64,000 nt of DNA from Baekduia soli. Its GTDB lineage: Bacteria; Actinomycetota; Thermoleophilia; Solirubrobacterales; Solirubrobacteraceae. The first letter of the stretch is position 1. Every line of letters starts with the position of its first letter. A program made the position numbers and the translations under genes. The stretch is taken from the NCBI RefSeq assembly GCF_007970665.1, contig NZ_CP042430.1:3224001-3288000 (forward strand), read 5' to 3'. Under the pieces are notes generated by a model. That model was not told the origin of the DNA. It saw nothing but the letters and a program-made list of their open reading frames with translations, and did not search any database. Below, piece after piece: positions 1 through 64,000 of this stretch.

Positions 1-1
1 C

Positions 2-439
2 GAGGAGGTCGACGAGAGCGCGCGCGCTTTCTTGAGTGGGCCGCTTTCTTTTGGTCCCGCGATGCTGATTACTCCAACCTGCTCGCTGCGTTCACAGACT
101 GCGGGACGGGACTACGCCCATCCCGTCAGAACACTCGTTCCTCTGCGTCCGGTCCAAGAGCTGATGGAGGCCGGCATCCTCGACCCCTCGAAGCGAGGGT
201 TAGCAGAACGCCGCGACTCTCTCATCAACTACATGTGGATGCCACCGCTACCGGACGTCGGGCTCGAGGAGAGCATGGCACTCCTCTACATGCCGGCCAC
301 GCTGCATCACGACATGATTGCTGACAGGCGGGTATCACAACTGACCCGTGACGCTTCGTCGCAACTGCAGAAGAAGCTCGCCTGGTACTCAACGAGCATG
401 CTGCTCGAGCGTTCGGACTTCGATCCGCCGATGGACTGA
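2..439 (+). CDS. Hypothetical protein, 5' partial, partner of the downstream ATPase
   Basis: The frame is open to the window edge, so the N-terminus is missing; a TTG at 32 is the first possible internal start. The visible 145 residues are soluble, with a hydrophobic beta-like stretch ending in a Cys (LITPTC) early on and a helical C-terminus. The stop is 3 bp before the ATG of the STAND ATPase gene, so the two genes are almost certainly co-transcribed. I recognise no family. Its role may be sensing or effector for the ATPase, which is only an inference from adjacency. Confidence 0.6.
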   Translation, partial: EEVDESARAFLSGPLSFGPAMLITPTCSLRSQTAGRDYAHPVRTLVPLRPVQELMEAGILDPSKRGLAERRDSLINYMWMPPLPDVGLEESMALLYMPATLHHDMIADRRVSQLTRDASSQLQKKLAWYSTSMLLERSDFDPPMD

Positions 440-442
440 CAT

Positions 443-2875
443 ATGACGTCCCATAAGCGCGGCGGCAATCCGTATGACTTTCGATCGCCCGTCAGACACG
501 GATCGCTCCTTGCCGGCCGAGATGATGAGTTGGCTCAGATCGACGACTTCCTCCGAGAGGCGGCGTCTGGTCGGCCAGTCCATTTCTCGCTGTTCGGAGC
601 TCAAGGGGACGGGAAGTCGAGCCTGCTGAACGTGGTCGTGGAGATGGCGCGGGCCAGGGGCCTTCTGTCAGTGAAGCTCGCGCTAAGCGAGGCACTTGTC
701 CAGACCGGCCTTGACTTCTACAAGGCGGTCTACGACGCGGCACTCCAAGCGCTAATCGATATGGGGCACTTGGTGGCGGACGGTGAGTTGATGCGCGCGT
801 GGACGCTACAGACTTGTCTCGGTGAGCCGCCCTCGAAGCCGGACGTTCAGCCGCTCGAGCTGGGCATGTTGGCGGCGGCGGGGCTCCATGGTCGCATGGT
901 TGGCGAGGTCCCGACTCAGCTAATTCAGAGGGACCTCAAGCGGTTCCTATCGCTAGGGCCGGTTCCCCTCCAAGGGCTCGTGCTGTGTCTAGACAGCGCA
1001 CACTGGTTGGGCGACAACCGGGACCTAGCTCCGAGTCTGCTGCAACTCGCCGATGCGACGCCGCTGCTCACGATTGTGACCGCCGCTGAAGCGTCGGGAG
1101 ACCTTCAGGAGGCTGCTCCGCGCGCGTGGGCACAGATCGAGGTAAAGCCGTTCACTCAGCCCGTTCAGGTCCTGGATGCGGTTGCGAAGCCCCTTGAATC
1201 AGCTGACGAGACACTCGTTGTAGAGCCGCCTACGCCCCTGACTGCAGCTGACATCTTGCAGTTGACTGGAGGCGGGCCATATGAGGTCAATCTTGTATGC
1301 CACTTCATCTGGGAAGCGATCCGACACGGCGAGCAAGACTCTTTCGAACTGTCGCCCGCCGTAATCGAACGAGTTGCTGCAGAGCTGGAGGAGAAGGGCA
1401 GGCACCAGGCCAGCCCGGAGATCGCCACCCTGAGCGGCCTTCCGGCCACAGAGCTGCGCACCTTGGTTCTGCTAGCGCCGTTCGAGGAGCTGACAACGCA
1501 TCAGATTGCGTTAGTCCGACTCCTGCTCCGCGACTTCGGCGATAGCGATCTCACGGACGCTGAGGACGCGATTGGCCAAGAGCTATCGGCGCTGCAGGAG
1601 CGAGGGCTCGTGCAGATCGAGCAGGACCGATTCAAGCTGACGGGAGGACGCGACGCGCGGGTGTATCTGCGTTACGCGGCTAAGCGCGTATCGCCCTCGT
1701 CGGAGCTCCGCTTCGGTCGGGACTATCCCCGAACGGTGGCATCGCGCTGCGCTACTGCTCTCGCAGGCGCCGTGCTCGGTGAATCCTATGAGGGCGCCCG
1801 CTTGTTCCGTCGAGGGCGGCCTCGTGAGATCGGCCAGAGCGCGGCAGGGCGGTTGCTGGAGTCGCTCGGTAGAGCAGCAGACGAAGGCGATCTCGTCGGA
1901 CTCGGGACTGTGCTCGGTGGGTGGGTGGGACCCGCCGAGATGCAGAAGCACTCTGGCTGTGGATTCTGGCTGATGGGTCTCACCATGCAGGTGGGGGTGC
2001 ACGAGGTCGAGCACGTGGAACTCGTTGCCGGCCCAGACGGCGGGGACCCCTCCGAGCTCCAAGCGGCTGGTCAAAACTGGCTCGAGGAGAATCGGGAGCT
2101 CCTCGCCAAGTACGGGGCTCAGGACGCCGAGCTTCGTTGCCACCAGATCAGTTGGGAACTGTTGGCCTCGGCCCTTTCCTACTGGCTCCTCGCAGCGATG
2201 TCCCAGGTTGCCTTCTTCTTGTATCGGGCTGGGTCAAATGAACTGGCCGAAGACGTCTTGACGGCTGTGCTCCATCAGTGTGAGCCACTGATCGGCGCAG
2301 AACCTCTTGACCCCCTGCTTCGGACCCAGGTCGCGAACGTCCTCAGCCGGCGGGGCTTCATGGCCGCAACGCGCGGCGATTGGCAGGCGGCCTCAGAGCT
2401 GCTCGAACAGAGCGCCACCATGGCGCTGACTGAGGGCTGGCTACTCGACTACAACCGCGCTTACGTATGCGCAATGCGCGGGCAGATCGCCGACGCCATT
2501 CGTCTTATCGAGTCGGCGGTGGAGCGGCTGGAACCCGATTCTGGTCTCGTTGTCCTGCACGCCTTCATGCCGACGCCCGACGAGTGGATACCCCCCGACC
2601 CGCTCTGGAACGTCGTCGAGGTCCAAGGCGCCTGGGTCGGTCGGTTCCTGGAACTGCAACGATGCGTGATTCGAGCGCGGTCGTCCGAGGACTCTCGCGC
2701 GGCGCTGGAGTCGGCGGTGCGCACATTGAGCCCGTCGGCACCGATGGCGCTCATTCGGCTTGCTGGCTGGGCAACCCTCACTTCTCGCGCAGCCCAGCGA
2801 GGCGAGAGACCTGTTCGGGCGCGCTCTCCTGGCGGCTCCCTACGACGGAGCCGCGGTCCCCCAGTCGGAGGCTGA
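443..2875 (+). CDS. STAND-type ATPase with TPR-like C-terminus, 3' end apparently frameshifted
   Basis: The 810-residue frame has an N-terminal ATPase: a Walker A motif GAQGDGKSS at about residues 52-60 and a Walker B-like LVLCLDSAHW at about 180-190, resembling the hhhhDDAHW motif of STAND/LAL ATPases. A winged-helix-like segment and then helical repeats follow. The last ~30 residues are Arg/Pro/Gly-rich and unlike the preceding helices. A +1 shift near 2785-2797 restores a helical continuation (EARDLFGRALLAAP) ending at a TAG at 2931. The gene is therefore either decayed at its 3' end or affected by a sequence error. Its location on a mobile element, with a tightly linked small gene, fits phage defence or regulation, but that is inference. 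Confidence 0.7.
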   Translation: MTSHKRGGNPYDFRSPVRHGSLLAGRDDELAQIDDFLREAASGRPVHFSLFGAQGDGKSSLLNVVVEMARARGLLSVKLALSEALVQTGLDFYKAVYDAALQALIDMGHLVADGELMRAWTLQTCLGEPPSKPDVQPLELGMLAAAGLHGRMVGEVPTQLIQRDLKRFLSLGPVPLQGLVLCLDSAHWLGDNRDLAPSLLQLADATPLLTIVTAAEASGDLQEAAPRAWAQIEVKPFTQPVQVLDAVAKPLESADETLVVEPPTPLTAADILQLTGGGPYEVNLVCHFIWEAIRHGEQDSFELSPAVIERVAAELEEKGRHQASPEIATLSGLPATELRTLVLLAPFEELTTHQIALVRLLLRDFGDSDLTDAEDAIGQELSALQERGLVQIEQDRFKLTGGRDARVYLRYAAKRVSPSSELRFGRDYPRTVASRCATALAGAVLGESYEGARLFRRGRPREIGQSAAGRLLESLGRAADEGDLVGLGTVLGGWVGPAEMQKHSGCGFWLMGLTMQVGVHEVEHVELVAGPDGGDPSELQAAGQNWLEENRELLAKYGAQDAELRCHQISWELLASALSYWLLAAMSQVAFFLYRAGSNELAEDVLTAVLHQCEPLIGAEPLDPLLRTQVANVLSRRGFMAATRGDWQAASELLEQSATMALTEGWLLDYNRAYVCAMRGQIADAIRLIESAVERLEPDSGLVVLHAFMPTPDEWIPPDPLWNVVEVQGAWVGRFLELQRCVIRARSSEDSRAALESAVRTLSPSAPMALIRLAGWATLTSRAAQRGERPVRARSPGGSLRRSRGPPVGG

Positions 2876-3041
2876 CTTCGCCCAGAAGCACTTGGGCCAA
2901 GGTGATCTGGGCAGCGATGGCCATGTGCCCTAGTCGGGCTCTCTCGCCTCAGCAGCCCCTGGGGCGGACTGAGGCACGGATCGGCGATGCACCCGCCGCG
3001 GCCCGGTTTCTGGCTCTAGCCCTGGCGATCGTGGGCGCTTC
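2876..3041 (+). pseudogene. Degenerate continuation of the STAND ATPase reading frame
   Basis: No intact gene lies here. Two further frames contain short helical-repeat-like pieces: one ends at the TAG at 2931-2933, and one reads GDAPAAARFLALALAIVGAS and ends at the TGA at 3049-3051. They look like remains of the TPR-like C-terminus scattered over three frames, implying at least two indels. Confidence 0.4.
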
Positions 3042-3095
3042 CAGTCCTTGACCACCCGCCCTCACCATGGGGTTCGTTCGGGTGGTCAAGGACTG
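3042..3095. repeat. 17-bp perfect inverted repeat, 20-nt loop
   Basis: The left arm (3042-3058, CAGTCCTTGACCACCCG) is the exact reverse complement of the right arm (3079-3095). No T-tract follows on either side, so a simple intrinsic terminator is not the best reading. It lies just upstream of the replication-relaxation gene of the element and could be an origin of transfer/replication site or an operator. Confidence 0.85.
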
Positions 3096-3161
3096 TCAGC
3101 GGTGAGACGGTCGAGGGGCAGGTTGCGACCGGGTGGCGGCGGGTGCATCGCCTTTGGGGTC

Positions 3162-4127
3162 ATGGGAGCTGCAAGGAAGCAGAGCAAGGGAGTTCAGATC
3201 ACCGAGAGGGATGTTCAGATCGTTCGGTGGCTGGGTCGGGTGCGGCTGGCGACGGTGGATGAGGTACGGGTGCGGTGGGAGATGGGCAGGACCAAGGCCT
3301 ATGAGCGCTTGAAGGTGCTCGTGGGGGCTGGGCTGGTGGTGCATGAGCGTGGGGTGCCGGGGCATGGGGTGTATCTGGCATCGCGGCAGGGATTGCAGAT
3401 GGCGGGGGTGGGGTTGGCGCCGGCGACAATGAGCTTGGGTGCGCTGGCGCATGACCTTGCGGTGGCGGGCCTCGTGGCGCGGCTGGAGCGCGACCTGGCC
3501 GGCGGGGCGTTGCTGACCGAGCGTGAGGTGCGCGCGCACGCGCGCGAGACCGGCGATCTGAACTTCCGCCCGACGGTCTCGCGGCGTGGGATGCGCGACG
3601 CACGCCACTGGCCCGACCTCGTCTTGCTGACCCGGGGCAGTCCGCCGGGCTGGCTGGCCATCGAGGTCGAGCTCCACAAGAAGGGCTCCCAGCGCCTGCA
3701 AGCCATCCTTGCGGCCTACCGCTGGGCCAACACAAGCCAGCCCGCGTTCCGGCTGTGGGGCGTGCTCTATCTCGTCCCCGACCGCGACCACCGCCGCCGC
3801 CTCGTGGAGATCGGCCGGCGTGCCGGTCTGGCCGAGGACTCGCGGCCGGTCCTGCTGGCCACCCACACCCTCGATCAGCCCGACGAGATCGCCGAGGCGA
3901 TCCGGCGTCTGTGGGCGCTCAAGGGCGCCGCCGATGCACAGGAGCGCCAGGCCGAGACTCACCGCGCCGAGCGCCAACACCGCCTCGACGCCGAGCGGGC
4001 CGCTGAACATGCAGCGAGGGAGGCGGCCGTCCAACGCCGCCATGAGGAGCTCCTCGCGCTCGAAGCCGCTCATGCACCCGCGCCGCGCCGGGGCCTCGGC
4101 CGCCTCTTCAGGAGCCCCGAGCGATGA
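3162..4127 (+). CDS. Replication-relaxation family protein (MobC-like)
   Basis: This 321-residue protein starts with a winged helix-turn-helix (about residues 13-75; ITERDVQIVRWLGR, then a strand around GVPGHGVYLAS). A nuclease-like alpha/beta core follows, with a PDLVLL strand at ~155 and WLAIEVELHKKG at ~170. This matches the layout of the Replic_Relax family of plasmid and ICE mobilisation/replication proteins. The C-terminal 80 residues form an Arg/Glu/Ala-rich coiled coil. The frame is open upstream to 3048, but the ATG at 3162 is where family-like sequence begins. The last codons overlap the next gene by 4 bp (ATGA), implying an operon. Confidence 0.75.
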   Translation: MGAARKQSKGVQITERDVQIVRWLGRVRLATVDEVRVRWEMGRTKAYERLKVLVGAGLVVHERGVPGHGVYLASRQGLQMAGVGLAPATMSLGALAHDLAVAGLVARLERDLAGGALLTEREVRAHARETGDLNFRPTVSRRGMRDARHWPDLVLLTRGSPPGWLAIEVELHKKGSQRLQAILAAYRWANTSQPAFRLWGVLYLVPDRDHRRRLVEIGRRAGLAEDSRPVLLATHTLDQPDEIAEAIRRLWALKGAADAQERQAETHRAERQHRLDAERAAEHAAREAAVQRRHEELLALEAAHAPAPRRGLGRLFRSPER

Positions 4128-4447
4128 TGGGCTCTCAGGCGTTCGAACCGAACGGGCGACGTGACCACCGGCCGGCACCCGAGTTGCAGCGACCGACCGC
4201 CCTCCTCGATGACACATCCGACGCACCGGCACGCCGGCCCTCGAGCGAGCTCACGGGCCGCCGCCGCGCCGTGCCGTCGGTGACCCTCACCAAGGCCGAG
4301 GCGGCCCTGGCGCTCGGCATGAGCGTGCGCTCGCTGGACAAGTACGTCATGCCCGAGGTCCGCGTCATCCGGCGAGGCAGCATGGTGCTCATCCCGGTCC
4401 GCGAGCTCGAGCGCTGGGCCGAGGCCTCCGCCGAGTCCACCCTCTAG
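4124..4447 (+). CDS. Excisionase-like helix-turn-helix protein
   Basis: The 107-residue protein has a ~50-residue polar N-terminus, then a MerR/excisionase-type HTH (LTKAEAALALGMSVRSLDKY) and a wing with RVIRRGSMVLIPVRELERW, the usual end of HTH_17-type DNA-binding proteins. These proteins assist excision or control integrase expression in integrative elements. It overlaps the replication-relaxation gene by 4 bp and converges on the integrase gene 40 bp away. Start choice rests on the ATGA overlap; the next in-frame ATG is much further inside. Confidence 0.75.
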   Translation: MMGSQAFEPNGRRDHRPAPELQRPTALLDDTSDAPARRPSSELTGRRRAVPSVTLTKAEAALALGMSVRSLDKYVMPEVRVIRRGSMVLIPVRELERWAEASAESTL

Positions 4448-4491
4448 CTAGCTGTATAGCTAGCTTGCTAGCTAGCAATCACAATAACTAG
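4444..4491. repeat. CTAG-rich palindromic spacer between convergent genes
   Basis: Six CTAG tetramers lie within 48 bp. AGCTAGCT at 4446-4453 and 4458-4465 can fold into an 8-bp stem with a GTAT loop, and GCTAGCTAGC at 4467-4476 is a second palindrome. The site spans the stop codons of the HTH gene and the integrase gene. It may act as a bidirectional terminator or a protein-binding site. Confidence 0.7.
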
Positions 4492-5720
4492 CTCGCTGCC
4501 GTGCCGAAGTCGTCCAGGAACGTGCTCAGGAAGCGCTCGTGGCGGTCCAGGTGGTCGGGCATGAGATGGCCGTACAAGTCCATGGTCTGCTGGATTGTCG
4601 AATGGCCCATCAGCGCCGACAGCTCCTTGATGTCGACGTACTCGCCCGAGCGCGCGGCGGCCGCGATGATCCACGAGGCATACGTGTGACGGCACTCGTG
4701 AAAGCCGATGCGCTGCTCGCCGGCCTTGTCCCAGCGCTGGTAGGCACGACGGAGCACCGGACCCCACTGTCCCGCCCATGGAGCCTCGGGCGACGGGCCG
4801 AAGAGGAATCCCTCGCGGCGGCCGCTGCGGACCAGGTGCTCGCGGAGGATCGTGTGCAGCGAGCCGACCATCGGCAGCGTGCGCCAGGCGGCGTCGGACT
4901 TGCCGCGCTGCTCGTTGATCGTCGCGGACTCGACGTGGTAGCTGCGCCGGATCGTCAGCCGGCGGCGGTCGAACTCGATCGCGTCGACCGCGAGCCCGAT
5001 CGCCTCGCTGCGGCGCAGCCCGGCGTAGAAGGCCAGCGCCCACAGGGCGACCTCGTCCTCGCGCAGCAGGCTGAGCAGCCGCCCGGCCTCCTCGGGCGTG
5101 GCGATGCGCTCCCGCCGGCGTCCGCCGGAGGGCAGGCCGAGCTCGGCGCAGGGGTTGGCCGTGGCCTCGCCGATGCCGATCGCCCAGCGGTACATCGCCG
5201 ACAGCGGCTTGATCGTGTTGGCGATCGACGAGGGGGAGAGGCCTTCGCCCAGCAGCGTCTCGACGAAGCGGCGCAGGCCCGGCGTGGTCAGGTCGCTGGG
5301 GTACTTCGTGCCGAAGGCCGGCACCAGGCGGTACTCGGCGGCCTGTCGCATGCGATGCAGCGTCGAGGGCGAGTAGGGACGGCGCCGGCTCGTGAGGATG
5401 ACGCCGCGCTCGGCGCCCTCGAGGAACCGCTGCAGCAGGGCCTCGACGGTCCGCTCATCGCGTGCCCGGAGCCTGCCGCTGCGCACGAGCTTCGTCGCAT
5501 CCGCTCGCCAGCCGCCAGCCTCCAGCAGCCGATCCCTGAGCGGCATCCGGCGGTGACGCGGCTCGTTGAACGACTTGCGGACCAGCCGCTTGGAACCGGC
5601 GTCGTAGACGTGCGCGCGGACGCTGGGGAAACAGTCGCAGCGGCGGCCGGCGTGCTGCGCGCAGGAGCGCTGGTGCCGGATCTCCACGCCCTCAGGGGCG
5701 CGCTTGGGAGCGCTCGCCAT
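4488..5720 (-). CDS. Tyrosine recombinase (integrase)
   Basis: The 410-residue protein has an N-terminal arm-binding region with Cys/His residues, a SAM-like core-binding domain (SPSTLHRMRQAAEYRLVPAF), and a catalytic domain. Catalytic residues are visible: Arg in AFYAGLRRSEAIGL (about residue 235), His-x-x-Arg in FHECRHTYASW (about 340), and His and the nucleophile Tyr in LMGHSTIQQTMDLYGH (about 375-385). Length is usual for actinobacterial element integrases. I chose the ATG at 5720 because the upstream in-frame extension reads through the tRNA-Cys gene. The gene lies directly next to the tRNA it probably uses as attB. Confidence 0.9.
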   Translation of the reverse strand: MASAPKRAPEGVEIRHQRSCAQHAGRRCDCFPSVRAHVYDAGSKRLVRKSFNEPRHRRMPLRDRLLEAGGWRADATKLVRSGRLRARDERTVEALLQRFLEGAERGVILTSRRRPYSPSTLHRMRQAAEYRLVPAFGTKYPSDLTTPGLRRFVETLLGEGLSPSSIANTIKPLSAMYRWAIGIGEATANPCAELGLPSGGRRRERIATPEEAGRLLSLLREDEVALWALAFYAGLRRSEAIGLAVDAIEFDRRRLTIRRSYHVESATINEQRGKSDAAWRTLPMVGSLHTILREHLVRSGRREGFLFGPSPEAPWAGQWGPVLRRAYQRWDKAGEQRIGFHECRHTYASWIIAAAARSGEYVDIKELSALMGHSTIQQTMDLYGHLMPDHLDRHERFLSTFLDDFGTAAS

Positions 5721-5728
5721 GGAAATGA

Positions 5729-5752
5729 CTTTCCCACGAGCTTTCCCACGAG
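5729..5752. repeat. Tandem 12-bp direct repeat upstream of the integrase gene
   Basis: CTTTCCCACGAG occurs twice head to tail (5729-5740 and 5741-5752), between the integrase start codon and the tRNA-Cys 3' end. Such repeats at this position are often arm-type integrase or excisionase binding sites. Confidence 0.7.
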
Positions 5753-5811
5753 GCAACTCTCTGTGGTTCGAACCTGGACAGATGTTGCGTATTTCCAGGT
5801 CCTTCCTGAAG

Positions 5812-5882
5812 AGGCGCCGACCAGAATCGAACTGGTGTACACGGCTTTGCAGGCCGCTGCGTAGCCACTCCGCCACGGCGCC
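5812..5882 (-). tRNA. tRNA-Cys (GCA)
   Basis: The reverse complement folds as a cloverleaf: acceptor GGCGCCG/CGGCGCC, T-arm ACCAG-TTCGATT-CTGGT, and anticodon loop CTGCAAA with anticodon GCA. The discriminator is U and no CCA is encoded. The 3' end faces the integrase gene, marking the likely insertion site of the element. Confidence 0.93.
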
Positions 5883-5994
5883 GGGGTGCTGCCGACAGCG
5901 TAGACCGTCGGCCGCCGGCGCGTTCTGGCGACGCCTCGCGCGCGGCGCGCGCGTCTGGGAGGGTGACGGCCCACCCGCCCAGGAGGCCATGACG

Positions 5995-6456
5995 ATGCCC
6001 AACATCTACGAGCCGCAGTTCGACGTCACCCAGGACGCGCCGCCCTACCACTGGCAGCGCGCGCGGCTGGGCCGGCAGGCCGGCTCCAAGGAGCTCGGCG
6101 CCTCGCTGTTCGACGTGCCGCCCGGCGCCGAGATGTTCCCCAACCACGCCCACATGGCCAACGAGGAGCTCATGCTCGTCATCGATGGCGAGCCGACCCT
6201 GCGCACCCCTGAGGGCGAGCGCCGCCTCGCGCGCGGGGAGGTCGTGGCGTTCCTCGCCGGGCCGGCCGGCACCCACCACGTGCGCAACGACACCGATGCG
6301 CTCGTGCGCGTCGTCGTGCTCAGCACGATGAAGGCGCCGGAGATCAACCTGTTCCCCGACAGCGACGAGCTCTGGGTGCGCGACTACGTCCCCGGCACCG
6401 ACCCGCCCGCGGACGCCGTGGAGATCCGCGTGCCCATGACGCCCCCGGGCGCCTGA
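5995..6456 (+). CDS. Cupin-domain protein
   Basis: The 153-residue protein carries a single cupin barrel: motif 1 around PGAEMFPNHAHMANEELMLV with metal-ligand-type His and Glu residues, and motif 2 around FLAGPAGTHHVRNDTDALV. Such small cupins bind a metal and sugars or small acids, and the substrate is unknown. AGGAGG at 5981-5986 sits 8 nt before the ATG at 5995, which favours that start over the in-frame ATG at 5989. It is the first gene outside the integrated element. Confidence 0.85.
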   Translation: MPNIYEPQFDVTQDAPPYHWQRARLGRQAGSKELGASLFDVPPGAEMFPNHAHMANEELMLVIDGEPTLRTPEGERRLARGEVVAFLAGPAGTHHVRNDTDALVRVVVLSTMKAPEINLFPDSDELWVRDYVPGTDPPADAVEIRVPMTPPGA

Positions 6457-6484
6457 GGCGGCGGCACTGCGCGGCGCCGATTGC

Positions 6485-6490
6485 TAGGCT
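6485..6490 (+). promoter_or_regulatory. -10 box of tRNA-Val
   Basis: TAGGCT, 12 nt before the first base of the tRNA. Confidence 0.55.
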
Positions 6491-6502
6491 CTGCCGTCCC
6501 AG

Positions 6503-6575
6503 GGGCGATTAGCTCAGCTGGGAGAGCGCCTGCTCGACAAGCAGGAGGTCACTGGTTCGAGCCCAGTATCGCCCA
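6503..6575 (+). tRNA. tRNA-Val (GAC)
   Basis: Cloverleaf with acceptor GGGCGAT/ATCGCCC, D-arm AGCTCAGCTGGGAGAGC, anticodon stem CCTGC/GCAGG with loop TCGACAA (anticodon GAC), and T-arm ACTGG-TTCGAGC-CCAGT. The discriminator is A and no CCA is encoded. An intrinsic terminator follows. Confidence 0.95.
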
Positions 6576-6579
6576 TGAA

Positions 6580-6607
6580 CGAAACCCCGGCACTAGCTGG
6601 GGTTTCG
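6580..6607 (+). terminator. Intrinsic terminator of tRNA-Val
   Basis: Nine-bp perfect stem CGAAACCCC / GGGGTTTCG with a 10-nt loop, followed by a weak T-containing tail. Confidence 0.85.
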
Positions 6608-6812
6608 TCGTTTCCGGGGTCGCGCGGATCACGCCACCGCGCTGCGGGTGTCGTCGAGGCCGGTGCCGGTCGGCGACGTCGCCCAGCACGTCCCCGATGG
6701 GGGCGGGCACCGTGACGCGACGGCCGGAGACCGTCCAGCCGGCACGCCGAGCAGGTGCGGCCGGTCTCCGGGCGCCCGGGACTCCCGGCCCACACGGCCG
6801 ATGCGGTCGGCC
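6608..6812. other. No gene recognised
   Basis: GC-rich sequence between the tRNA-Val terminator and a VOC remnant. Open frames exist on both strands, but none looks protein-like over its length. Confidence 0.4.
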
Positions 6813-7130
6813 GAGGTCCGCACGGACGCCGGCCTCGGCTTCGGGCGCTGGCTGACCGTCAACGTCCCCGGCGACGCCGACCGCCAGCTCCTGCTCGAGC
6901 GCCCCGCCCGCCGGCGATGAACGACGTGACCGGCGACGAGGTCCGCGAGCACGTCACCAAGGCCGTCACGGGCACGGTCATCGTCTCGACGACCGACTGC
7001 CGCGCGACCTACGAGCGCCTCGTCGACGAGGGCGTCGACATCACCCAGGAGCGGATGGAGCGTCCGTACGGGGTCGACATGGGGGTCCGCGACCCGTTCG
7101 GCGACCACCTGCGCATCACCCGGCCCGCCG
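6813..7130 (+). pseudogene. VOC/glyoxalase-family remnant, truncated and frameshifted
   Basis: Frame 3 reads EVRTDAGLGFGRWLTVNVPG then QLLLERP. Frame 2 then continues NDVTGDEVREHV and later ERMERPYGVDMGVRDPFG, ending near RITRP. Together they form the middle and C-terminal part of a vicinal-oxygen-chelate (glyoxalase/bleomycin-resistance) protein. The frames change at the C4 run 6902-6905. The first ~30 residues, including a metal ligand, are not found in any frame, so this is a remnant even if the shift is a sequence error. Confidence 0.7.
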
Positions 7131-7154
7131 CGGCCCGCGGCGCGGCGGACGCCT

Positions 7155-7463
7155 TCACCGCGCCGCGTGGCAGTCGGCGCAGAGGTTCAGCGGCGCGGCG
7201 ACGTCGTGCTGGACGACCGCGAACCAGCGTTCGATCTCGGGGTGCTCGACCGAGTTGCGCCCGCAGCCGTCGCACTCGACGACGACGTCGTGGGCCAGCC
7301 ATCCGCGGGCGGCCTTCGCGCCGCATTCGGGGCACAGGTGCGCGTCGGCGCCCTGCTGCATCGGGATGCGCTCCCAGCGGGCGAACGACGTGTCGGAGAC
7401 CGAGACGAACACGGGGTGGAACGGGCACCCGTCGCAGAACGCGCAGCCGTCGCGGATCGTCAC
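7155..7463 (-). CDS. Small cysteine-rich zinc-ribbon-like protein
   Basis: The 102-residue protein contains four Cys clusters: CAFCDGC near the N-terminus, CPECG and CDGCG in the middle, and CADCH at the end. That is enough for two zinc sites. There is no signal peptide or membrane segment. The GTG start at 7463 is supported by a TAGGCT box 6 nt upstream. Function is unknown; zinc-ribbon folds of this kind often bind nucleic acid or another protein. Confidence 0.7.
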   Translation of the reverse strand: MTIRDGCAFCDGCPFHPVFVSVSDTSFARWERIPMQQGADAHLCPECGAKAARGWLAHDVVVECDGCGRNSVEHPEIERWFAVVQHDVAAPLNLCADCHAAR

Positions 7464-7469
7464 CGTGCC

Positions 7470-7475
7470 AGCCTA
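7470..7475 (-). promoter_or_regulatory. -10 box of the zinc-ribbon gene
   Basis: TAGGCT on the minus strand, 6 nt before the GTG at 7463. Confidence 0.6.
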
Positions 7476-7818
7476 GAGCGCGCGACAGCGGGCACCCGCG
7501 CGGCTGCGCGGGGGCCACGACCTCCAGGGTCGTGCCGGCTGCCCGGGCCGGCCCGGCACGTGGCAGGTCGCCGCCCGGCGCGCGCACGCGCCGGCCCATC
7601 CCGCGCAGGCCGAACGACGACGCCTGGTCGAGGTCGCCGGGAACCCCGCCGCGTCCTTTGTCGGGGTCGGCAGGGGGCGCCGGGGCGGACTCGGTGCCGT
7701 CCGCGCGGCGGCCGAGCACGCCGCGCCGCCCGCAGCCGCACCCCGCTGAGCGCCGGCGCCGCCGCGGTGCGGGCCGGCCGCGCCTCGCTGCGATCGGCGT
7801 CCGCCACGGGGCCAGACC
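7476..7818. other. No gene recognised
   Basis: Strongly GC-rich stretch with Arg/Ala/Pro-rich open frames on both strands. None has a family-like sequence or a start signal. Confidence 0.4.
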
Positions 7819-7842
7819 ACCGGCACCGTTCGCGGTGCCGGT
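7819..7842 (-). terminator. Hairpin downstream of the PRC-barrel gene
   Basis: Ten-bp perfect stem ACCGGCACCG / CGGTGCCGGT closed by a TTCG-type tetraloop, 8 bp beyond the PRC-barrel stop codon. There is no T-tract. Confidence 0.7.
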
Positions 7843-7850
7843 GCGGGCGG

Positions 7851-8231
7851 CTAACGCCTGGCCAGCCGGCGGGCGCCCTGGCCGGCGGGCGTGTGGGCCA
7901 GGCCGTAGAAGCGGAACGCCTCGGCCTCGTCCTCGAGCGTCAGCTCGGCGTCGGTGTCGTAGCTCGGCGCGTCCTTGACGTCGGCCTTGCTCCAGGCGAC
8001 GCGGACGTGGCCCGGCGCGACGGAGGCGCCGGCCAGCGGCACGAGCGTCAGGTGCTTGCCGATGACGCCGCTCTTGACCGCGATGAACGCCGGCACGTCG
8101 GTCTCGACGTCGTAGAGGACCTCCGCCAGCTTGCCGAGCTTCTCGTCGGCGGCGTCGACGACGTCCTGGCCCTTCCAGTCGATGATGCTCTCGGCGACGA
8201 TCGGCGAGGCGGCGGCGGGCGGCGTGCTCAT
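7851..8231 (-). CDS. PRC-barrel domain protein
   Basis: The 126-residue protein has a PRC-barrel: IIDWKGQDVVDAADEKLGKL followed by VLYDVETDVPAFIAVKSG and a second strand set ending near KDAPSYD. PRC-barrels occur in RimM and in stand-alone stress-associated proteins, and the partner here is unknown. The C-terminal ~30 residues are Ala/Arg-rich. The frame is open further upstream, but the ATG at 8231 begins the conserved part. It is divergent from the YihY gene. Confidence 0.8.
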   Translation of the reverse strand: MSTPPAAASPIVAESIIDWKGQDVVDAADEKLGKLAEVLYDVETDVPAFIAVKSGVIGKHLTLVPLAGASVAPGHVRVAWSKADVKDAPSYDTDAELTLEDEAEAFRFYGLAHTPAGQGARRLARR

Positions 8232-8326
8232 GGCCACCCGGGTTCCCCGGATGGCGGACGGCCAAGCGGCGATCACGAACGTCACCCAACGGGGACCCTC
8301 TTCCCGACACGCCGTCCGGACCGTGC

Positions 8327-9307
8327 ATGGACCCACTCGCCCCCATCAAGGCCTTCGACCGCCTCCAGCGCCGCCACCGCGGCCTGGCGATCCCTGTCGC
8401 GGTCATCAAGAAGTTCGGCGACGACCAGGGCGGCAACCTCGCCGCGCTCATCGCCTACTACGGGTTCTTCTCGCTCTTCCCGCTGCTGATGGTCTTCGTC
8501 GCGGGCCTCGGCTTCGTCCTGGACGGCGACCCGGGCGCCCAGCAGGCCGTGCTCGACTCGGCGCTCAAGGAGATCCCGATCATCGGCGACCAGCTGCGGG
8601 CCGGCTCGCTGACCGGCAACGGGCTGGCGCTCGGCGTCGGGCTGGTCGGCGCCCTGCTCTCGGGCCTGGGCGTGACGCTCGCCGCGCAGACCGCGTTCAA
8701 CCGCGTCCACGGCGTCCCGCACCGCGAGCGCCCCAACTTCCTGACGTCGCGCCTGCGCGGACTCGGGCTGCTCGCCTCGCTGGGCACGCTGCAGCTCGTC
8801 TCGACCGTCGCCTCGGGCCTGGTGTCCGGTGGCTTCGGCGGCGCCGCGCTGCTCGTCGCCGGCGTCGTGGTGTCGCTGGTGCTCAACGGCGTGCTGTTCA
8901 CCGTGGCCTTCCGGCTGCTGACCGACAGCAGCGTCCCCACCCGCCAGCTGCGGCCGGGGATCCTCTCGGCCACCGTCCTGTGGACGATCCTGCAGGCCGT
9001 CGGCGGCGCCTACATCGGCCACGTCGTCAAGGGCGCGGGGTCGACGTACGGCACGTTCGCCACGGTCATCGGGCTGCTGACCTGGCTGTTCCTCGGCGCG
9101 CGCGTCGTCGTCTACTCCGCCGAGGTCAACAGCGTCCTGGCCAACCGCCTGTGGCCGCGTGGGCTGTTCGACCCGCCCGAGCCGGCCGACGACGAGGCCC
9201 TGACGATCCTGGCCGAGATGGAGACCCACCGCGACGACCAGGACGTCTCCGTGTCGTTCCGCGACCGCACCGCGCCGTCGCCCGGCGGCTCCGACGGCCC
9301 GGCCTGA
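8327..9307 (+). CDS. YihY/virulence factor BrkB family membrane protein
   Basis: The 326-residue protein has about six membrane segments, e.g. IAYYGFFSLFPLLMVFVAGL (residues ~45-65), a segment at ~105-125, and AALLVAGVVVSLVLNGVLFT. The near-invariant LAALIAYYGFFSLFPLL motif of the YihY (formerly ribonuclease BN) family is present. Function in the cell envelope is not established for the family. The C-terminal 50 residues are acidic and cytoplasmic. It is monocistronic. Confidence 0.88.
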   Translation: MDPLAPIKAFDRLQRRHRGLAIPVAVIKKFGDDQGGNLAALIAYYGFFSLFPLLMVFVAGLGFVLDGDPGAQQAVLDSALKEIPIIGDQLRAGSLTGNGLALGVGLVGALLSGLGVTLAAQTAFNRVHGVPHRERPNFLTSRLRGLGLLASLGTLQLVSTVASGLVSGGFGGAALLVAGVVVSLVLNGVLFTVAFRLLTDSSVPTRQLRPGILSATVLWTILQAVGGAYIGHVVKGAGSTYGTFATVIGLLTWLFLGARVVVYSAEVNSVLANRLWPRGLFDPPEPADDEALTILAEMETHRDDQDVSVSFRDRTAPSPGGSDGPA

Positions 9308-9490
9308 ATCGGGACGCTCGAGGTTGGTGCAGGATCGCTGGCGCCGGAGGGCGCACCTGGCACCTTGGCGCGGTCGGTGCCCGGTGGGTCCCAGCTTCGC
9401 GGTGCCCCCGTCCCCCGGGTCCTGGCGGGCGGCCTGGCACTTCCTGCCGGCGGCCGGGTCGGCCTTCACCGACGCGGGCGCGACCGCCTG

Positions 9491-10897
9491 TCACTGAGCG
9501 CGCGCGGCGAGCGCCAGCGCGCGCAGCGCCGTGAGCTCGTCGGCACCGTAGGCCGGCGTGCCGTCCTCGGCGCCGCGGGCGCCCGCCCGGGCCGCCGTGC
9601 CGTGCTGCAGCCGGGCACGGCCCAGCTCGTCCAGCGGGCCCGTGACGAGCACGACGTCGACGGTGTCGTCATCCTCGATGCCCTGTGCTCGGGCCAGCTC
9701 GCCGATGCGCTGGGCCGCCTCCTGCGGGTCGGCCGTCGACGCGTCGACGGCCAGCGTCACGTGGTCGAGGTCGCCCAGGTGCTCCACGCAGCCGGCCAGC
9801 AGCGCCGGATCGCGCACGACCTCGTCGGCCGCGACGCACACGACGAACGGCCGCGTCCCGCGCAGCGGCTGCTGGCCGGCGCCGTCGGGCAGCGTGCTGC
9901 GCACGGCCAGCAGCGCGGCCCGGGCCTCGTCGCCGCCCGGGTCGGTCGCCGCGGCGCGCACCGCGGCCCCCAGCGCGGCATGGACGTCGCCGGCGGACAG
10001 CAGCGCCCGGGCCTCAAGCCCCATCGCCCGTGCCTGCTCGCGTTCCTCGTCGGTGACCTCGACGAGCCGCAGGAACGGCGTGCCGGCCTCCGAGAGGGCC
10101 TCGGAGGCCAGCGTCGTGAAGGCGTCCCAGGCGCGCTCGAGGTCGGCGGGCGTCGTCTCGGGCGTGCCCAGCCGGCGCAGGAACCAGCGCTGCAGCCACA
10201 GCGACTTGCGCAACTCGCGCACGCGCACCGCGCCCTGCGACCCCAAGGACATGTTGTTGCCGTGGAAGCGGTAGGACGTCCTGGGCTCGGGCAGGTAGGC
10301 CAGCTGCGAGATCTGGGCCGTGCGCGCGCCCAGGTACCAGTCGGCCCAGGGCATCCCGTCGGGGATGGGGAAGAGCTCATCGCGCAGGCTGCCGCGCAGC
10401 ATCACCGAGGAGGCCGTGACCCAGTTCTGCTCGAGCAGGCGCCCGATCTCGCGGCCCTCGGGGGGCGGCGGGCCCTCGAGCCAGGAGGCGTCGAGCACGC
10501 GCCCGGCGGCGTCGACGACCTGCATGTCGGTGTAGACGAGGCCGACCTCGGGGCGGCGTTGCAGCACCTCGACCTGGCGGCGCACCTTGTCGGGCGGCCA
10601 GACGTCGTCGGCGTCCAGGAGGGCCAGCAGCTCGCCGGTCGCGTGCCCGGCGGCCGCGTTGACGGCGCCGACCAGGCCGCGGTTGTCCTGGGAGACGAGG
10701 TGGACGCGGCCGGGGTGATCGGCGGCGACACGCGCGAGGATCGCCGCCGTGGCGTCGGTGGAGCCGTCGTCGACGACCACGACGTCGAGCCGGTCGGCCG
10801 GGTAGTCCTGGTCCAGCGCGCTGCGCAGCGCCTCCTCGACGAACGCCTCGGCGTCATGGGCGGGCATGAGGGCCGTGACGGTGGGCGACCCGCTCAC
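9491..10897 (-). CDS. Family 2 glycosyltransferase
   Basis: The protein has a GT-A fold start: VTALMPAHDAEAFVEEALRS, VVVDDGSTDATAAIL, and the metal-binding DxD motif in LLALLDADDVWPPDK. It transfers a sugar from a nucleotide donor; donor and acceptor are unknown. The ~170-residue C-terminal extension is helical with no recognised domain. The GTG at 10897 lies 5 bp after the stop of the PLP-enzyme gene, so they form an operon. That start gives 468 residues and begins right before the catalytic fold; the longer upstream frame overlaps the neighbour. Confidence 0.85.
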   Translation of the reverse strand: MSGSPTVTALMPAHDAEAFVEEALRSALDQDYPADRLDVVVVDDGSTDATAAILARVAADHPGRVHLVSQDNRGLVGAVNAAAGHATGELLALLDADDVWPPDKVRRQVEVLQRRPEVGLVYTDMQVVDAAGRVLDASWLEGPPPPEGREIGRLLEQNWVTASSVMLRGSLRDELFPIPDGMPWADWYLGARTAQISQLAYLPEPRTSYRFHGNNMSLGSQGAVRVRELRKSLWLQRWFLRRLGTPETTPADLERAWDAFTTLASEALSEAGTPFLRLVEVTDEEREQARAMGLEARALLSAGDVHAALGAAVRAAATDPGGDEARAALLAVRSTLPDGAGQQPLRGTRPFVVCVAADEVVRDPALLAGCVEHLGDLDHVTLAVDASTADPQEAAQRIGELARAQGIEDDDTVDVVLVTGPLDELGRARLQHGTAARAGARGAEDGTPAYGADELTALRALALAARAQ

Positions 10898-10902
10898 GGT
10901 CG

Positions 10903-12003
10903 CTACCGCGCGACCGCGGCGACCAGGCGGGCCAGGTCGTCCTCGGTGTTCCAGGCGCCGACGGAGGCGCGCAGTCGTCCCGTGCCCGGCAGATGGCGGA
11001 TCACGATGCCCTCGGCGGCCAGGCGGTCGCGGATCGCGATGGCCTCGTCGTCGCCCGGGGTGGACCACGCGACGAGCGTGCTGTCATCGCGGTCGACGAC
11101 GTCGACGCCGCGCCCGCGCAGGTCGTCGGCCAGGCGGGCGGCCAGCGTCGCGGCCCGGGCGTGCACGCCGGCCCAGCCCGCGCCCGCGAGCACGTCGTAG
11201 GCGGCCGCCGCGGCGGCGAGCGTCGCAAGGTCCTGGGACGGTGCGTCGTAGCGGCGCGAGGTCGTGACCATCACCGCGCCGATCCCCAGGCTCGCGTCCT
11301 GCAGGCTGCCGTAGGCCGGGGCCTGCGGGGCCAGCCGCGGACCCCAGGCCGGGTCGACCCAGAGCATCCCGCAGCCCACGGGCCCGCACAGCCACTTCTG
11401 CCCCGACCCGGCGTAGAACGTCGCGCCGAGCGTGGCGACGTCGATCGGCACGGCGCCCGAGCCCTGCGCGCCGTCGAGCAGCACGGGCACGCCGCCGGCC
11501 GACACGCGGGCCAGCGCGGCGACCGGGGCGACCGCCCCGCTGTGCCAGGAGACGTGCGAGCAGGCCACCAGCCGGGTGGCCGGGCCGACCGCGTCGGCGA
11601 TCTCGGCCAGCGGCACCGCGCGGAGCGTGACGCCGTGGCGGTCGCGAGCGGCGACGAGCGGGCCGAGCAGGCCCGGATGCTCGTCGTCGGCGGTCAGGAT
11701 CTCGTCGCCGCCGCCCAGCGCCAGACCGCCGAGCACGCGCCCGCAGCCGTCGCTGGTGCCGGCGGTCAGGGCGACGTCGTCGGGCTCGGCGCCCAGCAGC
11801 GCGGCGTAGCGCTCGCGCAGCGCCGGGACGAGCTCGAGCACGCGCTCGTAGAACGCGCTGCTGCGGCCCTGGCGCGTGCCCAGGCGCCAGGCCTCGACGG
11901 CCGCGGCGTGCGCGGCCTGCGGGATCGGCCCGCACGTCCCGGCGTTCAGGTAGGTCGTGTGCTCCAGGACGGGGAAGGCGGCGCGGAGGCTGGCGGGATC
12001 CAT
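10903..12003 (-). CDS. Class V aminotransferase-fold PLP enzyme
   Basis: The 366-residue protein resembles cysteine desulfurase/isopenicillin epimerase-type PLP enzymes: YLNAGTCGPIPQAA at the N-terminus, LTAGTSDG for phosphate binding, VLLDGAQGSGAVP with the cofactor Asp, and the Schiff-base Lys in FYAGSGQKWLCGP. Substrate cannot be told from sequence. It precedes a glycosyltransferase in the same operon. The ATG at 12003 is supported by a -10 box 6 nt upstream. Confidence 0.85.
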   Translation of the reverse strand: MDPASLRAAFPVLEHTTYLNAGTCGPIPQAAHAAAVEAWRLGTRQGRSSAFYERVLELVPALRERYAALLGAEPDDVALTAGTSDGCGRVLGGLALGGGDEILTADDEHPGLLGPLVAARDRHGVTLRAVPLAEIADAVGPATRLVACSHVSWHSGAVAPVAALARVSAGGVPVLLDGAQGSGAVPIDVATLGATFYAGSGQKWLCGPVGCGMLWVDPAWGPRLAPQAPAYGSLQDASLGIGAVMVTTSRRYDAPSQDLATLAAAAAAYDVLAGAGWAGVHARAATLAARLADDLRGRGVDVVDRDDSTLVAWSTPGDDEAIAIRDRLAAEGIVIRHLPGTGRLRASVGAWNTEDDLARLVAAVAR

Positions 12004-12009
12004 CCCGTC

Positions 12010-12015
12010 ACCCTA
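12010..12015 (-). promoter_or_regulatory. -10 box of the PLP enzyme gene
   Basis: TAGGGT on the minus strand, 6 nt before the ATG at 12003. Confidence 0.6.
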
Positions 12016-12024
12016 GACCGCCGC

Positions 12025-12624
12025 TCAGCGGCCGCACACGGGCCACTGCCCGGCGCCGGCGGTGGCGTACAGCGCGGCGGCGCGCCGGTCCTGCTCGGCC
12101 TCGGGCGCGGCGGCCGGGTCGCCCGAGCCGCCGACGGCCGCCCAGGTCGCGTAGGTGAACTGGTACTTGCCGCGGAACGCGCCGCCGCCGCCGATGGCGC
12201 GCGGGTCGCCGCCGGACTCGCAGGCCGCGATGGCCCGCAGGGCGGGGGAGACCCCGACGGCCGGCGCGGCGTCCCGGCGGTGCGCGGCGCGGCGGGCCTC
12301 GCGCAGGTCGCGGCGCAGCCGCCGCGCGTGGCGCTCCAGCCGGGGGGCGGGCCAGGTCGCCAGCGCGCTCGCGTAGCCGCGGCGCAGCCGGCGGCCCTCG
12401 ACGTGGGCCAGGCGCCGGGCCAGGCGCACGTTGCGGACCACGAGCGGGCCCTTGGCCACGCGGGCCAGGGGCCGCATGAGGTGGCCGCCGCCGGCGGGCA
12501 GCGGGGCGGGTGCGGCGGGCACCGGCGCCGGCGCCGCGGCGGCGTGGGCGCCGGCGGCGGGCAGGGCCAGCGCGCCGGCGGCGGTGGCGAGCATGACGCG
12601 GCTGAGAGCATGGCGGGATGGCAT
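12025..12624 (-). CDS. Rpf-like secreted transglycosylase-fold protein
   Basis: The 199-residue precursor has a signal peptide (SRVMLATAAGALALPAAGAH), an Ala/Pro-rich then Arg-rich linker, and a C-terminal resuscitation-promoting-factor-like domain: IAACESGGDPRAIGGGGAF with the catalytic Glu, GKYQFTYATW, and a terminal QWPVCGR. Such proteins cleave peptidoglycan and promote growth resumption. AAGGAG lies just upstream of the ATG at 12624, which decides this start over the upstream ATG at 12660. Its ~200-bp leader is unusually long for this genome region. Confidence 0.85.
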   Translation of the reverse strand: MPSRHALSRVMLATAAGALALPAAGAHAAAAPAPVPAAPAPLPAGGGHLMRPLARVAKGPLVVRNVRLARRLAHVEGRRLRRGYASALATWPAPRLERHARRLRRDLREARRAAHRRDAAPAVGVSPALRAIAACESGGDPRAIGGGGAFRGKYQFTYATWAAVGGSGDPAAAPEAEQDRRAAALYATAGAGQWPVCGR

Positions 12625-12790
12625 GACGGGCTCCTTCGGACGGCCGGGCGCGGGCGCCATGGGCGCGGCGGGACCCGGCGGGTTCGGGGAAGTTCGGTTG
12701 CCGGCGGGCGGGCGGAGGAGCGTCGGTGAGACACAGGCTGTCCGCCCGGCGCAACACCGCCGGCCCGATCACGGTAGCAGCCTCGACCGA
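12625..12790 (-). promoter_or_regulatory. Long structured leader of the Rpf-like gene, possible c-di-AMP riboswitch
   Basis: The minus-strand leader is rich in complementary segments and contains CCGAACCCG at 12679-12687, a string also found near the 3' side of ydaO-type riboswitches. In actinobacteria such riboswitches often precede rpf genes. I could not fit the complete consensus by eye. Confidence 0.3.
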
Positions 12791-12838
12791 ACGGGCGTTC
12801 GCCTGCGCGCGCCCGCGAGGCGGCGCGGACGCCGCCAC

Positions 12839-12844
12839 TAGGAT
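12839..12844 (+). promoter_or_regulatory. -10 box of thrS
   Basis: TAGGAT, 8 nt before the ATG at 12853. This leaves no room for a T-box or ribosome-binding leader. Confidence 0.65.
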
Positions 12845-12852
12845 GCGGGGGG

Positions 12853-14805
12853 ATGACGACGGTCACCCTCCCCGACGGCAAGCGGCTCGAGCTGGCCGAC
12901 GGCGCCACCGGCGCCGACGCGGCGGCCGCGATCGGGCCCGGGCTCGCCAAGGCGGCGCTCGCGGTCAAGGTGGACGGGGCCGCGCAGGACCTGGCGCGCC
13001 CGCTGCCCGACGGTGCCGCGCTGGAGATCGTCACCGACCGCTCGGGCGACGATGCCCTGGAGCTCATCCGCCACGACACCGCCCACGTGCTGGCCGCGGC
13101 GATGCTCGAGCTCTACCCCGGGGTCAAGATCTCGATCGGCCCGGCCATCGACAACGGCTTCTACTACGACTTCGACTTCCCGGAGGGCGTGGCGTTCTCC
13201 GACGCCGACTTCGAGCGCGTCGAGGCCAGGATGCGCGAGCACGTCGAGGCCGACGAGGCCTTCGTGCGCGAGGACGTCACCGTCGAGCAGGCCCTGGAGC
13301 GCTTCCGCGGCGAGGGTCAGGACTACAAGGTCGAGCTCATCGAGGACCTCGTCGCCAACGCCCCCGACGACGCGCCGGTGACCACGGTCAGCCTCTACAC
13401 CAACGGTCCGTTCACCGACCTCTGTCGCGGGCCGCACGCCCCGAGCACGAAGCGCATCGGCGCGTTCAAGCTGCAGTCGGTGGCCGGCGCCTACTGGCGG
13501 GGAGACTCCGACCGCCAGATGCTCACGCGCGTCTACGGCACGGCGTTCTTCAAGAAGAAGGAGCTCGACGCCTACCTGGCGCTGCTCGAGGAGGCCCGGG
13601 CGCGCGACCACCGCAGGCTGGGCCGCGAGCTCGGCCTGTTCACGTTCTCCGACCTGGCGCCGGGCATGCCGCTGTGGCAGCCGCCCGGCATGGCGGTGTG
13701 GAACGAGCTGACCGAGCTCTGGCGCACGGAGAACCGCCGCCGCGGCTACCGCGAGGTCAAGACGCCGATCCTGTGGGACGTCGAGTTGTTCAAGGCCAGC
13801 GGGCACTGGCAGAACTACCGCGACAACATGTACTTCACCGACGTGGAGGACCGGCCCATGGGCCTCAAGCCCATGAACTGCCCGGGCCACGTCCAGCTGT
13901 TCAAGGACCTGCGGCGCTCCTACCGCGAGCTGCCCATCCGCTTCAGCGAGCAGGGCCTCGTCCACCGCCACGAGCCCAGCGGCACCCTGCACGGGCTCAT
14001 GCGCGTGCGCCACATCACCCAGGACGACGCCCACATCTTCTGCACCGAGGACCAGATCGAGGACGAGGTCGTCGGCTGCCTGGACTTCGGCTTCGACCTG
14101 TACCGGCTCTTCGGCTTCACGCCGCGGCTCGAGCTCTCGACGCGCCCGGAGAAGCGGCTGGGCTCCGACGAGACCTGGGACCACGCCGAGGCGGCCCTGC
14201 GCAACGCGCTGGACCGCCAGGGCCTGGAGTACGAGGTCAACGCGGGCGACGGCGCGTTCTACGGCCCGAAGATCGACCTGCACATGACGGACTCGCTCGG
14301 CCGCGCCTGGCAGCTGGGCACCGTCCAGCTCGACTACCAGATGCCCGAGCGCCTCGACGCGAGCTACACGGGCGCCGACAACGCCGAGCACCGGCCGGTG
14401 ATGATCCACCGCGCGCTGCTGGGCTCCTTCGAGCGCTTCATCGGGATCCTCATCGAGCACTACGGCGGCGAGTTCCCGCTCTGGCTCTCGCCCGTGCAGA
14501 TCGTCCTGCTGCCGATCGCCGACCGCCACGCCGAGGCCGCCGCCGCCGCGGTGGCGCGCCTGCGCGACGCCGGCGTACGGGCCGAGCTCGACGACCGCAC
14601 GGAGTCGGTCGGGCGCAAGATCCGCGACGCCGAGCTGCGCAAGGTGCCCTACATGGGCGTCGTCGGCGACCGCGAGGCCGAGGCGGGCTCGGTCGCCGTG
14701 CGCCGACACGGCGAGGGCGACCAGGGGACGGTCACGCTGGACGAGCTCGTCGCCAGGCTCCTGCGCGAGATCGCCGCCCGCGGCGGCCCGGACCAGGACG
14801 CCTAG
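12853..14805 (+). CDS. thrS: Threonine--tRNA ligase
   Basis: The 650-residue enzyme has full domain order: TGS (residues 1-62), editing domain with H74DTAH78 and DLCRGPH, class II catalytic core with GLKPMNCPGH at about residue 340 (zinc Cys) and later zinc His residues, motif 2 with RHEPSGTLHGLMRVR, and a C-terminal anticodon-binding domain from about 545. It charges tRNA-Thr in the cytoplasm. It begins the thrS-infC-rpmI-rplT-pheST neighbourhood. Its TAG stop overlaps the stop of the convergent diguanylate cyclase gene within CCTAGG. Confidence 0.97.
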   Translation: MTTVTLPDGKRLELADGATGADAAAAIGPGLAKAALAVKVDGAAQDLARPLPDGAALEIVTDRSGDDALELIRHDTAHVLAAAMLELYPGVKISIGPAIDNGFYYDFDFPEGVAFSDADFERVEARMREHVEADEAFVREDVTVEQALERFRGEGQDYKVELIEDLVANAPDDAPVTTVSLYTNGPFTDLCRGPHAPSTKRIGAFKLQSVAGAYWRGDSDRQMLTRVYGTAFFKKKELDAYLALLEEARARDHRRLGRELGLFTFSDLAPGMPLWQPPGMAVWNELTELWRTENRRRGYREVKTPILWDVELFKASGHWQNYRDNMYFTDVEDRPMGLKPMNCPGHVQLFKDLRRSYRELPIRFSEQGLVHRHEPSGTLHGLMRVRHITQDDAHIFCTEDQIEDEVVGCLDFGFDLYRLFGFTPRLELSTRPEKRLGSDETWDHAEAALRNALDRQGLEYEVNAGDGAFYGPKIDLHMTDSLGRAWQLGTVQLDYQMPERLDASYTGADNAEHRPVMIHRALLGSFERFIGILIEHYGGEFPLWLSPVQIVLLPIADRHAEAAAAAVARLRDAGVRAELDDRTESVGRKIRDAELRKVPYMGVVGDREAEAGSVAVRRHGEGDQGTVTLDELVARLLREIAARGGPDQDA

Positions 14806-15902
14806 GACCGAGCGTCGGGCACCGGCGACCGCGCGAGCGGCTTGCGCTCGAGCAGGTCGGCGTCGGCCGCCGCCAGCAGCTCGGCGCCGCTGCGGCCCAC
14901 GGCGTGCGTGGCCGCGCCGACCGACAGCGTGACGGGCTCGCCGCCCGGCGCCGTGCAGCGCGCGTGCACTGCGGCGGCCACGCGGGCCGCCACGTCGCGC
15001 GCCTCGGAGGCGTCGGCGCCGGTCAGCAGGACCACGAACTCGTCGCCGCCCCAGCGGAAGCACGCGTCGGGGGTGCGCACGACGTCGCGCAGCACCTCGG
15101 CGACGTCGCACAGCAGCCGGTCGCCGGCGTGGTGGCCGTGGACGTCGTTGATGCGCTTGAAGCGGTCCAGGTCGCCGACCAGCGCCGAGAGCGCGTGCCC
15201 GGTGCGCGCCACCAGGGCCACCTGCACGGTCAGTGCCTCGTCCAGCGCGCGGCGGTTGCCCAGGCCGGTCAGCGCGTCGATCCGCGCCAGCGCGTCGGCG
15301 GTGTCGCGCTGCTCGCGCAGCCGTCGCCGGATCTCGCGCAGCCGGTCGCTGTAGCCCACGCAGGCCAGCGCGAGCGTCCACATGACCCCGACGGTCGCCA
15401 CGCACTCCGCCACGCGGGCGCTGTAACCGTGCTCGGTCATCCCGGGCAGGAAGACGATCGCGGTGTCCAGCACGAGCAGGACGAGCACCTGGGGGCCGGG
15501 CAGCGTCACGCCGCACCAGACCACCGACAGGATGAGGAGTTGGCTGTAGGCGCCGTGCGAGCCGGCCAGCCACTGCAGGGCGGCGAGCATGAGCGGCCCC
15601 GAGAGGCCCACGAGGAACAGCGCGCCCGGGCCCAGCAGGCGCCGGGTCAGCACCATCACGGCGCCGAGCACGAAGGCCAGCGCGAGGATCGCGACGGCCG
15701 GCACCCAGCCCGCGGCGCCCATGGCATGGGTCGGCGGGTTCAGCGCCAGCAGACCGATCGCGATGGCGCCGGCGCAGCAGTAGAGGACGCCCGCGAGACG
15801 GCTGATCAGCCGGCGGTCCAGGAGCGCGTAGTGGTCGGGTGAGGCCACGACGACCGAGCGCATCCGGACGCGCACGAGCTCCTGCATGGACCGCGGTGCC
15901 AT
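14802..15902 (-). CDS. Membrane-bound diguanylate cyclase (GGDEF)
   Basis: The protein has about six membrane segments in its N-terminal half (e.g. VAILALAFVLGAVMVL, LLILSVVWCGVTLPG) and a C-terminal GGDEF domain: DALTGLGNRRALDEAL, GDLDRFKRINDVHGHHAGD, and the intact signature RWGGDEFVVLL. It should make c-di-GMP. The membrane part probably senses a signal, as no known sensor is recognised. The start is uncertain: ATG at 15902 (366 residues) or a later in-frame ATG. It lies antisense between thrS and infC. Confidence 0.85.
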   Translation of the reverse strand: MAPRSMQELVRVRMRSVVVASPDHYALLDRRLISRLAGVLYCCAGAIAIGLLALNPPTHAMGAAGWVPAVAILALAFVLGAVMVLTRRLLGPGALFLVGLSGPLMLAALQWLAGSHGAYSQLLILSVVWCGVTLPGPQVLVLLVLDTAIVFLPGMTEHGYSARVAECVATVGVMWTLALACVGYSDRLREIRRRLREQRDTADALARIDALTGLGNRRALDEALTVQVALVARTGHALSALVGDLDRFKRINDVHGHHAGDRLLCDVAEVLRDVVRTPDACFRWGGDEFVVLLTGADASEARDVAARVAAAVHARCTAPGGEPVTLSVGAATHAVGRSGAELLAAADADLLERKPLARSPVPDARS

Positions 15903-15978
15903 TGCCCGTGTGGTCGACCGGGCGGTGACGCGCTGAAGCCGCCTGGACAAAGGCTGGTGAAAGCATCGGAGATCCGTC

Positions 15979-15984
15979 TATACT
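15979..15984 (+). promoter_or_regulatory. -10 box of infC
   Basis: TATACT, near-consensus, leaving a leader of about 60 nt before the GTG at 16054. This is one of the few leadered genes here. CCGAC...GTCGG-type complementarity within the leader could form a small hairpin. Confidence 0.6.
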
Positions 15985-16053
15985 CCCTGGTGTTGAATAG
16001 CATTCCGACACCGTCGGCGCCGCAGTCTTGACGGCCCGCCGACCCACCATCTA

Positions 16054-16841
16054 GTGCCGGTTCCGAGAAGGTTCGACCGGCGCCCGCCCGAGCGGGACAC
16101 CACCCGCGTCAACGAGCGCATCCGCGTCCCCGAGGTCCGCGTCATCGGCGATGACGGCGAGCAGATCGGGATCATGCGGACCGACGAGGCCCTGCGCATG
16201 GCGCAGGAGCGAGATCTCGACCTGGTCGAGGTGGCGGCGGAGGCCCGTCCGCCCGTCTGCCGCATCCTGGACTACTCCAAGTTCAAGTACGAGCTCGCCC
16301 AGAAGCAGAAGCAGGCGCGCAAGCACCAGCAGCAGATCGTCATCCGGGAGATCAAGTTCCGGCCGAAGATCGCCCAGCACGACTACGACACCAAGAAGGG
16401 TCACGTCGAGCGCTTCCTCCGCCACAAGGACAAGGTGAAGATCACCATCATGTTCCGTGGCCGTGAGGTGACCCACCCCGAGCGCGGGCGCATGATCCTC
16501 GACCGCTTGGCCGAGGAGCTCGTCGACCTCGCCGTCGTCGAGCAGCGGCCGAACCTCGACGGGCGCAACATGACGATGATGCTCGGTCCGAGCAAGGCCG
16601 TGTTGGCCGGCACGCTCGAGGAGGAGCAGGCCGCCGCCAAGGCCAAGGCCGACGCGGACGCCGCGCAGGCCCAGGCCGACGCGGCCGCCGCCGACGGTGC
16701 GGCTCCGGCCGAGGCCATGGCTTCGGCCGAGCCCGCCGCCGAGGCTGTGCCCGAGCCCCCGAGGCAGAGGCCGAGGCCGAGGCGCAGGCCTCCGACGCAC
16801 CCGCGGTCCCGGCCGAGGCCGAGACGCGCGCCGCCGACTAG
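16054..16841 (+). CDS. infC: Translation initiation factor IF-3 (one-base frameshift near the C-terminus)
   Basis: The N-domain begins [20 protein letters not shown], the linker is Lys-rich, and the C-domain contains [20 protein letters not shown] and [12 protein letters not shown]. It binds the 30S subunit and proofreads initiation. A GTG start is chosen, consistent with family N-termini. After ~175 conserved residues comes an Ala/Glu-rich tail. At the C5 run 16756-16760 the frame breaks: one added C gives a smooth acidic tail ending at TAG 16839-16841 (262 residues). Without it the frame stays open for 3.3 kb into rpmI. The tail is outside the conserved core. Confidence 0.92.
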
Positions 16842-16851
16842 CGGCGGTCGA

Positions 16852-19812
16852 TCAGCTCCCGAGCCCGAGGCGGTGCGCGACAGCGGCCGCCTCGGTACGG
16901 CTGCGCACGTCGAGCTTGGAGAGGATCCGCGAGACGTGGACGCTGGCCGTCTTCTCGGCCATGAACAGCTCGGCGCCGATCTCGCGGTTCGTGGCCCCGC
17001 GGGCCACGAGCGCGAGGACCTGGTGCTCGCGCGGCGTCAGCCCGAACGGGTCCTCGTCGCCGGGGGCGACCGAGCCGTCGACGGCTCCCGCCGGCGCCTG
17101 CACGGCCAGCCGGGCGCGGGCGACGAGCGCCTCCAGCTCGGCGGTCAGCCAGCCCGCGCCGAGCTCGCGCGCGGCGGCCAGGGCCAGGCGCGCGGTCTGC
17201 GCGCCGTCGTCGCGGCGGCCGTGGGCCAGGCAGGCCTCGATGCCGTGGCGCTGGGCCGCGACGGCCGGCAGCGGGCGACCGAGGTCCGTCCAGGCCTGCG
17301 CCGCCAGCAACCACGCGTCGCCGGGGTCCTCCCCCGTGGCCCGCAGCCGGTGGGCCCGGGCGGTGACGGCGTAGGCGCGCTCCAGCGGGCGGCCCGCCGC
17401 CGCGGCGGCCTCGGCGCGCGAGAGCATGATCGCCGCCCGCGCGACGGCGTCGGCCTCGGCCTCGGCGTCGCCGAGGTCGCGGGCTCGCTGGGCCAGGTCG
17501 GCCTCGATGGCCACGCCGGTGAGCGCCAGGCGGCCGAGCCGGACGGTGTCGTCGCTGCAGAACTCCAGGCGCTCCAGCGCCGCCTCCACCGCCTCGCGGG
17601 CGCACACGGGGTGGCCGTTGCGCCGGTCCAGCTCGGCTCGCAGCACGCCGGCCACGGCCACGAACTGCGGCTCGAGCGAGTCGACCAGCGGCGCCTCGAC
17701 CTCTTCGAGCGAGTCGCGGGCGACGTCGTCGTCGCCGCGGCACAGCGCCAGCTCGGCGCGGCGCAGCTCGACGTTGACGCGCGTGTTGCCGCTCGTGCGG
17801 CCCGTGCTGCGCAGGTGGGCCTCGGCCTCGTCGTAGTCGCCGCGGTCGATGGCCAGCTCGGCGGCCATCGTCGGCACCCACGCGCGCCCGGGCACGCCGT
17901 CGTCGACGGCGCCCAGCGCCTCCTCGGTGACGGCCCGCGCCTCGTCGGACAGGCCGGAGAGCTGCAGCGCGTCGGCGAGGTTGACGTAGGAGATCGACAG
18001 CAGGACGAAGTCGCCGGCCGCCCGCGCCAGCGCCGCGGACTCGCGCAGCGCCGCCACGCCCTCCTCGTGGCGGTCGGTCATGATCAGCGCGAGGCCGAAG
18101 TTGTTGTAGGTCTCGGCACGCAGCAGCGCGCCGTCCGGCGTGTCGGGCAGCTGGGGGAGGACCTCCTCGGCCAGCGCGATCGTCTCGCCGTAGCGCGACT
18201 GCAGCGTCGCGAGCTTCATCCGCGAGATCGTCAGCCGGACGCGCTCGGTCGCCGGCGCGTCGTCGGGCAGCAGCCGGCGCGCGAGGTCCAGCGAGGCGCG
18301 GCTGGCCTCGCCGCGGCCCAGGCCCCACTCGGCCAGCGCGCGCTGCTGGAGCAGCAACGGTACCCGCGGGTCGTCGGGGTCGGCGGCCCGGGCCTCGCGC
18401 AGGGCCTCCTTGACCAGCGTGAGGCGCCGCCCGTCGTCGTTGTTGCGATGCGCGCGGGCGGTGCGCAGCAGCAGGTCGACGTGGTCCATGCGCCCGGCGT
18501 CGACATGGGCCTTGGGCTCCACGACGCGCTCCCACAGCTCCAGCGCGCGCTCCAGGAACTGGGCCGCGTCGGCCTCGGCGTGGGCGGCGGTCGCGGCGTC
18601 GGCGGCCCGGATCGCGGTGCGCAGCGCCTCGGGCTGGTCACCCGAGCGGTGGAAGTGGTGCGCGATCGCCGCGGCCAGGCCCGGCCCGCCGTCGCCGGGC
18701 AGCCGCGCCTCCAGCGCCCGGGCGGTCGCCCGGTGCAGCTCGGCGCGCTCGCCGGGCAGCAGGTCGTCGTAGACGACCTCGCGCAGCAGCACGTGGCGGA
18801 AGACGTAGCGGTCGTTGGCGTCGACGGCGAGCACGTGGCCGGCGATCGCGTCGCGCAGCGCCGTGCGCAGCGTCGCGTCGTCGAGGATCCCCAGCGCCTC
18901 GAGCAGCGCGTGGTCGGCGGGCTGGGCGACGGCCAGCGTGCGGACGACCTCCTGCGCGCCGGGCGGCAGGCGCTCCACGCGGACCATGAGCGCATCGCTG
19001 AGGCTCGGCGGCAGGGGCCCGGGGCCGGCGGCCAGCAGCTCCTCGACGAACAGGGCGTTGCCGTCGCTGCGGCGCACGAGGCGGTCGACGAGCTCGGGGG
19101 AGGGCTCGCTGCCGGTGACCTCGCGCGCCAGCGCGGCGATGTCCGCCGCCTGCAGGCCGCCGAGCTCGACGCGCAGCGCACGGGGCGTGCGCTCCAGCAC
19201 GGCCAGCAGCGGGCGCAGCGGGTGGCGGCGGTGCAGCTCGTCGGGCCGGTAGCTCAGGGCGACGAGCACGGGCTCGTCGGCGAGGTTGCGCCCCAGGAAC
19301 GAGAGGAAGTCGCGGGTCGAGCGGTCGGCCCAGTGGGCGTCCTCGACGACGAGCAGGACCGGGGCGTCGCGGGCCAGGCGGTCGATCGCGGCCAGCAGCG
19401 CCTCGAACAGCCGTCCCTGGGCCCGCGCGCGGTCGCTGTCGGACTGGCGGGCGCCGCCGTCGGCGTCGGCCAGGCCGGGCAGCAGCGCCGCAAGCTCGCG
19501 GCGGGCCTCGGCGGGCAGCTCCAGCAGCGCCGGGTCGCCCGCGCGCACGAGCGGGCGCAGCGCGCCGATGAGCGGCGCGTAGGGCAGCTCGCCCTCGCCG
19601 AGGTCGATGCACTCGCCCGTGAGCACGCGCGCCCCGTCCTCGCGGGCGGCCTCGTCCAGGGCGTCGAGCAGGCGCGTCTTGCCGACCCCGGACTCCCCGA
19701 CGACGAAGGCCAGGGCCGGCAGGCCCTCGGCGGCCTGGGCCAGCGCCCCACGCAGGGCGGCGAGCTCCGCATCGCGGCCGATCAGGCGGGACATCGTGGG
19801 GGTCGAGGCCAC
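16852..19812 (-). CDS. LuxR-family regulator with N-terminal ATPase (LAL type)
   Basis: The 986-residue protein has an AAA/STAND ATPase (Walker [12 protein letters not shown] near residue 40; Walker [13 protein letters not shown] near 160), a long TPR-like helical region (about 400-880), and a C-terminal LuxR HTH ([20 protein letters not shown], then [16 protein letters not shown]). Large ATP-binding LuxR regulators respond to ligands or partner proteins and activate transcription; the target here is unknown. GTG at 19812 is preceded by TAGGCT at 6 nt. It lies antisense between infC and rpmI, ending 10 bp from infC. Confidence 0.9.
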
Positions 19813-19818
19813 CCGCCA

Positions 19819-19824
19819 AGCCTA
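19819..19824 (-). promoter_or_regulatory. -10 box of the LAL regulator
   Basis: TAGGCT on the minus strand, 6 nt before the GTG at 19812. Confidence 0.6.
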
Positions 19825-19906
19825 CGGCCCGGGTCAGACCGCGCCAGGATCGCGGTCTTTGTCATACTCACCGCGGGCCGGTCGCAGGGTCTCCCCCTGC
19901 CTTTCC

Positions 19907-19912
19907 TATACT
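19907..19912 (+). promoter_or_regulatory. -10 box of rpmI-rplT
   Basis: TATACT, 14 nt before the ATG at 19927. It gives rpmI-rplT a promoter separate from infC. Confidence 0.65.
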
Positions 19913-19926
19913 GGCCCACCTCCGCC

Positions 19927-20130
19927 ATGCCGAAGATGAAGACCCATTCGGGCGCCAAGAAGCGCTTCAAGCTGACCGCCAAGGGCAAGGTCAAGGCTCG
20001 CCACGCCTTCACGAGCCACATCCTCGAGAAGAAGTCGCCGAAGCACAAGCGGCACCTCGGGAAGGACTTCGTGCTGTCGCCCCATGACCAGCCGCGTGTC
20101 AAGACGATGCTGGGGGCCAAGAAGAAGTGA
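19927..20130 (+). CDS. rpmI: 50S ribosomal protein L35
   Basis: The 67-residue basic protein has the family pattern: [36 protein letters not shown], and a KTMLGAKKK end. It is a structural component of the large subunit. It overlaps rplT by 4 bp (GTGA), so translation is coupled. It is normally directly downstream of infC, but here it is separated by an antisense regulator gene. Confidence 0.97.
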
Positions 20131-20492
20131 CCCGCGTCAAGCGCGCCGTCAACGCGAAGAAGAAGCGCCGCAAGACCCTCGAGCTCACCAAGGGCTTCCG
20201 GGGCGAGGCCAACTCGAACTACAAGCGCGCGAAGGAGGCCCTCACCAAGGCCGACTCGTACGCCTACCGCGACCGCCGCAACCGCAAGCGCGACTTCCGC
20301 CGCCTGTGGATCACCCGCATCAACGCCGCCGCGCGCCTGAACGGCATGTCCTACGGCGAGTTCATCCACGGGATGAAGCTGGCCGGGATCGAGCTGGACC
20401 GCAAGGTGCTGGCCGACATCGCCGTGCGCGACCCCGAGACGTTCCGCCGATTTGCGCAGGCCGCCCGAGAGGCGTCGGCAGCCGCTGCGTAG
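20127..20492 (+). CDS. rplT: 50S ribosomal protein L20
   Basis: The 121-residue protein contains [36 protein letters not shown] and [20 protein letters not shown], typical of L20, which binds 23S rRNA early in assembly and autoregulates its operon in some bacteria. GTG start overlaps the rpmI stop. A strong terminator follows 26 bp after the stop. Confidence 0.97.
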
Positions 20493-20517
20493 CGACTCCA
20501 CCGACACCGAAGCTCTC

Positions 20518-20556
20518 AAGGGCGCCGCTTCCTCAGGAACGGCGCCCTTTCTTGTT
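20518..20556 (+). terminator. Intrinsic terminator after rplT
   Basis: Ten-bp perfect stem AAGGGCGCCG / CGGCGCCCTT with a 12-nt loop, followed by TCTTGTT. Confidence 0.9.
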
Positions 20557-20583
20557 GCCGCACCCCCGCCGCACCCCGCCACG

Positions 20584-21267
20584 ATGATCACCTCCCACCA
20601 CAACCCGCTGCTCAAGGACATCCGCCGCCTCCAGGCGCGGCGCGAGCGCGGGCGCTTCGTGGCCGAGGGGGAGGACCTGCTCGCCGCGGCCGCGGCCGCG
20701 GGGTGGGACCCCGTGCACCTGCTGCGCGCCGGCGTCGAGGTCAGCGAGGACGCGCTGGGGCGCATCTCGGGCCTGGCGTCGGGCACCCGCGCCCTGGGCG
20801 TCTTCGAGGAGCGCTGGGCCGCGCCGTCGGGGCCGCTGTGCGTGGCGCTGTGGGGGATCAGGGACCCCGGCAACGTCGGCACGGTGCTGCGCGGGGCGCA
20901 GGCCTTCGGCGCGGCGTGCGTCGCGCTGGGCCCCGACACCGCCGACCCCTACGGCCCGAAGGCCGTGCGCGCCTCGATGGGCGCGATCTTCGGCGTCCCG
21001 GTCGCGCGCGTGGCCTCCGTGGACGAGCTGCCCGGCCTGCGCGTCGCGCTGGACGCCCGCCGCGGCGAGCCGCTGCGCGCGCTGGCCGCCGGGGCCCGGG
21101 CCCAGGACGTCACCGTCGTCGTCGGGGCGGAGCGCGCCGGGCTGCCGGCGGAGGTCGTGGCGGCCTGCGATCGCGCGGCGCACATCCCCATCGCCAGCGA
21201 GTCGCTGAACGCCGCGATGGCGGCCACGCTGGCCATGTATGAACTGTCTAGGGTCCCGGAGGCCTGA
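20584..21267 (+). CDS. TrmH/SpoU-family RNA methyltransferase
   Basis: The 227-residue protein has an N-terminal substrate-binding region (NPLLKDIRRLQARRERGRFV, AEGEDLL) and a SPOUT knot domain: WGIRDPGNVGTVLRGAQAFG (motif 1), VVVGAERAGLP (motif 2) and PIASESLNAAMAATLAMYE (motif 3). It methylates a ribose 2'-OH in rRNA or tRNA using SAM; the exact site is not predictable. Members of this family commonly sit between rplT and pheS. Its TGA overlaps the pheS ATG by one base. Confidence 0.9.
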   Translation: MITSHHNPLLKDIRRLQARRERGRFVAEGEDLLAAAAAAGWDPVHLLRAGVEVSEDALGRISGLASGTRALGVFEERWAAPSGPLCVALWGIRDPGNVGTVLRGAQAFGAACVALGPDTADPYGPKAVRASMGAIFGVPVARVASVDELPGLRVALDARRGEPLRALAAGARAQDVTVVVGAERAGLPAEVVAACDRAAHIPIASESLNAAMAATLAMYELSRVPEA

Positions 21268-22316
21268 TGCTCGACCGCATCGAGACGATCCACGAGGAGG
21301 GGCTGGCGGCGATCGACGCCGCGGCCACCACCGACGCGCTCGAGGAGCTGCGCGTCCGCTACCTCGGGCGCAAGGCCGAGCTGCCCAACCTGCTGCGGGG
21401 CGTCGGCGAGCTGCCGGCCGACCAGCGCGGGGTGGTCGGCAAGCGCGCCAACGAAGTGCGCCGCGGCCTGGAGGAGCGCCTGGACGCCGCGCGCGAGCGC
21501 CTGGACGCGGCTGAGCTCGACGTGCGCCTGGTCGCCGACCGCGTCGACGTCACGCTGCCCGGCGACCCGGCGCAGCCCGTCGGGCGCCTGCACCTCATCA
21601 CCCAGACCTGGCGCGAGATCGAGGACGTCTTCGTCGGCCTGGGCTTCACGGTGATGGAGGGTCCCGAGGTCGAGACCGTCCACTACAACTTCGACGCGCT
21701 GAACCACAGCCCGACGCACCCGGCCCGCGCGCCGACCGACACGTTCTACGTCGCCGACGACGTCGTGCTGCGCACGCACACCTCGCCGATGCAGGTGCGC
21801 GCGATGGAGGCCCATCCGCCGCCGCTGTACGTCGTGATCCCCGGGCGGGTCTACCGGCGCGACAGCGACGCGACGCACACCCCGCAGTTCCACCAGGTCG
21901 AGGGGCTGGCCGTGGACTCCGACATCACGCTGGCCGACCTGAAGGGCACGCTGCTGGAGTTCTCCCGCGCGATCTTCGGCGACGAGCGCGATGTGCGCCT
22001 GCGCGGCCACTTCTTCCCGTTCACCGAACCCAGCGTCGAGGTCGACGTCTCGTGCTTCAACTGCACCGAGGGCTGGATGAAGGACGGCTCGCGCTGCCCG
22101 CTGTGCCGCGGCGAGGGCTGGATCGAGATCCTCGGCGCCGGCGAGGTGGACCCCAACGTGTACTCCTACGTCGACGACGATCGCTACGACCCCGAGCAGG
22201 TGCAGGGCTTCGCGTGGGGGATGGGCATCGAGCGCATCGCCTTCCTCAAGCACGGCGTGGCCGACCTGCGGTTGTTCTATGAGAACGACCTGCGCTTCCT
22301 GGAGCAGTTCGGATGA
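21267..22316 (+). CDS. pheS: Phenylalanine--tRNA ligase alpha subunit
   Basis: The 349-residue subunit has an N-terminal coiled coil (about residues 1-90), then the class II core: motif 1 around TQTWREIEDVFVGLGFTVME, motif 2 RVYRRDSDATHTPQFHQVEG, and motif 3 GMGIERIAFLKHGVADLR. A CFNCTEGWMKDGSRCPLC segment carries four Cys that may bind zinc, as in some family members. It forms an alpha2beta2 enzyme with PheT. The ATGA overlap with pheT implies coupled translation. Confidence 0.97.
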   Translation: MLDRIETIHEEGLAAIDAAATTDALEELRVRYLGRKAELPNLLRGVGELPADQRGVVGKRANEVRRGLEERLDAARERLDAAELDVRLVADRVDVTLPGDPAQPVGRLHLITQTWREIEDVFVGLGFTVMEGPEVETVHYNFDALNHSPTHPARAPTDTFYVADDVVLRTHTSPMQVRAMEAHPPPLYVVIPGRVYRRDSDATHTPQFHQVEGLAVDSDITLADLKGTLLEFSRAIFGDERDVRLRGHFFPFTEPSVEVDVSCFNCTEGWMKDGSRCPLCRGEGWIEILGAGEVDPNVYSYVDDDRYDPEQVQGFAWGMGIERIAFLKHGVADLRLFYENDLRFLEQFG

Positions 22317-24739
22317 GGGTCCCGTACGCCTGGCTGCGCGCCTATTGCGCGCCCGACATCGGCCTGTCCGAGCTCGAGGAGCGCCTCACGCTCTCGGGCA
22401 CGAAGGTCGAGGCGGTCCACCACCACGGCGTCGGCGGCCCCGACGGCTTCGTCGTCGGCAAGGTCCTGAGCGCGGAGCAGCACCCCGACGCCGACCGGCT
22501 GAAGGTGTGCATCGTCGACGTGGGGGAGGACGAGCCCGCCCAGATCGTCTGCGGGGCGCCCAACGTCGCCGCGGGGCAGACCGTCGCGGTCGCGCGGCCG
22601 GGCGCGGTCATGCCCGACGGCACGAGGCTGAAGAAGGCCAGGCTGCGCGGCCAGGAGTCGGCGGGGATGATCCTCGCCGAGGACGAGCTCGCCATCGGGG
22701 GCGACCACAGCGGGATCATGGTCCTCGACGACGCGCCGGCCGCCGGCGCGCCGCTGGTCGACGTGCTGCCGATCCTCGACGAGGTCATCGAGTTCGAGAT
22801 CACGCCCAACCGGCCCGACTGCCTCGGCATCTACGGGATCGCCCGCGAGGTCCACGCCGCCACGGGCGCGCTGCTGGCGCCGCCGCCATGGGCGCACGAC
22901 CCGGGCAGCACCGGGCCCGTGGACGCCGCCGCGATCACCATCGACGCGCCCGACCTCTGCCCGCGCTTCACCGCTCGGGTCTTCGAGGGCGTCACGATCG
23001 GCCCCTCGCCGGGCTGGCTGAAGGCGCGCCTGACCGCCGCCGGCATGCGCCCCATCAACAACGTCGTCGACATCACCAACTACGTGATGCTCGAGACCGG
23101 CCACCCGCTGCACGCGTTCGACCTCGACCGCGTGGCGGGCGGGACGCTCACGGTGCGCCGCGCGCGCGACGGCGAGCCCGTCGAGACGCTCGACGGCCAG
23201 ACCCGCGTCCTGGACGCCGAGATGCTGGTCATCGAGGACGCCGAAGGTCCCACCTCCATCGCCGGCGTCATGGGCGGCGCGCGCTCGGAGGTCTCCGACA
23301 CCACGACGCGCGTCCTGCTCGAGGTCGCCTCCTGGGTGGGCCCGAACATCCACCGAACCTCGACGCGGCTGGGGCTGCGCAGCGAGGCCTCCGGGCGCTT
23401 CGAGAAGGGGCTGGCGCCCGAGCAGGCCATGGAGGCCCAGCAGGCCGCCACGCGGCTCATGCTCGAGCTGACGGGCGCGACGGTCGCGCCCGGCACGATC
23501 GACGTCGGCCCGTTCGCCGAGGAGCCGTGGCCGACCCCGACGCTGCGCCTGCGCGAGCAGAAGGTGCAGGCGCTGCTGGGCATGCCGATCCCGCGTGCCC
23601 GCCAGACGACGCTGCTGCACGCGCTTGGCTTCGCGACGGCGGACGCCGACGACGGGCTCGACGTCACCGTGCCCGGCTTCCGGCGCAACGACGTCTCGCG
23701 CGAGGCCGACCTCATCGAGGAGGTCGGCCGCTTCGACCTGGACCGGCTGCCCGCCACGCTGCCCAAGCGCCGCGGCGCCGCCGGGCGCATGTCGACGGCC
23801 CAGCGCCTGCGCCGCCGCGCCGTCGACGCCGTCGTCGGGCGCGGCGCCCACGAGATCGTGGGCTGGAGCTTCACCGAGCCCGCCGTGGCCGATCGGCTGC
23901 GGCTGGGCGAGGACGACCCGCGCCGGCGCTTCGTGGCGATGACCAACCCGATGAGCGAGGACCACGCGGTCCTGCGCACGACGCTGCTCGGGTCGCTGCT
24001 GGACGCGGCGCGCCACAACGCCGCGCGCGGCGCAGGCGACCTCGCGCTGTTCGAGCAGGGCGCGGTGTACGTGGCGAGTCGGGCCCACCCACCCACGGCG
24101 CTGCCGCACGAGCACCGTGCGCTCGGCGCGCTGCTGCACGGCCGCACCGCCCCGGCGACGTGGCGCACGCGCGAGCCCGCGCGCGCGGACTTCTTCGCCG
24201 CCAAGGGCCTGCTCGCCGCGGTCCTGGACACGCTGCGCGTCGCCTGGTCGGTCGAGCCGGCCGCCGAGCCGTTCCTGCACCCCGGCCGCAGCGCCGAGGT
24301 CTGGGTCGGCGACGGCGTCGTGGGCTGGGTCGGCGAGCTGCACCCGCTCGTGGCGCGGGCCTGGGACCTCGAGGACGTCGCGGTCTTCGAGATCGACCTC
24401 GACCGCGTCGTGGCCGCCGCCGACGCCGTCCCGACCTACCGCGACCTCACGAGCTTCCCGCCCGTGCGCCAGGACCTGGCCGTCGTCGTCGACGACGACG
24501 TCGCGGCCTCCGACCTCGTCTCGGCCGCCCGCGCCGCCGGGCTGAAGAGCGGCCTCGTGCACGGCATCGAGGTCGTCGACGTCTACCGGGGCGCGCAGCT
24601 CGGCGAGGGGCGCAAGTCGCTGCTGCTGGCGCTCACGTTCCAGGCGCCGGACCGCACGCTGACCGACGAGGACGTCGCGCCCGTGCGCGAGCGGATCGTC
24701 GCGGCGCTGGCCGCCGAGGGCGGTGAGCTGCGTGGCTGA
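22313..24739 (+). CDS. pheT: Phenylalanine--tRNA ligase beta subunit
   Basis: The 808-residue subunit has the expected order: N-terminal tRNA-binding (EMAP/OB) domain (residues ~40-150), B3/B4 editing domain (~205-400; RPINNVVDITNYVMLETGHP), B5 domain (~410-480), catalytic-like core, and C-terminal anticodon-binding ferredoxin domain (DLTSFPPVRQDLAVVVDDDV). It overlaps pheS by 4 bp and argC by 17 bp if argC starts at 24723. Confidence 0.97.
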   Translation: MRVPYAWLRAYCAPDIGLSELEERLTLSGTKVEAVHHHGVGGPDGFVVGKVLSAEQHPDADRLKVCIVDVGEDEPAQIVCGAPNVAAGQTVAVARPGAVMPDGTRLKKARLRGQESAGMILAEDELAIGGDHSGIMVLDDAPAAGAPLVDVLPILDEVIEFEITPNRPDCLGIYGIAREVHAATGALLAPPPWAHDPGSTGPVDAAAITIDAPDLCPRFTARVFEGVTIGPSPGWLKARLTAAGMRPINNVVDITNYVMLETGHPLHAFDLDRVAGGTLTVRRARDGEPVETLDGQTRVLDAEMLVIEDAEGPTSIAGVMGGARSEVSDTTTRVLLEVASWVGPNIHRTSTRLGLRSEASGRFEKGLAPEQAMEAQQAATRLMLELTGATVAPGTIDVGPFAEEPWPTPTLRLREQKVQALLGMPIPRARQTTLLHALGFATADADDGLDVTVPGFRRNDVSREADLIEEVGRFDLDRLPATLPKRRGAAGRMSTAQRLRRRAVDAVVGRGAHEIVGWSFTEPAVADRLRLGEDDPRRRFVAMTNPMSEDHAVLRTTLLGSLLDAARHNAARGAGDLALFEQGAVYVASRAHPPTALPHEHRALGALLHGRTAPATWRTREPARADFFAAKGLLAAVLDTLRVAWSVEPAAEPFLHPGRSAEVWVGDGVVGWVGELHPLVARAWDLEDVAVFEIDLDRVVAAADAVPTYRDLTSFPPVRQDLAVVVDDDVAASDLVSAARAAGLKSGLVHGIEVVDVYRGAQLGEGRKSLLLALTFQAPDRTLTDEDVAPVRERIVAALAAEGGELRG

Positions 24740-25739
24740 CGCCGGCCCGCGGGTGCTCGTGGCGGGCGCGTCGGGCTTCGCCGGCGCGCTGGCCGCCCGG
24801 CTCGTCGAGCGTCACCCGCGCTTCGTGCTGGGCCCGGTGACCTCGCGCAGCGACGCGGGCACGTCGCTGGACGTCCTCTATCCCCACCACCGCGTCGGCC
24901 GCGAGCTGGAGGTCCTCGACCTCGACCGCCACGGCGACGTGGACGCGGCGATCGTCGCCTACCCGCACGGCGCCTCGGCGCCCGTCGTCGCCGAGCTGCT
25001 CGGCCGCGGCGTCAAGGTCGTCGACCTCAGCGCCGACTTCCGGCTGCGCGACCTGGCCGTCTACGAGGAGTACTACGTCCCGCACCCGCATCCCGAGCTG
25101 CTGGGCGACGCGGTGTACGGGCTGCCCGAGCTCTACCGCGACGCGCTGCGCGGCACGTCGCTGGTCGCCGGACCGGGCTGCTACCCGACCGCCGCGATCC
25201 TGACCCTCGCGCCGCTGGCGCGCGCGGGGCTGCTGGACGACGTCGTCATCGACGCGAAGTCCGGCGTCTCCGGCGCGGGGCGCGCCGCGACCGCCAAGAC
25301 CCATTTCGTCTCCGTCGACGAGAACGTCTCGCCCTACGGCGTCGGCACCCACCGCCACGCGCCGGAGATCGACCAGGAGCTCGGCGCGCTCGGCGCGCCC
25401 GTGACCGTCACGTTCACGCCGCACCTCGTGCCGCTGGACCAGGGCGAGCTCGTGTCCTGCTATGTCCGCGTCGCCGGCGACGCCGAGCCCGGCGACATCG
25501 TCGCCCTCTACGAGCAGGCCTACGCGGGCGAGCCGTTCGTCGAGCTGTCCTCGCGCCCGCCGGGCGTGCGCGACGTGCGCGAGACCAACGTGTGCCGCAT
25601 CCACGTCACGATCGACCCGCGGTCGCGCAAGGTCCTGGCCTTCGGCGCGATCGACAACCTGTGGAAGGGCACGTCCTCGCAGGCCGTCCAGTCGCTGAAC
25701 CTCATGTTCGGCTTCGGCGAGACCGAGGGCCTGGCATGA
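24723..25739 (+). CDS. argC: N-acetyl-gamma-glutamyl-phosphate reductase
   Basis: The 338-residue enzyme has a Rossmann start (VLVAGASGFAGALAARLVER), the catalytic Cys in LVAGPGCYPTAAIL, and conserved SGVSGAGRAATAKTHF and HRHAPEI segments. It catalyses NADPH-dependent reduction in arginine synthesis. Start is either GTG 24723 or GTG 24732; both lie inside the pheT end. The arginine genes are thus translationally joined to pheST. It overlaps argJ by 4 bp. Confidence 0.95.
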   Translation: MSCVADAGPRVLVAGASGFAGALAARLVERHPRFVLGPVTSRSDAGTSLDVLYPHHRVGRELEVLDLDRHGDVDAAIVAYPHGASAPVVAELLGRGVKVVDLSADFRLRDLAVYEEYYVPHPHPELLGDAVYGLPELYRDALRGTSLVAGPGCYPTAAILTLAPLARAGLLDDVVIDAKSGVSGAGRAATAKTHFVSVDENVSPYGVGTHRHAPEIDQELGALGAPVTVTFTPHLVPLDQGELVSCYVRVAGDAEPGDIVALYEQAYAGEPFVELSSRPPGVRDVRETNVCRIHVTIDPRSRKVLAFGAIDNLWKGTSSQAVQSLNLMFGFGETEGLA

Positions 25740-26995
25740 GCGAGGCGCGGCCGTTCTTCTCCTCGCGCTGGGTCGACGTGCCCGACTCCGTGGGGTGGCT
25801 GCCCGGGCACGGGCTGCCGCAGGGCTTCCGGGCCGCCGGCGTCGCGGCGGGGATCAAGAAGGAATCCCATCCACCTCGCCTGGATGTGGGGCTCATGGTC
25901 TCCGACGAGGAGGCCACGACGAGCGCCGCGCGCTTCACGCGCTCGGGCACCGCGGCGCCACCCGTGCTCGTCACCCGTGACCGCGCGCGCCTGGACGCCC
26001 TGCGCGTCGTGGCCGTCAACTCGGGCAACGCCAACGCCGCCACGGGCCGGCCCGGCATGGACGAGGCGGCGCGCATGCAGGGCGCCGGGGCGATGATGGG
26101 CCGCACGGCCGAGGACCGCGTCGCGGTCTGCTCGACCGGGGTCATCGGCGTCCAGCTCGACGGCGCCAAGGTCGTACGCGGCCTGCTCGCGGCGGGCAAG
26201 GCGCTGCGCCCCGACGGCGACGGCGACTTCCAGCAGGCGATCATGACGACCGACCTGTTCGAGAAGCGCGCGACGCTGGAGGTCGACCTGCCCGGCGGCA
26301 CCGTGCGCCTCAGCGCCCAGGCCAAGGGCGCGGGAATGATCCAGCCGTCCTTCGCGACGATGCTGTGCTTCGTGCAGACCGACGCGGTCGTGGCGGCCGA
26401 GACGGCCGACCTGCTGCTCGGCGTCTGCGTCAAGCGCTCCTTCGACCGCATCTCGGTCGACGGCCAGCTCTCGACCAACGACACCGCGATCCTGCAGTGC
26501 AGCGGCGCCTCGGGCGTCGTCGTGGAGCCCGAATCCGAGTCCGAGCTCATCTTCGGCCAGGCGCTGGATGCGCTGCTGCGCCAGCTCGCGCTGGACATCG
26601 CCCGCGACGGCGAGGGCGCCCGGCGCGTCGGACGCGTCGTCGTGCGCGGCGGCCACGGCCCCAACGTCGAGCGCACCGCCCGGGCGGTGGCCAACTCGCC
26701 GCTGGTCAAGACCGCGCTGTACGGCGGCGACCCCAACTGGGGCCGGATCGTGCAGGCCGTCGGCCTCGCGCTGCCGGACACCGCGCCGCTGGCCGTCGAC
26801 GTGACGATCGAGGGCGTGCAGGTCTGCGTGGCCGGCAGCGCGGTGGGCCACGACGCCGACGCCCTCGCGGCGCGGGTGGCCGGCGACGAGGTCGAGTACG
26901 CCATCGGCCTGCCGGGCGACGGGTTCGAGACCGAGGTCTTCTTCAGCGACCTCGGCTACGACTACATCAAGATCAACGCGGAGTACACGACGTGA
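25736..26995 (+). CDS. argJ: Bifunctional ornithine acetyltransferase / N-acetylglutamate synthase
   Basis: The 419-residue protein carries the family signatures RFTRSGTAAPPVLVTRD, VVAVNSGNANAATGRPG and STGVIGVQL. The self-cleavage region is AGMIQPSFATMLCF, with Thr after Ala as the likely nucleophile of the beta chain. It recycles the acetyl group from acetylornithine to glutamate. No argA or argE is needed if it is bifunctional. It overlaps argC and argB by 4 bp each. Confidence 0.95.
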   Translation: MSEARPFFSSRWVDVPDSVGWLPGHGLPQGFRAAGVAAGIKKESHPPRLDVGLMVSDEEATTSAARFTRSGTAAPPVLVTRDRARLDALRVVAVNSGNANAATGRPGMDEAARMQGAGAMMGRTAEDRVAVCSTGVIGVQLDGAKVVRGLLAAGKALRPDGDGDFQQAIMTTDLFEKRATLEVDLPGGTVRLSAQAKGAGMIQPSFATMLCFVQTDAVVAAETADLLLGVCVKRSFDRISVDGQLSTNDTAILQCSGASGVVVEPESESELIFGQALDALLRQLALDIARDGEGARRVGRVVVRGGHGPNVERTARAVANSPLVKTALYGGDPNWGRIVQAVGLALPDTAPLAVDVTIEGVQVCVAGSAVGHDADALAARVAGDEVEYAIGLPGDGFETEVFFSDLGYDYIKINAEYTT

Positions 26996-27840
26996 GAGAC
27001 GTCAGCACGCTCCTGGAGGCGCTCCCCTACATCCGGGAGTTCCACGGGCGCACCGTCGTCATCAAGTACGGCGGGGCGGCGATGGAGGACCCCGAGCTGC
27101 GCGAGGACTTCGCACGCGACGTCGTGCTGCTCAAGTACGTGGGGATGAACCCGATCGTCGTGCACGGCGGCGGCCCCGACATCACGTCCTATATGGAGCG
27201 CCTCGGCCTGCCGGTGGAGTTCGTCGGCGGGCTGCGCGTCAGCGACCCGGCCACCGTCGAGGTCGCCAAGATGGTCCTGGTCGGCAAGGTCAACAAGGAC
27301 ATCGTGGGGCGGATCAACCGCCACGGCCAGGCGGCGATCGGCCTCAGCGGCGACGACGGCCGCCTGTTCGTCTGCGAGCGCACCTCGGCGCCGGGCGGCC
27401 AGGACGTCGGCTTCGTCGGGCGCATCGCCAAGGTCAACACGGAGCTGCTGCAGCACATCGCCGGCGACTACATCCCGGTCATCGCGTCGGTCGGGGCCGA
27501 CCGCGAGGGCAACTCCTACAACGTCAACGCCGACGAGGCGGCCGGGGCGGTGGCCCGCGCGCTCAAGGCCTACAAGGTGCTGTTCCTCACCGACGTCTCG
27601 GGCTGGCTGGCCGACCCGTCGGACCCCTCGTCGCGGATCTCCCAGGCCGACGCCGACACGGTGGAGGAGGCGCTGGGCACGATCGCCGGGGGCATGCGCC
27701 CCAAGCTGCAGGCCTGCATCGACGCCATCCACGGCGGCGTGACGGCCGCCCACATCGTCGACGGCCGCCTCCCACACTCGATCATCCTCGAGCTCTTCAC
27801 GAACGAGGGCATCGGGACGAAGATCCGGGCGGCCTCATGA
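26992..27840 (+). CDS. argB: Acetylglutamate kinase
   Basis: The 282-residue amino-acid kinase has GRTVVIKYGGAAM (phosphate loop), NPIVVHGGGPDI (substrate loop), and GDYIPVIASVGADREGNSYN. The N-terminal helix STLLEALPYIREFHG matches hexameric arginine-inhibited enzymes, so feedback inhibition by arginine is likely. GTG start overlaps the argJ stop, and the end overlaps argD. Confidence 0.96.
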   Translation: MRDVSTLLEALPYIREFHGRTVVIKYGGAAMEDPELREDFARDVVLLKYVGMNPIVVHGGGPDITSYMERLGLPVEFVGGLRVSDPATVEVAKMVLVGKVNKDIVGRINRHGQAAIGLSGDDGRLFVCERTSAPGGQDVGFVGRIAKVNTELLQHIAGDYIPVIASVGADREGNSYNVNADEAAGAVARALKAYKVLFLTDVSGWLADPSDPSSRISQADADTVEEALGTIAGGMRPKLQACIDAIHGGVTAAHIVDGRLPHSIILELFTNEGIGTKIRAAS

Positions 27841-29015
27841 GCGACCCGGGCGCCGTCGCGCGCGACGCCTTCCTCGTCCCGGCCTACGCCCGCCAGCCCG
27901 TGGAGTTCGTCCGGGGGGAGGGCGCGCGGCTGTGGGACGCCGACGGCGCCGAGTACCTCGACGTGCAGACCGGGCTGGCCGTCAACTCCGTCGGGCACTG
28001 CCACCCGAAGGTCGTGGCGGCGATCACCGAGCAGGCCGCCCGGCTCATCCACGTCGGCAACCTCTTCCACACCGCCCCGGGGGAGGAGCTGGCGCGCCGC
28101 CTGGCGCAGTCCTCGCTGGGCGGCCGCGTGCACTACGCCAACTCGGGCACCGAGGCCAACGAGGCCGCGATCAAGATGGCCCGCAAGGCCCGGCGCGGGG
28201 GCCGGATCGTCTCCGTGCACCGCGGCTTCCACGGCCGCACCTACGGGTCGCTGTCGGCCACGCCGCAGGAGTCCAAGCAGGCGCCGTTCGCCCCGCTGGT
28301 GCCCGGCTTCGAGGCCGTGGCGCCCACGGCCGACGCCATCCGCGCCGCGGTCGACACCTCCACCGCCGCGCTGCTGCTCGAGCCCGTCCAGGGCGAGAGC
28401 GGCGTCTACGAGCTCGGCGCCGAGGTCCTGCACGCCGCGCGCGAGGCCTGCGACGCGGCCGGCGCCGCGCTGATCTTCGACGAGGTGCAGTGCGGCCTCG
28501 GGCGCACCGGCACGCTGTGGGCCCACCAGCACGAGGGCGTCGTCCCCGACCTCATGACGGTCGCCAAGGCGCTCGGCGGCGGGCTGCCCATCGGGGCCGT
28601 GATCACCAACGAGCGCTTCGCCGAGGGCTTCGAGCCCGGCGACCACGGCTCGACGTTCGCCGGCGGCCCCGTGGCCTGCTCGGCGGGCCTGGCGGTCCTG
28701 GACGTCGTCGAGGACCCCGCGCTGCTGCAGCGCGTGCGCGACCTCGGCGAGCACGCCCGCCACGCCCTCGCCGAGCTGCCCGGCGTCATCGAGGTCCGTG
28801 GCCGCGGCCTCATGCTGGCCGCCGAGCTCGATCCCGCGCGCACCGAGCCCGCGACCGACCTCGTCGGCCGGGCCCTGCGCGAGGAGCGGCTGGTGCTCAA
28901 CGCCACCGGCCCGACCACGCTGCGCCTGCTTCCGCCCCTGACCATCACCGACGCGCAGCTCGACGACGCCCTCGCCCGGCTCGCGCGCCTCCTCGACCCC
29001 CAAGAGAGCCGATGA
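27837..29015 (+). CDS. argD: Acetylornithine aminotransferase
   Basis: The 392-residue class III aminotransferase shows VHYANSGTEANEAAIKMAR (PLP phosphate site), LIFDEVQCGLGRTG, and the Schiff-base Lys in LMTVAKALGGGLPIGAV. It converts N-acetylglutamate semialdehyde to N-acetylornithine. It overlaps argB and argG by 4 bp each. Confidence 0.95.
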   Translation: MSDPGAVARDAFLVPAYARQPVEFVRGEGARLWDADGAEYLDVQTGLAVNSVGHCHPKVVAAITEQAARLIHVGNLFHTAPGEELARRLAQSSLGGRVHYANSGTEANEAAIKMARKARRGGRIVSVHRGFHGRTYGSLSATPQESKQAPFAPLVPGFEAVAPTADAIRAAVDTSTAALLLEPVQGESGVYELGAEVLHAAREACDAAGAALIFDEVQCGLGRTGTLWAHQHEGVVPDLMTVAKALGGGLPIGAVITNERFAEGFEPGDHGSTFAGGPVACSAGLAVLDVVEDPALLQRVRDLGEHARHALAELPGVIEVRGRGLMLAAELDPARTEPATDLVGRALREERLVLNATGPTTLRLLPPLTITDAQLDDALARLARLLDPQESR

Positions 29016-30289
29016 CCGACGACGACCAGCTCCTGCACCCCCACGAGCCCGCCGCCTCCTACCTCGCGCGGCCCGACCAGGTCGGCCGCGTCTGCCTGCT
29101 GTACTCCGGCGGCCTGGACACGAGCGTGATGCTCAAGTGGATCCAGGACGAGTACGAGGCCGAGGTCGTGGCCCTGACGATCAACCTCGGCCAGCCCGGC
29201 GAGGACTACGACGTCGTCCGCGAGAAGGCCCTGCGCCTCGGCGCCGTGGACGCCCGCGTCATCGACGCGCGCGAGGAGTTCGCCCGCGACTTCATCGTGC
29301 CGGCGATCAAGGCCAACGCCATCTATGGCCTCAACTACCCGCTGTTCACCGCGCTGGGGCGCCCGCTCATCGCCAAGATCGCCGTCGAGATCGCGCGCGA
29401 GACCGGCTGCGACACGATCGCCCACGGCTGCACGGGCAAGGGCAACGACCAGGTCCGCATCGACGGCACCGTCGCCACGCTGGCGCCCGAGCTGAAGATC
29501 ATCGCGCCCGTCCGCGACTGGAAGATGGGCCGCGACGAGGAGATCGCCTACGCCCGCGAGCACAACATCCCGGTCAAGGGCGGCACGGAGACCGCGCCGT
29601 ACTCCATCGACGACAACCTGTGGGGCCGCTCCTCGGAGGGCAGGTGGATCGAGGAGCTCGACCACGCGCCCGACGACGACGTCTTCCAGCTCGTCACGCG
29701 CCCCGAGGAGGCGCCCGACGAGGCCGAGGTCGTCACCATCGGCTTCGAGGCCGGCGTGCCCGTGTCGGTCAACGGGCAGGCCATGGACATCGTGTCGCTC
29801 ATCGAGACGGTCGCCGAGCTGGGCATGAAGCACGGCGTCGGGATCGTCGACCACATCGAGGACCGGATCGTCGGCCTCAAGGTGCGTGACATCTACGAGG
29901 TCCCCGCCGCGGCGATCCTCCTGCCCGCGCACGCCGAGCTCGAGCGCCTGGTCGGCACGATCCACCAGAACCGCTTCAAGCCCGGCATCGACCAGCAGTG
30001 GGCCTACCTCGTGTACGCGGGCCTGTGGTGGGAGCCCCTGCGCAGCGACCTTGACGCCTACATCGACGAGGTCAACCGGTTCGTGACCGGCACGATCGGG
30101 ATGAAGCTCTACAAGGGCATGGCCCGCGTGGTGACCCGTGAGTCGCCCAACGCGGTCTACGATGCGCAGCTCGCGACCTTCTCGGAGTCCGGCGGGCTCT
30201 TCTCCCAGCAGGCGTCGCCGGGCTTCATCGAGCTGTGGTCGCTGCAGTCGCGCCTCGCGTGGCGGCTGCGTAACGAGGACCGCGGGTAA
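29012..30289 (+). CDS. argG: Argininosuccinate synthase
   Basis: The 425-residue enzyme has the PP-loop CLLYSGGLDTSVMLKW near residue 30, AHGCTGKGNDQVR and ETAPYSIDDNLWGRS. It joins citrulline and aspartate using ATP. Here it directly follows argD; argF, argR and argH are not in the window. The 785-codon open frame upstream is a shadow of argD; the ATG at 29012 has the ATGA overlap. Confidence 0.96.
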   Translation: MTDDDQLLHPHEPAASYLARPDQVGRVCLLYSGGLDTSVMLKWIQDEYEAEVVALTINLGQPGEDYDVVREKALRLGAVDARVIDAREEFARDFIVPAIKANAIYGLNYPLFTALGRPLIAKIAVEIARETGCDTIAHGCTGKGNDQVRIDGTVATLAPELKIIAPVRDWKMGRDEEIAYAREHNIPVKGGTETAPYSIDDNLWGRSSEGRWIEELDHAPDDDVFQLVTRPEEAPDEAEVVTIGFEAGVPVSVNGQAMDIVSLIETVAELGMKHGVGIVDHIEDRIVGLKVRDIYEVPAAAILLPAHAELERLVGTIHQNRFKPGIDQQWAYLVYAGLWWEPLRSDLDAYIDEVNRFVTGTIGMKLYKGMARVVTRESPNAVYDAQLATFSESGGLFSQQASPGFIELWSLQSRLAWRLRNEDRG

Positions 30290-30299
30290 GGAGTCAGCG

Positions 30300-30455
30300 A
30301 TGGGCTACAGGATTCTCGGATTCGCCGTCTGGAACGGCGCCAAGTGGTATCTGCGCCGCCGCTACGGGGGGTCGAAGAAGTACCTCGCGGCGGGCGTCGT
30401 CGGCGTGGCCGTCGTCGGGCTCGCCGTGGCGGGCGCCAAACGCGGCACGGACTAG
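30300..30455 (+). CDS. Small single-pass membrane protein
   Basis: The 51-residue protein has an amphipathic basic N-terminus (WNGAKWYLRRRYGGSKKYL) and one membrane helix (AAGVVGVAVVGLAVAGAK). AAGGAG precedes the ATG by 7 nt, and the gene starts 10 bp after argG, so it is probably the last gene of the operon. Function is unknown. Confidence 0.6.
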   Translation: MGYRILGFAVWNGAKWYLRRRYGGSKKYLAAGVVGVAVVGLAVAGAKRGTD

Positions 30456-30500
30456 GGCGCGCGGGGCCCGGGGCGTCGCGGGGACGTCCGGTCCGGGACC

Positions 30501-30506
30501 TAGCCT
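30501..30506 (+). promoter_or_regulatory. -10 box of the coiled-coil gene
   Basis: TAGCCT, 9 nt before the ATG at 30516. Confidence 0.55.
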
Positions 30507-30515
30507 CCCGCCCGG

Positions 30516-32867
30516 ATGTCGCACCCGCAGCCCCCTGACCACGGCAACGTCGTGGACCCCGCCGTCCTGGCCTCCCGGCGCGCGCGCCGCGCCGAGGTCT
30601 CCGAGGACGCGTCGCTCGAGCTGCGCCTGTTCGAGGCCGAGCGGCGCCTGGGCGAGGTGGCCGCCGAGCGCGACGCGCTCCAGGCGCGCCTGGAGCGCCA
30701 CGAGCGCGACCTGCGCACGACGCGCCAGCGCGAGTGGGCCGAGCAGCAGCAGCGCCTGGAGGCCCAGGGCGAGGCGGCGGCGACACGCGAGCTGGCCGCC
30801 GAGCAGGTCGCGCGCCTGCGTGAGCGCCTGGCCGAGGCCGAGGCCGAGGTCAGCGTCCTCGGGGCCGAGCGCGACCGGGTCCGCGCCGCCCTGGAACGCG
30901 AGCGCACCGCCGGCCTGGCCGAGCGCGACCGCCGCGCCGCGCTGGAGCGCGAACACACCGCGCTGCGCGCCGAGCTGCACCGGCGCACGGGGCTGGCCGA
31001 CGCGGCCGCCGCCGCGGTCTCCGACGCCCGGCGCGAGCTCGCCGGCGCCCGCGCGCAGCGCGAGGCGACCGCCGCCCTGGAGGTCCGGCTGGCGGCCGAG
31101 CGCACCGCGCTGGCCGAGCAGGTCGCGGCCGTCGAGGGGGCCGTGGCCTCCGTCCGCGACCGCCTGGGCACGGTCGCCCGCGCGCTGCGCGACCGCCTCG
31201 TGGCCGAGCGCTCGGCGCGCGACCGCGCCGAGACCGCGCTGGCCGCCGAGCGCGCCGCGCTGGACCGGGCGCGGCAGCAGACCGCCTGGCTGGAGGACGA
31301 GCTCGCCCGCCGGGCGGCGGTCGAGGAGCAGTTGCGCCGTGCCCTGGACGCCCTGGGCGCCGAGCTCGCGGCCGTCCGCGCCGGCGAGGGGGAGCGCATG
31401 GCCCGCCTGGGCGCCCAGGTCGAGGCGGTCGTGCGGATCGCCGCCGGCCTGCGCGACGGCGTGGCCCGCGAGCGCGACGCCGAGCATGAGGCGCTCACGG
31501 CGTCCCTGTCGGCGATGCAGGCGCGCGTGACCGAGCTGACGGCCCGCGTGGCGGCCGCCGCGGACGCCGGCGCCGAGCTGGAGGCCGAGCGCACGGCGCG
31601 CTGGGTCGCCGAGGCCGAGCTGGAGGCCGAGCGCCGCCGCGGCGACGAGGACCGCAGCGCCCGCGCGGCAGCCGAGGCGCGTCTGGCCGAGGTCGCCGCC
31701 GAGCTCGAGGACCTGCGGGCGCACGCACGCCCGGTGGCGCCCGTCGACGCGGAGGCGCTGGCGTCGCTGCGCGAGACGATCGAGCGCCTGCGCACGGAGG
31801 CACCGGCCGCCGACGCGCCCCCGGCGACGCTGGGCCTGGACCTCGCCGCCGCGGCGCAACGGCTGCGGGCCCAGCCCGCGGCGCCGGCGGTGGCGGCCGA
31901 GGAGCCCGAGCCCGAGCTCGTCGAGGAGCTCGAGGAGCCCGAGCCCGAGCTCGTCGAGGAGCTCGAGGAACCGGAGGCTGTCGCGGGGCCCGAGGCCGTC
32001 GCGGAGGCCGTCGCCGAGCCCGAGGCCGTCGAGGAGCCGGAGAGCGCGCAGGTGGCGCCCGAGCCTGAGCCTGAGCCTGCGGCCGAGGCGGTCACCGAGC
32101 CCGAGCCCGCCGCGGCCGAGCCCGAGCGCGCGCCGCTGCCCAGCCGCCGCCCCGTCGGGCCGCCCGGCCCCTGGCTACGCGACGCCCTCGGCTCGCTCGT
32201 GGCCGACGAGCCCGACATCGCCGAGCTGCTCTTCGTCTCCCTGCTGCCGGCCCAGGCCGGGCTGGACCGCGGCGACGGCCTGGCCTACGACGTCGACATC
32301 GATGGCGGGGCCAGCCACCGCGTGCTGCTCAAGGGCGGTCGCGCCCGTGTCGAGATGGCCGGCCGCGCCCGGGTCGAGGCGACGATCGCCGGGCCGCTGG
32401 CCGCGCTCGTGCCGCTGGCCACCGGCGGCGCCAGATGGCGCCTGCCCGGCACGCGGATCGCCGGGCGCCGCCACGTGCGCCGCGTGCTCAAGGCGCGCCG
32501 CGCCCCGCTGGGCCTGGCCGACCTGGCCGCGGCCGGCGTCGCGCCGTCGCCCGGCCTGCTGCTGACCGTCCTGGCGCGTGCGGTCCCCGCATCCTGGATC
32601 GCCGGCCGGGCCCTGGCCGTGGACGTCGCGGTGGCGGGCGCCGACCCCTGGCGCGTCGTCGCCGGCGACGGCGGGCTGCTCATCGTGCCCTCCGATCCCG
32701 AGCGCCCGGCGTCGAGCACGCTGCACGTCGCCGCCGGCCGCCTGCCCGCCGTGCTGGCCGGCACGGCGCGCCCGTCGGAGGCCTGGATCGAGGGCGACGC
32801 CGAGCCCGTCGGCGTGCTCGTGGGCTGGCTCGACCGCGCCCAGCGCGGCGAGCACGTCACGGCCTAG
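30516..32867 (+). CDS. Long coiled-coil protein with SCP2-like C-terminal region
   Basis: The 783-residue protein has three parts. Residues ~20-450 are an almost unbroken Glu/Arg/Ala/Leu coiled coil. Residues ~455-540 are a Glu/Pro/Val linker including a perfect 11-residue tandem repeat. Residues ~550-783 are a globular region with two similar alpha/beta stretches, one around RARVEATIAGPLAALVPLAT and one around LHVAAGRLPAVLAGTARPSE then WIEGDAEPVGVLVGWLDRA. These look like SCP2/sterol-carrier folds. There is no signal peptide or membrane helix. It may be a structural or lipid-linked protein; the function is unknown. It is monocistronic, between argG and dnaE. Confidence 0.75.
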   Translation: MSHPQPPDHGNVVDPAVLASRRARRAEVSEDASLELRLFEAERRLGEVAAERDALQARLERHERDLRTTRQREWAEQQQRLEAQGEAAATRELAAEQVARLRERLAEAEAEVSVLGAERDRVRAALERERTAGLAERDRRAALEREHTALRAELHRRTGLADAAAAAVSDARRELAGARAQREATAALEVRLAAERTALAEQVAAVEGAVASVRDRLGTVARALRDRLVAERSARDRAETALAAERAALDRARQQTAWLEDELARRAAVEEQLRRALDALGAELAAVRAGEGERMARLGAQVEAVVRIAAGLRDGVARERDAEHEALTASLSAMQARVTELTARVAAAADAGAELEAERTARWVAEAELEAERRRGDEDRSARAAAEARLAEVAAELEDLRAHARPVAPVDAEALASLRETIERLRTEAPAADAPPATLGLDLAAAAQRLRAQPAAPAVAAEEPEPELVEELEEPEPELVEELEEPEAVAGPEAVAEAVAEPEAVEEPESAQVAPEPEPEPAAEAVTEPEPAAAEPERAPLPSRRPVGPPGPWLRDALGSLVADEPDIAELLFVSLLPAQAGLDRGDGLAYDVDIDGGASHRVLLKGGRARVEMAGRARVEATIAGPLAALVPLATGGARWRLPGTRIAGRRHVRRVLKARRAPLGLADLAAAGVAPSPGLLLTVLARAVPASWIAGRALAVDVAVAGADPWRVVAGDGGLLIVPSDPERPASSTLHVAAGRLPAVLAGTARPSEAWIEGDAEPVGVLVGWLDRAQRGEHVTA
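31902..31967 (+). repeat. Perfect 33-bp tandem duplication
   Basis: Two identical 33-bp units (31902-31934 and 31935-31967) encode EPEPELVEELE twice in the linker of the coiled-coil protein. Confidence 0.9.
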
Positions 32868-32954
32868 GGACGCGGCGGTTTGCCCACGGACCGGGTTTCC
32901 CGCACCGTGCGGGGGAGCACCGCGCCGGGCGCTCCCGCCGTCCGGTGCGCCGCC

Positions 32955-32960
32955 TATTCT
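32955..32960 (+). promoter_or_regulatory. -10 box of dnaE
   Basis: TATTCT, 11 nt before the GTG at 32972. Confidence 0.6.
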
Positions 32961-32971
32961 CGGAAGCGCCC

Positions 32972-35900
32972 GTGAGCACGCCCTCCGCCGTCCACCTGCA
33001 CGTCCATTCCGAGTACTCGCTGCTGGACGGCGCGTGCAACATCGAGGCCCTCGCCAAGCGCGCCGCCGAGTTCGGCCAGCCCGCCCTGGGCCTGACCGAC
33101 CACGGCGTGATGAACGGCGCCGTCGAGCTCTACAAGGCGTGTCGCAAGCACGATGTCAAGCCCATCCTGGGCTGCGAGATCTACCTCGTCGACGACCACG
33201 CCAACCGCGCGCCGGGCCGCGTCGAGCGCAACCACCTGACGCTGCTGGCGGCCGACGAGGTCGGCTACCGCAACCTCGTCAAGCTCTCCTCGGCGGGCTT
33301 CCTGGAAGGGCTGCACCGCGGCAAGCCGTCGCTGGACATGGGGCAGCTGGCGACCCACGGCGAGGGCGTCATCGCGCTCACGGGCTGCCTGGCGTCGCGC
33401 TTCTGCCAGCGGCTGCTCAGCGACGACCCGTCCGCAGCACGCGCGCACGCCGACGACCTCATGCAGGTCTTCGGTGCCGAGAACGTCTACTTCGAGGTCC
33501 AGAAGAACGGCCTCGCCGACCAGGACAAGGCCAACGAGGGCATCGTGCGGATCGCGCGCGAGCTCGGCCGCCCGCTCGTCGGCACCGGCGACGTGCACTA
33601 CCTGCGCCGCGAGGACTACCACCACCACACGGCGCTGCTGTGCGTGCAGACGAAGTCCACGCTCGCCGCGCCGAAGATGACCTTCGAGACCAACGAGTTC
33701 TACCTCAAGTCCTCCGAGGAGCTCGCGCAGTCCTTCGCCGAGTGGCCCGACGCGATCCCGACGACGCTGGAGATCGCCGAGCGCTGCAACGTCGAGATCG
33801 AGCTCGGCAACCAGCTCATCCCGCGCTTCCTGCCTGACGGCGAGGACGAGCGCGCCTACCTGCGCTCGCGCGTCGAGGAGGGCCTGCGGGCCCGCTACGG
33901 CGATCCGGTCCCTGCCGACGCGCTCGAGCGGATGGAGTACGAGCTCGGCGTCATCGACCGGATGGGCTTCAACGCCTACTTCCTCATCGTCTGGGACTTC
34001 GTCAAGTGGGCCAAGGACAACGGGATCGCCGTGGGCCCGGGCCGCGGCTCGGCCGCCGGCTCGATCGTCGCCTACACGCTGCGCATCACCGACGTCGACC
34101 CGCTGCGCTACGACCTGCTCTTCGAGCGCTTCCTCAACCCCGAGCGCGTGTCCATGCCGGACATCGACATCGACTTCTCGGTGCGCGGCCGCGAGCGCGT
34201 CATGCAGTACGTGGTCGGCAAGTACGGGCGCGAGTCCGTCGCCCAGATCATCACGTTCGGCAAGATGTTCCCCCGCGCGGCGACGCGCGACGCCGCGCGC
34301 GTGCTCGGCCACGACTACGGGCAGGGCGACCGCCTGGCCAAGCTCATCCCCGACCCGATCATGGGCCGGCCGCCGAGCTTCGACGACTGCCTCAAGGAGG
34401 GCGAGCCCCTCCGCCTGGAGTACGACAAGGACCCGACGGCCAAGCAGATCGTCGACGTCGCCAAGGGCCTCGAGGGGATCGTCCGCAACAACTCGATCCA
34501 CGCCGCGGCCGTCGTCATCGCGGGGATGCCGCTGACCGACGTCGTCCCGCTCCAGCTCGCCGACGCCAACGAGACCGACGCCGAGGGCAACAAGGTCTAC
34601 CGGCAGGTCACGCAGTTCTCGATGAAGCCCGTCGAGGAGCTCGGCCTGCTCAAGATGGACTTCCTGGGCCTGCGCAACCTCGACGTCATCGAGGACGCGC
34701 TGGACATCATCGGGCGCTCCACGGGCGAGCGGCCGGACATGACCCGGCTGCCGCTCGACGACGAGAAGACCTACGAGATGCTCGCCGCGGGCGACTCGGT
34801 GGGCGTGTTCCAGTTCGAGTCCGACGGCATGCAGGAGGCGCTCAAGAAGGTCAAGCCGACGGAGTTCGACGACCTCGTCGCGCTGGTGTCGCTGTACCGG
34901 CCGGGCGCCATGGAGCAGATCCCGACCTACGCCCGCGGCAAGCGCAACCCCGACCTGGTCTCCATCGCCGACGAGCGCCTGGAGCCGATCATCGGCCCGA
35001 CGTACGGCGTGATCCTGTACCAGGAGCAGGCCATGCTCATCTCCAAGGAGCTGGCCGGCTTCACGGGCGCGCAGGCCGACGACCTGCGCAAGGCGATCGG
35101 CAAGAAGAACCGCGCCGCGATGGCCAAGCTCGAGCCGATGTTCCGCGAGGGCTGCGCCAAGAACGGCGTCGCCGCGTCGACCATCGACTGGCTGTGGGCC
35201 ACGAACGAGAAGTCCGCCGACTACTCCTTCAACAAGTCCCACGCCGCGTGCTACGCGCTCATCGCCTACCGGACGGCCTGGCTGAAGGCCAACTACTGCG
35301 CCGAGTACATGGCGGCGCTCATCTCCTCGGTGATGGACACCAAGGACAAGGTCCCGTTCTTCGCGGCGCGCTGCGAGGAGATGGGGATCGAGATCCTCCC
35401 GCCCGACGTCAACCTCTCCGACCACGAGTTCGTCGTCGTCGACGGCAACATCCGCTTCGGCCTGGACGCCGTCAAGGGCGTGGGCTACGCGGCGGTCGAG
35501 GCGATCAAGCGCGCCCGCGACGACGGCGGGCCCTTCGGCTCGATCTGGGACTTCTGCGAGCGCGTCGACCCGCGGGCCGTCAACAAGCGCTCGATCGAGG
35601 CGCTCATCAAGTGCGGGGCGTTCGGCTCGACCGGCGCGTCGCGCAAGGGCATGCTCAGCGTGCTCGAGCAGGCCCAGGGCGCGGGGCAGAAGATCCAGCA
35701 GGACGCCGAGATCGGCCAGGGCTCGATCTTCGACCTCTTCGAGGCCCCGGCCCCCGGCGCGGCCAACGGCGCGGCGGCCGCGTTCGCCGGTCCGACGCAC
35801 CCGCCGATCCCCGAGGAGGAGTTCGAGAAGAACGAGCTGCTGGCGCACGAGAAGGACGCGATCGGCCTCTTCCTCTCGATGCACCCGCTCAAGGAGGTCC

Positions 35901-36514
35901 GCGAGGCGCTGCTGGCCACCGTCGACCGGCCGCTGTCCGAGCTGCCCCAGGTCAAGGACGGCGAGTGGATCACCGCCGGGGGCATCATCACCGCTGCGCG
36001 CAAGCTCAAGACGCGGGCGGGCACCACGATGATGTTCGCCACCCTCGACGATCTCGAGGGCTCCATCGAGCTCATCTTCTTCGGCAACACGCTGGAGGAG
36101 TACGAGCACGTCGCCCAGGTCGACGCCATCGTCACCGTGCGCGGGCGCGTGGGCAACGACGACCGCGGGCTGACGATCAAGGTGCAGACCTGCGAGCCGT
36201 TCCGGCCCTCCGACGAGGAGGTCGAGACTGCCCGCGCGGCGGCCGCCGTGGTCGCCAAGGGCCCGGAGGCGCTGACGCTCGTCCTCGACGCCGCGACGCT
36301 GCCGGCCTCCATCATCGAGGAGCTCAAGCACGTCTTCGGCAACCACACCGGCGAGGCCGACGTCGTCCTCGACGTCCGCACGTCGCAGGGCCCGCGCAGC
36401 CTGCGCCTGGGCACCGACTTCCGGGTGGACCCGACGCCGTCGCTGCGCGCCGAGCTGGCCCGGATCCTCGGGCCCGAGGCGCTGGCCGGCCCCGTGGCCG
36501 CCACGCCCGCCTGA
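32972..36514 (+). CDS. dnaE: DNA polymerase III subunit alpha
   Basis: The 1180-residue replicase has a PHP domain at the N-terminus (LHVHSEYSLLDGA, LTDHGVMNGAVELYKACR), polymerase palm with GPGRGSAAGSIVAYTL and the catalytic PDIDIDFSVRGRERVM, helix-hairpin-helix, and a C-terminal OB fold (GGIITAARKLKTRAGTTMMF). This is the DnaE1 layout without an exonuclease insertion. The retained PHP His/Asp residues suggest an active proofreading PHP, as in other actinobacteria. The start is GTG 32972, where conserved sequence begins. Confidence 0.96.
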   Translation: MSTPSAVHLHVHSEYSLLDGACNIEALAKRAAEFGQPALGLTDHGVMNGAVELYKACRKHDVKPILGCEIYLVDDHANRAPGRVERNHLTLLAADEVGYRNLVKLSSAGFLEGLHRGKPSLDMGQLATHGEGVIALTGCLASRFCQRLLSDDPSAARAHADDLMQVFGAENVYFEVQKNGLADQDKANEGIVRIARELGRPLVGTGDVHYLRREDYHHHTALLCVQTKSTLAAPKMTFETNEFYLKSSEELAQSFAEWPDAIPTTLEIAERCNVEIELGNQLIPRFLPDGEDERAYLRSRVEEGLRARYGDPVPADALERMEYELGVIDRMGFNAYFLIVWDFVKWAKDNGIAVGPGRGSAAGSIVAYTLRITDVDPLRYDLLFERFLNPERVSMPDIDIDFSVRGRERVMQYVVGKYGRESVAQIITFGKMFPRAATRDAARVLGHDYGQGDRLAKLIPDPIMGRPPSFDDCLKEGEPLRLEYDKDPTAKQIVDVAKGLEGIVRNNSIHAAAVVIAGMPLTDVVPLQLADANETDAEGNKVYRQVTQFSMKPVEELGLLKMDFLGLRNLDVIEDALDIIGRSTGERPDMTRLPLDDEKTYEMLAAGDSVGVFQFESDGMQEALKKVKPTEFDDLVALVSLYRPGAMEQIPTYARGKRNPDLVSIADERLEPIIGPTYGVILYQEQAMLISKELAGFTGAQADDLRKAIGKKNRAAMAKLEPMFREGCAKNGVAASTIDWLWATNEKSADYSFNKSHAACYALIAYRTAWLKANYCAEYMAALISSVMDTKDKVPFFAARCEEMGIEILPPDVNLSDHEFVVVDGNIRFGLDAVKGVGYAAVEAIKRARDDGGPFGSIWDFCERVDPRAVNKRSIEALIKCGAFGSTGASRKGMLSVLEQAQGAGQKIQQDAEIGQGSIFDLFEAPAPGAANGAAAAFAGPTHPPIPEEEFEKNELLAHEKDAIGLFLSMHPLKEVREALLATVDRPLSELPQVKDGEWITAGGIITAARKLKTRAGTTMMFATLDDLEGSIELIFFGNTLEEYEHVAQVDAIVTVRGRVGNDDRGLTIKVQTCEPFRPSDEEVETARAAAAVVAKGPEALTLVLDAATLPASIIEELKHVFGNHTGEADVVLDVRTSQGPRSLRLGTDFRVDPTPSLRAELARILGPEALAGPVAATPA

Positions 36515-36604
36515 CCGGGCCGCCGCATCGCGGGTGAGGAGATCCACCCCCGCCGGTCAGCGATCTCCCCAACCCCGCCGCGTGGCGGAGGTAGCTTCGT
36601 CAGA

Positions 36605-36646
36605 TGCGGCCCCCGCTCTGTCGCTGGACCGGGGGCGGGGGCCGCA
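36605..36646. terminator. Bidirectional hairpin between dnaE and nfo
   Basis: Eleven-bp perfect stem TGCGGCCCCCG / CGGGGGCCGCA with a 20-nt GC-rich loop, between convergent genes. Confidence 0.7.
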
Positions 36647-36728
36647 CCGATGTCCTGCTCCCATGCGCGGGCGGACGTCGCCGTCCGGCCTCAGGTCCTC
36701 CGGCCGCGCGTGACGGGAAGCCCGCAGG

Positions 36729-37589
36729 TCAGCGCTTGCGCCGCCTGCCCTTGCGCCGCAGCTGTGCGCACAGCGCCAGCTCCTCGCGCGTGGGGCCCTG
36801 GCGGTCGGGCCCGGGGGTCTCCAGCACGACCGGCAGGTCCTCGAAGCGCGGCTCGGACAGGAAGGCCGCGCAGCCGGCCTCGCCGAGCTCGCCCCGGCCG
36901 ACGTCGGCGTGGCGGTCGCGGTTGGAGCCCAGGCCGCCCTGGGAGTCGTTGAGGTGCAGCGACCCGAGCCGGTCGATGCCCACGACCGCGTCGAACTCGT
37001 CGATGACGGCGGTCAGTCCCTTCGGGGTGCGGATGTCGTAGCCCGAGGCGTAGAGGTGGCAGGAGTCCAGGCAGACGCCCAGGCGCGGGCCGCCGCCGGC
37101 CGCGGCGATCAGGTCGGCCAGCTCCTGGAAGGAGCGCCCGAGCGTCCCGCCTGCCCCGGCCGTGTTCTCCAGGTGCAGCGCGCAGTGCTCGGAGTCGTCG
37201 AGGGCCTGCCGGATGAGCGCCCCGGCGCGCTCGATGGCGGGCCCGACCTCGCCCGTCTTGGCCGAGCCCGGGTGCAGGACGACCGCCACGGCCCCCAGCG
37301 CGTCGCCGGCCCGCAGCGACGCGGTCAGCGACGTCAGCGTCTTGTCGCGGATGTCGGGGTCCTCGGAGGCGGCGTTGAGCAGGTACACGGCGTGGATGAG
37401 CAGCGCGTCGACGTCGGAGTCCTGGGCGGCGCGGCGGTAGTCGGCGACCTGCTCGTGGGTGTAGACCGTCGGCTTCCAGGCGCGCGGGTTCTGGTTGAAG
37501 ATCTGGATGGCGCGCGCGCCCTTCTCGATACCGCGCTCCACGGCCTTGGCGGGCCCGCCGGCAGGGGAGACGTGGGCGCCGATCAGCAC
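36729..37589 (-). CDS. nfo: Deoxyribonuclease IV (endonuclease IV)
   Basis: The 286-residue TIM-barrel AP endonuclease starts LIGAHVSPAGGPAKAVERG and contains metal-ligand segments VVLHPGSAKTGE, LHLENTAGAGGTLGRSF, VCLDSCHLYASGYD, and LHLNDSQGGLGSNRDRHADV. It cuts abasic sites for base-excision repair. The GTG at 37589 is the likely start; longer extensions are Arg/Pro-rich. The last residues are a Lys/Arg tail. It is divergent from gltX. Confidence 0.93.
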   Translation of the reverse strand: MLIGAHVSPAGGPAKAVERGIEKGARAIQIFNQNPRAWKPTVYTHEQVADYRRAAQDSDVDALLIHAVYLLNAASEDPDIRDKTLTSLTASLRAGDALGAVAVVLHPGSAKTGEVGPAIERAGALIRQALDDSEHCALHLENTAGAGGTLGRSFQELADLIAAAGGGPRLGVCLDSCHLYASGYDIRTPKGLTAVIDEFDAVVGIDRLGSLHLNDSQGGLGSNRDRHADVGRGELGEAGCAAFLSEPRFEDLPVVLETPGPDRQGPTREELALCAQLRRKGRRRKR

Positions 37590-37681
37590 GGCGCACCCGT
37601 GCGGGACAGGGGGAGGGGCATGCCCCGGAGTCCTACCGCACGGCGCCCGGGACCGGCGCGTGGTCGGCGCGGCCCGTCGCC

Positions 37682-37687
37682 TAGAGT
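37682..37687 (+). promoter_or_regulatory. -10 box of gltX
   Basis: TAGAGT, 7 nt before the ATG at 37695, so transcription probably starts at or next to the A of ATG. Confidence 0.65.
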
Positions 37688-37694
37688 CAGGACG

Positions 37695-39031
37695 ATGCGT
37701 GTCCGCTTCGCTCCCTCGCCCACCGGCGCCCTGCACGTCGGCGGGGCCCGCGCCGCCCTCTACAACTGGCTCATGGCGCGCGGCAACGCCGGGACGCTCG
37801 TGCTGCGCATCGAGGACACCGACCGGGAGCGCTCCACGCCGGAGAACGTCGAGCAGATCCTCGACGCCCTGCGCTGGCTCGAGCTCGACTGGGACGAGGG
37901 CCCGATCTCCCAGGTCTCGCGCTCCGAGCGCCACCAGGAGCTGCTGGCGCGGCTGCTGGAGGAGGGCAGGGCCTACCGGTCCACCGCCACGGGCGACGAC
38001 GTCAAGGCCTACAAGGCCCAGCACGGCAGCGACCGCGGGTTCCGCGGGCTGGACTGGCCCGGCCACGGCGAGGGCGCCGTGCGCCTGCGGGTGCCCGACG
38101 ACGGCGCGACGACGGTGCACGACCTCATCCGTGGCGACACGGTCTTCCAGCACATCCACATGGACGACCCGGTGATCGCCCGCGCCGACGGGACCGTGCT
38201 CTACAACTTCGCGGTCGCCGTCGACGACCTCGACGCGGCCATCACCCACGTCGTGCGCGGCGAGGACCACCTCTCCAACACGCCCAAGCAGCTGCTGGTC
38301 TACGAGGCGCTGGGCGAGCAGGCCCCACCTTCGCCCACCTGCCGCTGCTGCACGGCCCCGACGGCAAGAAGCTCTCCAAGCGCCACGGCGCGGCGTCGGT
38401 GCAGGAGCTGCGCGACGCGGGGTTCCTCCCGGAGGCCGTGCGCAACTACCTGGCGCTGCTGGGCTGGGGGGCGGCCGACGACCAGACGATCCTCTCCACC
38501 GAGGAGCTCGTCGCCCAGTTCGACATCGCGCGGGTCCAGAAGAACCCCGCGCAGTTCGACGTCCAGAAGCTGCGCTGGCTCAACGGCCGCTACCTGCGCG
38601 ATCTCGACGCCGACGACCTCACGGGCCGCCTGGAGGCCTTCACCGGGCGCGAGGGCCTGCGCGACGCGGTCGTCATCTCCCAGGAGAAGATCCAGACGCT
38701 CGCCGACTTCTGGCCGCTGGCCGGCTTCCTCTTCGACGGGGCGACGCCGGACCCCAAGGCGCGCGAGAAGTGGCTCGACGCCGAGCACCGCCACGGCCTG
38801 GTGCAGGCGCGCGAGGCACTCGCGCACCTCGACCCGTTCGTGCCCGATCGCATCGAGCTGGCGCTGCGCGAGGTCATCGAGTCACGGGGCGGCAAGCCCA
38901 AGGACGTCTTCCAGCCGATCCGCGTCGCGCTGGCCGGGACGACGGTCTCGCCGGGCATCTTCGAGAGCCTCGCGGTGCTCGGTCGCATCGAGGCGCTGCA
39001 CCGCATCGACGCGGCCCTCGCCTCGACCTAG
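37695..39031 (+). CDS. gltX: Glutamate--tRNA ligase (one-base frameshift inside)
   Basis: The class I synthetase has the HIGH-type motif RFAPSPTGALHVGGARAAL, LRIEDTDRERST, and VVRGEDHLSNTPKQLL. At the C4 run 38323-38326 (about residue 210) the frame breaks. One added C restores TFAHLPLLHGPDGKKLSKRH, containing the KMSKS-type loop KLSKR, and a C-terminal anticodon domain ending at 39031 (445 residues). Since the gene is essential, an error in the sequence is more likely than a real mutation. With gatCAB present in the window, it is probably non-discriminating and also charges tRNA-Gln. Confidence 0.93.
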
Positions 39032-39164
39032 GCGGCGGCCTGTCACAGTGGCCTCGGCAGATGTCCGAGTGCGTCCTCAATCATCCGTCCAAGGATGCCG
39101 ATAACCGGGTCGTACCGACGGGTCGGCCCTGGCCGTGCCCTGACCAACGGAGCCCAGAGACGAC

Positions 39165-40244
39165 ATGCCCCCCGCCGCAGCCTCCACCGAAGTGACCTCA
39201 TCGTCCGCCGACGTCCAGCGCCGCCACAACGAGGGCCATGGCCGTCGCCTCACCGCGGCGTTCGAGGCCCTGGAGGCGTTTCCGGCTCTGGCCGAGTCGC
39301 GCAACCGCCTGCTGCGCGTCGTGCGCCAGGAGCGGATCTCGACCGGCGAGGTCGTCGCCGCGGTGGAGTCCGACGTCGCGCTGGTCATCTCCGTGCTGCG
39401 CCTCGGCAACCAGGTGGAGGGCAAGAGCCGCGGCAAGGTCGAGTCCGTCGTCCAGGCCGTCGACCTGCTGTCCCCCGAGGCCGTGCAGGCCCTGGCCACC
39501 CGCGCCCGCACCTTCGACTTCTTCGAGCGCTCCTCGGTCTGGGACGCCGCGCCCGAGCGCTTCCGGCTGCACGGCGTCGCGACCCAGCGCGCCGCCGACC
39601 GCCTGGCCACCGAGGCCGGCTACGAGGACCGCGACCGCCTCATGGTGACCGCGCTGCTGCACGACATCGGCAAGCTCGTGCTCATGCACGCCTACCCCGG
39701 CTACCCCGGCCAGGTGCACGGCAACGCGCGCACCCCCGAGGAGCGCATCCACCGCGAGCGCCGCGAGCTGGGCGTCGACCACGCGCTGGTCGGCGGCGTG
39801 CTGGCCCGCCGCTGGGGCCTGCCCAAGGCCGTCGCCTCGGTCATCGAGCGCCACCACGCCGACGACGCGCAGGGCGAGGCCGCCTTCGTGCGGCTGGCCG
39901 ACATGCTCGCCCACTACTCCCAGGGCAGCGCCGTGTCGCCGACCGAGCTGCTCAAGTGCGCCCGCACGATCGGGCTCGGCCCCAGCGAGCTGCGCGCGGT
40001 CATGTACGACCTGCCCTACCCGACGACGGGCCGCACGCGCCAGGTCGACCCGTGCCCGCTGTCGGGCCGCGAGCTCGAGGTCCTCAAGCGCCTCGCCGAG
40101 GGCAAGGTCTACAAGCAGATCGCCCTGGAGCTGTCGCTCTCGACCTCCACGGTCCGCACCCACCTGCACAACATCTACGGCAAGCTCGGCGCCGTCGACC
40201 GCGCCCAGGCGGTCCTCATCGCGACCGAGCGCGGCTGGCTGTAG
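39165..40244 (+). CDS. HDOD-domain protein fused to a LuxR HTH
   Basis: The 359-residue protein has an HDOD domain (residues ~30-240: LLRVVRQERISTGEVVAAVE, ALLHDIGKLVLMHAYPGYPG and HALVGGVLARRWGLPKAVAS) and a C-terminal LuxR-type HTH (LSGRELEVLKRLAEGKVYKQ, then LSTSTVRTHLHNIYGKLGAV). The HD residues LLHDIGK are kept, although most HDOD proteins are inactive signalling modules. The fusion suggests a transcription factor controlled by an HDOD signal. A weak ribosome-binding site precedes the ATG. Confidence 0.85.
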   Translation: MPPAAASTEVTSSSADVQRRHNEGHGRRLTAAFEALEAFPALAESRNRLLRVVRQERISTGEVVAAVESDVALVISVLRLGNQVEGKSRGKVESVVQAVDLLSPEAVQALATRARTFDFFERSSVWDAAPERFRLHGVATQRAADRLATEAGYEDRDRLMVTALLHDIGKLVLMHAYPGYPGQVHGNARTPEERIHRERRELGVDHALVGGVLARRWGLPKAVASVIERHHADDAQGEAAFVRLADMLAHYSQGSAVSPTELLKCARTIGLGPSELRAVMYDLPYPTTGRTRQVDPCPLSGRELEVLKRLAEGKVYKQIALELSLSTSTVRTHLHNIYGKLGAVDRAQAVLIATERGWL

Positions 40245-40267
40245 CCGCAACCGCCCGAGGGCTGCCC

Positions 40268-40273
40268 TAGAGT
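40268..40273 (+). promoter_or_regulatory. -10 box of the Rrf2 gene
   Basis: TAGAGT, 10 nt before the ATG at 40284. Confidence 0.6.
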
Positions 40274-40283
40274 CGTCGGGGCG

Positions 40284-40676
40284 ATGCTCTCGATCACGAC
40301 GAAGTCGCCCTACGCGCTCAAGGCGCTCACCGAGCTCGGCCGCCAGGGCGGCGACGCCCCCGTGCCGATCGGGGAGCTGGCGCGCCGGCGCGACATCCCG
40401 GTCCAGTTCCTCGAGCAGCTCTTCGCGGTCCTGCGCCGCGCCGGGATGCTGAAGTCCCAACGTGGCGTCAAGGGCGGCTACGCCTTCGCGAAGTCGCCGT
40501 CGGAGATCACCGTCCTCGAGATCGTCGAGCTCCTCGACGGCCCCCTGGGCGGCGGGGCGGAGGGCATCTTCGCCGAGGCCGCGGCCGCCGCGGCGGCCGT
40601 CCTGCGCCAGACCACCGTGGCCGACATCGTCGAGCGCGAGAAGCGCGAGGCGGGCGTGGCGATGTACTACATCTAG
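40284..40676 (+). CDS. Rrf2-family transcriptional regulator
   Basis: The 130-residue protein has the Rrf2 winged helix: SPYALKALTELGRQG, IGELARRRDIPVQFLEQLFA, LRRAGMLKSQRGVKGGYAFA, and a dimerisation helix. It has no cysteine at all, so it cannot carry the IscR/NsrR-type Fe-S cluster. It is more like CymR-type members that sense through partner proteins. Its targets are unknown; cysK and cysE lie 9-11 kb away, but no direct link is visible. Confidence 0.88.
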   Translation: MLSITTKSPYALKALTELGRQGGDAPVPIGELARRRDIPVQFLEQLFAVLRRAGMLKSQRGVKGGYAFAKSPSEITVLEIVELLDGPLGGGAEGIFAEAAAAAAAVLRQTTVADIVEREKREAGVAMYYI

Positions 40677-40689
40677 GTCCGGGCCAGGT

Positions 40690-40954
40690 GGGCTGCGCCA
40701 TCCACCGGTTCTTCTCGCGGGCCGGGAACGCCGCGAAGTGCGGACGACGGGGCTCGCGCGCCCGCTCCCTGCTCAGGCCGGGGCGCCGAACAGCCGCATC
40801 CATGCTCGCCCTCGGCGATGCGCCCGGCTGTGCATGTCGCGCTCGACGCGTCGAGACCCAGCTATCGCACGTCGTCGCGAAGGTCGGCGTCGCCAACCGG
40901 ACCGAGCTGGCCGCCGCGGCGACCGGGGCCCTGCACCGCGAGCCGACGCGCTGA
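40690..40954 (+). pseudogene. LuxR-family regulator remnant (C-terminal HTH only)
   Basis: The last ~40 codons of this frame read VETQLSHVVAKVGVANRTEL then AAAATGAL, the recognition-helix and end of a LuxR HTH. Upstream sequence in all frames lacks the rest of a regulator. It looks like the surviving 3' end of a deleted gene. Confidence 0.6.
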
Positions 40955-40967
40955 GCGAGGCCGTCGC

Positions 40968-41705
40968 CTAGGCCGTGCGGCGTCGCAGCGTCGCGGCGCC
41001 GAGGATCACCGCGAGGACCGTCGCGGCGCCCATGACGGCCAGGTCGAGCGCGCCGCGCCCGCCCAGCGTCCCGTCGGCGGCGATGCGGTGCAGCGAGTCA
41101 TAGGCGTAGGTGACCGGCAGGACGTCGGACGCCGTGCGCAGCGCCGGGGCCATCGCGGCGCGCGGCACGAACAGGCCGCACAGCAGGAGCTGGGGGAGGA
41201 CGAAGGCCGGCATGAACTGGATGGCCTGGAACTCCGTCGTGGCGAAGGCCGAGACGAACAGGCCCAGCGCCGTGCCCAGCACCGCGTTGCCGACCGCCAG
41301 CGCGCCGACGGCCAGCGGGGAGCCCGCCGTGTCCAGGCCGAGCAGGCCGAACGCCACGGCGCTGACGACGACGGCCTGGAGGGTGGCGGCCAGCGCGAAC
41401 GCGATCCCGTATCCGCCGAGGAGGTCGGCCTTGGCCATCGGGGTGGTCAGCAGCCGCTCCAGCGTGCCGGTCGTGCGCTCGCGCAGCACGGTGATCGACG
41501 TCACCAGGAACATGGAGACGAGCGGGAACAGCCCGACCAGCGGCGCGCCCACGGCGTCGAACTGGCCGGGGCGCCTGTCGAAGAGGAAGCGCAGCAGCGT
41601 CACCAGCAGGGTGGGGACCAGGACGAGCAGCGCGACGGTGCGCGGGTCGTGGCGCAGCTGGCGGAGCACGCGCAGGGCGACCGCCCGCGTGATGCGCGCG
41701 GTCAC
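40968..41705 (-). CDS. ABC-2 type transporter permease
   Basis: The 245-residue protein has six predicted membrane segments (e.g. VALLVLVPTLLVTLLRFLF, LVGLFPLVSMFLVTSITV, AFVLPQLLLCGLFVP) and the ABC2_membrane loop RERTTGTLERLLTTPMAKAD. It forms an exporter with the ATPase encoded just upstream; its GTG overlaps that gene's TGA by 4 bp. Substrate is unknown; drug or lipid export is usual for the family. Confidence 0.9.
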   Translation of the reverse strand: MTARITRAVALRVLRQLRHDPRTVALLVLVPTLLVTLLRFLFDRRPGQFDAVGAPLVGLFPLVSMFLVTSITVLRERTTGTLERLLTTPMAKADLLGGYGIAFALAATLQAVVVSAVAFGLLGLDTAGSPLAVGALAVGNAVLGTALGLFVSAFATTEFQAIQFMPAFVLPQLLLCGLFVPRAAMAPALRTASDVLPVTYAYDSLHRIAADGTLGGRGALDLAVMGAATVLAVILGAATLRRRTA

Positions 41706-42427
41706 GCCGCCTCCGCGCGCCCGGCGATGAGCGTGACGAAGGCGTCCTCGAGGTCGTGGCGCCCCGTGCGGGCGCGCAGGCCTCCGGGCGTGTCGGACAG
41801 CAGGACCTCGCCCTCGCGCATGAGCACGAGCCGGTCGCAGTGGCGCGCCTCCTCCATGCTGTGGCTCGAGACCAGCAGCGTGGTCCCGCCGGCGGCCAGC
41901 GCGGCGAACGCCCGCCAGAGCTCCGCACGCAGGAGCGGGTCCAGGCCGACCGTCGGCTCGTCGAGGACCAGGAGCTCGGGATCGCCGAGCAGCACGGCGG
42001 CCAGCGAGACCCGGGCGCACTCGCCGCCCGACAGGTCGCGGACGAGCTGGCGCCCGCGCACGGGCACCGCCACCGCCTCGATCACGGCGTCCACCCGCCC
42101 GGGCCCGACGCCGGCGACCCGGGCGAAGAACTCGAGGTTCTCCCGCACGGTGAGGTCGCCGTAGACCGACGGGGACTGGGTGAGGTAGCCCACGCGCGGG
42201 CGCAGCGCCGGTGTGCCGGCCGGCGCGCCGAGCACGGTGACCTCGCCCGAGACGGCCCGCTGGACGCCCACCAGGCAGCGCATGAGCGTGGTCTTGCCGC
42301 AGCCGCTGGGGCCCAGCAGCCCCGTGACCGCGCCCGCGGCGACGTCCAGCGCGGGGACGCGGAGCACCTCGCGCCCGCCGCGGCGCACGGACAGGTCGCG
42401 CAGCGCGACGGTGGCCGGCGTCGTCAT
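41702..42427 (-). CDS. ABC transporter ATP-binding protein
   Basis: The 241-residue ATPase has Walker A LLGPSGCGKTTLMRCL (about residues 38-45), Q-loop in VGYLTQSPSVYGDL, signature DLSGGECARVSLAAVLL, Walker B LLVLDEPTVGLDP, and H-loop LLVSSHSMEEARHCD. It powers the ABC-2 permease next to it. The start at 42427 is chosen because conserved sequence begins there; the longer open frame upstream covers other small genes. Confidence 0.92.
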   Translation of the reverse strand: MTTPATVALRDLSVRRGGREVLRVPALDVAAGAVTGLLGPSGCGKTTLMRCLVGVQRAVSGEVTVLGAPAGTPALRPRVGYLTQSPSVYGDLTVRENLEFFARVAGVGPGRVDAVIEAVAVPVRGRQLVRDLSGGECARVSLAAVLLGDPELLVLDEPTVGLDPLLRAELWRAFAALAAGGTTLLVSSHSMEEARHCDRLVLMREGEVLLSDTPGGLRARTGRHDLEDAFVTLIAGRAEAA

Positions 42428-42438
42428 CCGCCTCGGCC

Positions 42439-42618
42439 TCAGACGCCCGTCGGGCCCCGCGGCGGGGCGGCCGGGCGCGCGCCGGGCGCGGCCTCGCGGC
42501 CCGGCTCGCTCGGCTGCGCCACGTGCGGCAGCCAGTCCAGCCACCGCGGCAGGTTGCCGTTCCAGTCGCTCAGCAGCGTCATGGCGGCCGTCCCCGCGGC
42601 GAAGTTCGCTTCGGCCAT
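42439..42618 (-). CDS. Possible 59-residue protein upstream of the ABC exporter
   Basis: ATG at 42618 with AGGA about 8 nt upstream; stop 11 bp before the ATPase start. The first half (FAAGTAAMTLLSDWNGNLPR) is amphipathic with several Trp, and the second half is Pro/Ala/Gly-rich. Placement suggests a peptide co-transcribed with the exporter. No family is recognised, so it may be chance. Confidence 0.4.
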   Translation of the reverse strand: MAEANFAAGTAAMTLLSDWNGNLPRWLDWLPHVAQPSEPGREAAPGARPAAPPRGPTGV

Positions 42619-42717
42619 GACGACATCCTGGGTCGCCGGCCGCGACGATCCATCGGTAGTGCGCCACAGCGCGGCGGTGGTGAAGCCCGAGGCGCGCCGG
42701 GCGCGCGGGCGGGCCGT

Positions 42718-42822
42718 CTAGCGCGCGGCGGCCGACGGTCCCTTCGTCGTGCACTTCAGGCACGCGCCGGCGAACAGGAGCGAGCCGCAGCGGTCGCACG
42801 ACGGGGTGGAGGAGCCATGCAT
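42718..42822 (-). CDS. 34-residue zinc-ribbon microprotein
   Basis: ATG at 42822 to TAG at 42718. The translation contains SCDRCGSLLFAGACLKC, two CxxC knuckles spaced like a minimal zinc ribbon, followed by a short basic tail. It is too short for ordinary gene calling, but the Cys pattern is unlikely by chance in such GC-rich DNA. Confidence 0.5.
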   Translation of the reverse strand: MHGSSTPSCDRCGSLLFAGACLKCTTKGPSAAAR

Positions 42823-42884
42823 GACGCGGTGAGTACCCCGCAGGGGCCCCGGTCAGACGATGCCCGACGATCACCCTCCACCCT

Positions 42885-43303
42885 CGGACACCGCGTGGAG
42901 GTCCCGCCGGTGCGCGGGGGCGCTGGACATGGGCTGCGGCGAGGGACGCGTCCCTCGACCTCGTCGCCGCGATTGCGTCCGGGCACCACATGGAGCCCTG
43001 GCGCGCATGGCTGCGCTGCTGGGCCCGGCCCGCCGGCTGGTCGTGGTCGGGGTGGCCCGTCCGGGCACCCCGCTCGACCTCGTGGTGAGCGCCGCCGGCG
43101 CGGCGCTGCACCGCCGCCATCGCCCGACGAAGGGCTCTGGGAGCACTCCGCGCCGGTCACCGAGCCCGCCCACCCACGGCGCCATGCGGCGGCTCGCCGG
43201 GAGCGTGCTGCCCGGCGTCGGCCACCGGCGCCACGTCCTGTGGGGCTACTCGCTCGTGTGGACCCGGCCCCCCGCTACGGCGCCCGTCAGGCCGCCGGCC
43301 TGA
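42885..43303 (+). pseudogene. SAM-dependent methyltransferase remnant
   Basis: The plus strand reads ALDMGCGEGRVPR (motif I) and, after only ~20 residues, ALARMAALLGPARRLVVVGV and then AMRRLAGSVLPGVGHRRHVL ending in YSLVWTRP, the C-terminus of a class I methyltransferase. About 100 central residues are missing. GLWEHSAPVTEPAH sits in a neighbouring frame, so indels are also present. The gene is clearly broken. Confidence 0.7.
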
Positions 43304-43964
43304 GGAACTCCGCGCGCCACCACCGGTGGCCCGCCGGGGCGTCGTCGCGCAGCTCGCGGATCTCGACGGCCTGCACGCCGCCGGTCGCGAACGCGTCGAC
43401 CTCGGCGCGCGTCAGCGGCCACGGCGGGCCGGCCACCGGCCCGTCGGCGGCGTCGCGCGCCGAGGCGACGACGACGAGGGTGCCGCCGGGCGCGATCAGC
43501 CCCGCGACCGACGCGATCGCCTGGGCCCGGGGCGGGTCGGGCAGCGACTGGACGGTGAGCGACTCGACGACGAGGTCGAACGCCTGCGCCCAGTCCGGCG
43601 GCGGCGCCAGCAGGTCGGCGACGACGTAGCGCACCGGGCTGTCCGGATGGCGGTCGCGGGCGCCCCGCACCGCGCTGGGCGCGATGTCGAAGGCCACGGT
43701 GTCGAAGCCCAGCCCGGCGACGAACTCGGCGTCGGAGCCCAGGCCACAGCCGACCACGACCGCCCGGCGCCCCTCGCCGCGCGGCGCGCGCTCCTGCGTC
43801 CACTCGACCAGCCGCGGACGCGGGGCCCCGTGGTCCCAGGGCACGTCGGCCTCGCCCTCCCGGGCCGCGGCGTAGAGCGGCTCGAACCAGCCCGTCGGCT
43901 CCCCGGCCTCCAGCGCCCCCGCGACCAGCCGGTCGATGGGGCGTTCCGGGTCGCGATCGGTCAT
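43287..43964 (-). CDS. Class I SAM-dependent methyltransferase
   Basis: The 225-residue protein has motif I RAVVVGCGLGSDAEFVAGLG, an acidic residue in VAFDIAPSAV, and motif IV-like FDLVVESLTVQSLPD. The N-terminal WFEPLYAAAREGEADVPWDH resembles thiopurine/halide-type methyltransferases. The substrate is not predictable. Its end overlaps the convergent methyltransferase remnant by ~17 bp. Confidence 0.85.
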   Translation of the reverse strand: MTDRDPERPIDRLVAGALEAGEPTGWFEPLYAAAREGEADVPWDHGAPRPRLVEWTQERAPRGEGRRAVVVGCGLGSDAEFVAGLGFDTVAFDIAPSAVRGARDRHPDSPVRYVVADLLAPPPDWAQAFDLVVESLTVQSLPDPPRAQAIASVAGLIAPGGTLVVVASARDAADGPVAGPPWPLTRAEVDAFATGGVQAVEIRELRDDAPAGHRWWRAEFLRPAA

Positions 43965-44021
43965 CGGCCCTCTCTAGCACACGCGAGCCCGGCCGGCGGG
44001 CCACGAGCGCCCATCGCCCTC

Positions 44022-44027
44022 TAAGGT
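44022..44027 (+). promoter_or_regulatory. -10 box of the carbonic anhydrase gene
   Basis: TAAGGT, 7 nt before the GTG at 44035. Confidence 0.6.
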
Positions 44028-44034
44028 TCGCACC

Positions 44035-44535
44035 GTGGACGTCATCGATGAGCTGGTCGACAACAACAGGGCCTTCGCGGCCTCGCTGGAGCCGGTGCAC
44101 CTCGACGTGCGACCCAGCCGCAGGCTGGCGATCGTCACGTGCATGGACTCCCGGCTGGACGTGTTCGCCGCGCTGGGGCTGCGCGACGGCGAGGCCCACG
44201 TCCTGCGGAACGCCGGCGGCGTCATCACCGACGACGTCATCCGGTCGCTGGCGGTCTCCCAGCGCCGGCTCGGGACGCGCTCGGTCATGCTCATCCACCA
44301 CAACGAGTGCGGCATGCAGCTGCTGACCGACGATGGCTTCCGCGCCGAGCTGCAGGAGGCCACCGGCGTGGCGCCCGCGTTCGCCATCGAGTCGTTCACC
44401 GACCTCGACGCCGACGTGCGCCAGTCCATCCTGCGGGTGCGCCGCTCGGACTTCCTGCTGCACCGAGACGCCGTGCGCGGCTTCGTCTACGACGTCGACA
44501 CCCACGCGCTGCGCGAGGTCCTCGTCGAGGACTGA
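44035..44535 (+). CDS. Beta-class carbonic anhydrase
   Basis: The 166-residue protein has the zinc ligands of beta enzymes: AIVTCMDSRLDVF (Cys, with the Asp-Arg dyad) and LIHHNECGMQLL (His and Cys), plus VLRNAGGVITDDVIRSL. It interconverts CO2 and bicarbonate, possibly supplying carboxylases. The length is typical of short bacterial beta-CAs. Confidence 0.92.
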   Translation: MDVIDELVDNNRAFAASLEPVHLDVRPSRRLAIVTCMDSRLDVFAALGLRDGEAHVLRNAGGVITDDVIRSLAVSQRRLGTRSVMLIHHNECGMQLLTDDGFRAELQEATGVAPAFAIESFTDLDADVRQSILRVRRSDFLLHRDAVRGFVYDVDTHALREVLVED

Positions 44536-44742
44536 GCGCCCGGCCGGGCTCAGACGCCGTGGTGGGCGAGCCGGAGCTCGCCGAGCTCGCGCGCGCGGCC
44601 GCGGCCGCCTCGAGGATCCGTTCCCGGCCGCTGGTGATCGGAGACGGGCGCGGTACGGCGTCGGCGGACATGCTGCGAGCCTCGGCTCTGTCTGACAACG
44701 GCCACACAGGGCCCCCGCGCGCTCCGCGGCGCGGCGCGCGGC

Positions 44743-45009
44743 TCAGCAGCGTGGCCGAACGTGCCCGAGGCAGAAGCCGCCGGGGACCCGCAGGCGCTCG
44801 TGTGCGTCCTTCAGCGGGATCCAGGCCTTGGCGAGCTCCTCGAAGAACATCTCCTCGATGAAGTCCTCGCTCGGCGCCGTGCCGTCGGTGGTCACGTAGA
44901 CCACGACGCTGCGCTCGTCGTCGATGTCGACGCGGTAGTCCTGGCTGTCACGACCGGCGACCGGCCGCTCGGCCCCGGTCAGATGGGTCACGCGGCTGAC
45001 GGTGGGCAC
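44743..45009 (-). CDS. Hypothetical protein
   Basis: The 88-residue protein has YRVDIDDERSVVVYVTTDG and DFIEEMFFEELAKAWIPLKD, a plausible small alpha/beta fold with normal amino-acid balance, unlike shadow frames. GTG start at 45009; ribosome-binding site unclear. Family not recognised. Confidence 0.5.
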   Translation of the reverse strand: MPTVSRVTHLTGAERPVAGRDSQDYRVDIDDERSVVVYVTTDGTAPSEDFIEEMFFEELAKAWIPLKDAHERLRVPGGFCLGHVRPRC

Positions 45010-45128
45010 GATTGAGGAGGTTCGACGGCGTTCGCGCGGACCCTGCCGCCTCGCATCCGCGTCTTCGCACGTCGGTCAGGACGGCCCGGAATCCGGGTGA
45101 CGGACCGGTCCCGTCACGGCGGTGGGCG

Positions 45129-45521
45129 TCAGTCGGCCAGCGGGCCGGGGTCGGCCGGCACGTCGACGGCGTGCTCGCGCAGGGTCTCCAGCGGCACGAG
45201 GTCCAACGCCCGCTCGTGCGTGGAGGCCAGCACGACGAAGGCGGCCGCGCCGTCGTGGTGGGCCTGCAGCCAGTTGCCGGCCGTGACGCACCAGCGGTCG
45301 CCCGGCTCGAGCCCCGGGAACCGGAAGTGCGGCATCGGCGTCACGAGGTCGTTGCCGATGCTGCGCTGGTGGGCCAGGAACTCAGACGTCACGACCGCGC
45401 AGATCGTGTGGCTGCCGCGGTCCTCCTCGCTCGTCGTGCAGGACCCGTCCCGGAAGAAGCCGGTGAGGGGATCCAGGCCGCACGGCTCGAGCTCGCCGCC
45501 CAGGACGTTGCGCTCGGTCAC
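45129..45521 (-). CDS. DUF2237 family protein
   Basis: The 130-residue protein matches the DUF2237 pattern closely: NVLGGELEPCGLDPLTGFFR, CTTSEEDRGSHTICAVVTSE, PHFRFPGLEPGDRWCVTAGN and LASTHERALDLVPLETLREH. The conserved Cys, His and Asp residues hint at a metal or catalytic site; function is unknown. GTG start at 45521. Confidence 0.88.
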   Translation of the reverse strand: MTERNVLGGELEPCGLDPLTGFFRDGSCTTSEEDRGSHTICAVVTSEFLAHQRSIGNDLVTPMPHFRFPGLEPGDRWCVTAGNWLQAHHDGAAAFVVLASTHERALDLVPLETLREHAVDVPADPGPLAD

Positions 45522-45539
45522 CGCTGCAGTATCGCCGGA

Positions 45540-45853
45540 CTAGCGGCCGGTGGCCCGGTGCGCCGGCGCCCGCGTGTGGCCGCTGCGACCGGGGCCCGCC
45601 GACGTCGCCCCGCGCGCGCCGCCCCGCCCGGCCGGAGGCGTGCGGCGGATGAGCGCCTGCAGCGCGGCGTCGTGCTCGCCCGCCGCGGCGCGCCCGTGGA
45701 CCTCGCGGGCGTCGACGGTGCGCAGCACGGCCCCCGCGCGGCGTCGGGCACCGCGACGATGACCTTGGCCGCGCTGGGCACGTGGAACACGATGCCGTCG
45801 CGCGGATGGGGGCCGGCGATCGTCACGAGGTCGCCTTCGCTGAGGGGCGTCAT
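45540..45853 (-). CDS. Small conserved protein (one-base frameshift inside)
   Basis: The first 36 residues, including GDLVTIAGPHPRDGIVFHVP, end in VPD, then break at the run 45731-45735. One extra base on the run gives RRGAVLRTVDAREVHGR and HDAALQALIRRTPPAGRGG to the TAG at 45540 (104 residues). The start looks like a small beta-barrel and the end is Arg/Gly-rich. It starts 9 bp after the upstream MFS gene stop, so it is in that operon. No function is known. Confidence 0.55.
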
Positions 45854-45862
45854 CGGACGAGC

Positions 45863-47056
45863 CTACTCGCGCGGGGACAGGACGGCCGCGGGCACGTGCC
45901 GAGCCTGCCACAGCCCCGCGGCCGCGACGACGGCCAGCGCGGCGCCCGCGAAGCCGCGGACGCCCGAGCCCGAGCCGCTGAGCGCGCCGCCGGCGGCCGC
46001 GCCGCCCGCGCTGCCGACCAGGAACGAGGACGTCAGCCACGCGAAGGTCTCGGTGACGGTGCCCGGCAGCGCCCGCGCGCCCGTCAGCACGAACACGCAC
46101 GCCAGCGTCGGCGCCAGCGCCGCGCCGGCCAGCGCGAGCGCCAGGGCCATCGGCAGCCCCGAGCGCACGAGCAGCGCGGGCACGAACGCCGCGCCGAAGA
46201 CGAGCAGCATCCGCGTCAGCCGGCGGTCGGGCGCCAGGGTCCAGCGGCGCGCCGCGGCGGCCAGGCCGCCCGACAGCGCGCCGACGGCCCAGGCGGCCAG
46301 GAGCCAGCCCGCCAGGTTGCGGTCGCCCAGCGTCCGCTCCGCGAACGCCGTGGTCGTGACGTTGACCAGCCCCGTCGCCGCGCCGGCCAGCGCCCCGACG
46401 GCGAGGAGCAGCCCGACCTCCGGCGCGCGCGCGGCGGCCGACCACGCCACGGGGGCGTGCCGGCCGCCCTGCCAGACGCGGGACGGCCGGCCCGCCGCGA
46501 ACCCGACCGTGCCGCCCAGCCCGACGGCGGCCGTGACGAGCAGCGCGGCCTCCGGCGAGGCGAGCGCCACGACCCCGGCGACGAGCAGCGGGCCGAGGAC
46601 GAAGATGAGCTCCTGGGCGCCGGCGTCGAGCTCGTAGGCCGCGTGCAGGGCGTGCTCGTCGCCGGCGGCGATGTCGGGCCACAGCGCGCGCAGCGCGGGT
46701 TCCAGCGGCGGCGTCAGCGCGCCGGCCGCGGCGGTCGCCACGGCGGCCACCGGCAGGGTGGACGCCGCGAGCAGCGCGATCGCCGCCACCGCCGCGCCGC
46801 GGCCCAGCGCGGTCGCGACGAGCACGAGGGGCTGGCCGACCCGGTCGGCGATGCGCCCGGAGACCGGCCCGCCCACGGTCGCCCCGAGCGCGAACGCGGC
46901 CGCCAGCGCGCCGGCCGTGCCGTAGGAGCCGCCGTGCGACCGCGCGACGAGCAGCACGGCCAGCGCGATCATCGCCTCGGGCAGGCGGCCCACGAGCGCG
47001 CAGGCCAGCATGCGCATCGCGTGCGGGCGCCCGGTCAGGGCGCGGAGGTCGCTCAT
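45863..47056 (-). CDS. MFS transporter
   Basis: The 397-residue protein has about 12 membrane helices and the MFS loop motif GGPVSGRIADRVGQPLVLVA between TM2 and TM3. Its substrate is unknown; drug-efflux-like members are the closest in layout. ATG at 47056. It is followed after 9 bp by the small conserved gene. Confidence 0.88.
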   Translation of the reverse strand: MSDLRALTGRPHAMRMLACALVGRLPEAMIALAVLLVARSHGGSYGTAGALAAAFALGATVGGPVSGRIADRVGQPLVLVATALGRGAAVAAIALLAASTLPVAAVATAAAGALTPPLEPALRALWPDIAAGDEHALHAAYELDAGAQELIFVLGPLLVAGVVALASPEAALLVTAAVGLGGTVGFAAGRPSRVWQGGRHAPVAWSAAARAPEVGLLLAVGALAGAATGLVNVTTTAFAERTLGDRNLAGWLLAAWAVGALSGGLAAAARRWTLAPDRRLTRMLLVFGAAFVPALLVRSGLPMALALALAGAALAPTLACVFVLTGARALPGTVTETFAWLTSSFLVGSAGGAAAGGALSGSGSGVRGFAGAALAVVAAAGLWQARHVPAAVLSPRE

Positions 47057-47089
47057 CGGCCCCGATCCTGACGCAGCGGGGACGACCGC

Positions 47090-47266
47090 GTGGCCTGCGC
47101 GTTCGCGTTCATGGCCGGCAACACGGTCGAGCTGGGGCCGCAGCGCCCGGACCCGGGCGGGCCGGTGCTCCGGCTGCGCCTGCTCACGCTCGCGGGCGGC
47201 ACGGACGTCAAGCGCGGACGCAGGCTGAGCCGCGAGCAGCGGCGCGCCGTGCGGCGCCGCGACTAG
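47090..47266 (+). CDS. Small protein resembling the C-terminal part of LiaF-like proteins
   Basis: GTG at 47090; 58 residues: FMAGNTVELGPQRPDPGG, LRLRLLTLAGGTDVKRGRR. The beta-type FMAG...LTLAGGTDV pattern recalls the C-terminal domain of LiaF/cell-wall-active-antibiotic response proteins. It lacks the membrane part, so it may be a remnant. It overlaps the convergent gene by 4 bp. Confidence 0.4.
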   Translation: MACAFAFMAGNTVELGPQRPDPGGPVLRLRLLTLAGGTDVKRGRRLSREQRRAVRRRD

Positions 47267-48249
47267 CGGATGCGGCCGGGGTTGGTGGCCGAGGCCAGCA
47301 GCTCCCGCGGGGCCGTGCGCCCGTCGGCGTCGACGGTCATGACGACCTCGCCGTCGCCGTAGGCCAGGTGGGCGTCGTCGAGCCAGGCGATCTGGTCGTC
47401 GACGGAGCCCTGGCCCGGCAGCGCGGTCTCGCGCCCCGTGCCCAGGTCCAGGACGTGGAAGCGCCATTGGAACGGGTGCCCGACCCGCGCCTTGAAGCCG
47501 ATCCGCGTCCCGTCGGGCGACAGCGAGGGGCACTCGACGCCGTCGCGGACCACCGTCAGGCGCCGAGCGCCGAGGTCTCCGCGGACCAGGTAGTGGTGGC
47601 TGCCGGTGGCCAGCGTGGCGTAGAAGCCGCCGGTGCCGCCGATGAACGTCACCCCCCAGAAGTTGAAGTCGGGGTTGTTGAACGGCCGGCCGTCGCGGAT
47701 GACCGTGAACGACTCGAGCTCGCCGAGGGCGCGGTGCGCGCGAGCGTCGTAGATCGTGGTGCGCGTGGAGAACTGCCCCGGGTTCGTGTACCCGTCGCCG
47801 CTGACGAACGTCGTCGACGCCGCGTAGTGCCCGTCGGGCGAGACGCGGGCGCGGCTCGGCGAGCCCGACAGCTCCACCGCGCCGGTCACGCGCTGGCGGG
47901 CGTCGAAGAACCGCGCCTCGTCGGTCGGGGTCGGGAACGTGCGCCTGACGGCCAGGCAGATCCCCGAGCCCGCCGCGTAGGCCACCCGCTCGCACGTCAG
48001 CGACCCGACGTGGCGCACGCCGTCGGGACCGATGACCACGAGGCGCCCCCAGGCCTTGGGACGGCGGCGGTCGCGGTCGAGCACCAGCGTGTCGCCGGCG
48101 GCCAGCGGCGGGCGGGGCGCCGCCGCCGACGACGACGACGACGCGGGCGCGTCGTGGCGCATCGCGGCCGCGACCACGTAGCCGGCGATGACGACGATCG
48201 CCGCGACGGTGATCACGGCGAAGAGCACGACGCGGCGCTGGGCGGTCAT
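47263..48249 (-). CDS. Membrane-anchored TolB/WD40-like beta-propeller protein
   Basis: The 328-residue protein has one N-terminal membrane helix (VVLFAVITVAAIVVIAGYVV), a Ser/Ala linker, and repeats with SPDGHYAAST and CPSLSPDGTRIGFKAR, as in TolB/PD40 propellers. It is likely an extracytoplasmic protein of unknown partner. ATG at 48249 overlaps the stop of the MFS gene by 4 bp, so the two are coupled. Confidence 0.75.
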   Translation of the reverse strand: MTAQRRVVLFAVITVAAIVVIAGYVVAAAMRHDAPASSSSSAAAPRPPLAAGDTLVLDRDRRRPKAWGRLVVIGPDGVRHVGSLTCERVAYAAGSGICLAVRRTFPTPTDEARFFDARQRVTGAVELSGSPSRARVSPDGHYAASTTFVSGDGYTNPGQFSTRTTIYDARAHRALGELESFTVIRDGRPFNNPDFNFWGVTFIGGTGGFYATLATGSHHYLVRGDLGARRLTVVRDGVECPSLSPDGTRIGFKARVGHPFQWRFHVLDLGTGRETALPGQGSVDDQIAWLDDAHLAYGDGEVVMTVDADGRTAPRELLASATNPGRIR

Positions 48250-49544
48250 GCGGCGGCCGCCCGGCCCGCCGCGGGGCGGCGCAGCAGCACCACGGCGGCG
48301 ACGGCGATCGCCGCGAGGAGGGCGACGGAGAAGATCACGAACGCGTCGTGGGCCCCCGCGGACATCCACAGCGCGCCGAAGGCGATCGAGGCGCCGAACT
48401 GCGCGACGCCGGTGGCGGTGCCCAGGACCGCCAGGCCCGTGCCCCGCAGCGCGCTCGGCACCGCGGCGGCGCCGAGCGCCGCCAGAACGCCGTCGGTCAT
48501 CGCGTAGAACAGGCCGAGGCCGACGAGCGTCGCCGGGACGAGCAGCACCGTGTGCGCACCGGAGAGCAGCGCCGCGTAGACGGCCAGCAGCAGGAGGTAG
48601 CCGCCGGCGAACACGCGCCCGCGCCCGGCGCGGTCGGCGAGCCGGCCGGCGGGCACGGCCATCACCATGTACATGGCCGACGTGCCGACGTAGAGCAGCG
48701 GGAACAGGCTGGCGTCGAAGTGCCGGCGCGCGTCGAGCTGGAGGTAGAGGAAGGCGTCGCCGATCGTCGCCATGCCCAGCACGAAGGCCACGAGCACCAG
48801 GCCCCCGAGCGGCCCGCCGCGCAGCAGCGCGGAGGCGCTGCGCACCGACGGCGGCGGGGCGGCCGGCTCGGGCGCCACGCCGGGGCGCCGCTCCTGCGGT
48901 GCACGGGCGGGATCCTGCACGAGCAGCGCGAGGATCGCCACGCCGATGAGCGCGAAGCAGAAGGACACGAGGAAGATCCCGTGGAACTCGCGCGGGGCGA
49001 GGGCCAGCAGCGCGAACGCGACCAGCGGGCCGAGCATGGCGCCGCAGGTGTCCATCGCGCGGTGCACGCCGAACGCGGTCCCCAGCTCGGCCGGCTCGGT
49101 GCTCAGCGCGATCATCGCGTCGCGCGGCGCGGTGCGGATGCCCTTGCCGACCCGGTCGGCCAGGACGACCCCGCCGAGCGCGCCGAACGAGCCGGCCAGC
49201 AGCAGCCCCAGCCGGCAGACGGCAGACACGCCGTAGCCGATCCCCGCCATCTCGCGGTAGCGGCCCATCCGGTCGGCGGCGAAGCCGAAGACGACCCGCA
49301 CGAGCGCGGCACCGCCCTGCGCGATGCCGTTGACGACCCCGAACTGCAGCGGGTCCAGCCCGCGGAACAGCACGAGGTACATGGGCAGCACGGCGGAGAC
49401 CATCTCGGAGGAGATGTCGGTGAACAGGCTGGTCAGGCCCAGCAGCAGCACCGTCCGGGCGACGAACGGCCGACCCGTGCGCCGCGCGACGGCGTAGCGC
49501 CGGCGGGCGCGGAGCAGAGCGGTGGAGTCCTGGACCTGGTACAT
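48246..49544 (-). CDS. MFS transporter
   Basis: The 432-residue protein has 12 membrane segments: LLLGLTSLFTDISSEMVSAV at TM1, FGFAADRMGRYREMAGIGYG as the TM2-3 loop, and DRVGKGIRTAPRDAMIALST, a pattern typical of a subgroup of MFS efflux proteins. ATG at 49544 is chosen; upstream codons are low-complexity. It is coupled to the TolB-like gene. Confidence 0.88.
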   Translation of the reverse strand: MYQVQDSTALLRARRRYAVARRTGRPFVARTVLLLGLTSLFTDISSEMVSAVLPMYLVLFRGLDPLQFGVVNGIAQGGAALVRVVFGFAADRMGRYREMAGIGYGVSAVCRLGLLLAGSFGALGGVVLADRVGKGIRTAPRDAMIALSTEPAELGTAFGVHRAMDTCGAMLGPLVAFALLALAPREFHGIFLVSFCFALIGVAILALLVQDPARAPQERRPGVAPEPAAPPPSVRSASALLRGGPLGGLVLVAFVLGMATIGDAFLYLQLDARRHFDASLFPLLYVGTSAMYMVMAVPAGRLADRAGRGRVFAGGYLLLLAVYAALLSGAHTVLLVPATLVGLGLFYAMTDGVLAALGAAAVPSALRGTGLAVLGTATGVAQFGASIAFGALWMSAGAHDAFVIFSVALLAAIAVAAVVLLRRPAAGRAAAA

Positions 49545-49636
49545 GGCGGCGGCCGGCGGGCGACCGCCGTCGTCGACGGTACGGGCGGGTGCGCCGGGCG
49601 TGCCTGCCCGATCGGACAGGGCTCGTCCGCGGTCGC

Positions 49637-49642
49637 TACGCT
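49637..49642 (+). promoter_or_regulatory. -10 box of cysK
   Basis: TACGCT, 14 nt before the ATG at 49657. Confidence 0.5.
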
Positions 49643-49656
49643 GGCCCTCGCCCGAA

Positions 49657-50586
49657 ATGGCCCGAATCCCGACCAACATCTCGGATCACATCGGCAACAC
49701 GCCGATGGTCCGCCTCAGCCGGCTCGAGCCCGAGGGCGTCGAGCTGTACGGCAAGCTCGAGGCCTACAACCCCGGCGGGTCGGTCAAGGACCGCATCGGC
49801 ATCGCGATGATCGAGGCCGCCGAGGCCGAGGGGCGCATCGAGCCCGGGCGGACGACGATCGTCGAGGCGACCTCGGGCAACACCGGCATCGCGCTCGCGT
49901 TCGTCTGCGCCGCCAAGGGCTACGAGCTGGTGATCTTCCTGCCCCAGGGCATGTCGCGCGAGCGCGAGGCGCTGCTGCGGCTCTACGGCGCGCGCGTCGA
50001 GATCGTCGAGTCGATGGGCGGCATGGACGAGGCCGTCCAGGCCGCGCGCCGTGCCGGCGGCTCCGGCGACGCGTTCCTGCCCGACCAGTTCTCCAACCCC
50101 GCCAACCCCGAGGCCCACCGCCTGGGCACCGGGCCGGAGATCCTCCGCGCGATGGAGGACCGCGTCGACGTCTTCGTCGCCGGCGTGGGGACGGGCGGCA
50201 CGATCACCGGGGTCGGCCAGGCGATCAAGGCCGTCAACCCCAAGGCCCGGATCGTCGCCGTCGAGCCCGCGTCCTCGGCCGTGCTCAGCGGGCGTGCCGC
50301 CGGGCCGCACCGCATCCAGGGCATCGGGGCCGGCTTCGTACCCTCCGTGCTGGACCGCGAGATCATCGACGAGGTGCTGCCGTGCACCGACGACGACGCG
50401 ATCGCCACCGCCCACCTGGCCGCCGCCCGTGAGGGCGTGCTGGCCGGGATCTCCTGCGGCGCCGCGCTGTGGGGCGCCATCCAGGTCGGCCAGCGTCCCG
50501 AGTCCAAGGGCAAGCGGATCGTCACCGTCCTGCCCGACTCGGGCGAGCGCTACATCTCGGCGCCGTTCTTCGCGCCCTCGGCCTGA
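49657..50586 (+). CDS. cysK: Cysteine synthase (O-acetylserine sulfhydrylase)
   Basis: The 309-residue PLP enzyme has the Schiff-base Lys in YNPGGSVKDRIGIAM, EATSGNTGIALAF, and the phosphate loop VAGVGTGGTITGVG. It makes cysteine from O-acetylserine and sulfide. Together with cysE downstream it forms the standard cysteine pathway; the two can form a complex in other bacteria. The gene's 3' end overlaps a convergent hydrolase gene by 37 bp. Confidence 0.95.
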   Translation: MARIPTNISDHIGNTPMVRLSRLEPEGVELYGKLEAYNPGGSVKDRIGIAMIEAAEAEGRIEPGRTTIVEATSGNTGIALAFVCAAKGYELVIFLPQGMSREREALLRLYGARVEIVESMGGMDEAVQAARRAGGSGDAFLPDQFSNPANPEAHRLGTGPEILRAMEDRVDVFVAGVGTGGTITGVGQAIKAVNPKARIVAVEPASSAVLSGRAAGPHRIQGIGAGFVPSVLDREIIDEVLPCTDDDAIATAHLAAAREGVLAGISCGAALWGAIQVGQRPESKGKRIVTVLPDSGERYISAPFFAPSA

Positions 50587-51163
50587 GCCAGCACGGCGAC
50601 CTCTCCGAGCGCCCAGGAGCGCATCGCCGGCCACGGGCCGTAGCCCGCGTCGACGTTGAGGTGGCCCGCGCCGGGCAGCAGGTCGACCTCCAGCCCCAGG
50701 GGCCGGCCCCACTGCTCGGGGGCGCCGGGGCCGGGGCAGTAGTCGTCGTCGTCGGAGCAGACCAGGCGCGTGTGGCCCGCGGCGGCGTCGACGGCCGCCC
50801 GGTCGGCGCCCGTCGGGTAGAAGCCCGCCAGCTCGGGGATCGCCGCGCCCGGGCACGGCGGCGCGACGAGGACCACGCGGTCCACGCGATGGCGCGGCGC
50901 GATCCGGGCGGCCTCGCGCAGCCACAGCACACAGCCCAGCGAGTGGCAGATCACGATGCGCTCGCCCGGTCCGGCGGCCAGGCGGCGCAGCTCGCCCTGC
51001 AGCGCCGCGCCCCAGCGGTCCGGGCACGGGACGTCGCAGGCGGGCAGGTCGGGGTACTGGACGTGGGCACCGGCGGCCTGCAGCCGTCCCGCCAGCCAGG
51101 TCTGCCAGTGCTCGGGGCCGAGCCCTGCCAGCCGTGGAGGATGAGCGCCCGGAGCCCGGTCAT
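50550..51163 (-). CDS. RBBP9/YdeN-type alpha/beta hydrolase (one-base frameshift inside)
   Basis: The corrected 204-residue protein begins MTGLRALILHGWQGS and continues PEHWQTWLAGRLQAAG, then YPDLP, VICHSLGCVLWL (nucleophile Ser in HSLG), and LLPGAGHLNVDAGYG (His). The frame breaks at the G4 run 51114-51117; one extra base restores it. Without it only ~16 conserved residues remain in frame with the start. This is a small serine hydrolase of unknown substrate. Its start is 22 bp from the divergent cysE start. Confidence 0.75.
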
Positions 51164-51172
51164 CGCGTCGAG

Positions 51173-51179
51173 TACGGTA
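51173..51179. promoter_or_regulatory. Overlapping divergent -10 boxes (cysE / hydrolase)
   Basis: TACGGTA holds TACGGT on the plus strand, 7 nt before the cysE ATG at 51186. It also holds TACCGT on the minus strand, 10 nt before the hydrolase ATG at 51163. Confidence 0.6.
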
Positions 51180-51185
51180 GTCCGG

Positions 51186-51928
51186 ATGCTCGGCTTCGGC
51201 ATGGTGCGGCGCGTGACCCGGGAGCTGCGGCTGGACATCGCCGCCGCCCACGAGCGCGATCCCGCGGCGCGCGGCGTGTCCTCGCTGGAGATCCTGCTCG
51301 AGTGGCCCGGCGTGCAGGCCGTGCTGGCCCATCGCGTCGCGCACGCCCTGCACGACAGCAACGTCCCGATCGCTCCGCGCGCCATCGCCTACGTCGCGCG
51401 CGCGCTCACGGGCGTGGAGATCCACCCGGCGGCCAACGTCGGCGACGGCCTGTTCATCGATCACGGCATGGGCGTCGTGATCGGCGAGACCGCCGACATC
51501 GGCGACGACGTGACGCTGTACCAGGGCGTGACGCTCGGCGGCACGGGCTTCGCGACCGGCAAGCGCCACCCGACGATCGGCGACAACGTCACGGTCGGCT
51601 CGGGCGCCAAGCTGCTGGGGCCGATCGAGGTCGGCCACGGCGCCAAGGTCGGCGCCAACTCGGTGGTCATCAGCGACGTGGCGCCCCACAGCACGGTCGT
51701 GGGCAACCCGGGCCACGTCGTCCGCGTCGACGGCCGGCGGCCCGAGGGCCCCGACGCCGACTGGATCCACCTGCCCGACCCGGTGGCCGACGCCATCCGG
51801 GAGCTGTCGGGCCGCCTCGGCGACCTCGAGCGCCGCCTGGACGCGATGGACGCCGCCCCGCCGCGCAGCCGCCGGCCGAGGTGCGCCGGCTCAGCTCGGT
51901 CCGCGGCCGCAACCCCGCCGGCGGCTGA
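51186..51928 (+). CDS. cysE: Serine O-acetyltransferase (one-base frameshift near the C-terminus)
   Basis: The N-terminal helices include SSLEILLEWPGVQAVLAHRV. The left-handed beta-helix includes GVEIHPAANVGDGLFIDHGM and GVVIGETADIGDDVTLYQGV, with acetyl-CoA and serine site His residues. It acetylates serine for CysK. After ~220 residues the frame breaks at the C4 run 51856-51859; one added C gives a tail ending RNPAGG at TGA 51928 (247 residues). The uncorrected frame runs on to 52328 through the neighbour. Confidence 0.92.
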
Positions 51929-51977
51929 CGCACCCTCGCCCAGGGGGCTCGGGTGCGTTCGGCGGCTCGCGTTCGCC

Positions 51978-52888
51978 CTAGTAGTAGACGCTGCGGCAGC
52001 GGTGCCGTGGGCGCGCCTTGAGCTCGGGCGCCTGGCCGCGCGTCCACAGCCACATGTCCAGCACGCGGGCCGGCACGCCCAGGCGCGCCGACAGCAGCTC
52101 GCAGGCGTGCAGGGCGCACGCGCGGATCTCCCGCTCCTCGCGGCCGGGGGGGAGCAGGTGCCCCGCGTCGATGTGGGCCGCCAGCTCGGCCGCGTAGACG
52201 AGCACGCCGTCGCAGCGCAGGACGTGGGGACGAGGTTGTCGGCGAAGATCGTCAGGCGGTCGAGGTCGTCGAAGCGCGTGACGCCCGCCAGGTGCAGGTC
52301 GTTGCCCGCGATCTGGGCGCGCTTGTAGAACCCGCGGTCGTCGTAGAGCGCCATGCCGCCGGCCAGCAGGGTCGCCAGGCGCTCGGCCGAGCCCGACGCC
52401 CGGGCGATCAGGTCGAGAACCGACCGCGGCCCGAGGAAGCGCCCGAGGTCGCGCAGGGCCTGGCTGTAGAGCGCCATGAGCTCGTGGTCGGCGGGTTGGC
52501 CGAGGATCGCGGCGAGCGCGTCCGTGCGCATCCCGCGCAGGTCGGCCTCGGTCCACGGCCCCTGGGCGCGGAAGTGGTCGGCGAGGTTCCAGGCCACCGT
52601 GAAGTACCCCGAGACGGTGCGCCCCGTGGCGGGGTCGGTGCGCTTGCGCAGCGTCGGGAACCAGCCCGACCCGAAGTTGATGGTGTCCAGCGCCAGCGTG
52701 TACATCGCCACGTCGGCCGGCGAGCCCTCGAGGTAGTGGCGCTGCGGGTCCAGCCCCAGGTCGGTGACGACGGCCTCGCCGCCCGGCGCGGCGTCGTAGA
52801 CGGCCAGGCGTGCCTCGTCGATGCGGACCGAGCGGGCCTCGGCGGCCATCCGCGCGCAGTAGGCGCGCACGTCGTCGGTCAGCCCCAT
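51978..52888 (-). CDS. Queuosine-salvage-type protein (DUF2419), one-base frameshift inside
   Basis: The N-terminal part contains ALDTINFGSGWFPTLRKR, GYFTVAWNLADHFRAQGPWT, and FYKRAQIAGNDLHLAG, then FADNLVP. At the run 52226-52229 the frame breaks; one extra base continues HVLRCDGVLVYAAELAAHID to CRSVYY and the TAG at 51978 (303 residues). These are hallmarks of the DUF2419/Qng1 family, queuosine-5'-monophosphate N-glycosidases. It would release queuine for reuse in tRNA. ATG at 52888 follows TACGCT by 9 nt. Confidence 0.8.
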
Positions 52889-52897
52889 CGCGCCGAC

Positions 52898-52903
52898 AGC
52901 GTA
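52898..52903 (-). promoter_or_regulatory. -10 box of the DUF2419 gene
   Basis: TACGCT on the minus strand, 9 nt before the ATG at 52888. Confidence 0.55.
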
Positions 52904-52919
52904 CGCGAGGCGTGGCGGC

Positions 52920-53519
52920 TCAGCCCTGTAGGCGCCCGAAGTCCAGCGTGACCATCATCGCGTCGGGGCCGGCCCCGTCGGGCGCGGCGTGCGTCAGGCC
53001 GATGCCGAGGTCGCGGTACGTCGGGTCCAGCAGGATCGCGCGGTGCGGCGGGCTGTTGAGCAGGGCGGTCATGATCTGGCCGGGCTCGGCGGCGGTGCCC
53101 GAGCCCCACGCCAGCGCCTCGCCGAGGAACCAGGCGTGGACGCCGTCGAGGTAGCCCGTCGCCTGCACGCGGCTGGCCAGCGGCGGCCCACCGGCGCGGT
53201 CGTGGGCGAAGTAGTGGCGCCGGGCCATGTCGTCGGAGTGGCCGGTGGCGGCCCGGCGCAGGTGGCGCTCGGCCCGCACGCGGGGCAGCCCGTGGCTGCG
53301 GCGGACGCGGTTGACGAGGCACAGCAGGGTGCGGCGCGCGGTGCCCGTGGTCAGGCTCGCCGCCCGCGCGGCGGCGTGCGGGCAGGAAGCCTCGGCGGCC
53401 GCCGCCGGGGATGAGAAGGCGGCGGCCGCCAAGAGCAAGCTTAGGGCGAGCCCGCAGGCACGCCGCGTCGTGGTTCGCCGCCGGCCGGGGACAGCCGGGG
53501 CCTGTGAGGCTCCTCCCAT
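52920..53519 (-). CDS. Secreted CAP-domain (SCP/PR1-like) protein
   Basis: The 199-residue precursor has a signal peptide (CGLALSLLLAAAAFSSPAAA after an Arg-rich n-region). A CAP domain follows: CLVNRVRRSHGLPRVRAERH, AATGHSDDMARRHYFAHDRA, LAWGSGTAAEPGQIMTALLN, SPPHRAILLDPTYRDLGIG. GGAGG lies 11 nt before the ATG at 53519; two further ATGs at 53537 and 53540 are alternatives. Bacterial CAP proteins are extracellular with unclear function. It is divergent from pcrA. Confidence 0.85.
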   Translation of the reverse strand: MGGASQAPAVPGRRRTTTRRACGLALSLLLAAAAFSSPAAAAEASCPHAAARAASLTTGTARRTLLCLVNRVRRSHGLPRVRAERHLRRAATGHSDDMARRHYFAHDRAGGPPLASRVQATGYLDGVHAWFLGEALAWGSGTAAEPGQIMTALLNSPPHRAILLDPTYRDLGIGLTHAAPDGAGPDAMMVTLDFGRLQG

Positions 53520-53636
53520 CGGCCGGGAGTCCTCCATCATCAGGTCGATCTTTAGCCCGGTGCGTTGGGAAGTGCACGAACCATCGGCTGTGAAACCGTG
53601 CACTGGCGGGAGGTTCGAGGCCGCCGCGGCCGGGCC

Positions 53637-53642
53637 TATCCT
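53637..53642 (+). promoter_or_regulatory. -10 box of pcrA
   Basis: TATCCT, 6 nt before the GTG at 53649; this supports that start over an upstream in-frame one. Confidence 0.6.
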
Positions 53643-53648
53643 TGCTGG

Positions 53649-55871
53649 GTGCCGTCCGACACCGCCGCCGATCAGCGCGTCGCCGATCTCCTCGAGGGGC
53701 TGAACCCGCCCCAGCGCGACGCCGTGATCCACGGTGACGGACCGCTGCTCATCCTCGCAGGCGCGGGGTCCGGCAAGACGCGGGTGCTGACGCATCGCGT
53801 CGCCTACCTCGTGCACACGGGGCGCGCCCGCGCCGGCGAGATCCTGGCGATCACGTTCACCAACAAGGCCGCCACGGAGATGCGCGAGCGCGTCGGCCTG
53901 CTGCTCGGCCACTCGACGCGGGCCATGTGGGTCATGACCTTCCATGCGGCGTGCGGGCGCATCCTGCGCGCCGAGGCGCCGAGGCTGGGCTACACGCGCC
54001 AGTTCACGATCTACGACCAGGCCGACTCGCGCCGCCTGGTCAAGCGCTGCCTCGACCAGCTCGACGTCGACCCCAAGCGCTTCACGCCCGCCGCCGTGCA
54101 GTCGCAGATCTCCGGCGCCAAGAACCAGCTGCGCGACGCCGAGGCCTACGCGCAGCTCGTCGGCAGCTACTTCGAGCAGACCGTCGCCGAGGCCTACAGG
54201 CTCTACGAGCGCGAGCTGCACCGCATGAACGCCATGGACTTCGACGACCTCCTGGTCAACGTGGTCAACGTGCTGCAGCTCTTCCCCGAGGTGCAGGCGC
54301 GCTACGGCGCCACCTTCCGCCACGTGCTCGTCGACGAGTACCAGGACACCAACCACGCCCAGTACCGGATGCTGCAGCTCCTGGCGGGCGGGCACCGCAA
54401 CCTGTCGGTCGTCGGCGACGACGCCCAGTCCATCTACAGCTTCCGCCACGCCGACATCCGCAACCTCCTGGACTTCCAGGACGACTTTCCGGACGCCAAG
54501 GTCGTCAAGCTCGAGCAGAACTACCGCTCGACGCAGACGATCCTGTCGGCGTCCAACGCGCTCATCGCCAACAACCGCGGCCAGCTGCACAAGACGCTGT
54601 GGACCGACCAGGGCGACGGAGACCCGATCGTCATCCGCGAGCTCGACGACGAGCACGCCGAGGCGCGCTACGTGCTCGGCCGGGTCCAGCAGCACGTCGA
54701 CGGGGGCGGCTCGCTGAGCGAGATCGCGTGCTTCTACCGGACCAACGCGCAGTCCCGGGTCCTGGAGGACACGCTCGTGCGCGCCGAGATCAGCTACCAG
54801 GTCATCGGCGGCACGAAGTTCTACGAGCGCGCCGAGATCAAGGACGCCATGGCCTACCTGACGGTCCTGGCCAACCCGGCCGATGCGATCGCCTTCGGCC
54901 GGATCGCCAACTCCCCCAAGCGCGGCATCGGCCAGACCTCGCTGGCGCGGGTCCTCGGCCACGCCGACGCCTCGGGCATCACGGTGTGGGAGGCGGCGGC
55001 CGATCCCGCGGGCGTGCCCGGGCTGGGCACCGCGGCCGTCCGGTCGCTCGAGCGCTTCATGGCCACGATGGAGGGCCTGCGCGAGCGCGCCGCCGACGGA
55101 GTGCCGATGGGCGACCTGCTCGAGGCGGTCCTGCATGAGTCGGGCTACCTCGACGCCCTGGAGGCCGAGCGCACGATCGAGGCCCAGGGGCGCACGGAGA
55201 ACCTGCAGGAGCTCGTCGAGGTCGCCCGCGAGTTCGACGCGACGATGCAGGCCGCCGAGGACCGGCTCGACCTGTTCCTTCAGCAGATCGCGCTCGTGGC
55301 CGACACGGACTCGCGCAAGGACGAGTCCGGGCTCGTGACCCTCATGACCCTGCACAACGCGAAGGGCCTCGAGTACCCCGTGGTGTTCATGATCGGCTGC
55401 GAGGAGGGCATCTTCCCGCACTCGCGGTCGATCGACGAGGGCACGCTCGAGGAGGAGCGGCGCCTCTGCTACGTCGGCATGACGCGGGCCATGCGCTCCC
55501 TGACGCTCACGCACGCGCGGCGGCGCAACGTCTTCGGCTCCGCCGCCTACGGCCTGCCGAGCCGCTTCCTGGCCGAGCTCCCGCCCGACCTGGTGGACCG
55601 CGAGGGCGCGCTGAGCGCGTTCGCCTCCGGGGCGGCGGCCGACCGCGGCACGCGCCCGCGGGCGATGTCCTCCTGGGCGGCGATGCGCAGCGACGCGCCG
55701 GCGCCGGCCGGAGGCGAGGGCTTCCGCGTGGGCGACGACGTGCTCCATGCGGCCTTCGGCGAGGGCGTGGTCACCGGCATCGAGCCGGGCGGGGTGGTCA
55801 CCGTGCGCTTCGCCGGCGACGGCAGCGAGCGCAAGCTCATGGCCGAGTACGCGCCGATCGAGAAGAGGTAG
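53649..55871 (+). CDS. pcrA: ATP-dependent DNA helicase UvrD/PcrA
   Basis: The 740-residue SF1 helicase has all motifs: Q-motif LNPPQRDAV, Walker A LAGAGSGKTRVLTHRVA, Ia ITFTNKAATEMRERV, II LVDEYQDTNHAQY, III VVGDDAQSIYSFRHAD, IV LEQNYRSTQTIL, V LMTLHNAKGLEYPVVF, and VI RRLCYVGMTRAMRSL. A Tudor-like C-terminal domain (DDVLHAAFGEGVVTGIEPGG) follows. It acts in DNA repair and transcription-coupled processes. Confidence 0.95.
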   Translation: MPSDTAADQRVADLLEGLNPPQRDAVIHGDGPLLILAGAGSGKTRVLTHRVAYLVHTGRARAGEILAITFTNKAATEMRERVGLLLGHSTRAMWVMTFHAACGRILRAEAPRLGYTRQFTIYDQADSRRLVKRCLDQLDVDPKRFTPAAVQSQISGAKNQLRDAEAYAQLVGSYFEQTVAEAYRLYERELHRMNAMDFDDLLVNVVNVLQLFPEVQARYGATFRHVLVDEYQDTNHAQYRMLQLLAGGHRNLSVVGDDAQSIYSFRHADIRNLLDFQDDFPDAKVVKLEQNYRSTQTILSASNALIANNRGQLHKTLWTDQGDGDPIVIRELDDEHAEARYVLGRVQQHVDGGGSLSEIACFYRTNAQSRVLEDTLVRAEISYQVIGGTKFYERAEIKDAMAYLTVLANPADAIAFGRIANSPKRGIGQTSLARVLGHADASGITVWEAAADPAGVPGLGTAAVRSLERFMATMEGLRERAADGVPMGDLLEAVLHESGYLDALEAERTIEAQGRTENLQELVEVAREFDATMQAAEDRLDLFLQQIALVADTDSRKDESGLVTLMTLHNAKGLEYPVVFMIGCEEGIFPHSRSIDEGTLEEERRLCYVGMTRAMRSLTLTHARRRNVFGSAAYGLPSRFLAELPPDLVDREGALSAFASGAAADRGTRPRAMSSWAAMRSDAPAPAGGEGFRVGDDVLHAAFGEGVVTGIEPGGVVTVRFAGDGSERKLMAEYAPIEKR

Positions 55872-56092
55872 GGCGCAGGCGCTTGCGCGGGAGCGCCGCC
55901 GGCTCCACGGAGAGGATGAGGTCCTCGCTCGCGATCGACGCGCTCGTCGCCGGGAGCCGGCCTCCCGAGTCCCTGGTGCGGGACACCGAAGCCCGGCCCG
56001 GCGCTCGGACCGCGGCGGCGGCCCAGCCAAGGTGGTGTCCTTGCTCGACGGTCGGCGTGCCGAGCTCCGCGCGGTCCGTGGCCGCCGCCCGT

Positions 56093-56098
56093 TAGCCT
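56093..56098 (+). promoter_or_regulatory. -10 box of folD
   Basis: TAGCCT, 8 nt before the ATG at 56107. Confidence 0.6.
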
Positions 56099-56106
56099 CC
56101 CGGGCG

Positions 56107-56973
56107 ATGTCAGCGACCCTCATCGACGGCAAGGCGATCGCGGCGGAGACCCGGGCGGAGGTGGCCCGGGACGTCGAGGCCTTCACCGCCCGCACCGGCC
56201 ACCGGCCAGGCCTGGCGACCGTGCTCGTGGGCGAGGATCCGGCAAGCGCGATCTACGTCGGCGGCAAGCAGAAGGCCTCCCGCGAGGTCGGCATCGAGCC
56301 GTTCGACCACCGCCTGCCCGCCGACGCCCCGGCCGTCGAGGTCGAGGCGCTGCTGGAGCGCCTCAACGCCGACGACGCGGTGAGCGGCATCCTCTGCCAG
56401 CTCCCCGTCCCCGGCCACCTGGACGGCGTGGCGCTGACCGGGATGATCGACCCCGACAAGGACGTCGACGGGCTCACGCCGCTGAGCGCCGGGCGCCTCG
56501 CGCTCGGGCTGCCCGGCCTGCGGCCCTGCACGCCGGCCGGCGTCATGGTGCTGCTGGAGCGTGCCGGCGTCGACCTCCGGGGCGCCGGCGCCGTGGTCGT
56601 CGGGCGCTCCAACCTCTTCGGCAAGCCGATGGCCCAGCTCCTGCTGGGCGCCGACGCCACGGTGACGACCGCGCACTCGCGCACCCGGGACCTGCCGGGC
56701 GTGTGCCGGACCGCCGACGTGCTCATCGTCGCCGTCGGGCGCGACCGCATGGTCAAGGCCGACTGGGTCAAGCCCGGGGCCGTGGTCATCGACGTGGGGA
56801 TGAACCGCTCCGAGGACGGGCTGCACGGCGACGTCGCGTTCGACGAGGTCTCCGAGGTCGCCTCGGCGATCACGCCGGTGCCGGGCGGCGTCGGCCCGAT
56901 GACCATCGCGATGCTGCTGCGCAACACGCTGGCCGCCGCGGAGCTGCAGATCGCGCGGAGGGTCCCCGCGTGA
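56107..56973 (+). CDS. folD: Methylenetetrahydrofolate dehydrogenase/cyclohydrolase
   Basis: The 288-residue bifunctional enzyme has the active-site Lys region AIYVGGKQKASREVGI, LCQLPVPGHLD, DPDKDVDGLTPLS, VVVGRSNLFGKPMAQLLL for NADP, and ITPVPGGVGPMTIAMLL. It interconverts methylene-, methenyl- and formyl-THF. It overlaps the following membrane gene if that starts at GTG 56970. Confidence 0.95.
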   Translation: MSATLIDGKAIAAETRAEVARDVEAFTARTGHRPGLATVLVGEDPASAIYVGGKQKASREVGIEPFDHRLPADAPAVEVEALLERLNADDAVSGILCQLPVPGHLDGVALTGMIDPDKDVDGLTPLSAGRLALGLPGLRPCTPAGVMVLLERAGVDLRGAGAVVVGRSNLFGKPMAQLLLGADATVTTAHSRTRDLPGVCRTADVLIVAVGRDRMVKADWVKPGAVVIDVGMNRSEDGLHGDVAFDEVSEVASAITPVPGGVGPMTIAMLLRNTLAAAELQIARRVPA

Positions 56974-57482
56974 GGCGGATGCGCCTGGGGGAGTGGGCGG
57001 CCGCGATCGGCGCCCTCGGCCTGCTGGCCACCCTGTTCCTGGACTGGTTCGGCGTGGATCTCGCCACGCGGCAGCGGGGCAGGGTCCACGTGGGGCTCTT
57101 CGACGCCGTCCATCTCTCCGGCTGGGGCAGCCTCGGCTGGGTGGTCGACGTGCCGCTGGCCCTGACGATCGCCGGCGGCCTGGCCATCGTCTACGCCACG
57201 CTGCGCCGCGTATCGCCGGCGTGGCCCGTGGGGGCGTCGGTGCTCACCACCACCGTCGGCTGGCTCACGTTCCTCGTCCTGCTGGTGCGCGTGCTCACGC
57301 AGCCGTCGCTGGGCGCCGGCCTCTCCAACGCCGAGGTCTCCGTGCGCTGGCCGGCCTACCTCGGGCTGGTCTTCACCGCCATGGTCGCCGCCGGCGCCTG
57401 GCAGGTCCTGCGCGATGATCGCGTCGACGCGCCCGAGTCCGCCTACGTGCCGCCGCCGGCGCGCCCCGTCCCGGGCACCTGA
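56970..57482 (+). CDS. Hypothetical four-helix membrane protein
   Basis: The 170-residue protein has four membrane segments: AAAIGALGLLATLFLDWFGV, LALTIAGGLAIVYATL, TTVGWLTFLVLLVRVLT, and YLGLVFTAMVAAGAWQVL, with a short C-terminal Pro-rich tail. Start is GTG 56970 (GTGA overlap with folD) or ATG 56979. The function is unknown. Confidence 0.7.
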   Translation: MRRMRLGEWAAAIGALGLLATLFLDWFGVDLATRQRGRVHVGLFDAVHLSGWGSLGWVVDVPLALTIAGGLAIVYATLRRVSPAWPVGASVLTTTVGWLTFLVLLVRVLTQPSLGAGLSNAEVSVRWPAYLGLVFTAMVAAGAWQVLRDDRVDAPESAYVPPPARPVPGT

Positions 57483-57502
57483 CCCCCGCGCAGGCCCCAC
57501 CC

Positions 57503-57508
57503 TAGAAT
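57503..57508 (+). promoter_or_regulatory. -10 box of gatC
   Basis: TAGAAT, 10 nt before the ATG at 57519. Confidence 0.6.
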
Positions 57509-57518
57509 CGGGCGTCGC

Positions 57519-57815
57519 ATGATCGACCGCGAGCAGGTCCTCCACGTCGCACGGCTGGCACGCCTCGAGCTCTCCGAGGACGAGGTCGGGCGGATGGCCA
57601 CCGAGCTGTCCTCCGTCCTCGGGCACATCGAGAGGATCGCCGGCCTGGACCTCGACGACGTCCCCGCGACGACCCACGTCGTGCAGGTCGAGAACGCGCT
57701 GCGCGCCGACGAGCCCGAGCCCTGCCTGCCCCGCGAGGTCGCGCTGGCCAACGCGCCGGCCGTGCAGGACGGCGGCTTCCTCGTCCCGAGCCCGCAGGCG
57801 CCGGTGACCCCGTGA
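57519..57815 (+). CDS. gatC: Asp/Glu-tRNA amidotransferase subunit C
   Basis: The 98-residue subunit begins MIDREQVLHVARLARLELSE and has GHIERIAGLDLDDVP and LRADEPEPCLPREVALANAP, standard for GatC, which wraps between GatA and GatB. Its TGA overlaps the gatA GTG by 3 bases (GTGA), starting a three-gene operon. Confidence 0.95.
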   Translation: MIDREQVLHVARLARLELSEDEVGRMATELSSVLGHIERIAGLDLDDVPATTHVVQVENALRADEPEPCLPREVALANAPAVQDGGFLVPSPQAPVTP

Positions 57816-59226
57816 CCGCCATCACCGACCTGACCGCCCGGCAGGCGGCCGACGCGATCGCCGACGGCCACCTCGACGCGACCGAGCTCTTCGAGACCTA
57901 CCGCGCCCGCGCCGCGGCCGACGACCTCAACGCCTACACCTGGGTCGCCGAGCAGGCACCGGCCGCCGGCGCCCCCGGTCCGCTCGGCGGCGTCCCGCTG
58001 GCCGTCAAGGACCTCTTCTGCACCGAGGGCGTGCCGAGCCAGGCCGGCTCGCGCATCCTCGAGGGCTACCTGCCGCCCTACACGGCGACCGTCGTGGCCC
58101 AGCTCGCGCAGGCGGGCGCGCCGCTGCTGGCCAAGACCAATCAGGACGAGTTCGCCATGGGCTCGTCGAACGAGAACTCCGCCTACGGTCCCGTCCTCAA
58201 CCCGTGGGACCGCTCCCGCGTGCCCGGCGGCTCGTCGGGCGGCAGCGCGGCCGCGGTGGCGGCGGGCAGCGCCCCGTGGGCGCTGGGGACCGACACCGGC
58301 GGCTCGATCCGCCAGCCCGCCGCGCTGTGCGGGATCGTCGGGCTCAAGCCCACCTACGGGACCGTCAGCCGCTACGGGATGATCGCGTTCGCGTCCTCGC
58401 TGGACCAGGCCGGCCCGCTGACCCGCGACGTCACCGACGCCGCGCTGCTGTACCGCCACATGACCGGGCGCGACCGCCGCGACTCGACGTCGCTGGAGCA
58501 TCCCGAGACGATCGGGCTGCCCACCGCGCAGCGGCTGGACGGCATCACCCTCGGGGTGCCCGAGGACCTCACGGGTGAGGGCATCCAGGACGGCGTGTAC
58601 GCCGCCTTCGAGGCGACGCTCGCGCTCGCGCAGGAGCTCGGGGCCGCGATCCGGCGGGTCGCGCTCCCGCACGCCGACCACGGGCTGAGCGCCTACTACG
58701 TCATCGCCCCGGCCGAGGCCTCGTCGAACCTCGCCCGCTTCGACGGCGTGCGCTACGGCCGGCGCATCGACGCCGACGACCTGACGTCGATGTACACGCG
58801 CACCCGCCACGACGGCTTCGGCCCCGAGGTCAAGCGTCGCATCATGCTCGGCACCTACGCGCTGTCGTCGGGCTACTACGACGCCTACTACGGCCGGGCC
58901 CAGCGGGTGCGCACGAAGATCGCCCAGGACTTCACCGGCGCGTTCGGCGAGGTCGACTTCGTCGTGACGCCGACGAGCCCGACGGTCGCGTTCGCGCTGG
59001 GCGCCAAGACCGGCGACCCCCTGGCGATGTACCTCAACGACTACTTCACCGTGCCGATCTCGCTGGCCGGCATCCCGGCGATCTCCATCCCCGCGGGCCT
59101 GAGCGAGGGGCTGCCGGTCGGCTTCCAGATGGCCGGGCCGGCGTTCAGCGAGCACCGGATCCTCGACGCGGCCTTCGCGCTCGAGCAGGCCATCGGCTTC
59201 GACGCCACGGCGGCGAGGACGGCGGC

Positions 59227-59230
<4 letters not shown>
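57812..59230 (+). CDS. gatA: Asp/Glu-tRNA amidotransferase subunit A
   Basis: The 472-residue amidase-signature protein shows the catalytic Lys in [12 protein letters not shown], the Gly/Ser-rich [20 protein letters not shown] with the cis-Ser, and nucleophile Ser in [15 protein letters not shown]. It hydrolyses glutamine to feed ammonia to GatB. It overlaps gatB by 4 bp (ATGA). Confidence 0.95.
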
Positions 59231-60666
<1,436 letters not shown>

Positions 60667-60744
60667 GCGCGCGCCTGGCGCGACGGCCGGGGTGCGCGGT
60701 CTACCATCCGGGGTCCGGTTCTTCGATCACGGAGGTAGAGCGGC

Positions 60745-60969
60745 ATGTCGCGTCTCGTGCGCATGGATCGCACCGGCCACACCACGCTGGCCGAGTGGAG
60801 CACCGAGGACCCGGTGGCCGTGGAGGCCGCCGTCCGCGCGTTCCGGGCCGAGCTGGACAACGGCTACTTCGCCATGGTCTCCACCGGCGAGGGCCACGCC
60901 GAGCAGGTCAAGGAGCTCCCGCTGGACGCCGACCTCGTCATCCTGCGGCTGCCGATCAGCGGCGGATAG
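60745..60969 (+). CDS. Small conserved hypothetical protein
   Basis: The 74-residue protein (MSRLVRMDRTGHTTLAEWS, ALVILRLPISGG-like end) has a balanced composition and a clear GGAGG site 8 nt before the ATG. The likely fold is alpha/beta with no transmembrane part. It is followed after 9 bp by a membrane-protein gene. The function is unknown. Confidence 0.65.
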   Translation: MSRLVRMDRTGHTTLAEWSTEDPVAVEAAVRAFRAELDNGYFAMVSTGEGHAEQVKELPLDADLVILRLPISGG

Positions 60970-60978
60970 GGGCCCGGG

Positions 60979-61755
60979 GTGGCGCTCGACGCGACCCCGA
61001 CGCCGCGCGGCGTCCTGCCCGAGACCGCCGCGGTGCACTGGCGCCCCCGGGCCGACGCCCGGCGGCTGCGCCATCGTGGGCGCCTGTGGACGCTGACGAC
61101 GGCCGCCCACGTCGTGCCGTTCGTCGCGGCGGGGGTGACGCTGTTCGTCGTCCAGCCGCTGGCGGTCGCCGTCAGCCTGGCCGCGCTGGCGCACGCCTGG
61201 ATCATCCCCGGCCTCTACGCCGCCCGCGGGGCCAACGTCCTGCGGCCGCGGCCCCGCGCCGGCGGCGACGCCGAGCGCACCGCGCTGGGCCTGCTCGGCG
61301 ACCTCGTCGACCACGCCGCGCGCGACCGCCACGCGGTCACCGGGCTGGTCGTCGAGCGCGGGCGCCTCGGCGTGTGGGTCGTCGGCGAGGCCGGCGCGGT
61401 GCTCGTCAGCGCGCACGGCCGCCGCGTGCACTGCTTCTGCGTGCGCGTCGCGGACCCCACGCTGCCCAGCGCCGACCGCATCGCGCACCTCCTGCTGGCG
61501 CTGCGCGCCGACGAGCAGGGCTTCGCGACCGTGGCCAACCTGGCGTTCTCGGGCGCGCGCTGGCGCCTGCGCCGCCGGCTGCCCGCGGCGATGCGCCCGG
61601 CGCTGGACGCCGCCGGGGCGCTCGACCGCGTGGAGGGGTCGCGGCCCCGAGGTTCCGACCGGCGGTCGATGGTCGCGGCGAGGCGGGTGCGCCAGCATGA
61701 TGCCCATGACCACCGCCTCCGCATCGGGCCTCTCGAGGATCGTCCTCGTGGGTGA
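60979..61755 (+). CDS. Hypothetical membrane-associated protein, possibly NERD-like
   Basis: The 258-residue protein has two membrane helices (HVVPFVAAGVTLFVVQPLAV, then LAALAHAWIIPGLYAA). A soluble part follows with AERTALGLLGDLVDHAARDR and a beta-rich stretch GLVVERGRLGVWVVGEAGAV. The end (last ~40 residues) is His/Arg-rich and could be out of frame. Start at GTG 60979. Family not certain. Confidence 0.55.
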   Translation: MALDATPTPRGVLPETAAVHWRPRADARRLRHRGRLWTLTTAAHVVPFVAAGVTLFVVQPLAVAVSLAALAHAWIIPGLYAARGANVLRPRPRAGGDAERTALGLLGDLVDHAARDRHAVTGLVVERGRLGVWVVGEAGAVLVSAHGRRVHCFCVRVADPTLPSADRIAHLLLALRADEQGFATVANLAFSGARWRLRRRLPAAMRPALDAAGALDRVEGSRPRGSDRRSMVAARRVRQHDAHDHRLRIGPLEDRPRG

Positions 61756-61882
61756 GCGCGCACGGCTGGGGTCGGGCCAGGACGCGCCGGCCATCCGCCG
61801 CTACCGCCTCGCCCGCCTGCGCCTGAACGACCGGTCCTCGGGTGCCGGTCGCTTCGAGCACCTCCGTCGCAGCCACGACTGA
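61697..61882 (+). CDS. Possible small protein before a terminator
   Basis: The frame has three ATGs close together (61697, 61700, 61706) and reads SGLSRIVLVGERARLGSG to a TGA at 61882, 15 bp before a perfect hairpin. That hairpin placement supports a transcript ending here, but the frame overlaps the previous gene's end and may be chance. Confidence 0.3.
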   Translation: MMPMTTASASGLSRIVLVGERARLGSGQDAPAIRRYRLARLRLNDRSSGAGRFEHLRRSHD

Positions 61883-61897
61883 GCGACGGACGGCGAC

Positions 61898-61934
61898 GGT
61901 GGCCGCGGGCCCTGAGGGGGCGCCCGCGGCCACC
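61898..61934 (+). terminator. Strong hairpin terminator
   Basis: Thirteen-bp perfect stem GGTGGCCGCGGGC / GCCCGCGGCCACC with an 11-nt loop. It ends 2 nt before the next -10 box, insulating the gene downstream. There is no T-tract. Confidence 0.75.
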
Positions 61935-61936
61935 GG

Positions 61937-61942
61937 TACGCT
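61937..61942 (+). promoter_or_regulatory. -10 box of the small membrane-protein gene
   Basis: TACGCT, 9 nt before the ATG at 61952; this selects that start over the in-frame GTG at 61943. Confidence 0.55.
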
Positions 61943-61951
61943 GTGAAGGCC

Positions 61952-62125
61952 ATGGAACCCGAGGCTCGCCCCTCTCTCGCACGCCGTGCGCTCGCGCTCG
62001 TCGTGCTGCTCATCGCCGGCTGGATCCTGCTCAAGTTCGTGATCGGGCTCATCGCCGGCGTCGCGACGATCATCATCATCGCCCTGGCCGCCGTCGCCGT
62101 GCTCTGGGCGCTGCGCACCCTCTGA
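61952..62125 (+). CDS. Small membrane protein
   Basis: The 57-residue protein has two adjacent hydrophobic stretches (ALALVVLLIAGWILLKFVIG, ATIIIIALAAVAVLWAL), probably a helical hairpin. It is followed after 11 bp by another small membrane protein gene. Function is unknown. Confidence 0.6.
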   Translation: MEPEARPSLARRALALVVLLIAGWILLKFVIGLIAGVATIIIIALAAVAVLWALRTL

Positions 62126-62136
62126 CGGCCCCGACG

Positions 62137-62418
62137 ATGGTCTACATCGTCATCGCCATGTCGTTCGCCCTGGCCGGCGGCATCGTCGGCCGCCTGAAGG
62201 GCAGCTCCTTCCTGCTGTGGTTCCTCATCTCGGGCCTGTTCCCGATCGTCGGGCTCGCCGCCGCGGTGCTCTATCGCTTCGACACCGAGGAGCCCCGGCG
62301 CTCGTGCCCGACGTGCGGGCACGTCTGCATGCTGCACGACGCGATCTGCACCCGCTGCGGCTGCGAGCTGGACTTCCCCGACGAGTCCGAGATCCTGCAG
62401 CCGCCCGCCCCGGCGTAG
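62137..62418 (+). CDS. Small membrane protein with zinc ribbon
   Basis: The 93-residue protein has two membrane helices (VYIVIAMSFALAGGIVGRL, FLLWFLISGLFPIVGLAAAV) and a C-terminal zinc ribbon (CPTCGHVCMLHDAICTRCGC). Such proteins are common and poorly understood in actinobacteria. It shares the promoter of the previous gene. Confidence 0.75.
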   Translation: MVYIVIAMSFALAGGIVGRLKGSSFLLWFLISGLFPIVGLAAAVLYRFDTEEPRRSCPTCGHVCMLHDAICTRCGCELDFPDESEILQPPAPA

Positions 62419-62449
62419 GGCGCACGGCGGGGCGGCGGCGGCGGGCCGA

Positions 62450-62455
62450 TACACT
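62450..62455 (+). promoter_or_regulatory. -10 box of ilvB
   Basis: TACACT, about 45 nt before the ATG. This leader is long enough to carry the AAGGAGG ribosome-binding site at 62486-62492. Confidence 0.55.
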
Positions 62456-62500
62456 CGCCGCTCCCTGGACCAGCGGATCCTCAGGAAGGAGGTCAAGCGC

Positions 62501-64000
62501 ATGCGAGCGGTCGATGCCGTGATGGAGTGCCTGAAGGCAGAAGGTGTGGACGTCGTATTCGGGTATCCGGGAGGCGCGAACCTCCCGACCTACGACGCGT
62601 TCGTGGATGCGGGCATCCGCCACGTGCTCGTGCGCCATGAGGCCGGTGGCGGCCACGCCGCCGAGGGCTACGCGAAGTCGACGGGCAAGGTCGGCGTCGC
62701 GCTGGGCACCAGCGGCCCGGGCGCCACGAACCTCGTCACGCCGATCATGGACGCGATGATGGACTCGGTCCCGGTGGTGTTCATCACCGGCCAGGTGCGC
62801 ACGGAGCTGCTCGGCACCGACGGCTTCCAGGAGGCCGACATCCTCGGCATCACGATGCCGGCGGTCAAGCACTCGTGGATGATCCAGCACCCGCTGGAGA
62901 TCCCCCGCGTCCTGCACGAGGCCTTCCACGTCGCGCGCACGGGCCGTCCCGGCCCGGTCGTCGTCGACATCCCGACCGACCTGTCCAAGGTCGACATCCC
63001 CTACGAGCCGGTGACCGACGTCCACCTGCCCGGCTACCAGCCCACGACCGAGGGCAACGTCAAGCAGATCCGCCAGGCCGCCAAGGCCCTGGCCGCCTCG
63101 CGGCGCCCGGTCATCTACGCGGGCGGCGGGGTCATCAGCGCCGGGGCCTCGGCCGAGCTGACGGAGTTCGTCACCTCCGACCGGTTCCCGATCACGTGCA
63201 CGCTGAACGGGCTGGGCGGGTTTCCCGCGCCGCACCCCCAGTGGCTCGGGATGCTCGGCATGCACGGCACGCGCACCGCCAACTACGCGATGGACGAGGC
63301 CGACCTCATCTGCGCGGTCGGCGCACGCTTCGACGACCGCATCACCGGCAAGCTGTCGGAGTTCGCGCCGCGGGCCAAGTTCATCCACATCGACATCGAC
63401 CCGGCCGAGATCTCCAAGAACGTGCCGGCGCACATCCCGATCGTCGGCGACGCCAGGAACATCCTCGGCAAGCTCGTCAACGAGTACCGCGCCCTGGACG
63501 CCGACGCGGGCCGCCTGGACGAGTGGTGGCAGCGCATCGGCGCCTGGCAGGAGAAGCACCCGCTGGGCTTCACCGACTCCTCCGACGAGGAGATCAAGCC
63601 CCAGCGCGCCGTCCAGGCGATCTACGAGGCCACGGGCGGCAGCGCGATCGTGTGCTCCGACGTGGGCCAGCACCAGATGTGGGCCGCGCAGTACTACCAC
63701 TTCGACCGGCCCCGCAAGTGGCTGAACTCGGGCGGGCTGGGGACGATGGGCTTCGGCTTTCCCGCCGCCATCGGCGCCGCCGTCGGCAACCCGGACGAGA
63801 CCGTGGTGTGCATCACGGGCGATGGCTCGTTCCAGATGAACCTGCAGGAGCTGGCGACGGTCTCCGAGAACCGGATCCCGGTCAAGGTGCTCATCCTCAA
63901 CAACGGCTACCTGGGCATGGTCCGCCAGTGGCAGGAGCTGTTCTGGGACAACCGCTACTCGCAGGTCGACATGGGGCAGACCCCGGACTTCGTCAAGCTC
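62501..64000 (+). CDS. ilvB: Acetolactate synthase large subunit, 3' partial
   Basis: The first 500 residues are visible. The TPP-dependent enzyme has the catalytic Glu in VRHEAGGGHAAEGYAKSTG, LGTSGPGATNLVTP, FAD-binding middle domain, and the TPP motif ITGDGSFQMNLQELATVSEN ending in ILNNGYLGMVRQWQELFW. It makes acetolactate for valine, leucine and isoleucine. A strong AAGGAGG precedes the ATG by 8 nt. The gene runs off the window end, and ilvN/ilvC would be expected next. Confidence 0.94.
   Translation, partial: MRAVDAVMECLKAEGVDVVFGYPGGANLPTYDAFVDAGIRHVLVRHEAGGGHAAEGYAKSTGKVGVALGTSGPGATNLVTPIMDAMMDSVPVVFITGQVRTELLGTDGFQEADILGITMPAVKHSWMIQHPLEIPRVLHEAFHVARTGRPGPVVVDIPTDLSKVDIPYEPVTDVHLPGYQPTTEGNVKQIRQAAKALAASRRPVIYAGGGVISAGASAELTEFVTSDRFPITCTLNGLGGFPAPHPQWLGMLGMHGTRTANYAMDEADLICAVGARFDDRITGKLSEFAPRAKFIHIDIDPAEISKNVPAHIPIVGDARNILGKLVNEYRALDADAGRLDEWWQRIGAWQEKHPLGFTDSSDEEIKPQRAVQAIYEATGGSAIVCSDVGQHQMWAAQYYHFDRPRKWLNSGGLGTMGFGFPAAIGAAVGNPDETVVCITGDGSFQMNLQELATVSENRIPVKVLILNNGYLGMVRQWQELFWDNRYSQVDMGQTPDFVKL

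What the first reader, a model, noticed from the sequence alone, without database searches (positions are those of the whole stretch)
51978..52888. Queuosine-salvage enzyme (DUF2419) in an actinobacterium
The corrected protein matches the DUF2419/Qng1 family, known mainly from eukaryotes and scattered bacteria. It suggests queuine recycling instead of de novo queuosine synthesis.
Basis: partly seen in the sequence, partly recalled or inferred. Interest (0 to 1): 0.5.

Follow-up and report, generated by a model that had tools for sequence, protein, structure and literature searches.

The report
Queuine-recycling enzyme in a soil actinobacterium
The stretch holds a gene, broken by one apparent frameshift, for an enzyme that most likely frees the vitamin-like base queuine for reuse in transfer RNAs; the enzyme is common in this bacterial order, and the genome also carries a second, intact relative of it next to a gene for a likely nutrient-binding protein.

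Summary
On the minus strand, 52888-51978, lies a Q_salvage (PF10343; DUF2419, Qng1) gene; both halves pass Pfam's cut-off on either side of a one-base frameshift near 52229. Same-genus genomes have intact syntenic orthologues, so the shift may be a sequencing error. Residues matching K199 and D231 of the solved enzyme are present; a homologue's model matches it (Z 34.7).

This genome has tgt; QueA, QueF, QueG, QueH and the transporter QPTR were not detected. In 121 genomes of the order Q_salvage is in 79, TGT in 101, QueF, QueG and QueH in 0. All 31 TGT pockets read have glycine at the preQ1-type valine.

Two corrections: in this order the gene is normal, and the genome holds a second, intact copy. 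That paralogue's clade (11 rows) is in every row divergently paired with an NMT1/THI5-like lipoprotein, a candidate for the unknown uptake route. Substrate and transport are inferred, not shown. Against: seven genomes have Q_salvage without TGT. The window gene is a new member of a known kind.

The parts
51978..52888 (-). Q_salvage (DUF2419/Qng1-type) gene, broken by one frameshift
52229..52888 (-). N-terminal part, 220 aa; holds NFGSGWFPTLRKR (N71 on), KRAQI (K189) and FADN (D217)
51978..52235 (-). C-terminal part, 85 aa and stop, in the other frame
52225..52235 (-). site of the one-base frameshift, in a short C run; same-genus relatives have an open frame here
51186..51928 (+). cysE-like serine acetyltransferase (hexapeptide), convergent neighbour; its tail reads in a shifted frame after about 51878
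49657..50583 (+). cysK-like PLP enzyme, part of the conserved neighbourhood
50553..51155 (-). small serine hydrolase, neighbour kept in G001 and G006
52923..53438 (-). CAP-domain protein upstream on the same strand; kept in G001 and G006
53649..55868 (+). UvrD/PcrA-type helicase (named by sequence, not scanned), neighbour kept in several genera

Best explanation
The gene encodes a Qng1-type N-glycosylase that hydrolyses queuosine 5'-monophosphate (or queuosine), left from tRNA turnover or taken from outside, to free queuine. The cell's single TGT, with a queuine-type pocket, then puts queuine directly into position 34 of tRNAs with GUN anticodons. The organism does not make queuosine de novo. 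The frameshift is most likely a base-calling or assembly error, or else a very recent lesion; a second intact paralogue exists in the same genome. Shown here: family, key residues, fold of a close homologue, tgt, the undetected pathway genes, and constraint on both halves. Inferred: the substrate, the reaction in the cell and the direction of the salvage.
For: PF10343 over cut-off in both halves. A profile of 45 relatives finds in the PDB only queuosine salvage chains at E <= 0.001 (best 2e-55; human 3.4e-39). The AlphaFold model of the Paraconexibacter homologue (mean pLDDT 95.5) aligns with 7uk3 at Z 34.7, rmsd 2.3, 294 residues, 31% identity. N70, K188 and D216 of that homologue are invariant in 45 rows. 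tgt is in the genome. In 121 genomes QueF, QueG and QueH gave 0 matches and QPTR 0 over its cut-off; the control genomes rang for each (E. coli for QueF, QueG and QPTR; Thermotoga maritima and Lactococcus lactis for QueH). 31 of 31 TGTs read have G at the V233 place. Q_salvage and TGT co-occur: 72 both, 7 Q_salvage only, 29 TGT only, 13 neither (Fisher p 0.0037, not corrected for kinship).
Against: The motif is NFGSGWFP where the solved enzymes have NFCFW or NFSFW (human), so another substrate is possible. Seven genomes have Q_salvage and no TGT match; one, G046, is a single contig at 93% completeness. 29 genomes have TGT and no Q_salvage. 16 genomes have a QueA-like protein and all 16 also have Q_salvage, which a pure queuine route does not explain; the two scanned score far below NCBIfam's QueA cut-offs. 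The TGT pocket is GG[STA]LG, not the GG[LS][AS]G that PMC11570991 gives for queuine salvagers. QPTR has three matches below the cut-off, the best in G001 of the same genus (25.7 bits, cut-off 27.2). The window copy is broken as sequenced.
Confidence: 0.8

Rival explanations
1. The window copy is a genuine, recent pseudogene, and the intact second copy (G000:C1:3485310-3486023) now does the work. This can hold together with the main explanation of what the gene family does.
For: The shift is present in the assembly, a single contig at 95.55% completeness; the second copy is one open frame with the family residues. A relative of another family, G103, also has its Q_salvage match in two adjacent pieces.
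Against: The part after the shift is the better conserved one (84-88% identity, dN/dS about 0.2). A second shift of the same sort lies in the cysE tail, which points to the sequence rather than to the gene. G001, G005 and G006 have open frames at this locus.
Confidence: 0.25
2. The NFGSGW branch is an N-glycosylase of the Qng1 fold that acts on another modified or damaged nucleotide, not on queuosine.
For: NFGSG in 85 of 90 rows read (rows include repeats, and the scan pattern favoured this motif) against NF.FW in the solved enzymes; seven genomes with Q_salvage and no TGT match.
Against: Co-occurrence with a queuine-type TGT in an order without QueF, QueG or QueH matches; K199 and D231 equivalents invariant; whole-length fold match.
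Confidence: 0.12
3. Chance similarity, or an antisense shadow of the long plus-strand open frame that covers the C-terminal half.
For: A plus-strand open frame runs 50469-52328.
Against: Two Pfam matches in order, PDB matches and syntenic intact orthologues.
Confidence: 0.01

Closest known systems
Qng1 / DUF2419 queuosine salvage protein (PDB 7u07, 7u1o, 7u91, 7uk3, 7u5a, 7ulc; human 7ugk, 8dl3). That the bacterial chain is from Sphaerobacter thermophilus is recalled, not from a call
   Same: Whole-length fold, K199 and D231 equivalents, KRAQI, FAD..(V)P.VL, C-terminal P.HR
   Different: NFGSGWFPTLRKR in place of NFCFWGEPRW; about 31% identity; no activity data
Second Q_salvage copy of the same genome (G000:C1:3485310-3486023, P0002) and its clade
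   Same: Same family and key residues; 51-54% identical to the genus orthologues of the window gene
   Different: Separate clade (support 99/93); has lost the KR of RKR after the NFGSG loop; divergently paired with an NMT1/THI5-like lipoprotein
Direct queuine salvage as in Chlamydia trachomatis (PMC11570991, passages read)
   Same: TGT with queuine-type pocket; none of the searched preQ1-to-Q enzymes found
   Different: No QPTR over the cut-off here; a Qng1-type enzyme is present

Membership tests
Qng1 / Q_salvage (PF10343) | Pfam model over the curated cut-off | tested here: met
   Both halves over 25 bits
Qng1 / Q_salvage (PF10343) | Residues matching K199 and D231 of the solved enzyme | tested here: met
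   K189 and D217 of the read-through protein
Qng1 / Q_salvage (PF10343) | Qng1 fold over the whole length | tested here: met
   Tested on the Paraconexibacter homologue (65% identical to G001's orthologue), not on the broken window protein: Z 34.7, rmsd 2.3, 294 residues
Qng1 / Q_salvage (PF10343) | NF.FW motif of the solved members (not taken here as defining) | tested here: inconclusive
   NFGSGWFP instead; its role was not checked on coordinates
Qng1 / Q_salvage (PF10343) | Release of queuine from queuosine 5'-monophosphate | not testable with these tools
   Needs an enzyme assay
Direct queuine salvage pathway | tgt in the genome | tested here: met
Direct queuine salvage pathway | TGT pocket of queuine type (G at the V233 place) | tested here: met
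   GGSLG in this genome, G in 31 of 31 read; the fuller motif GG[LS][AS]G of PMC11570991 is not matched exactly; place assigned by motif
Direct queuine salvage pathway | Absence of QueA, QueF, QueG, QueH | tested here: met
   No match in this genome; genome 95.55% complete
Direct queuine salvage pathway | Absence of QueC, QueD, QueE | not tested
   Not searched
Direct queuine salvage pathway | Precursor transporter QPTR (PF02592); known in some salvagers only, so not taken as defining | tested here: not met
   0 of 121 over the cut-off, three weak matches below it, none in this genome
Direct queuine salvage pathway | QrtT/QueT-type ECF transporter (PF12822); likewise not defining | tested here: inconclusive
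   This genome 21.5 bits, cut-off 30.7; 14 of 121 over the cut-off

The most novel reading that the evidence does not exclude
The order takes up queuosine or queuine by a route that uses no known queuosine-precursor transporter: an NMT1/THI5-like binding lipoprotein, divergently paired with a specialised Qng1 paralogue (copy B), captures the compound and shares the permease and ATPase of another ABC system; copy B, which lost the KR after its NFGSG loop, frees queuine from the imported form, while copy A (the window gene) recycles the cell's own queuosine 5'-monophosphate.
Probability: 0.3. Interest if true: 0.6.

Novelty: new member of a known kind. Interest (0 to 1): 0.38.

Why it matters
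Many bacteria predicted to salvage queuosine precursors lack any known transporter (PMC11130926, passages read). This order fits that description: queuine-type TGT, Qng1-type enzymes, no QueF, QueG or QueH matches in 121 genomes, no QPTR over the cut-off. The conserved pair of a binding lipoprotein and a Qng1 paralogue gives a concrete and cheap candidate to test, and the two paralogues allow a comparison of substrate preference within one genome.

Tried and rejected
Considered and dropped: chance or antisense shadow; a copy peculiar to this genome (79 of 121 sampled genomes of the order have the family); a de novo queuosine pathway. The QueA-like proteins of 16 genomes were weighed as evidence for synthesis; the two scanned score 158.6 and 167.4 bits against a cut-off of 324, so they are called QueA-like only; the other 14 were not scanned with NCBIfam.

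A fixed pattern for the TGT motif found nothing and was replaced by an alignment. Clustering of neighbours by stop-to-stop frames merged antisense frames and was replaced by a simple codon-based gene caller, which did not call the broken window gene. In one search the printed FAD motif is sometimes another FAD of the protein, and was not counted.

Paper searches: 'Qng1' with 'queuosine' and 'DUF2419', listings only except PMC11130926, PMC11570991 (passages) and PMC3660597 (abstract); 'queuosine' with 'Solirubrobacter' (0 papers); queuine with ABC transporter, substrate-binding protein and salvage (1 paper, listing only); 'queuosine' with 'Actinobacteria' and 'Qng1' (0); 'queuosine' with 'Thermoleophil' (3, listing only). 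The 2023 structure paper and the 2019 salvage paper are not held; what is said of them comes from PDB entry titles and from other papers.

The G040 lipoprotein lies near a contig end whose last bases read as low-complexity sequence, so its partner could not be judged.

Full report
What is there. The finding's coordinates hold one gene on the minus strand, 52888 to 51978. The first 220 codons are one open frame and the last 85 lie in another. Each part alone passes Pfam's cut-off for Q_salvage, PF10343 (50.7 and 48.9 bits, cut-off 25), and the two tile the model from position 8 to 285. Solved queuosine salvage proteins are the best PDB sequence matches of each part.

The frameshift. G001 and G006, of the same genus, have the orthologue as one open frame (302 and 304 aa) at the same place, between cysK/cysE and a pcrA-type helicase; G005 of the genus has a 299 aa copy at that locus. 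The G001 and G006 proteins align to the window in two frames that meet near 52229, in a short C run. Identity to G001 is 76% before the shift and 84% after it, dN/dS about 0.37 and 0.20. The cysE tail, about 350 bases away, also needs a frame change to match these relatives. Two such shifts so close together suggest the sequence rather than the gene, but without reads a very recent pseudogene cannot be excluded.

Family and fold. The read-through protein has K189 and D217 where the solved enzyme has K199 and D231; these positions were changed in entries 7u5a (K199C) and 7ulc (D231N) (titles). A profile of 45 relatives finds only queuosine salvage chains in the PDB at E <= 0.001 (best 2e-55, human 3.4e-39). 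The predicted structure of the Paraconexibacter antarcticus homologue of the window gene (mean pLDDT 95.5, pTM 0.92) aligns with 7uk3 over 294 residues, rmsd 2.3, Z 34.7, 31% identity; the next fold class, archaeal 8-oxoguanine DNA glycosylases, starts at Z 14.9. A model of the Paraconexibacter second copy (mean pLDDT 94.2) has the same top matches. The window protein itself, being broken, was not modelled. One difference recurs: NFGSG with FADN, where the solved enzymes have NF.FW and FADY. In one search, 85 of 90 rows (repeats included) show NFGSG; the exceptions are a Latescibacterota row with NFSSG, one truncated row, and three Actinomycetota rows from outside the order with FADYIVPV. Rows outside Actinomycetota with NFGSG come from Chloroflexota, Myxococcota and Bipolaricaulota. 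The scan used [AT][IV]NFGSGW and FADN[LF][VL]PH as patterns (383 confirmed relatives, best 80 kept), so its loci are biased towards this type.

Pathway. This genome has one tgt and no match for QueA, QueF, QueH, QueG or QPTR; QueC, QueD, QueE, QueK and QueL were not searched. In 121 sampled genomes of the order: Q_salvage 79, TGT 101, QueA-like 16, QueF, QueG and QueH 0 each, QPTR 0 over its cut-off with three matches below it, the best at 25.7 bits (cut-off 27.2) in G001. The ECF family PF12822, which holds QrtT/QueT among others, is over its cut-off in 14 of 121 and below it in this genome. The TGT genes of the 31 genomes whose loci searches returned were read, of 101 with TGT: 31 of 31 have G at the place of V233, as GG[STA]LG. 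The V-to-G change enlarges the pocket for queuine (PMC3660597, abstract); queuine salvagers typically have GG[LS][AS]G and E. coli GGLAVG (PMC11570991, passages), so the agreement is in the G and not in the whole motif, and the place was assigned by the motif. Co-occurrence: 72 genomes with both, 7 with Q_salvage alone, 29 with TGT alone, 13 with neither (Fisher p 0.0037; kinship not corrected, several genomes incomplete). This fits direct queuine salvage. PMC11130926 (passages) states that most gut Actinomycetota are predicted queuine salvagers and that many predicted salvagers lack a known transporter.

How common. In a sample of 396 genomes of the phylum, 13 are over the cut-off: 8 of this order, including G000 itself, and 5 from elsewhere. 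So the family is rare in the phylum and usual in this order.

The second copy. The genome has an intact paralogue at G000:C1:3485310-3486023 (289 aa). In a tree of 114 rows the window gene groups with the G001 and G006 orthologues (100/99). The second copies of G000, G001, G006, G072 and G013, those of Solirubrobacter, and one MAG form a clade of 11 rows (99/93). Ten of the 11 lie beside an NMT1/THI5-like protein, and the eleventh, of G013, was seen to do so when more flank was fetched; all are divergent. In one search no such protein was found in the held flanks of any other locus with Q_salvage; flanks vary from almost none to about 8 kb, and 105 of 138 loci, repeats included, had at least 1,200 bases upstream of the open frame. 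The partner scores 142-154 bits for PF09084 in the four checked and 149 in G013. It starts with a hydrophobic leader and a cysteine like a lipobox (by eye), and no permease or ATPase was seen directly beside it.

How far the transport idea goes. Relatives of the partner occur in 118 of 121 genomes, so the protein family is not specific to copy B. Three settings were seen: beside copy B; near a gene of the deazaflavin (FO) synthase type, directly adjacent in L236, L238, L245 and L247 and two or more genes away in L239, L240 and L244 (type checked by scan for L236 only); and in an operon with ATPase and permease (L237). A solo binding protein that borrows the permease of the third setting is possible, but nothing here shows its ligand. 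Twelve genomes have the partner above 440 bits, and ten of these have copy B next to it (the G048 partner has one internal stop in its match). Of the other two, G020 (64% complete) has it beside a glyoxalase-family gene and no Q_salvage match, and that of G040 lies near a contig end.

Results against the reading. Seven genomes keep Q_salvage without a TGT match (G028, G046, G050, G056, G071, G098, G104; completeness 75, 93, 90, 85, 90, 84 and 88%); G046 is a single contig. 29 have TGT without Q_salvage. All 16 QueA-like genomes have Q_salvage (p 0.0011), which is unexplained; in G017, of the Solirubrobacter genus, the QueA-like gene lies about 2.4 kb from copy B.

Verdict. For this order the gene is ordinary. 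The more interesting part is the second copy with its partner lipoprotein, which is a lead and not a demonstrated system. I found no paper on it in the searches, nor in the text of PMC11130926 searched for NMT1, PF09084 and substrate-binding; the library holds open-licence papers only, and supplementary tables could not be read.

Noticed in passing
L236:7631-8650 (in G000), L238, L245, L247; less close in L239, L240, L244: NMT1/THI5-like binding proteins lie next to or near FO (deazaflavin) synthase-type genes in several genera, a parallel to the pair with the second Qng1 copy.
   Followed up: partly
L090:9796-10761, L092:9022-10080, L093:8714-9862: QueA-like proteins sit in a conserved row with a short-chain dehydrogenase, a response-regulator-like and a sensor-like gene; all 16 genomes with one also have Q_salvage. 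The two scanned are well below NCBIfam QueA cut-offs.
   Followed up: partly
window 51860-51928: The cysE tail reads in a shifted frame compared with G001 and G006, a second apparent frameshift close to the first.
   Followed up: partly
G046 and G071 (genus g25): These genomes have Q_salvage but no TGT match and no NMT1/THI5-like relative at E 1e-20, while G030 and G059 of the same genus have TGT.
   Followed up: no
G019, G053, G065 (genus g14); G075, G078, G081, G084, G087 (family f4): TGT and Q_salvage are missing together in these lineages, while G039 of g14 has both; looks like joint loss of queuosine use.
   Followed up: no
G103:C1:101899-102607: The Q_salvage match of this relative also falls into two adjacent pieces, perhaps another frameshift.
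   Followed up: no
L135 (CAMCUD010000023.1): Record titled Bifidobacterium breve, but its Q_salvage protein is 61% identical to the Solirubrobacterales query; the title is probably wrong.
   Followed up: no
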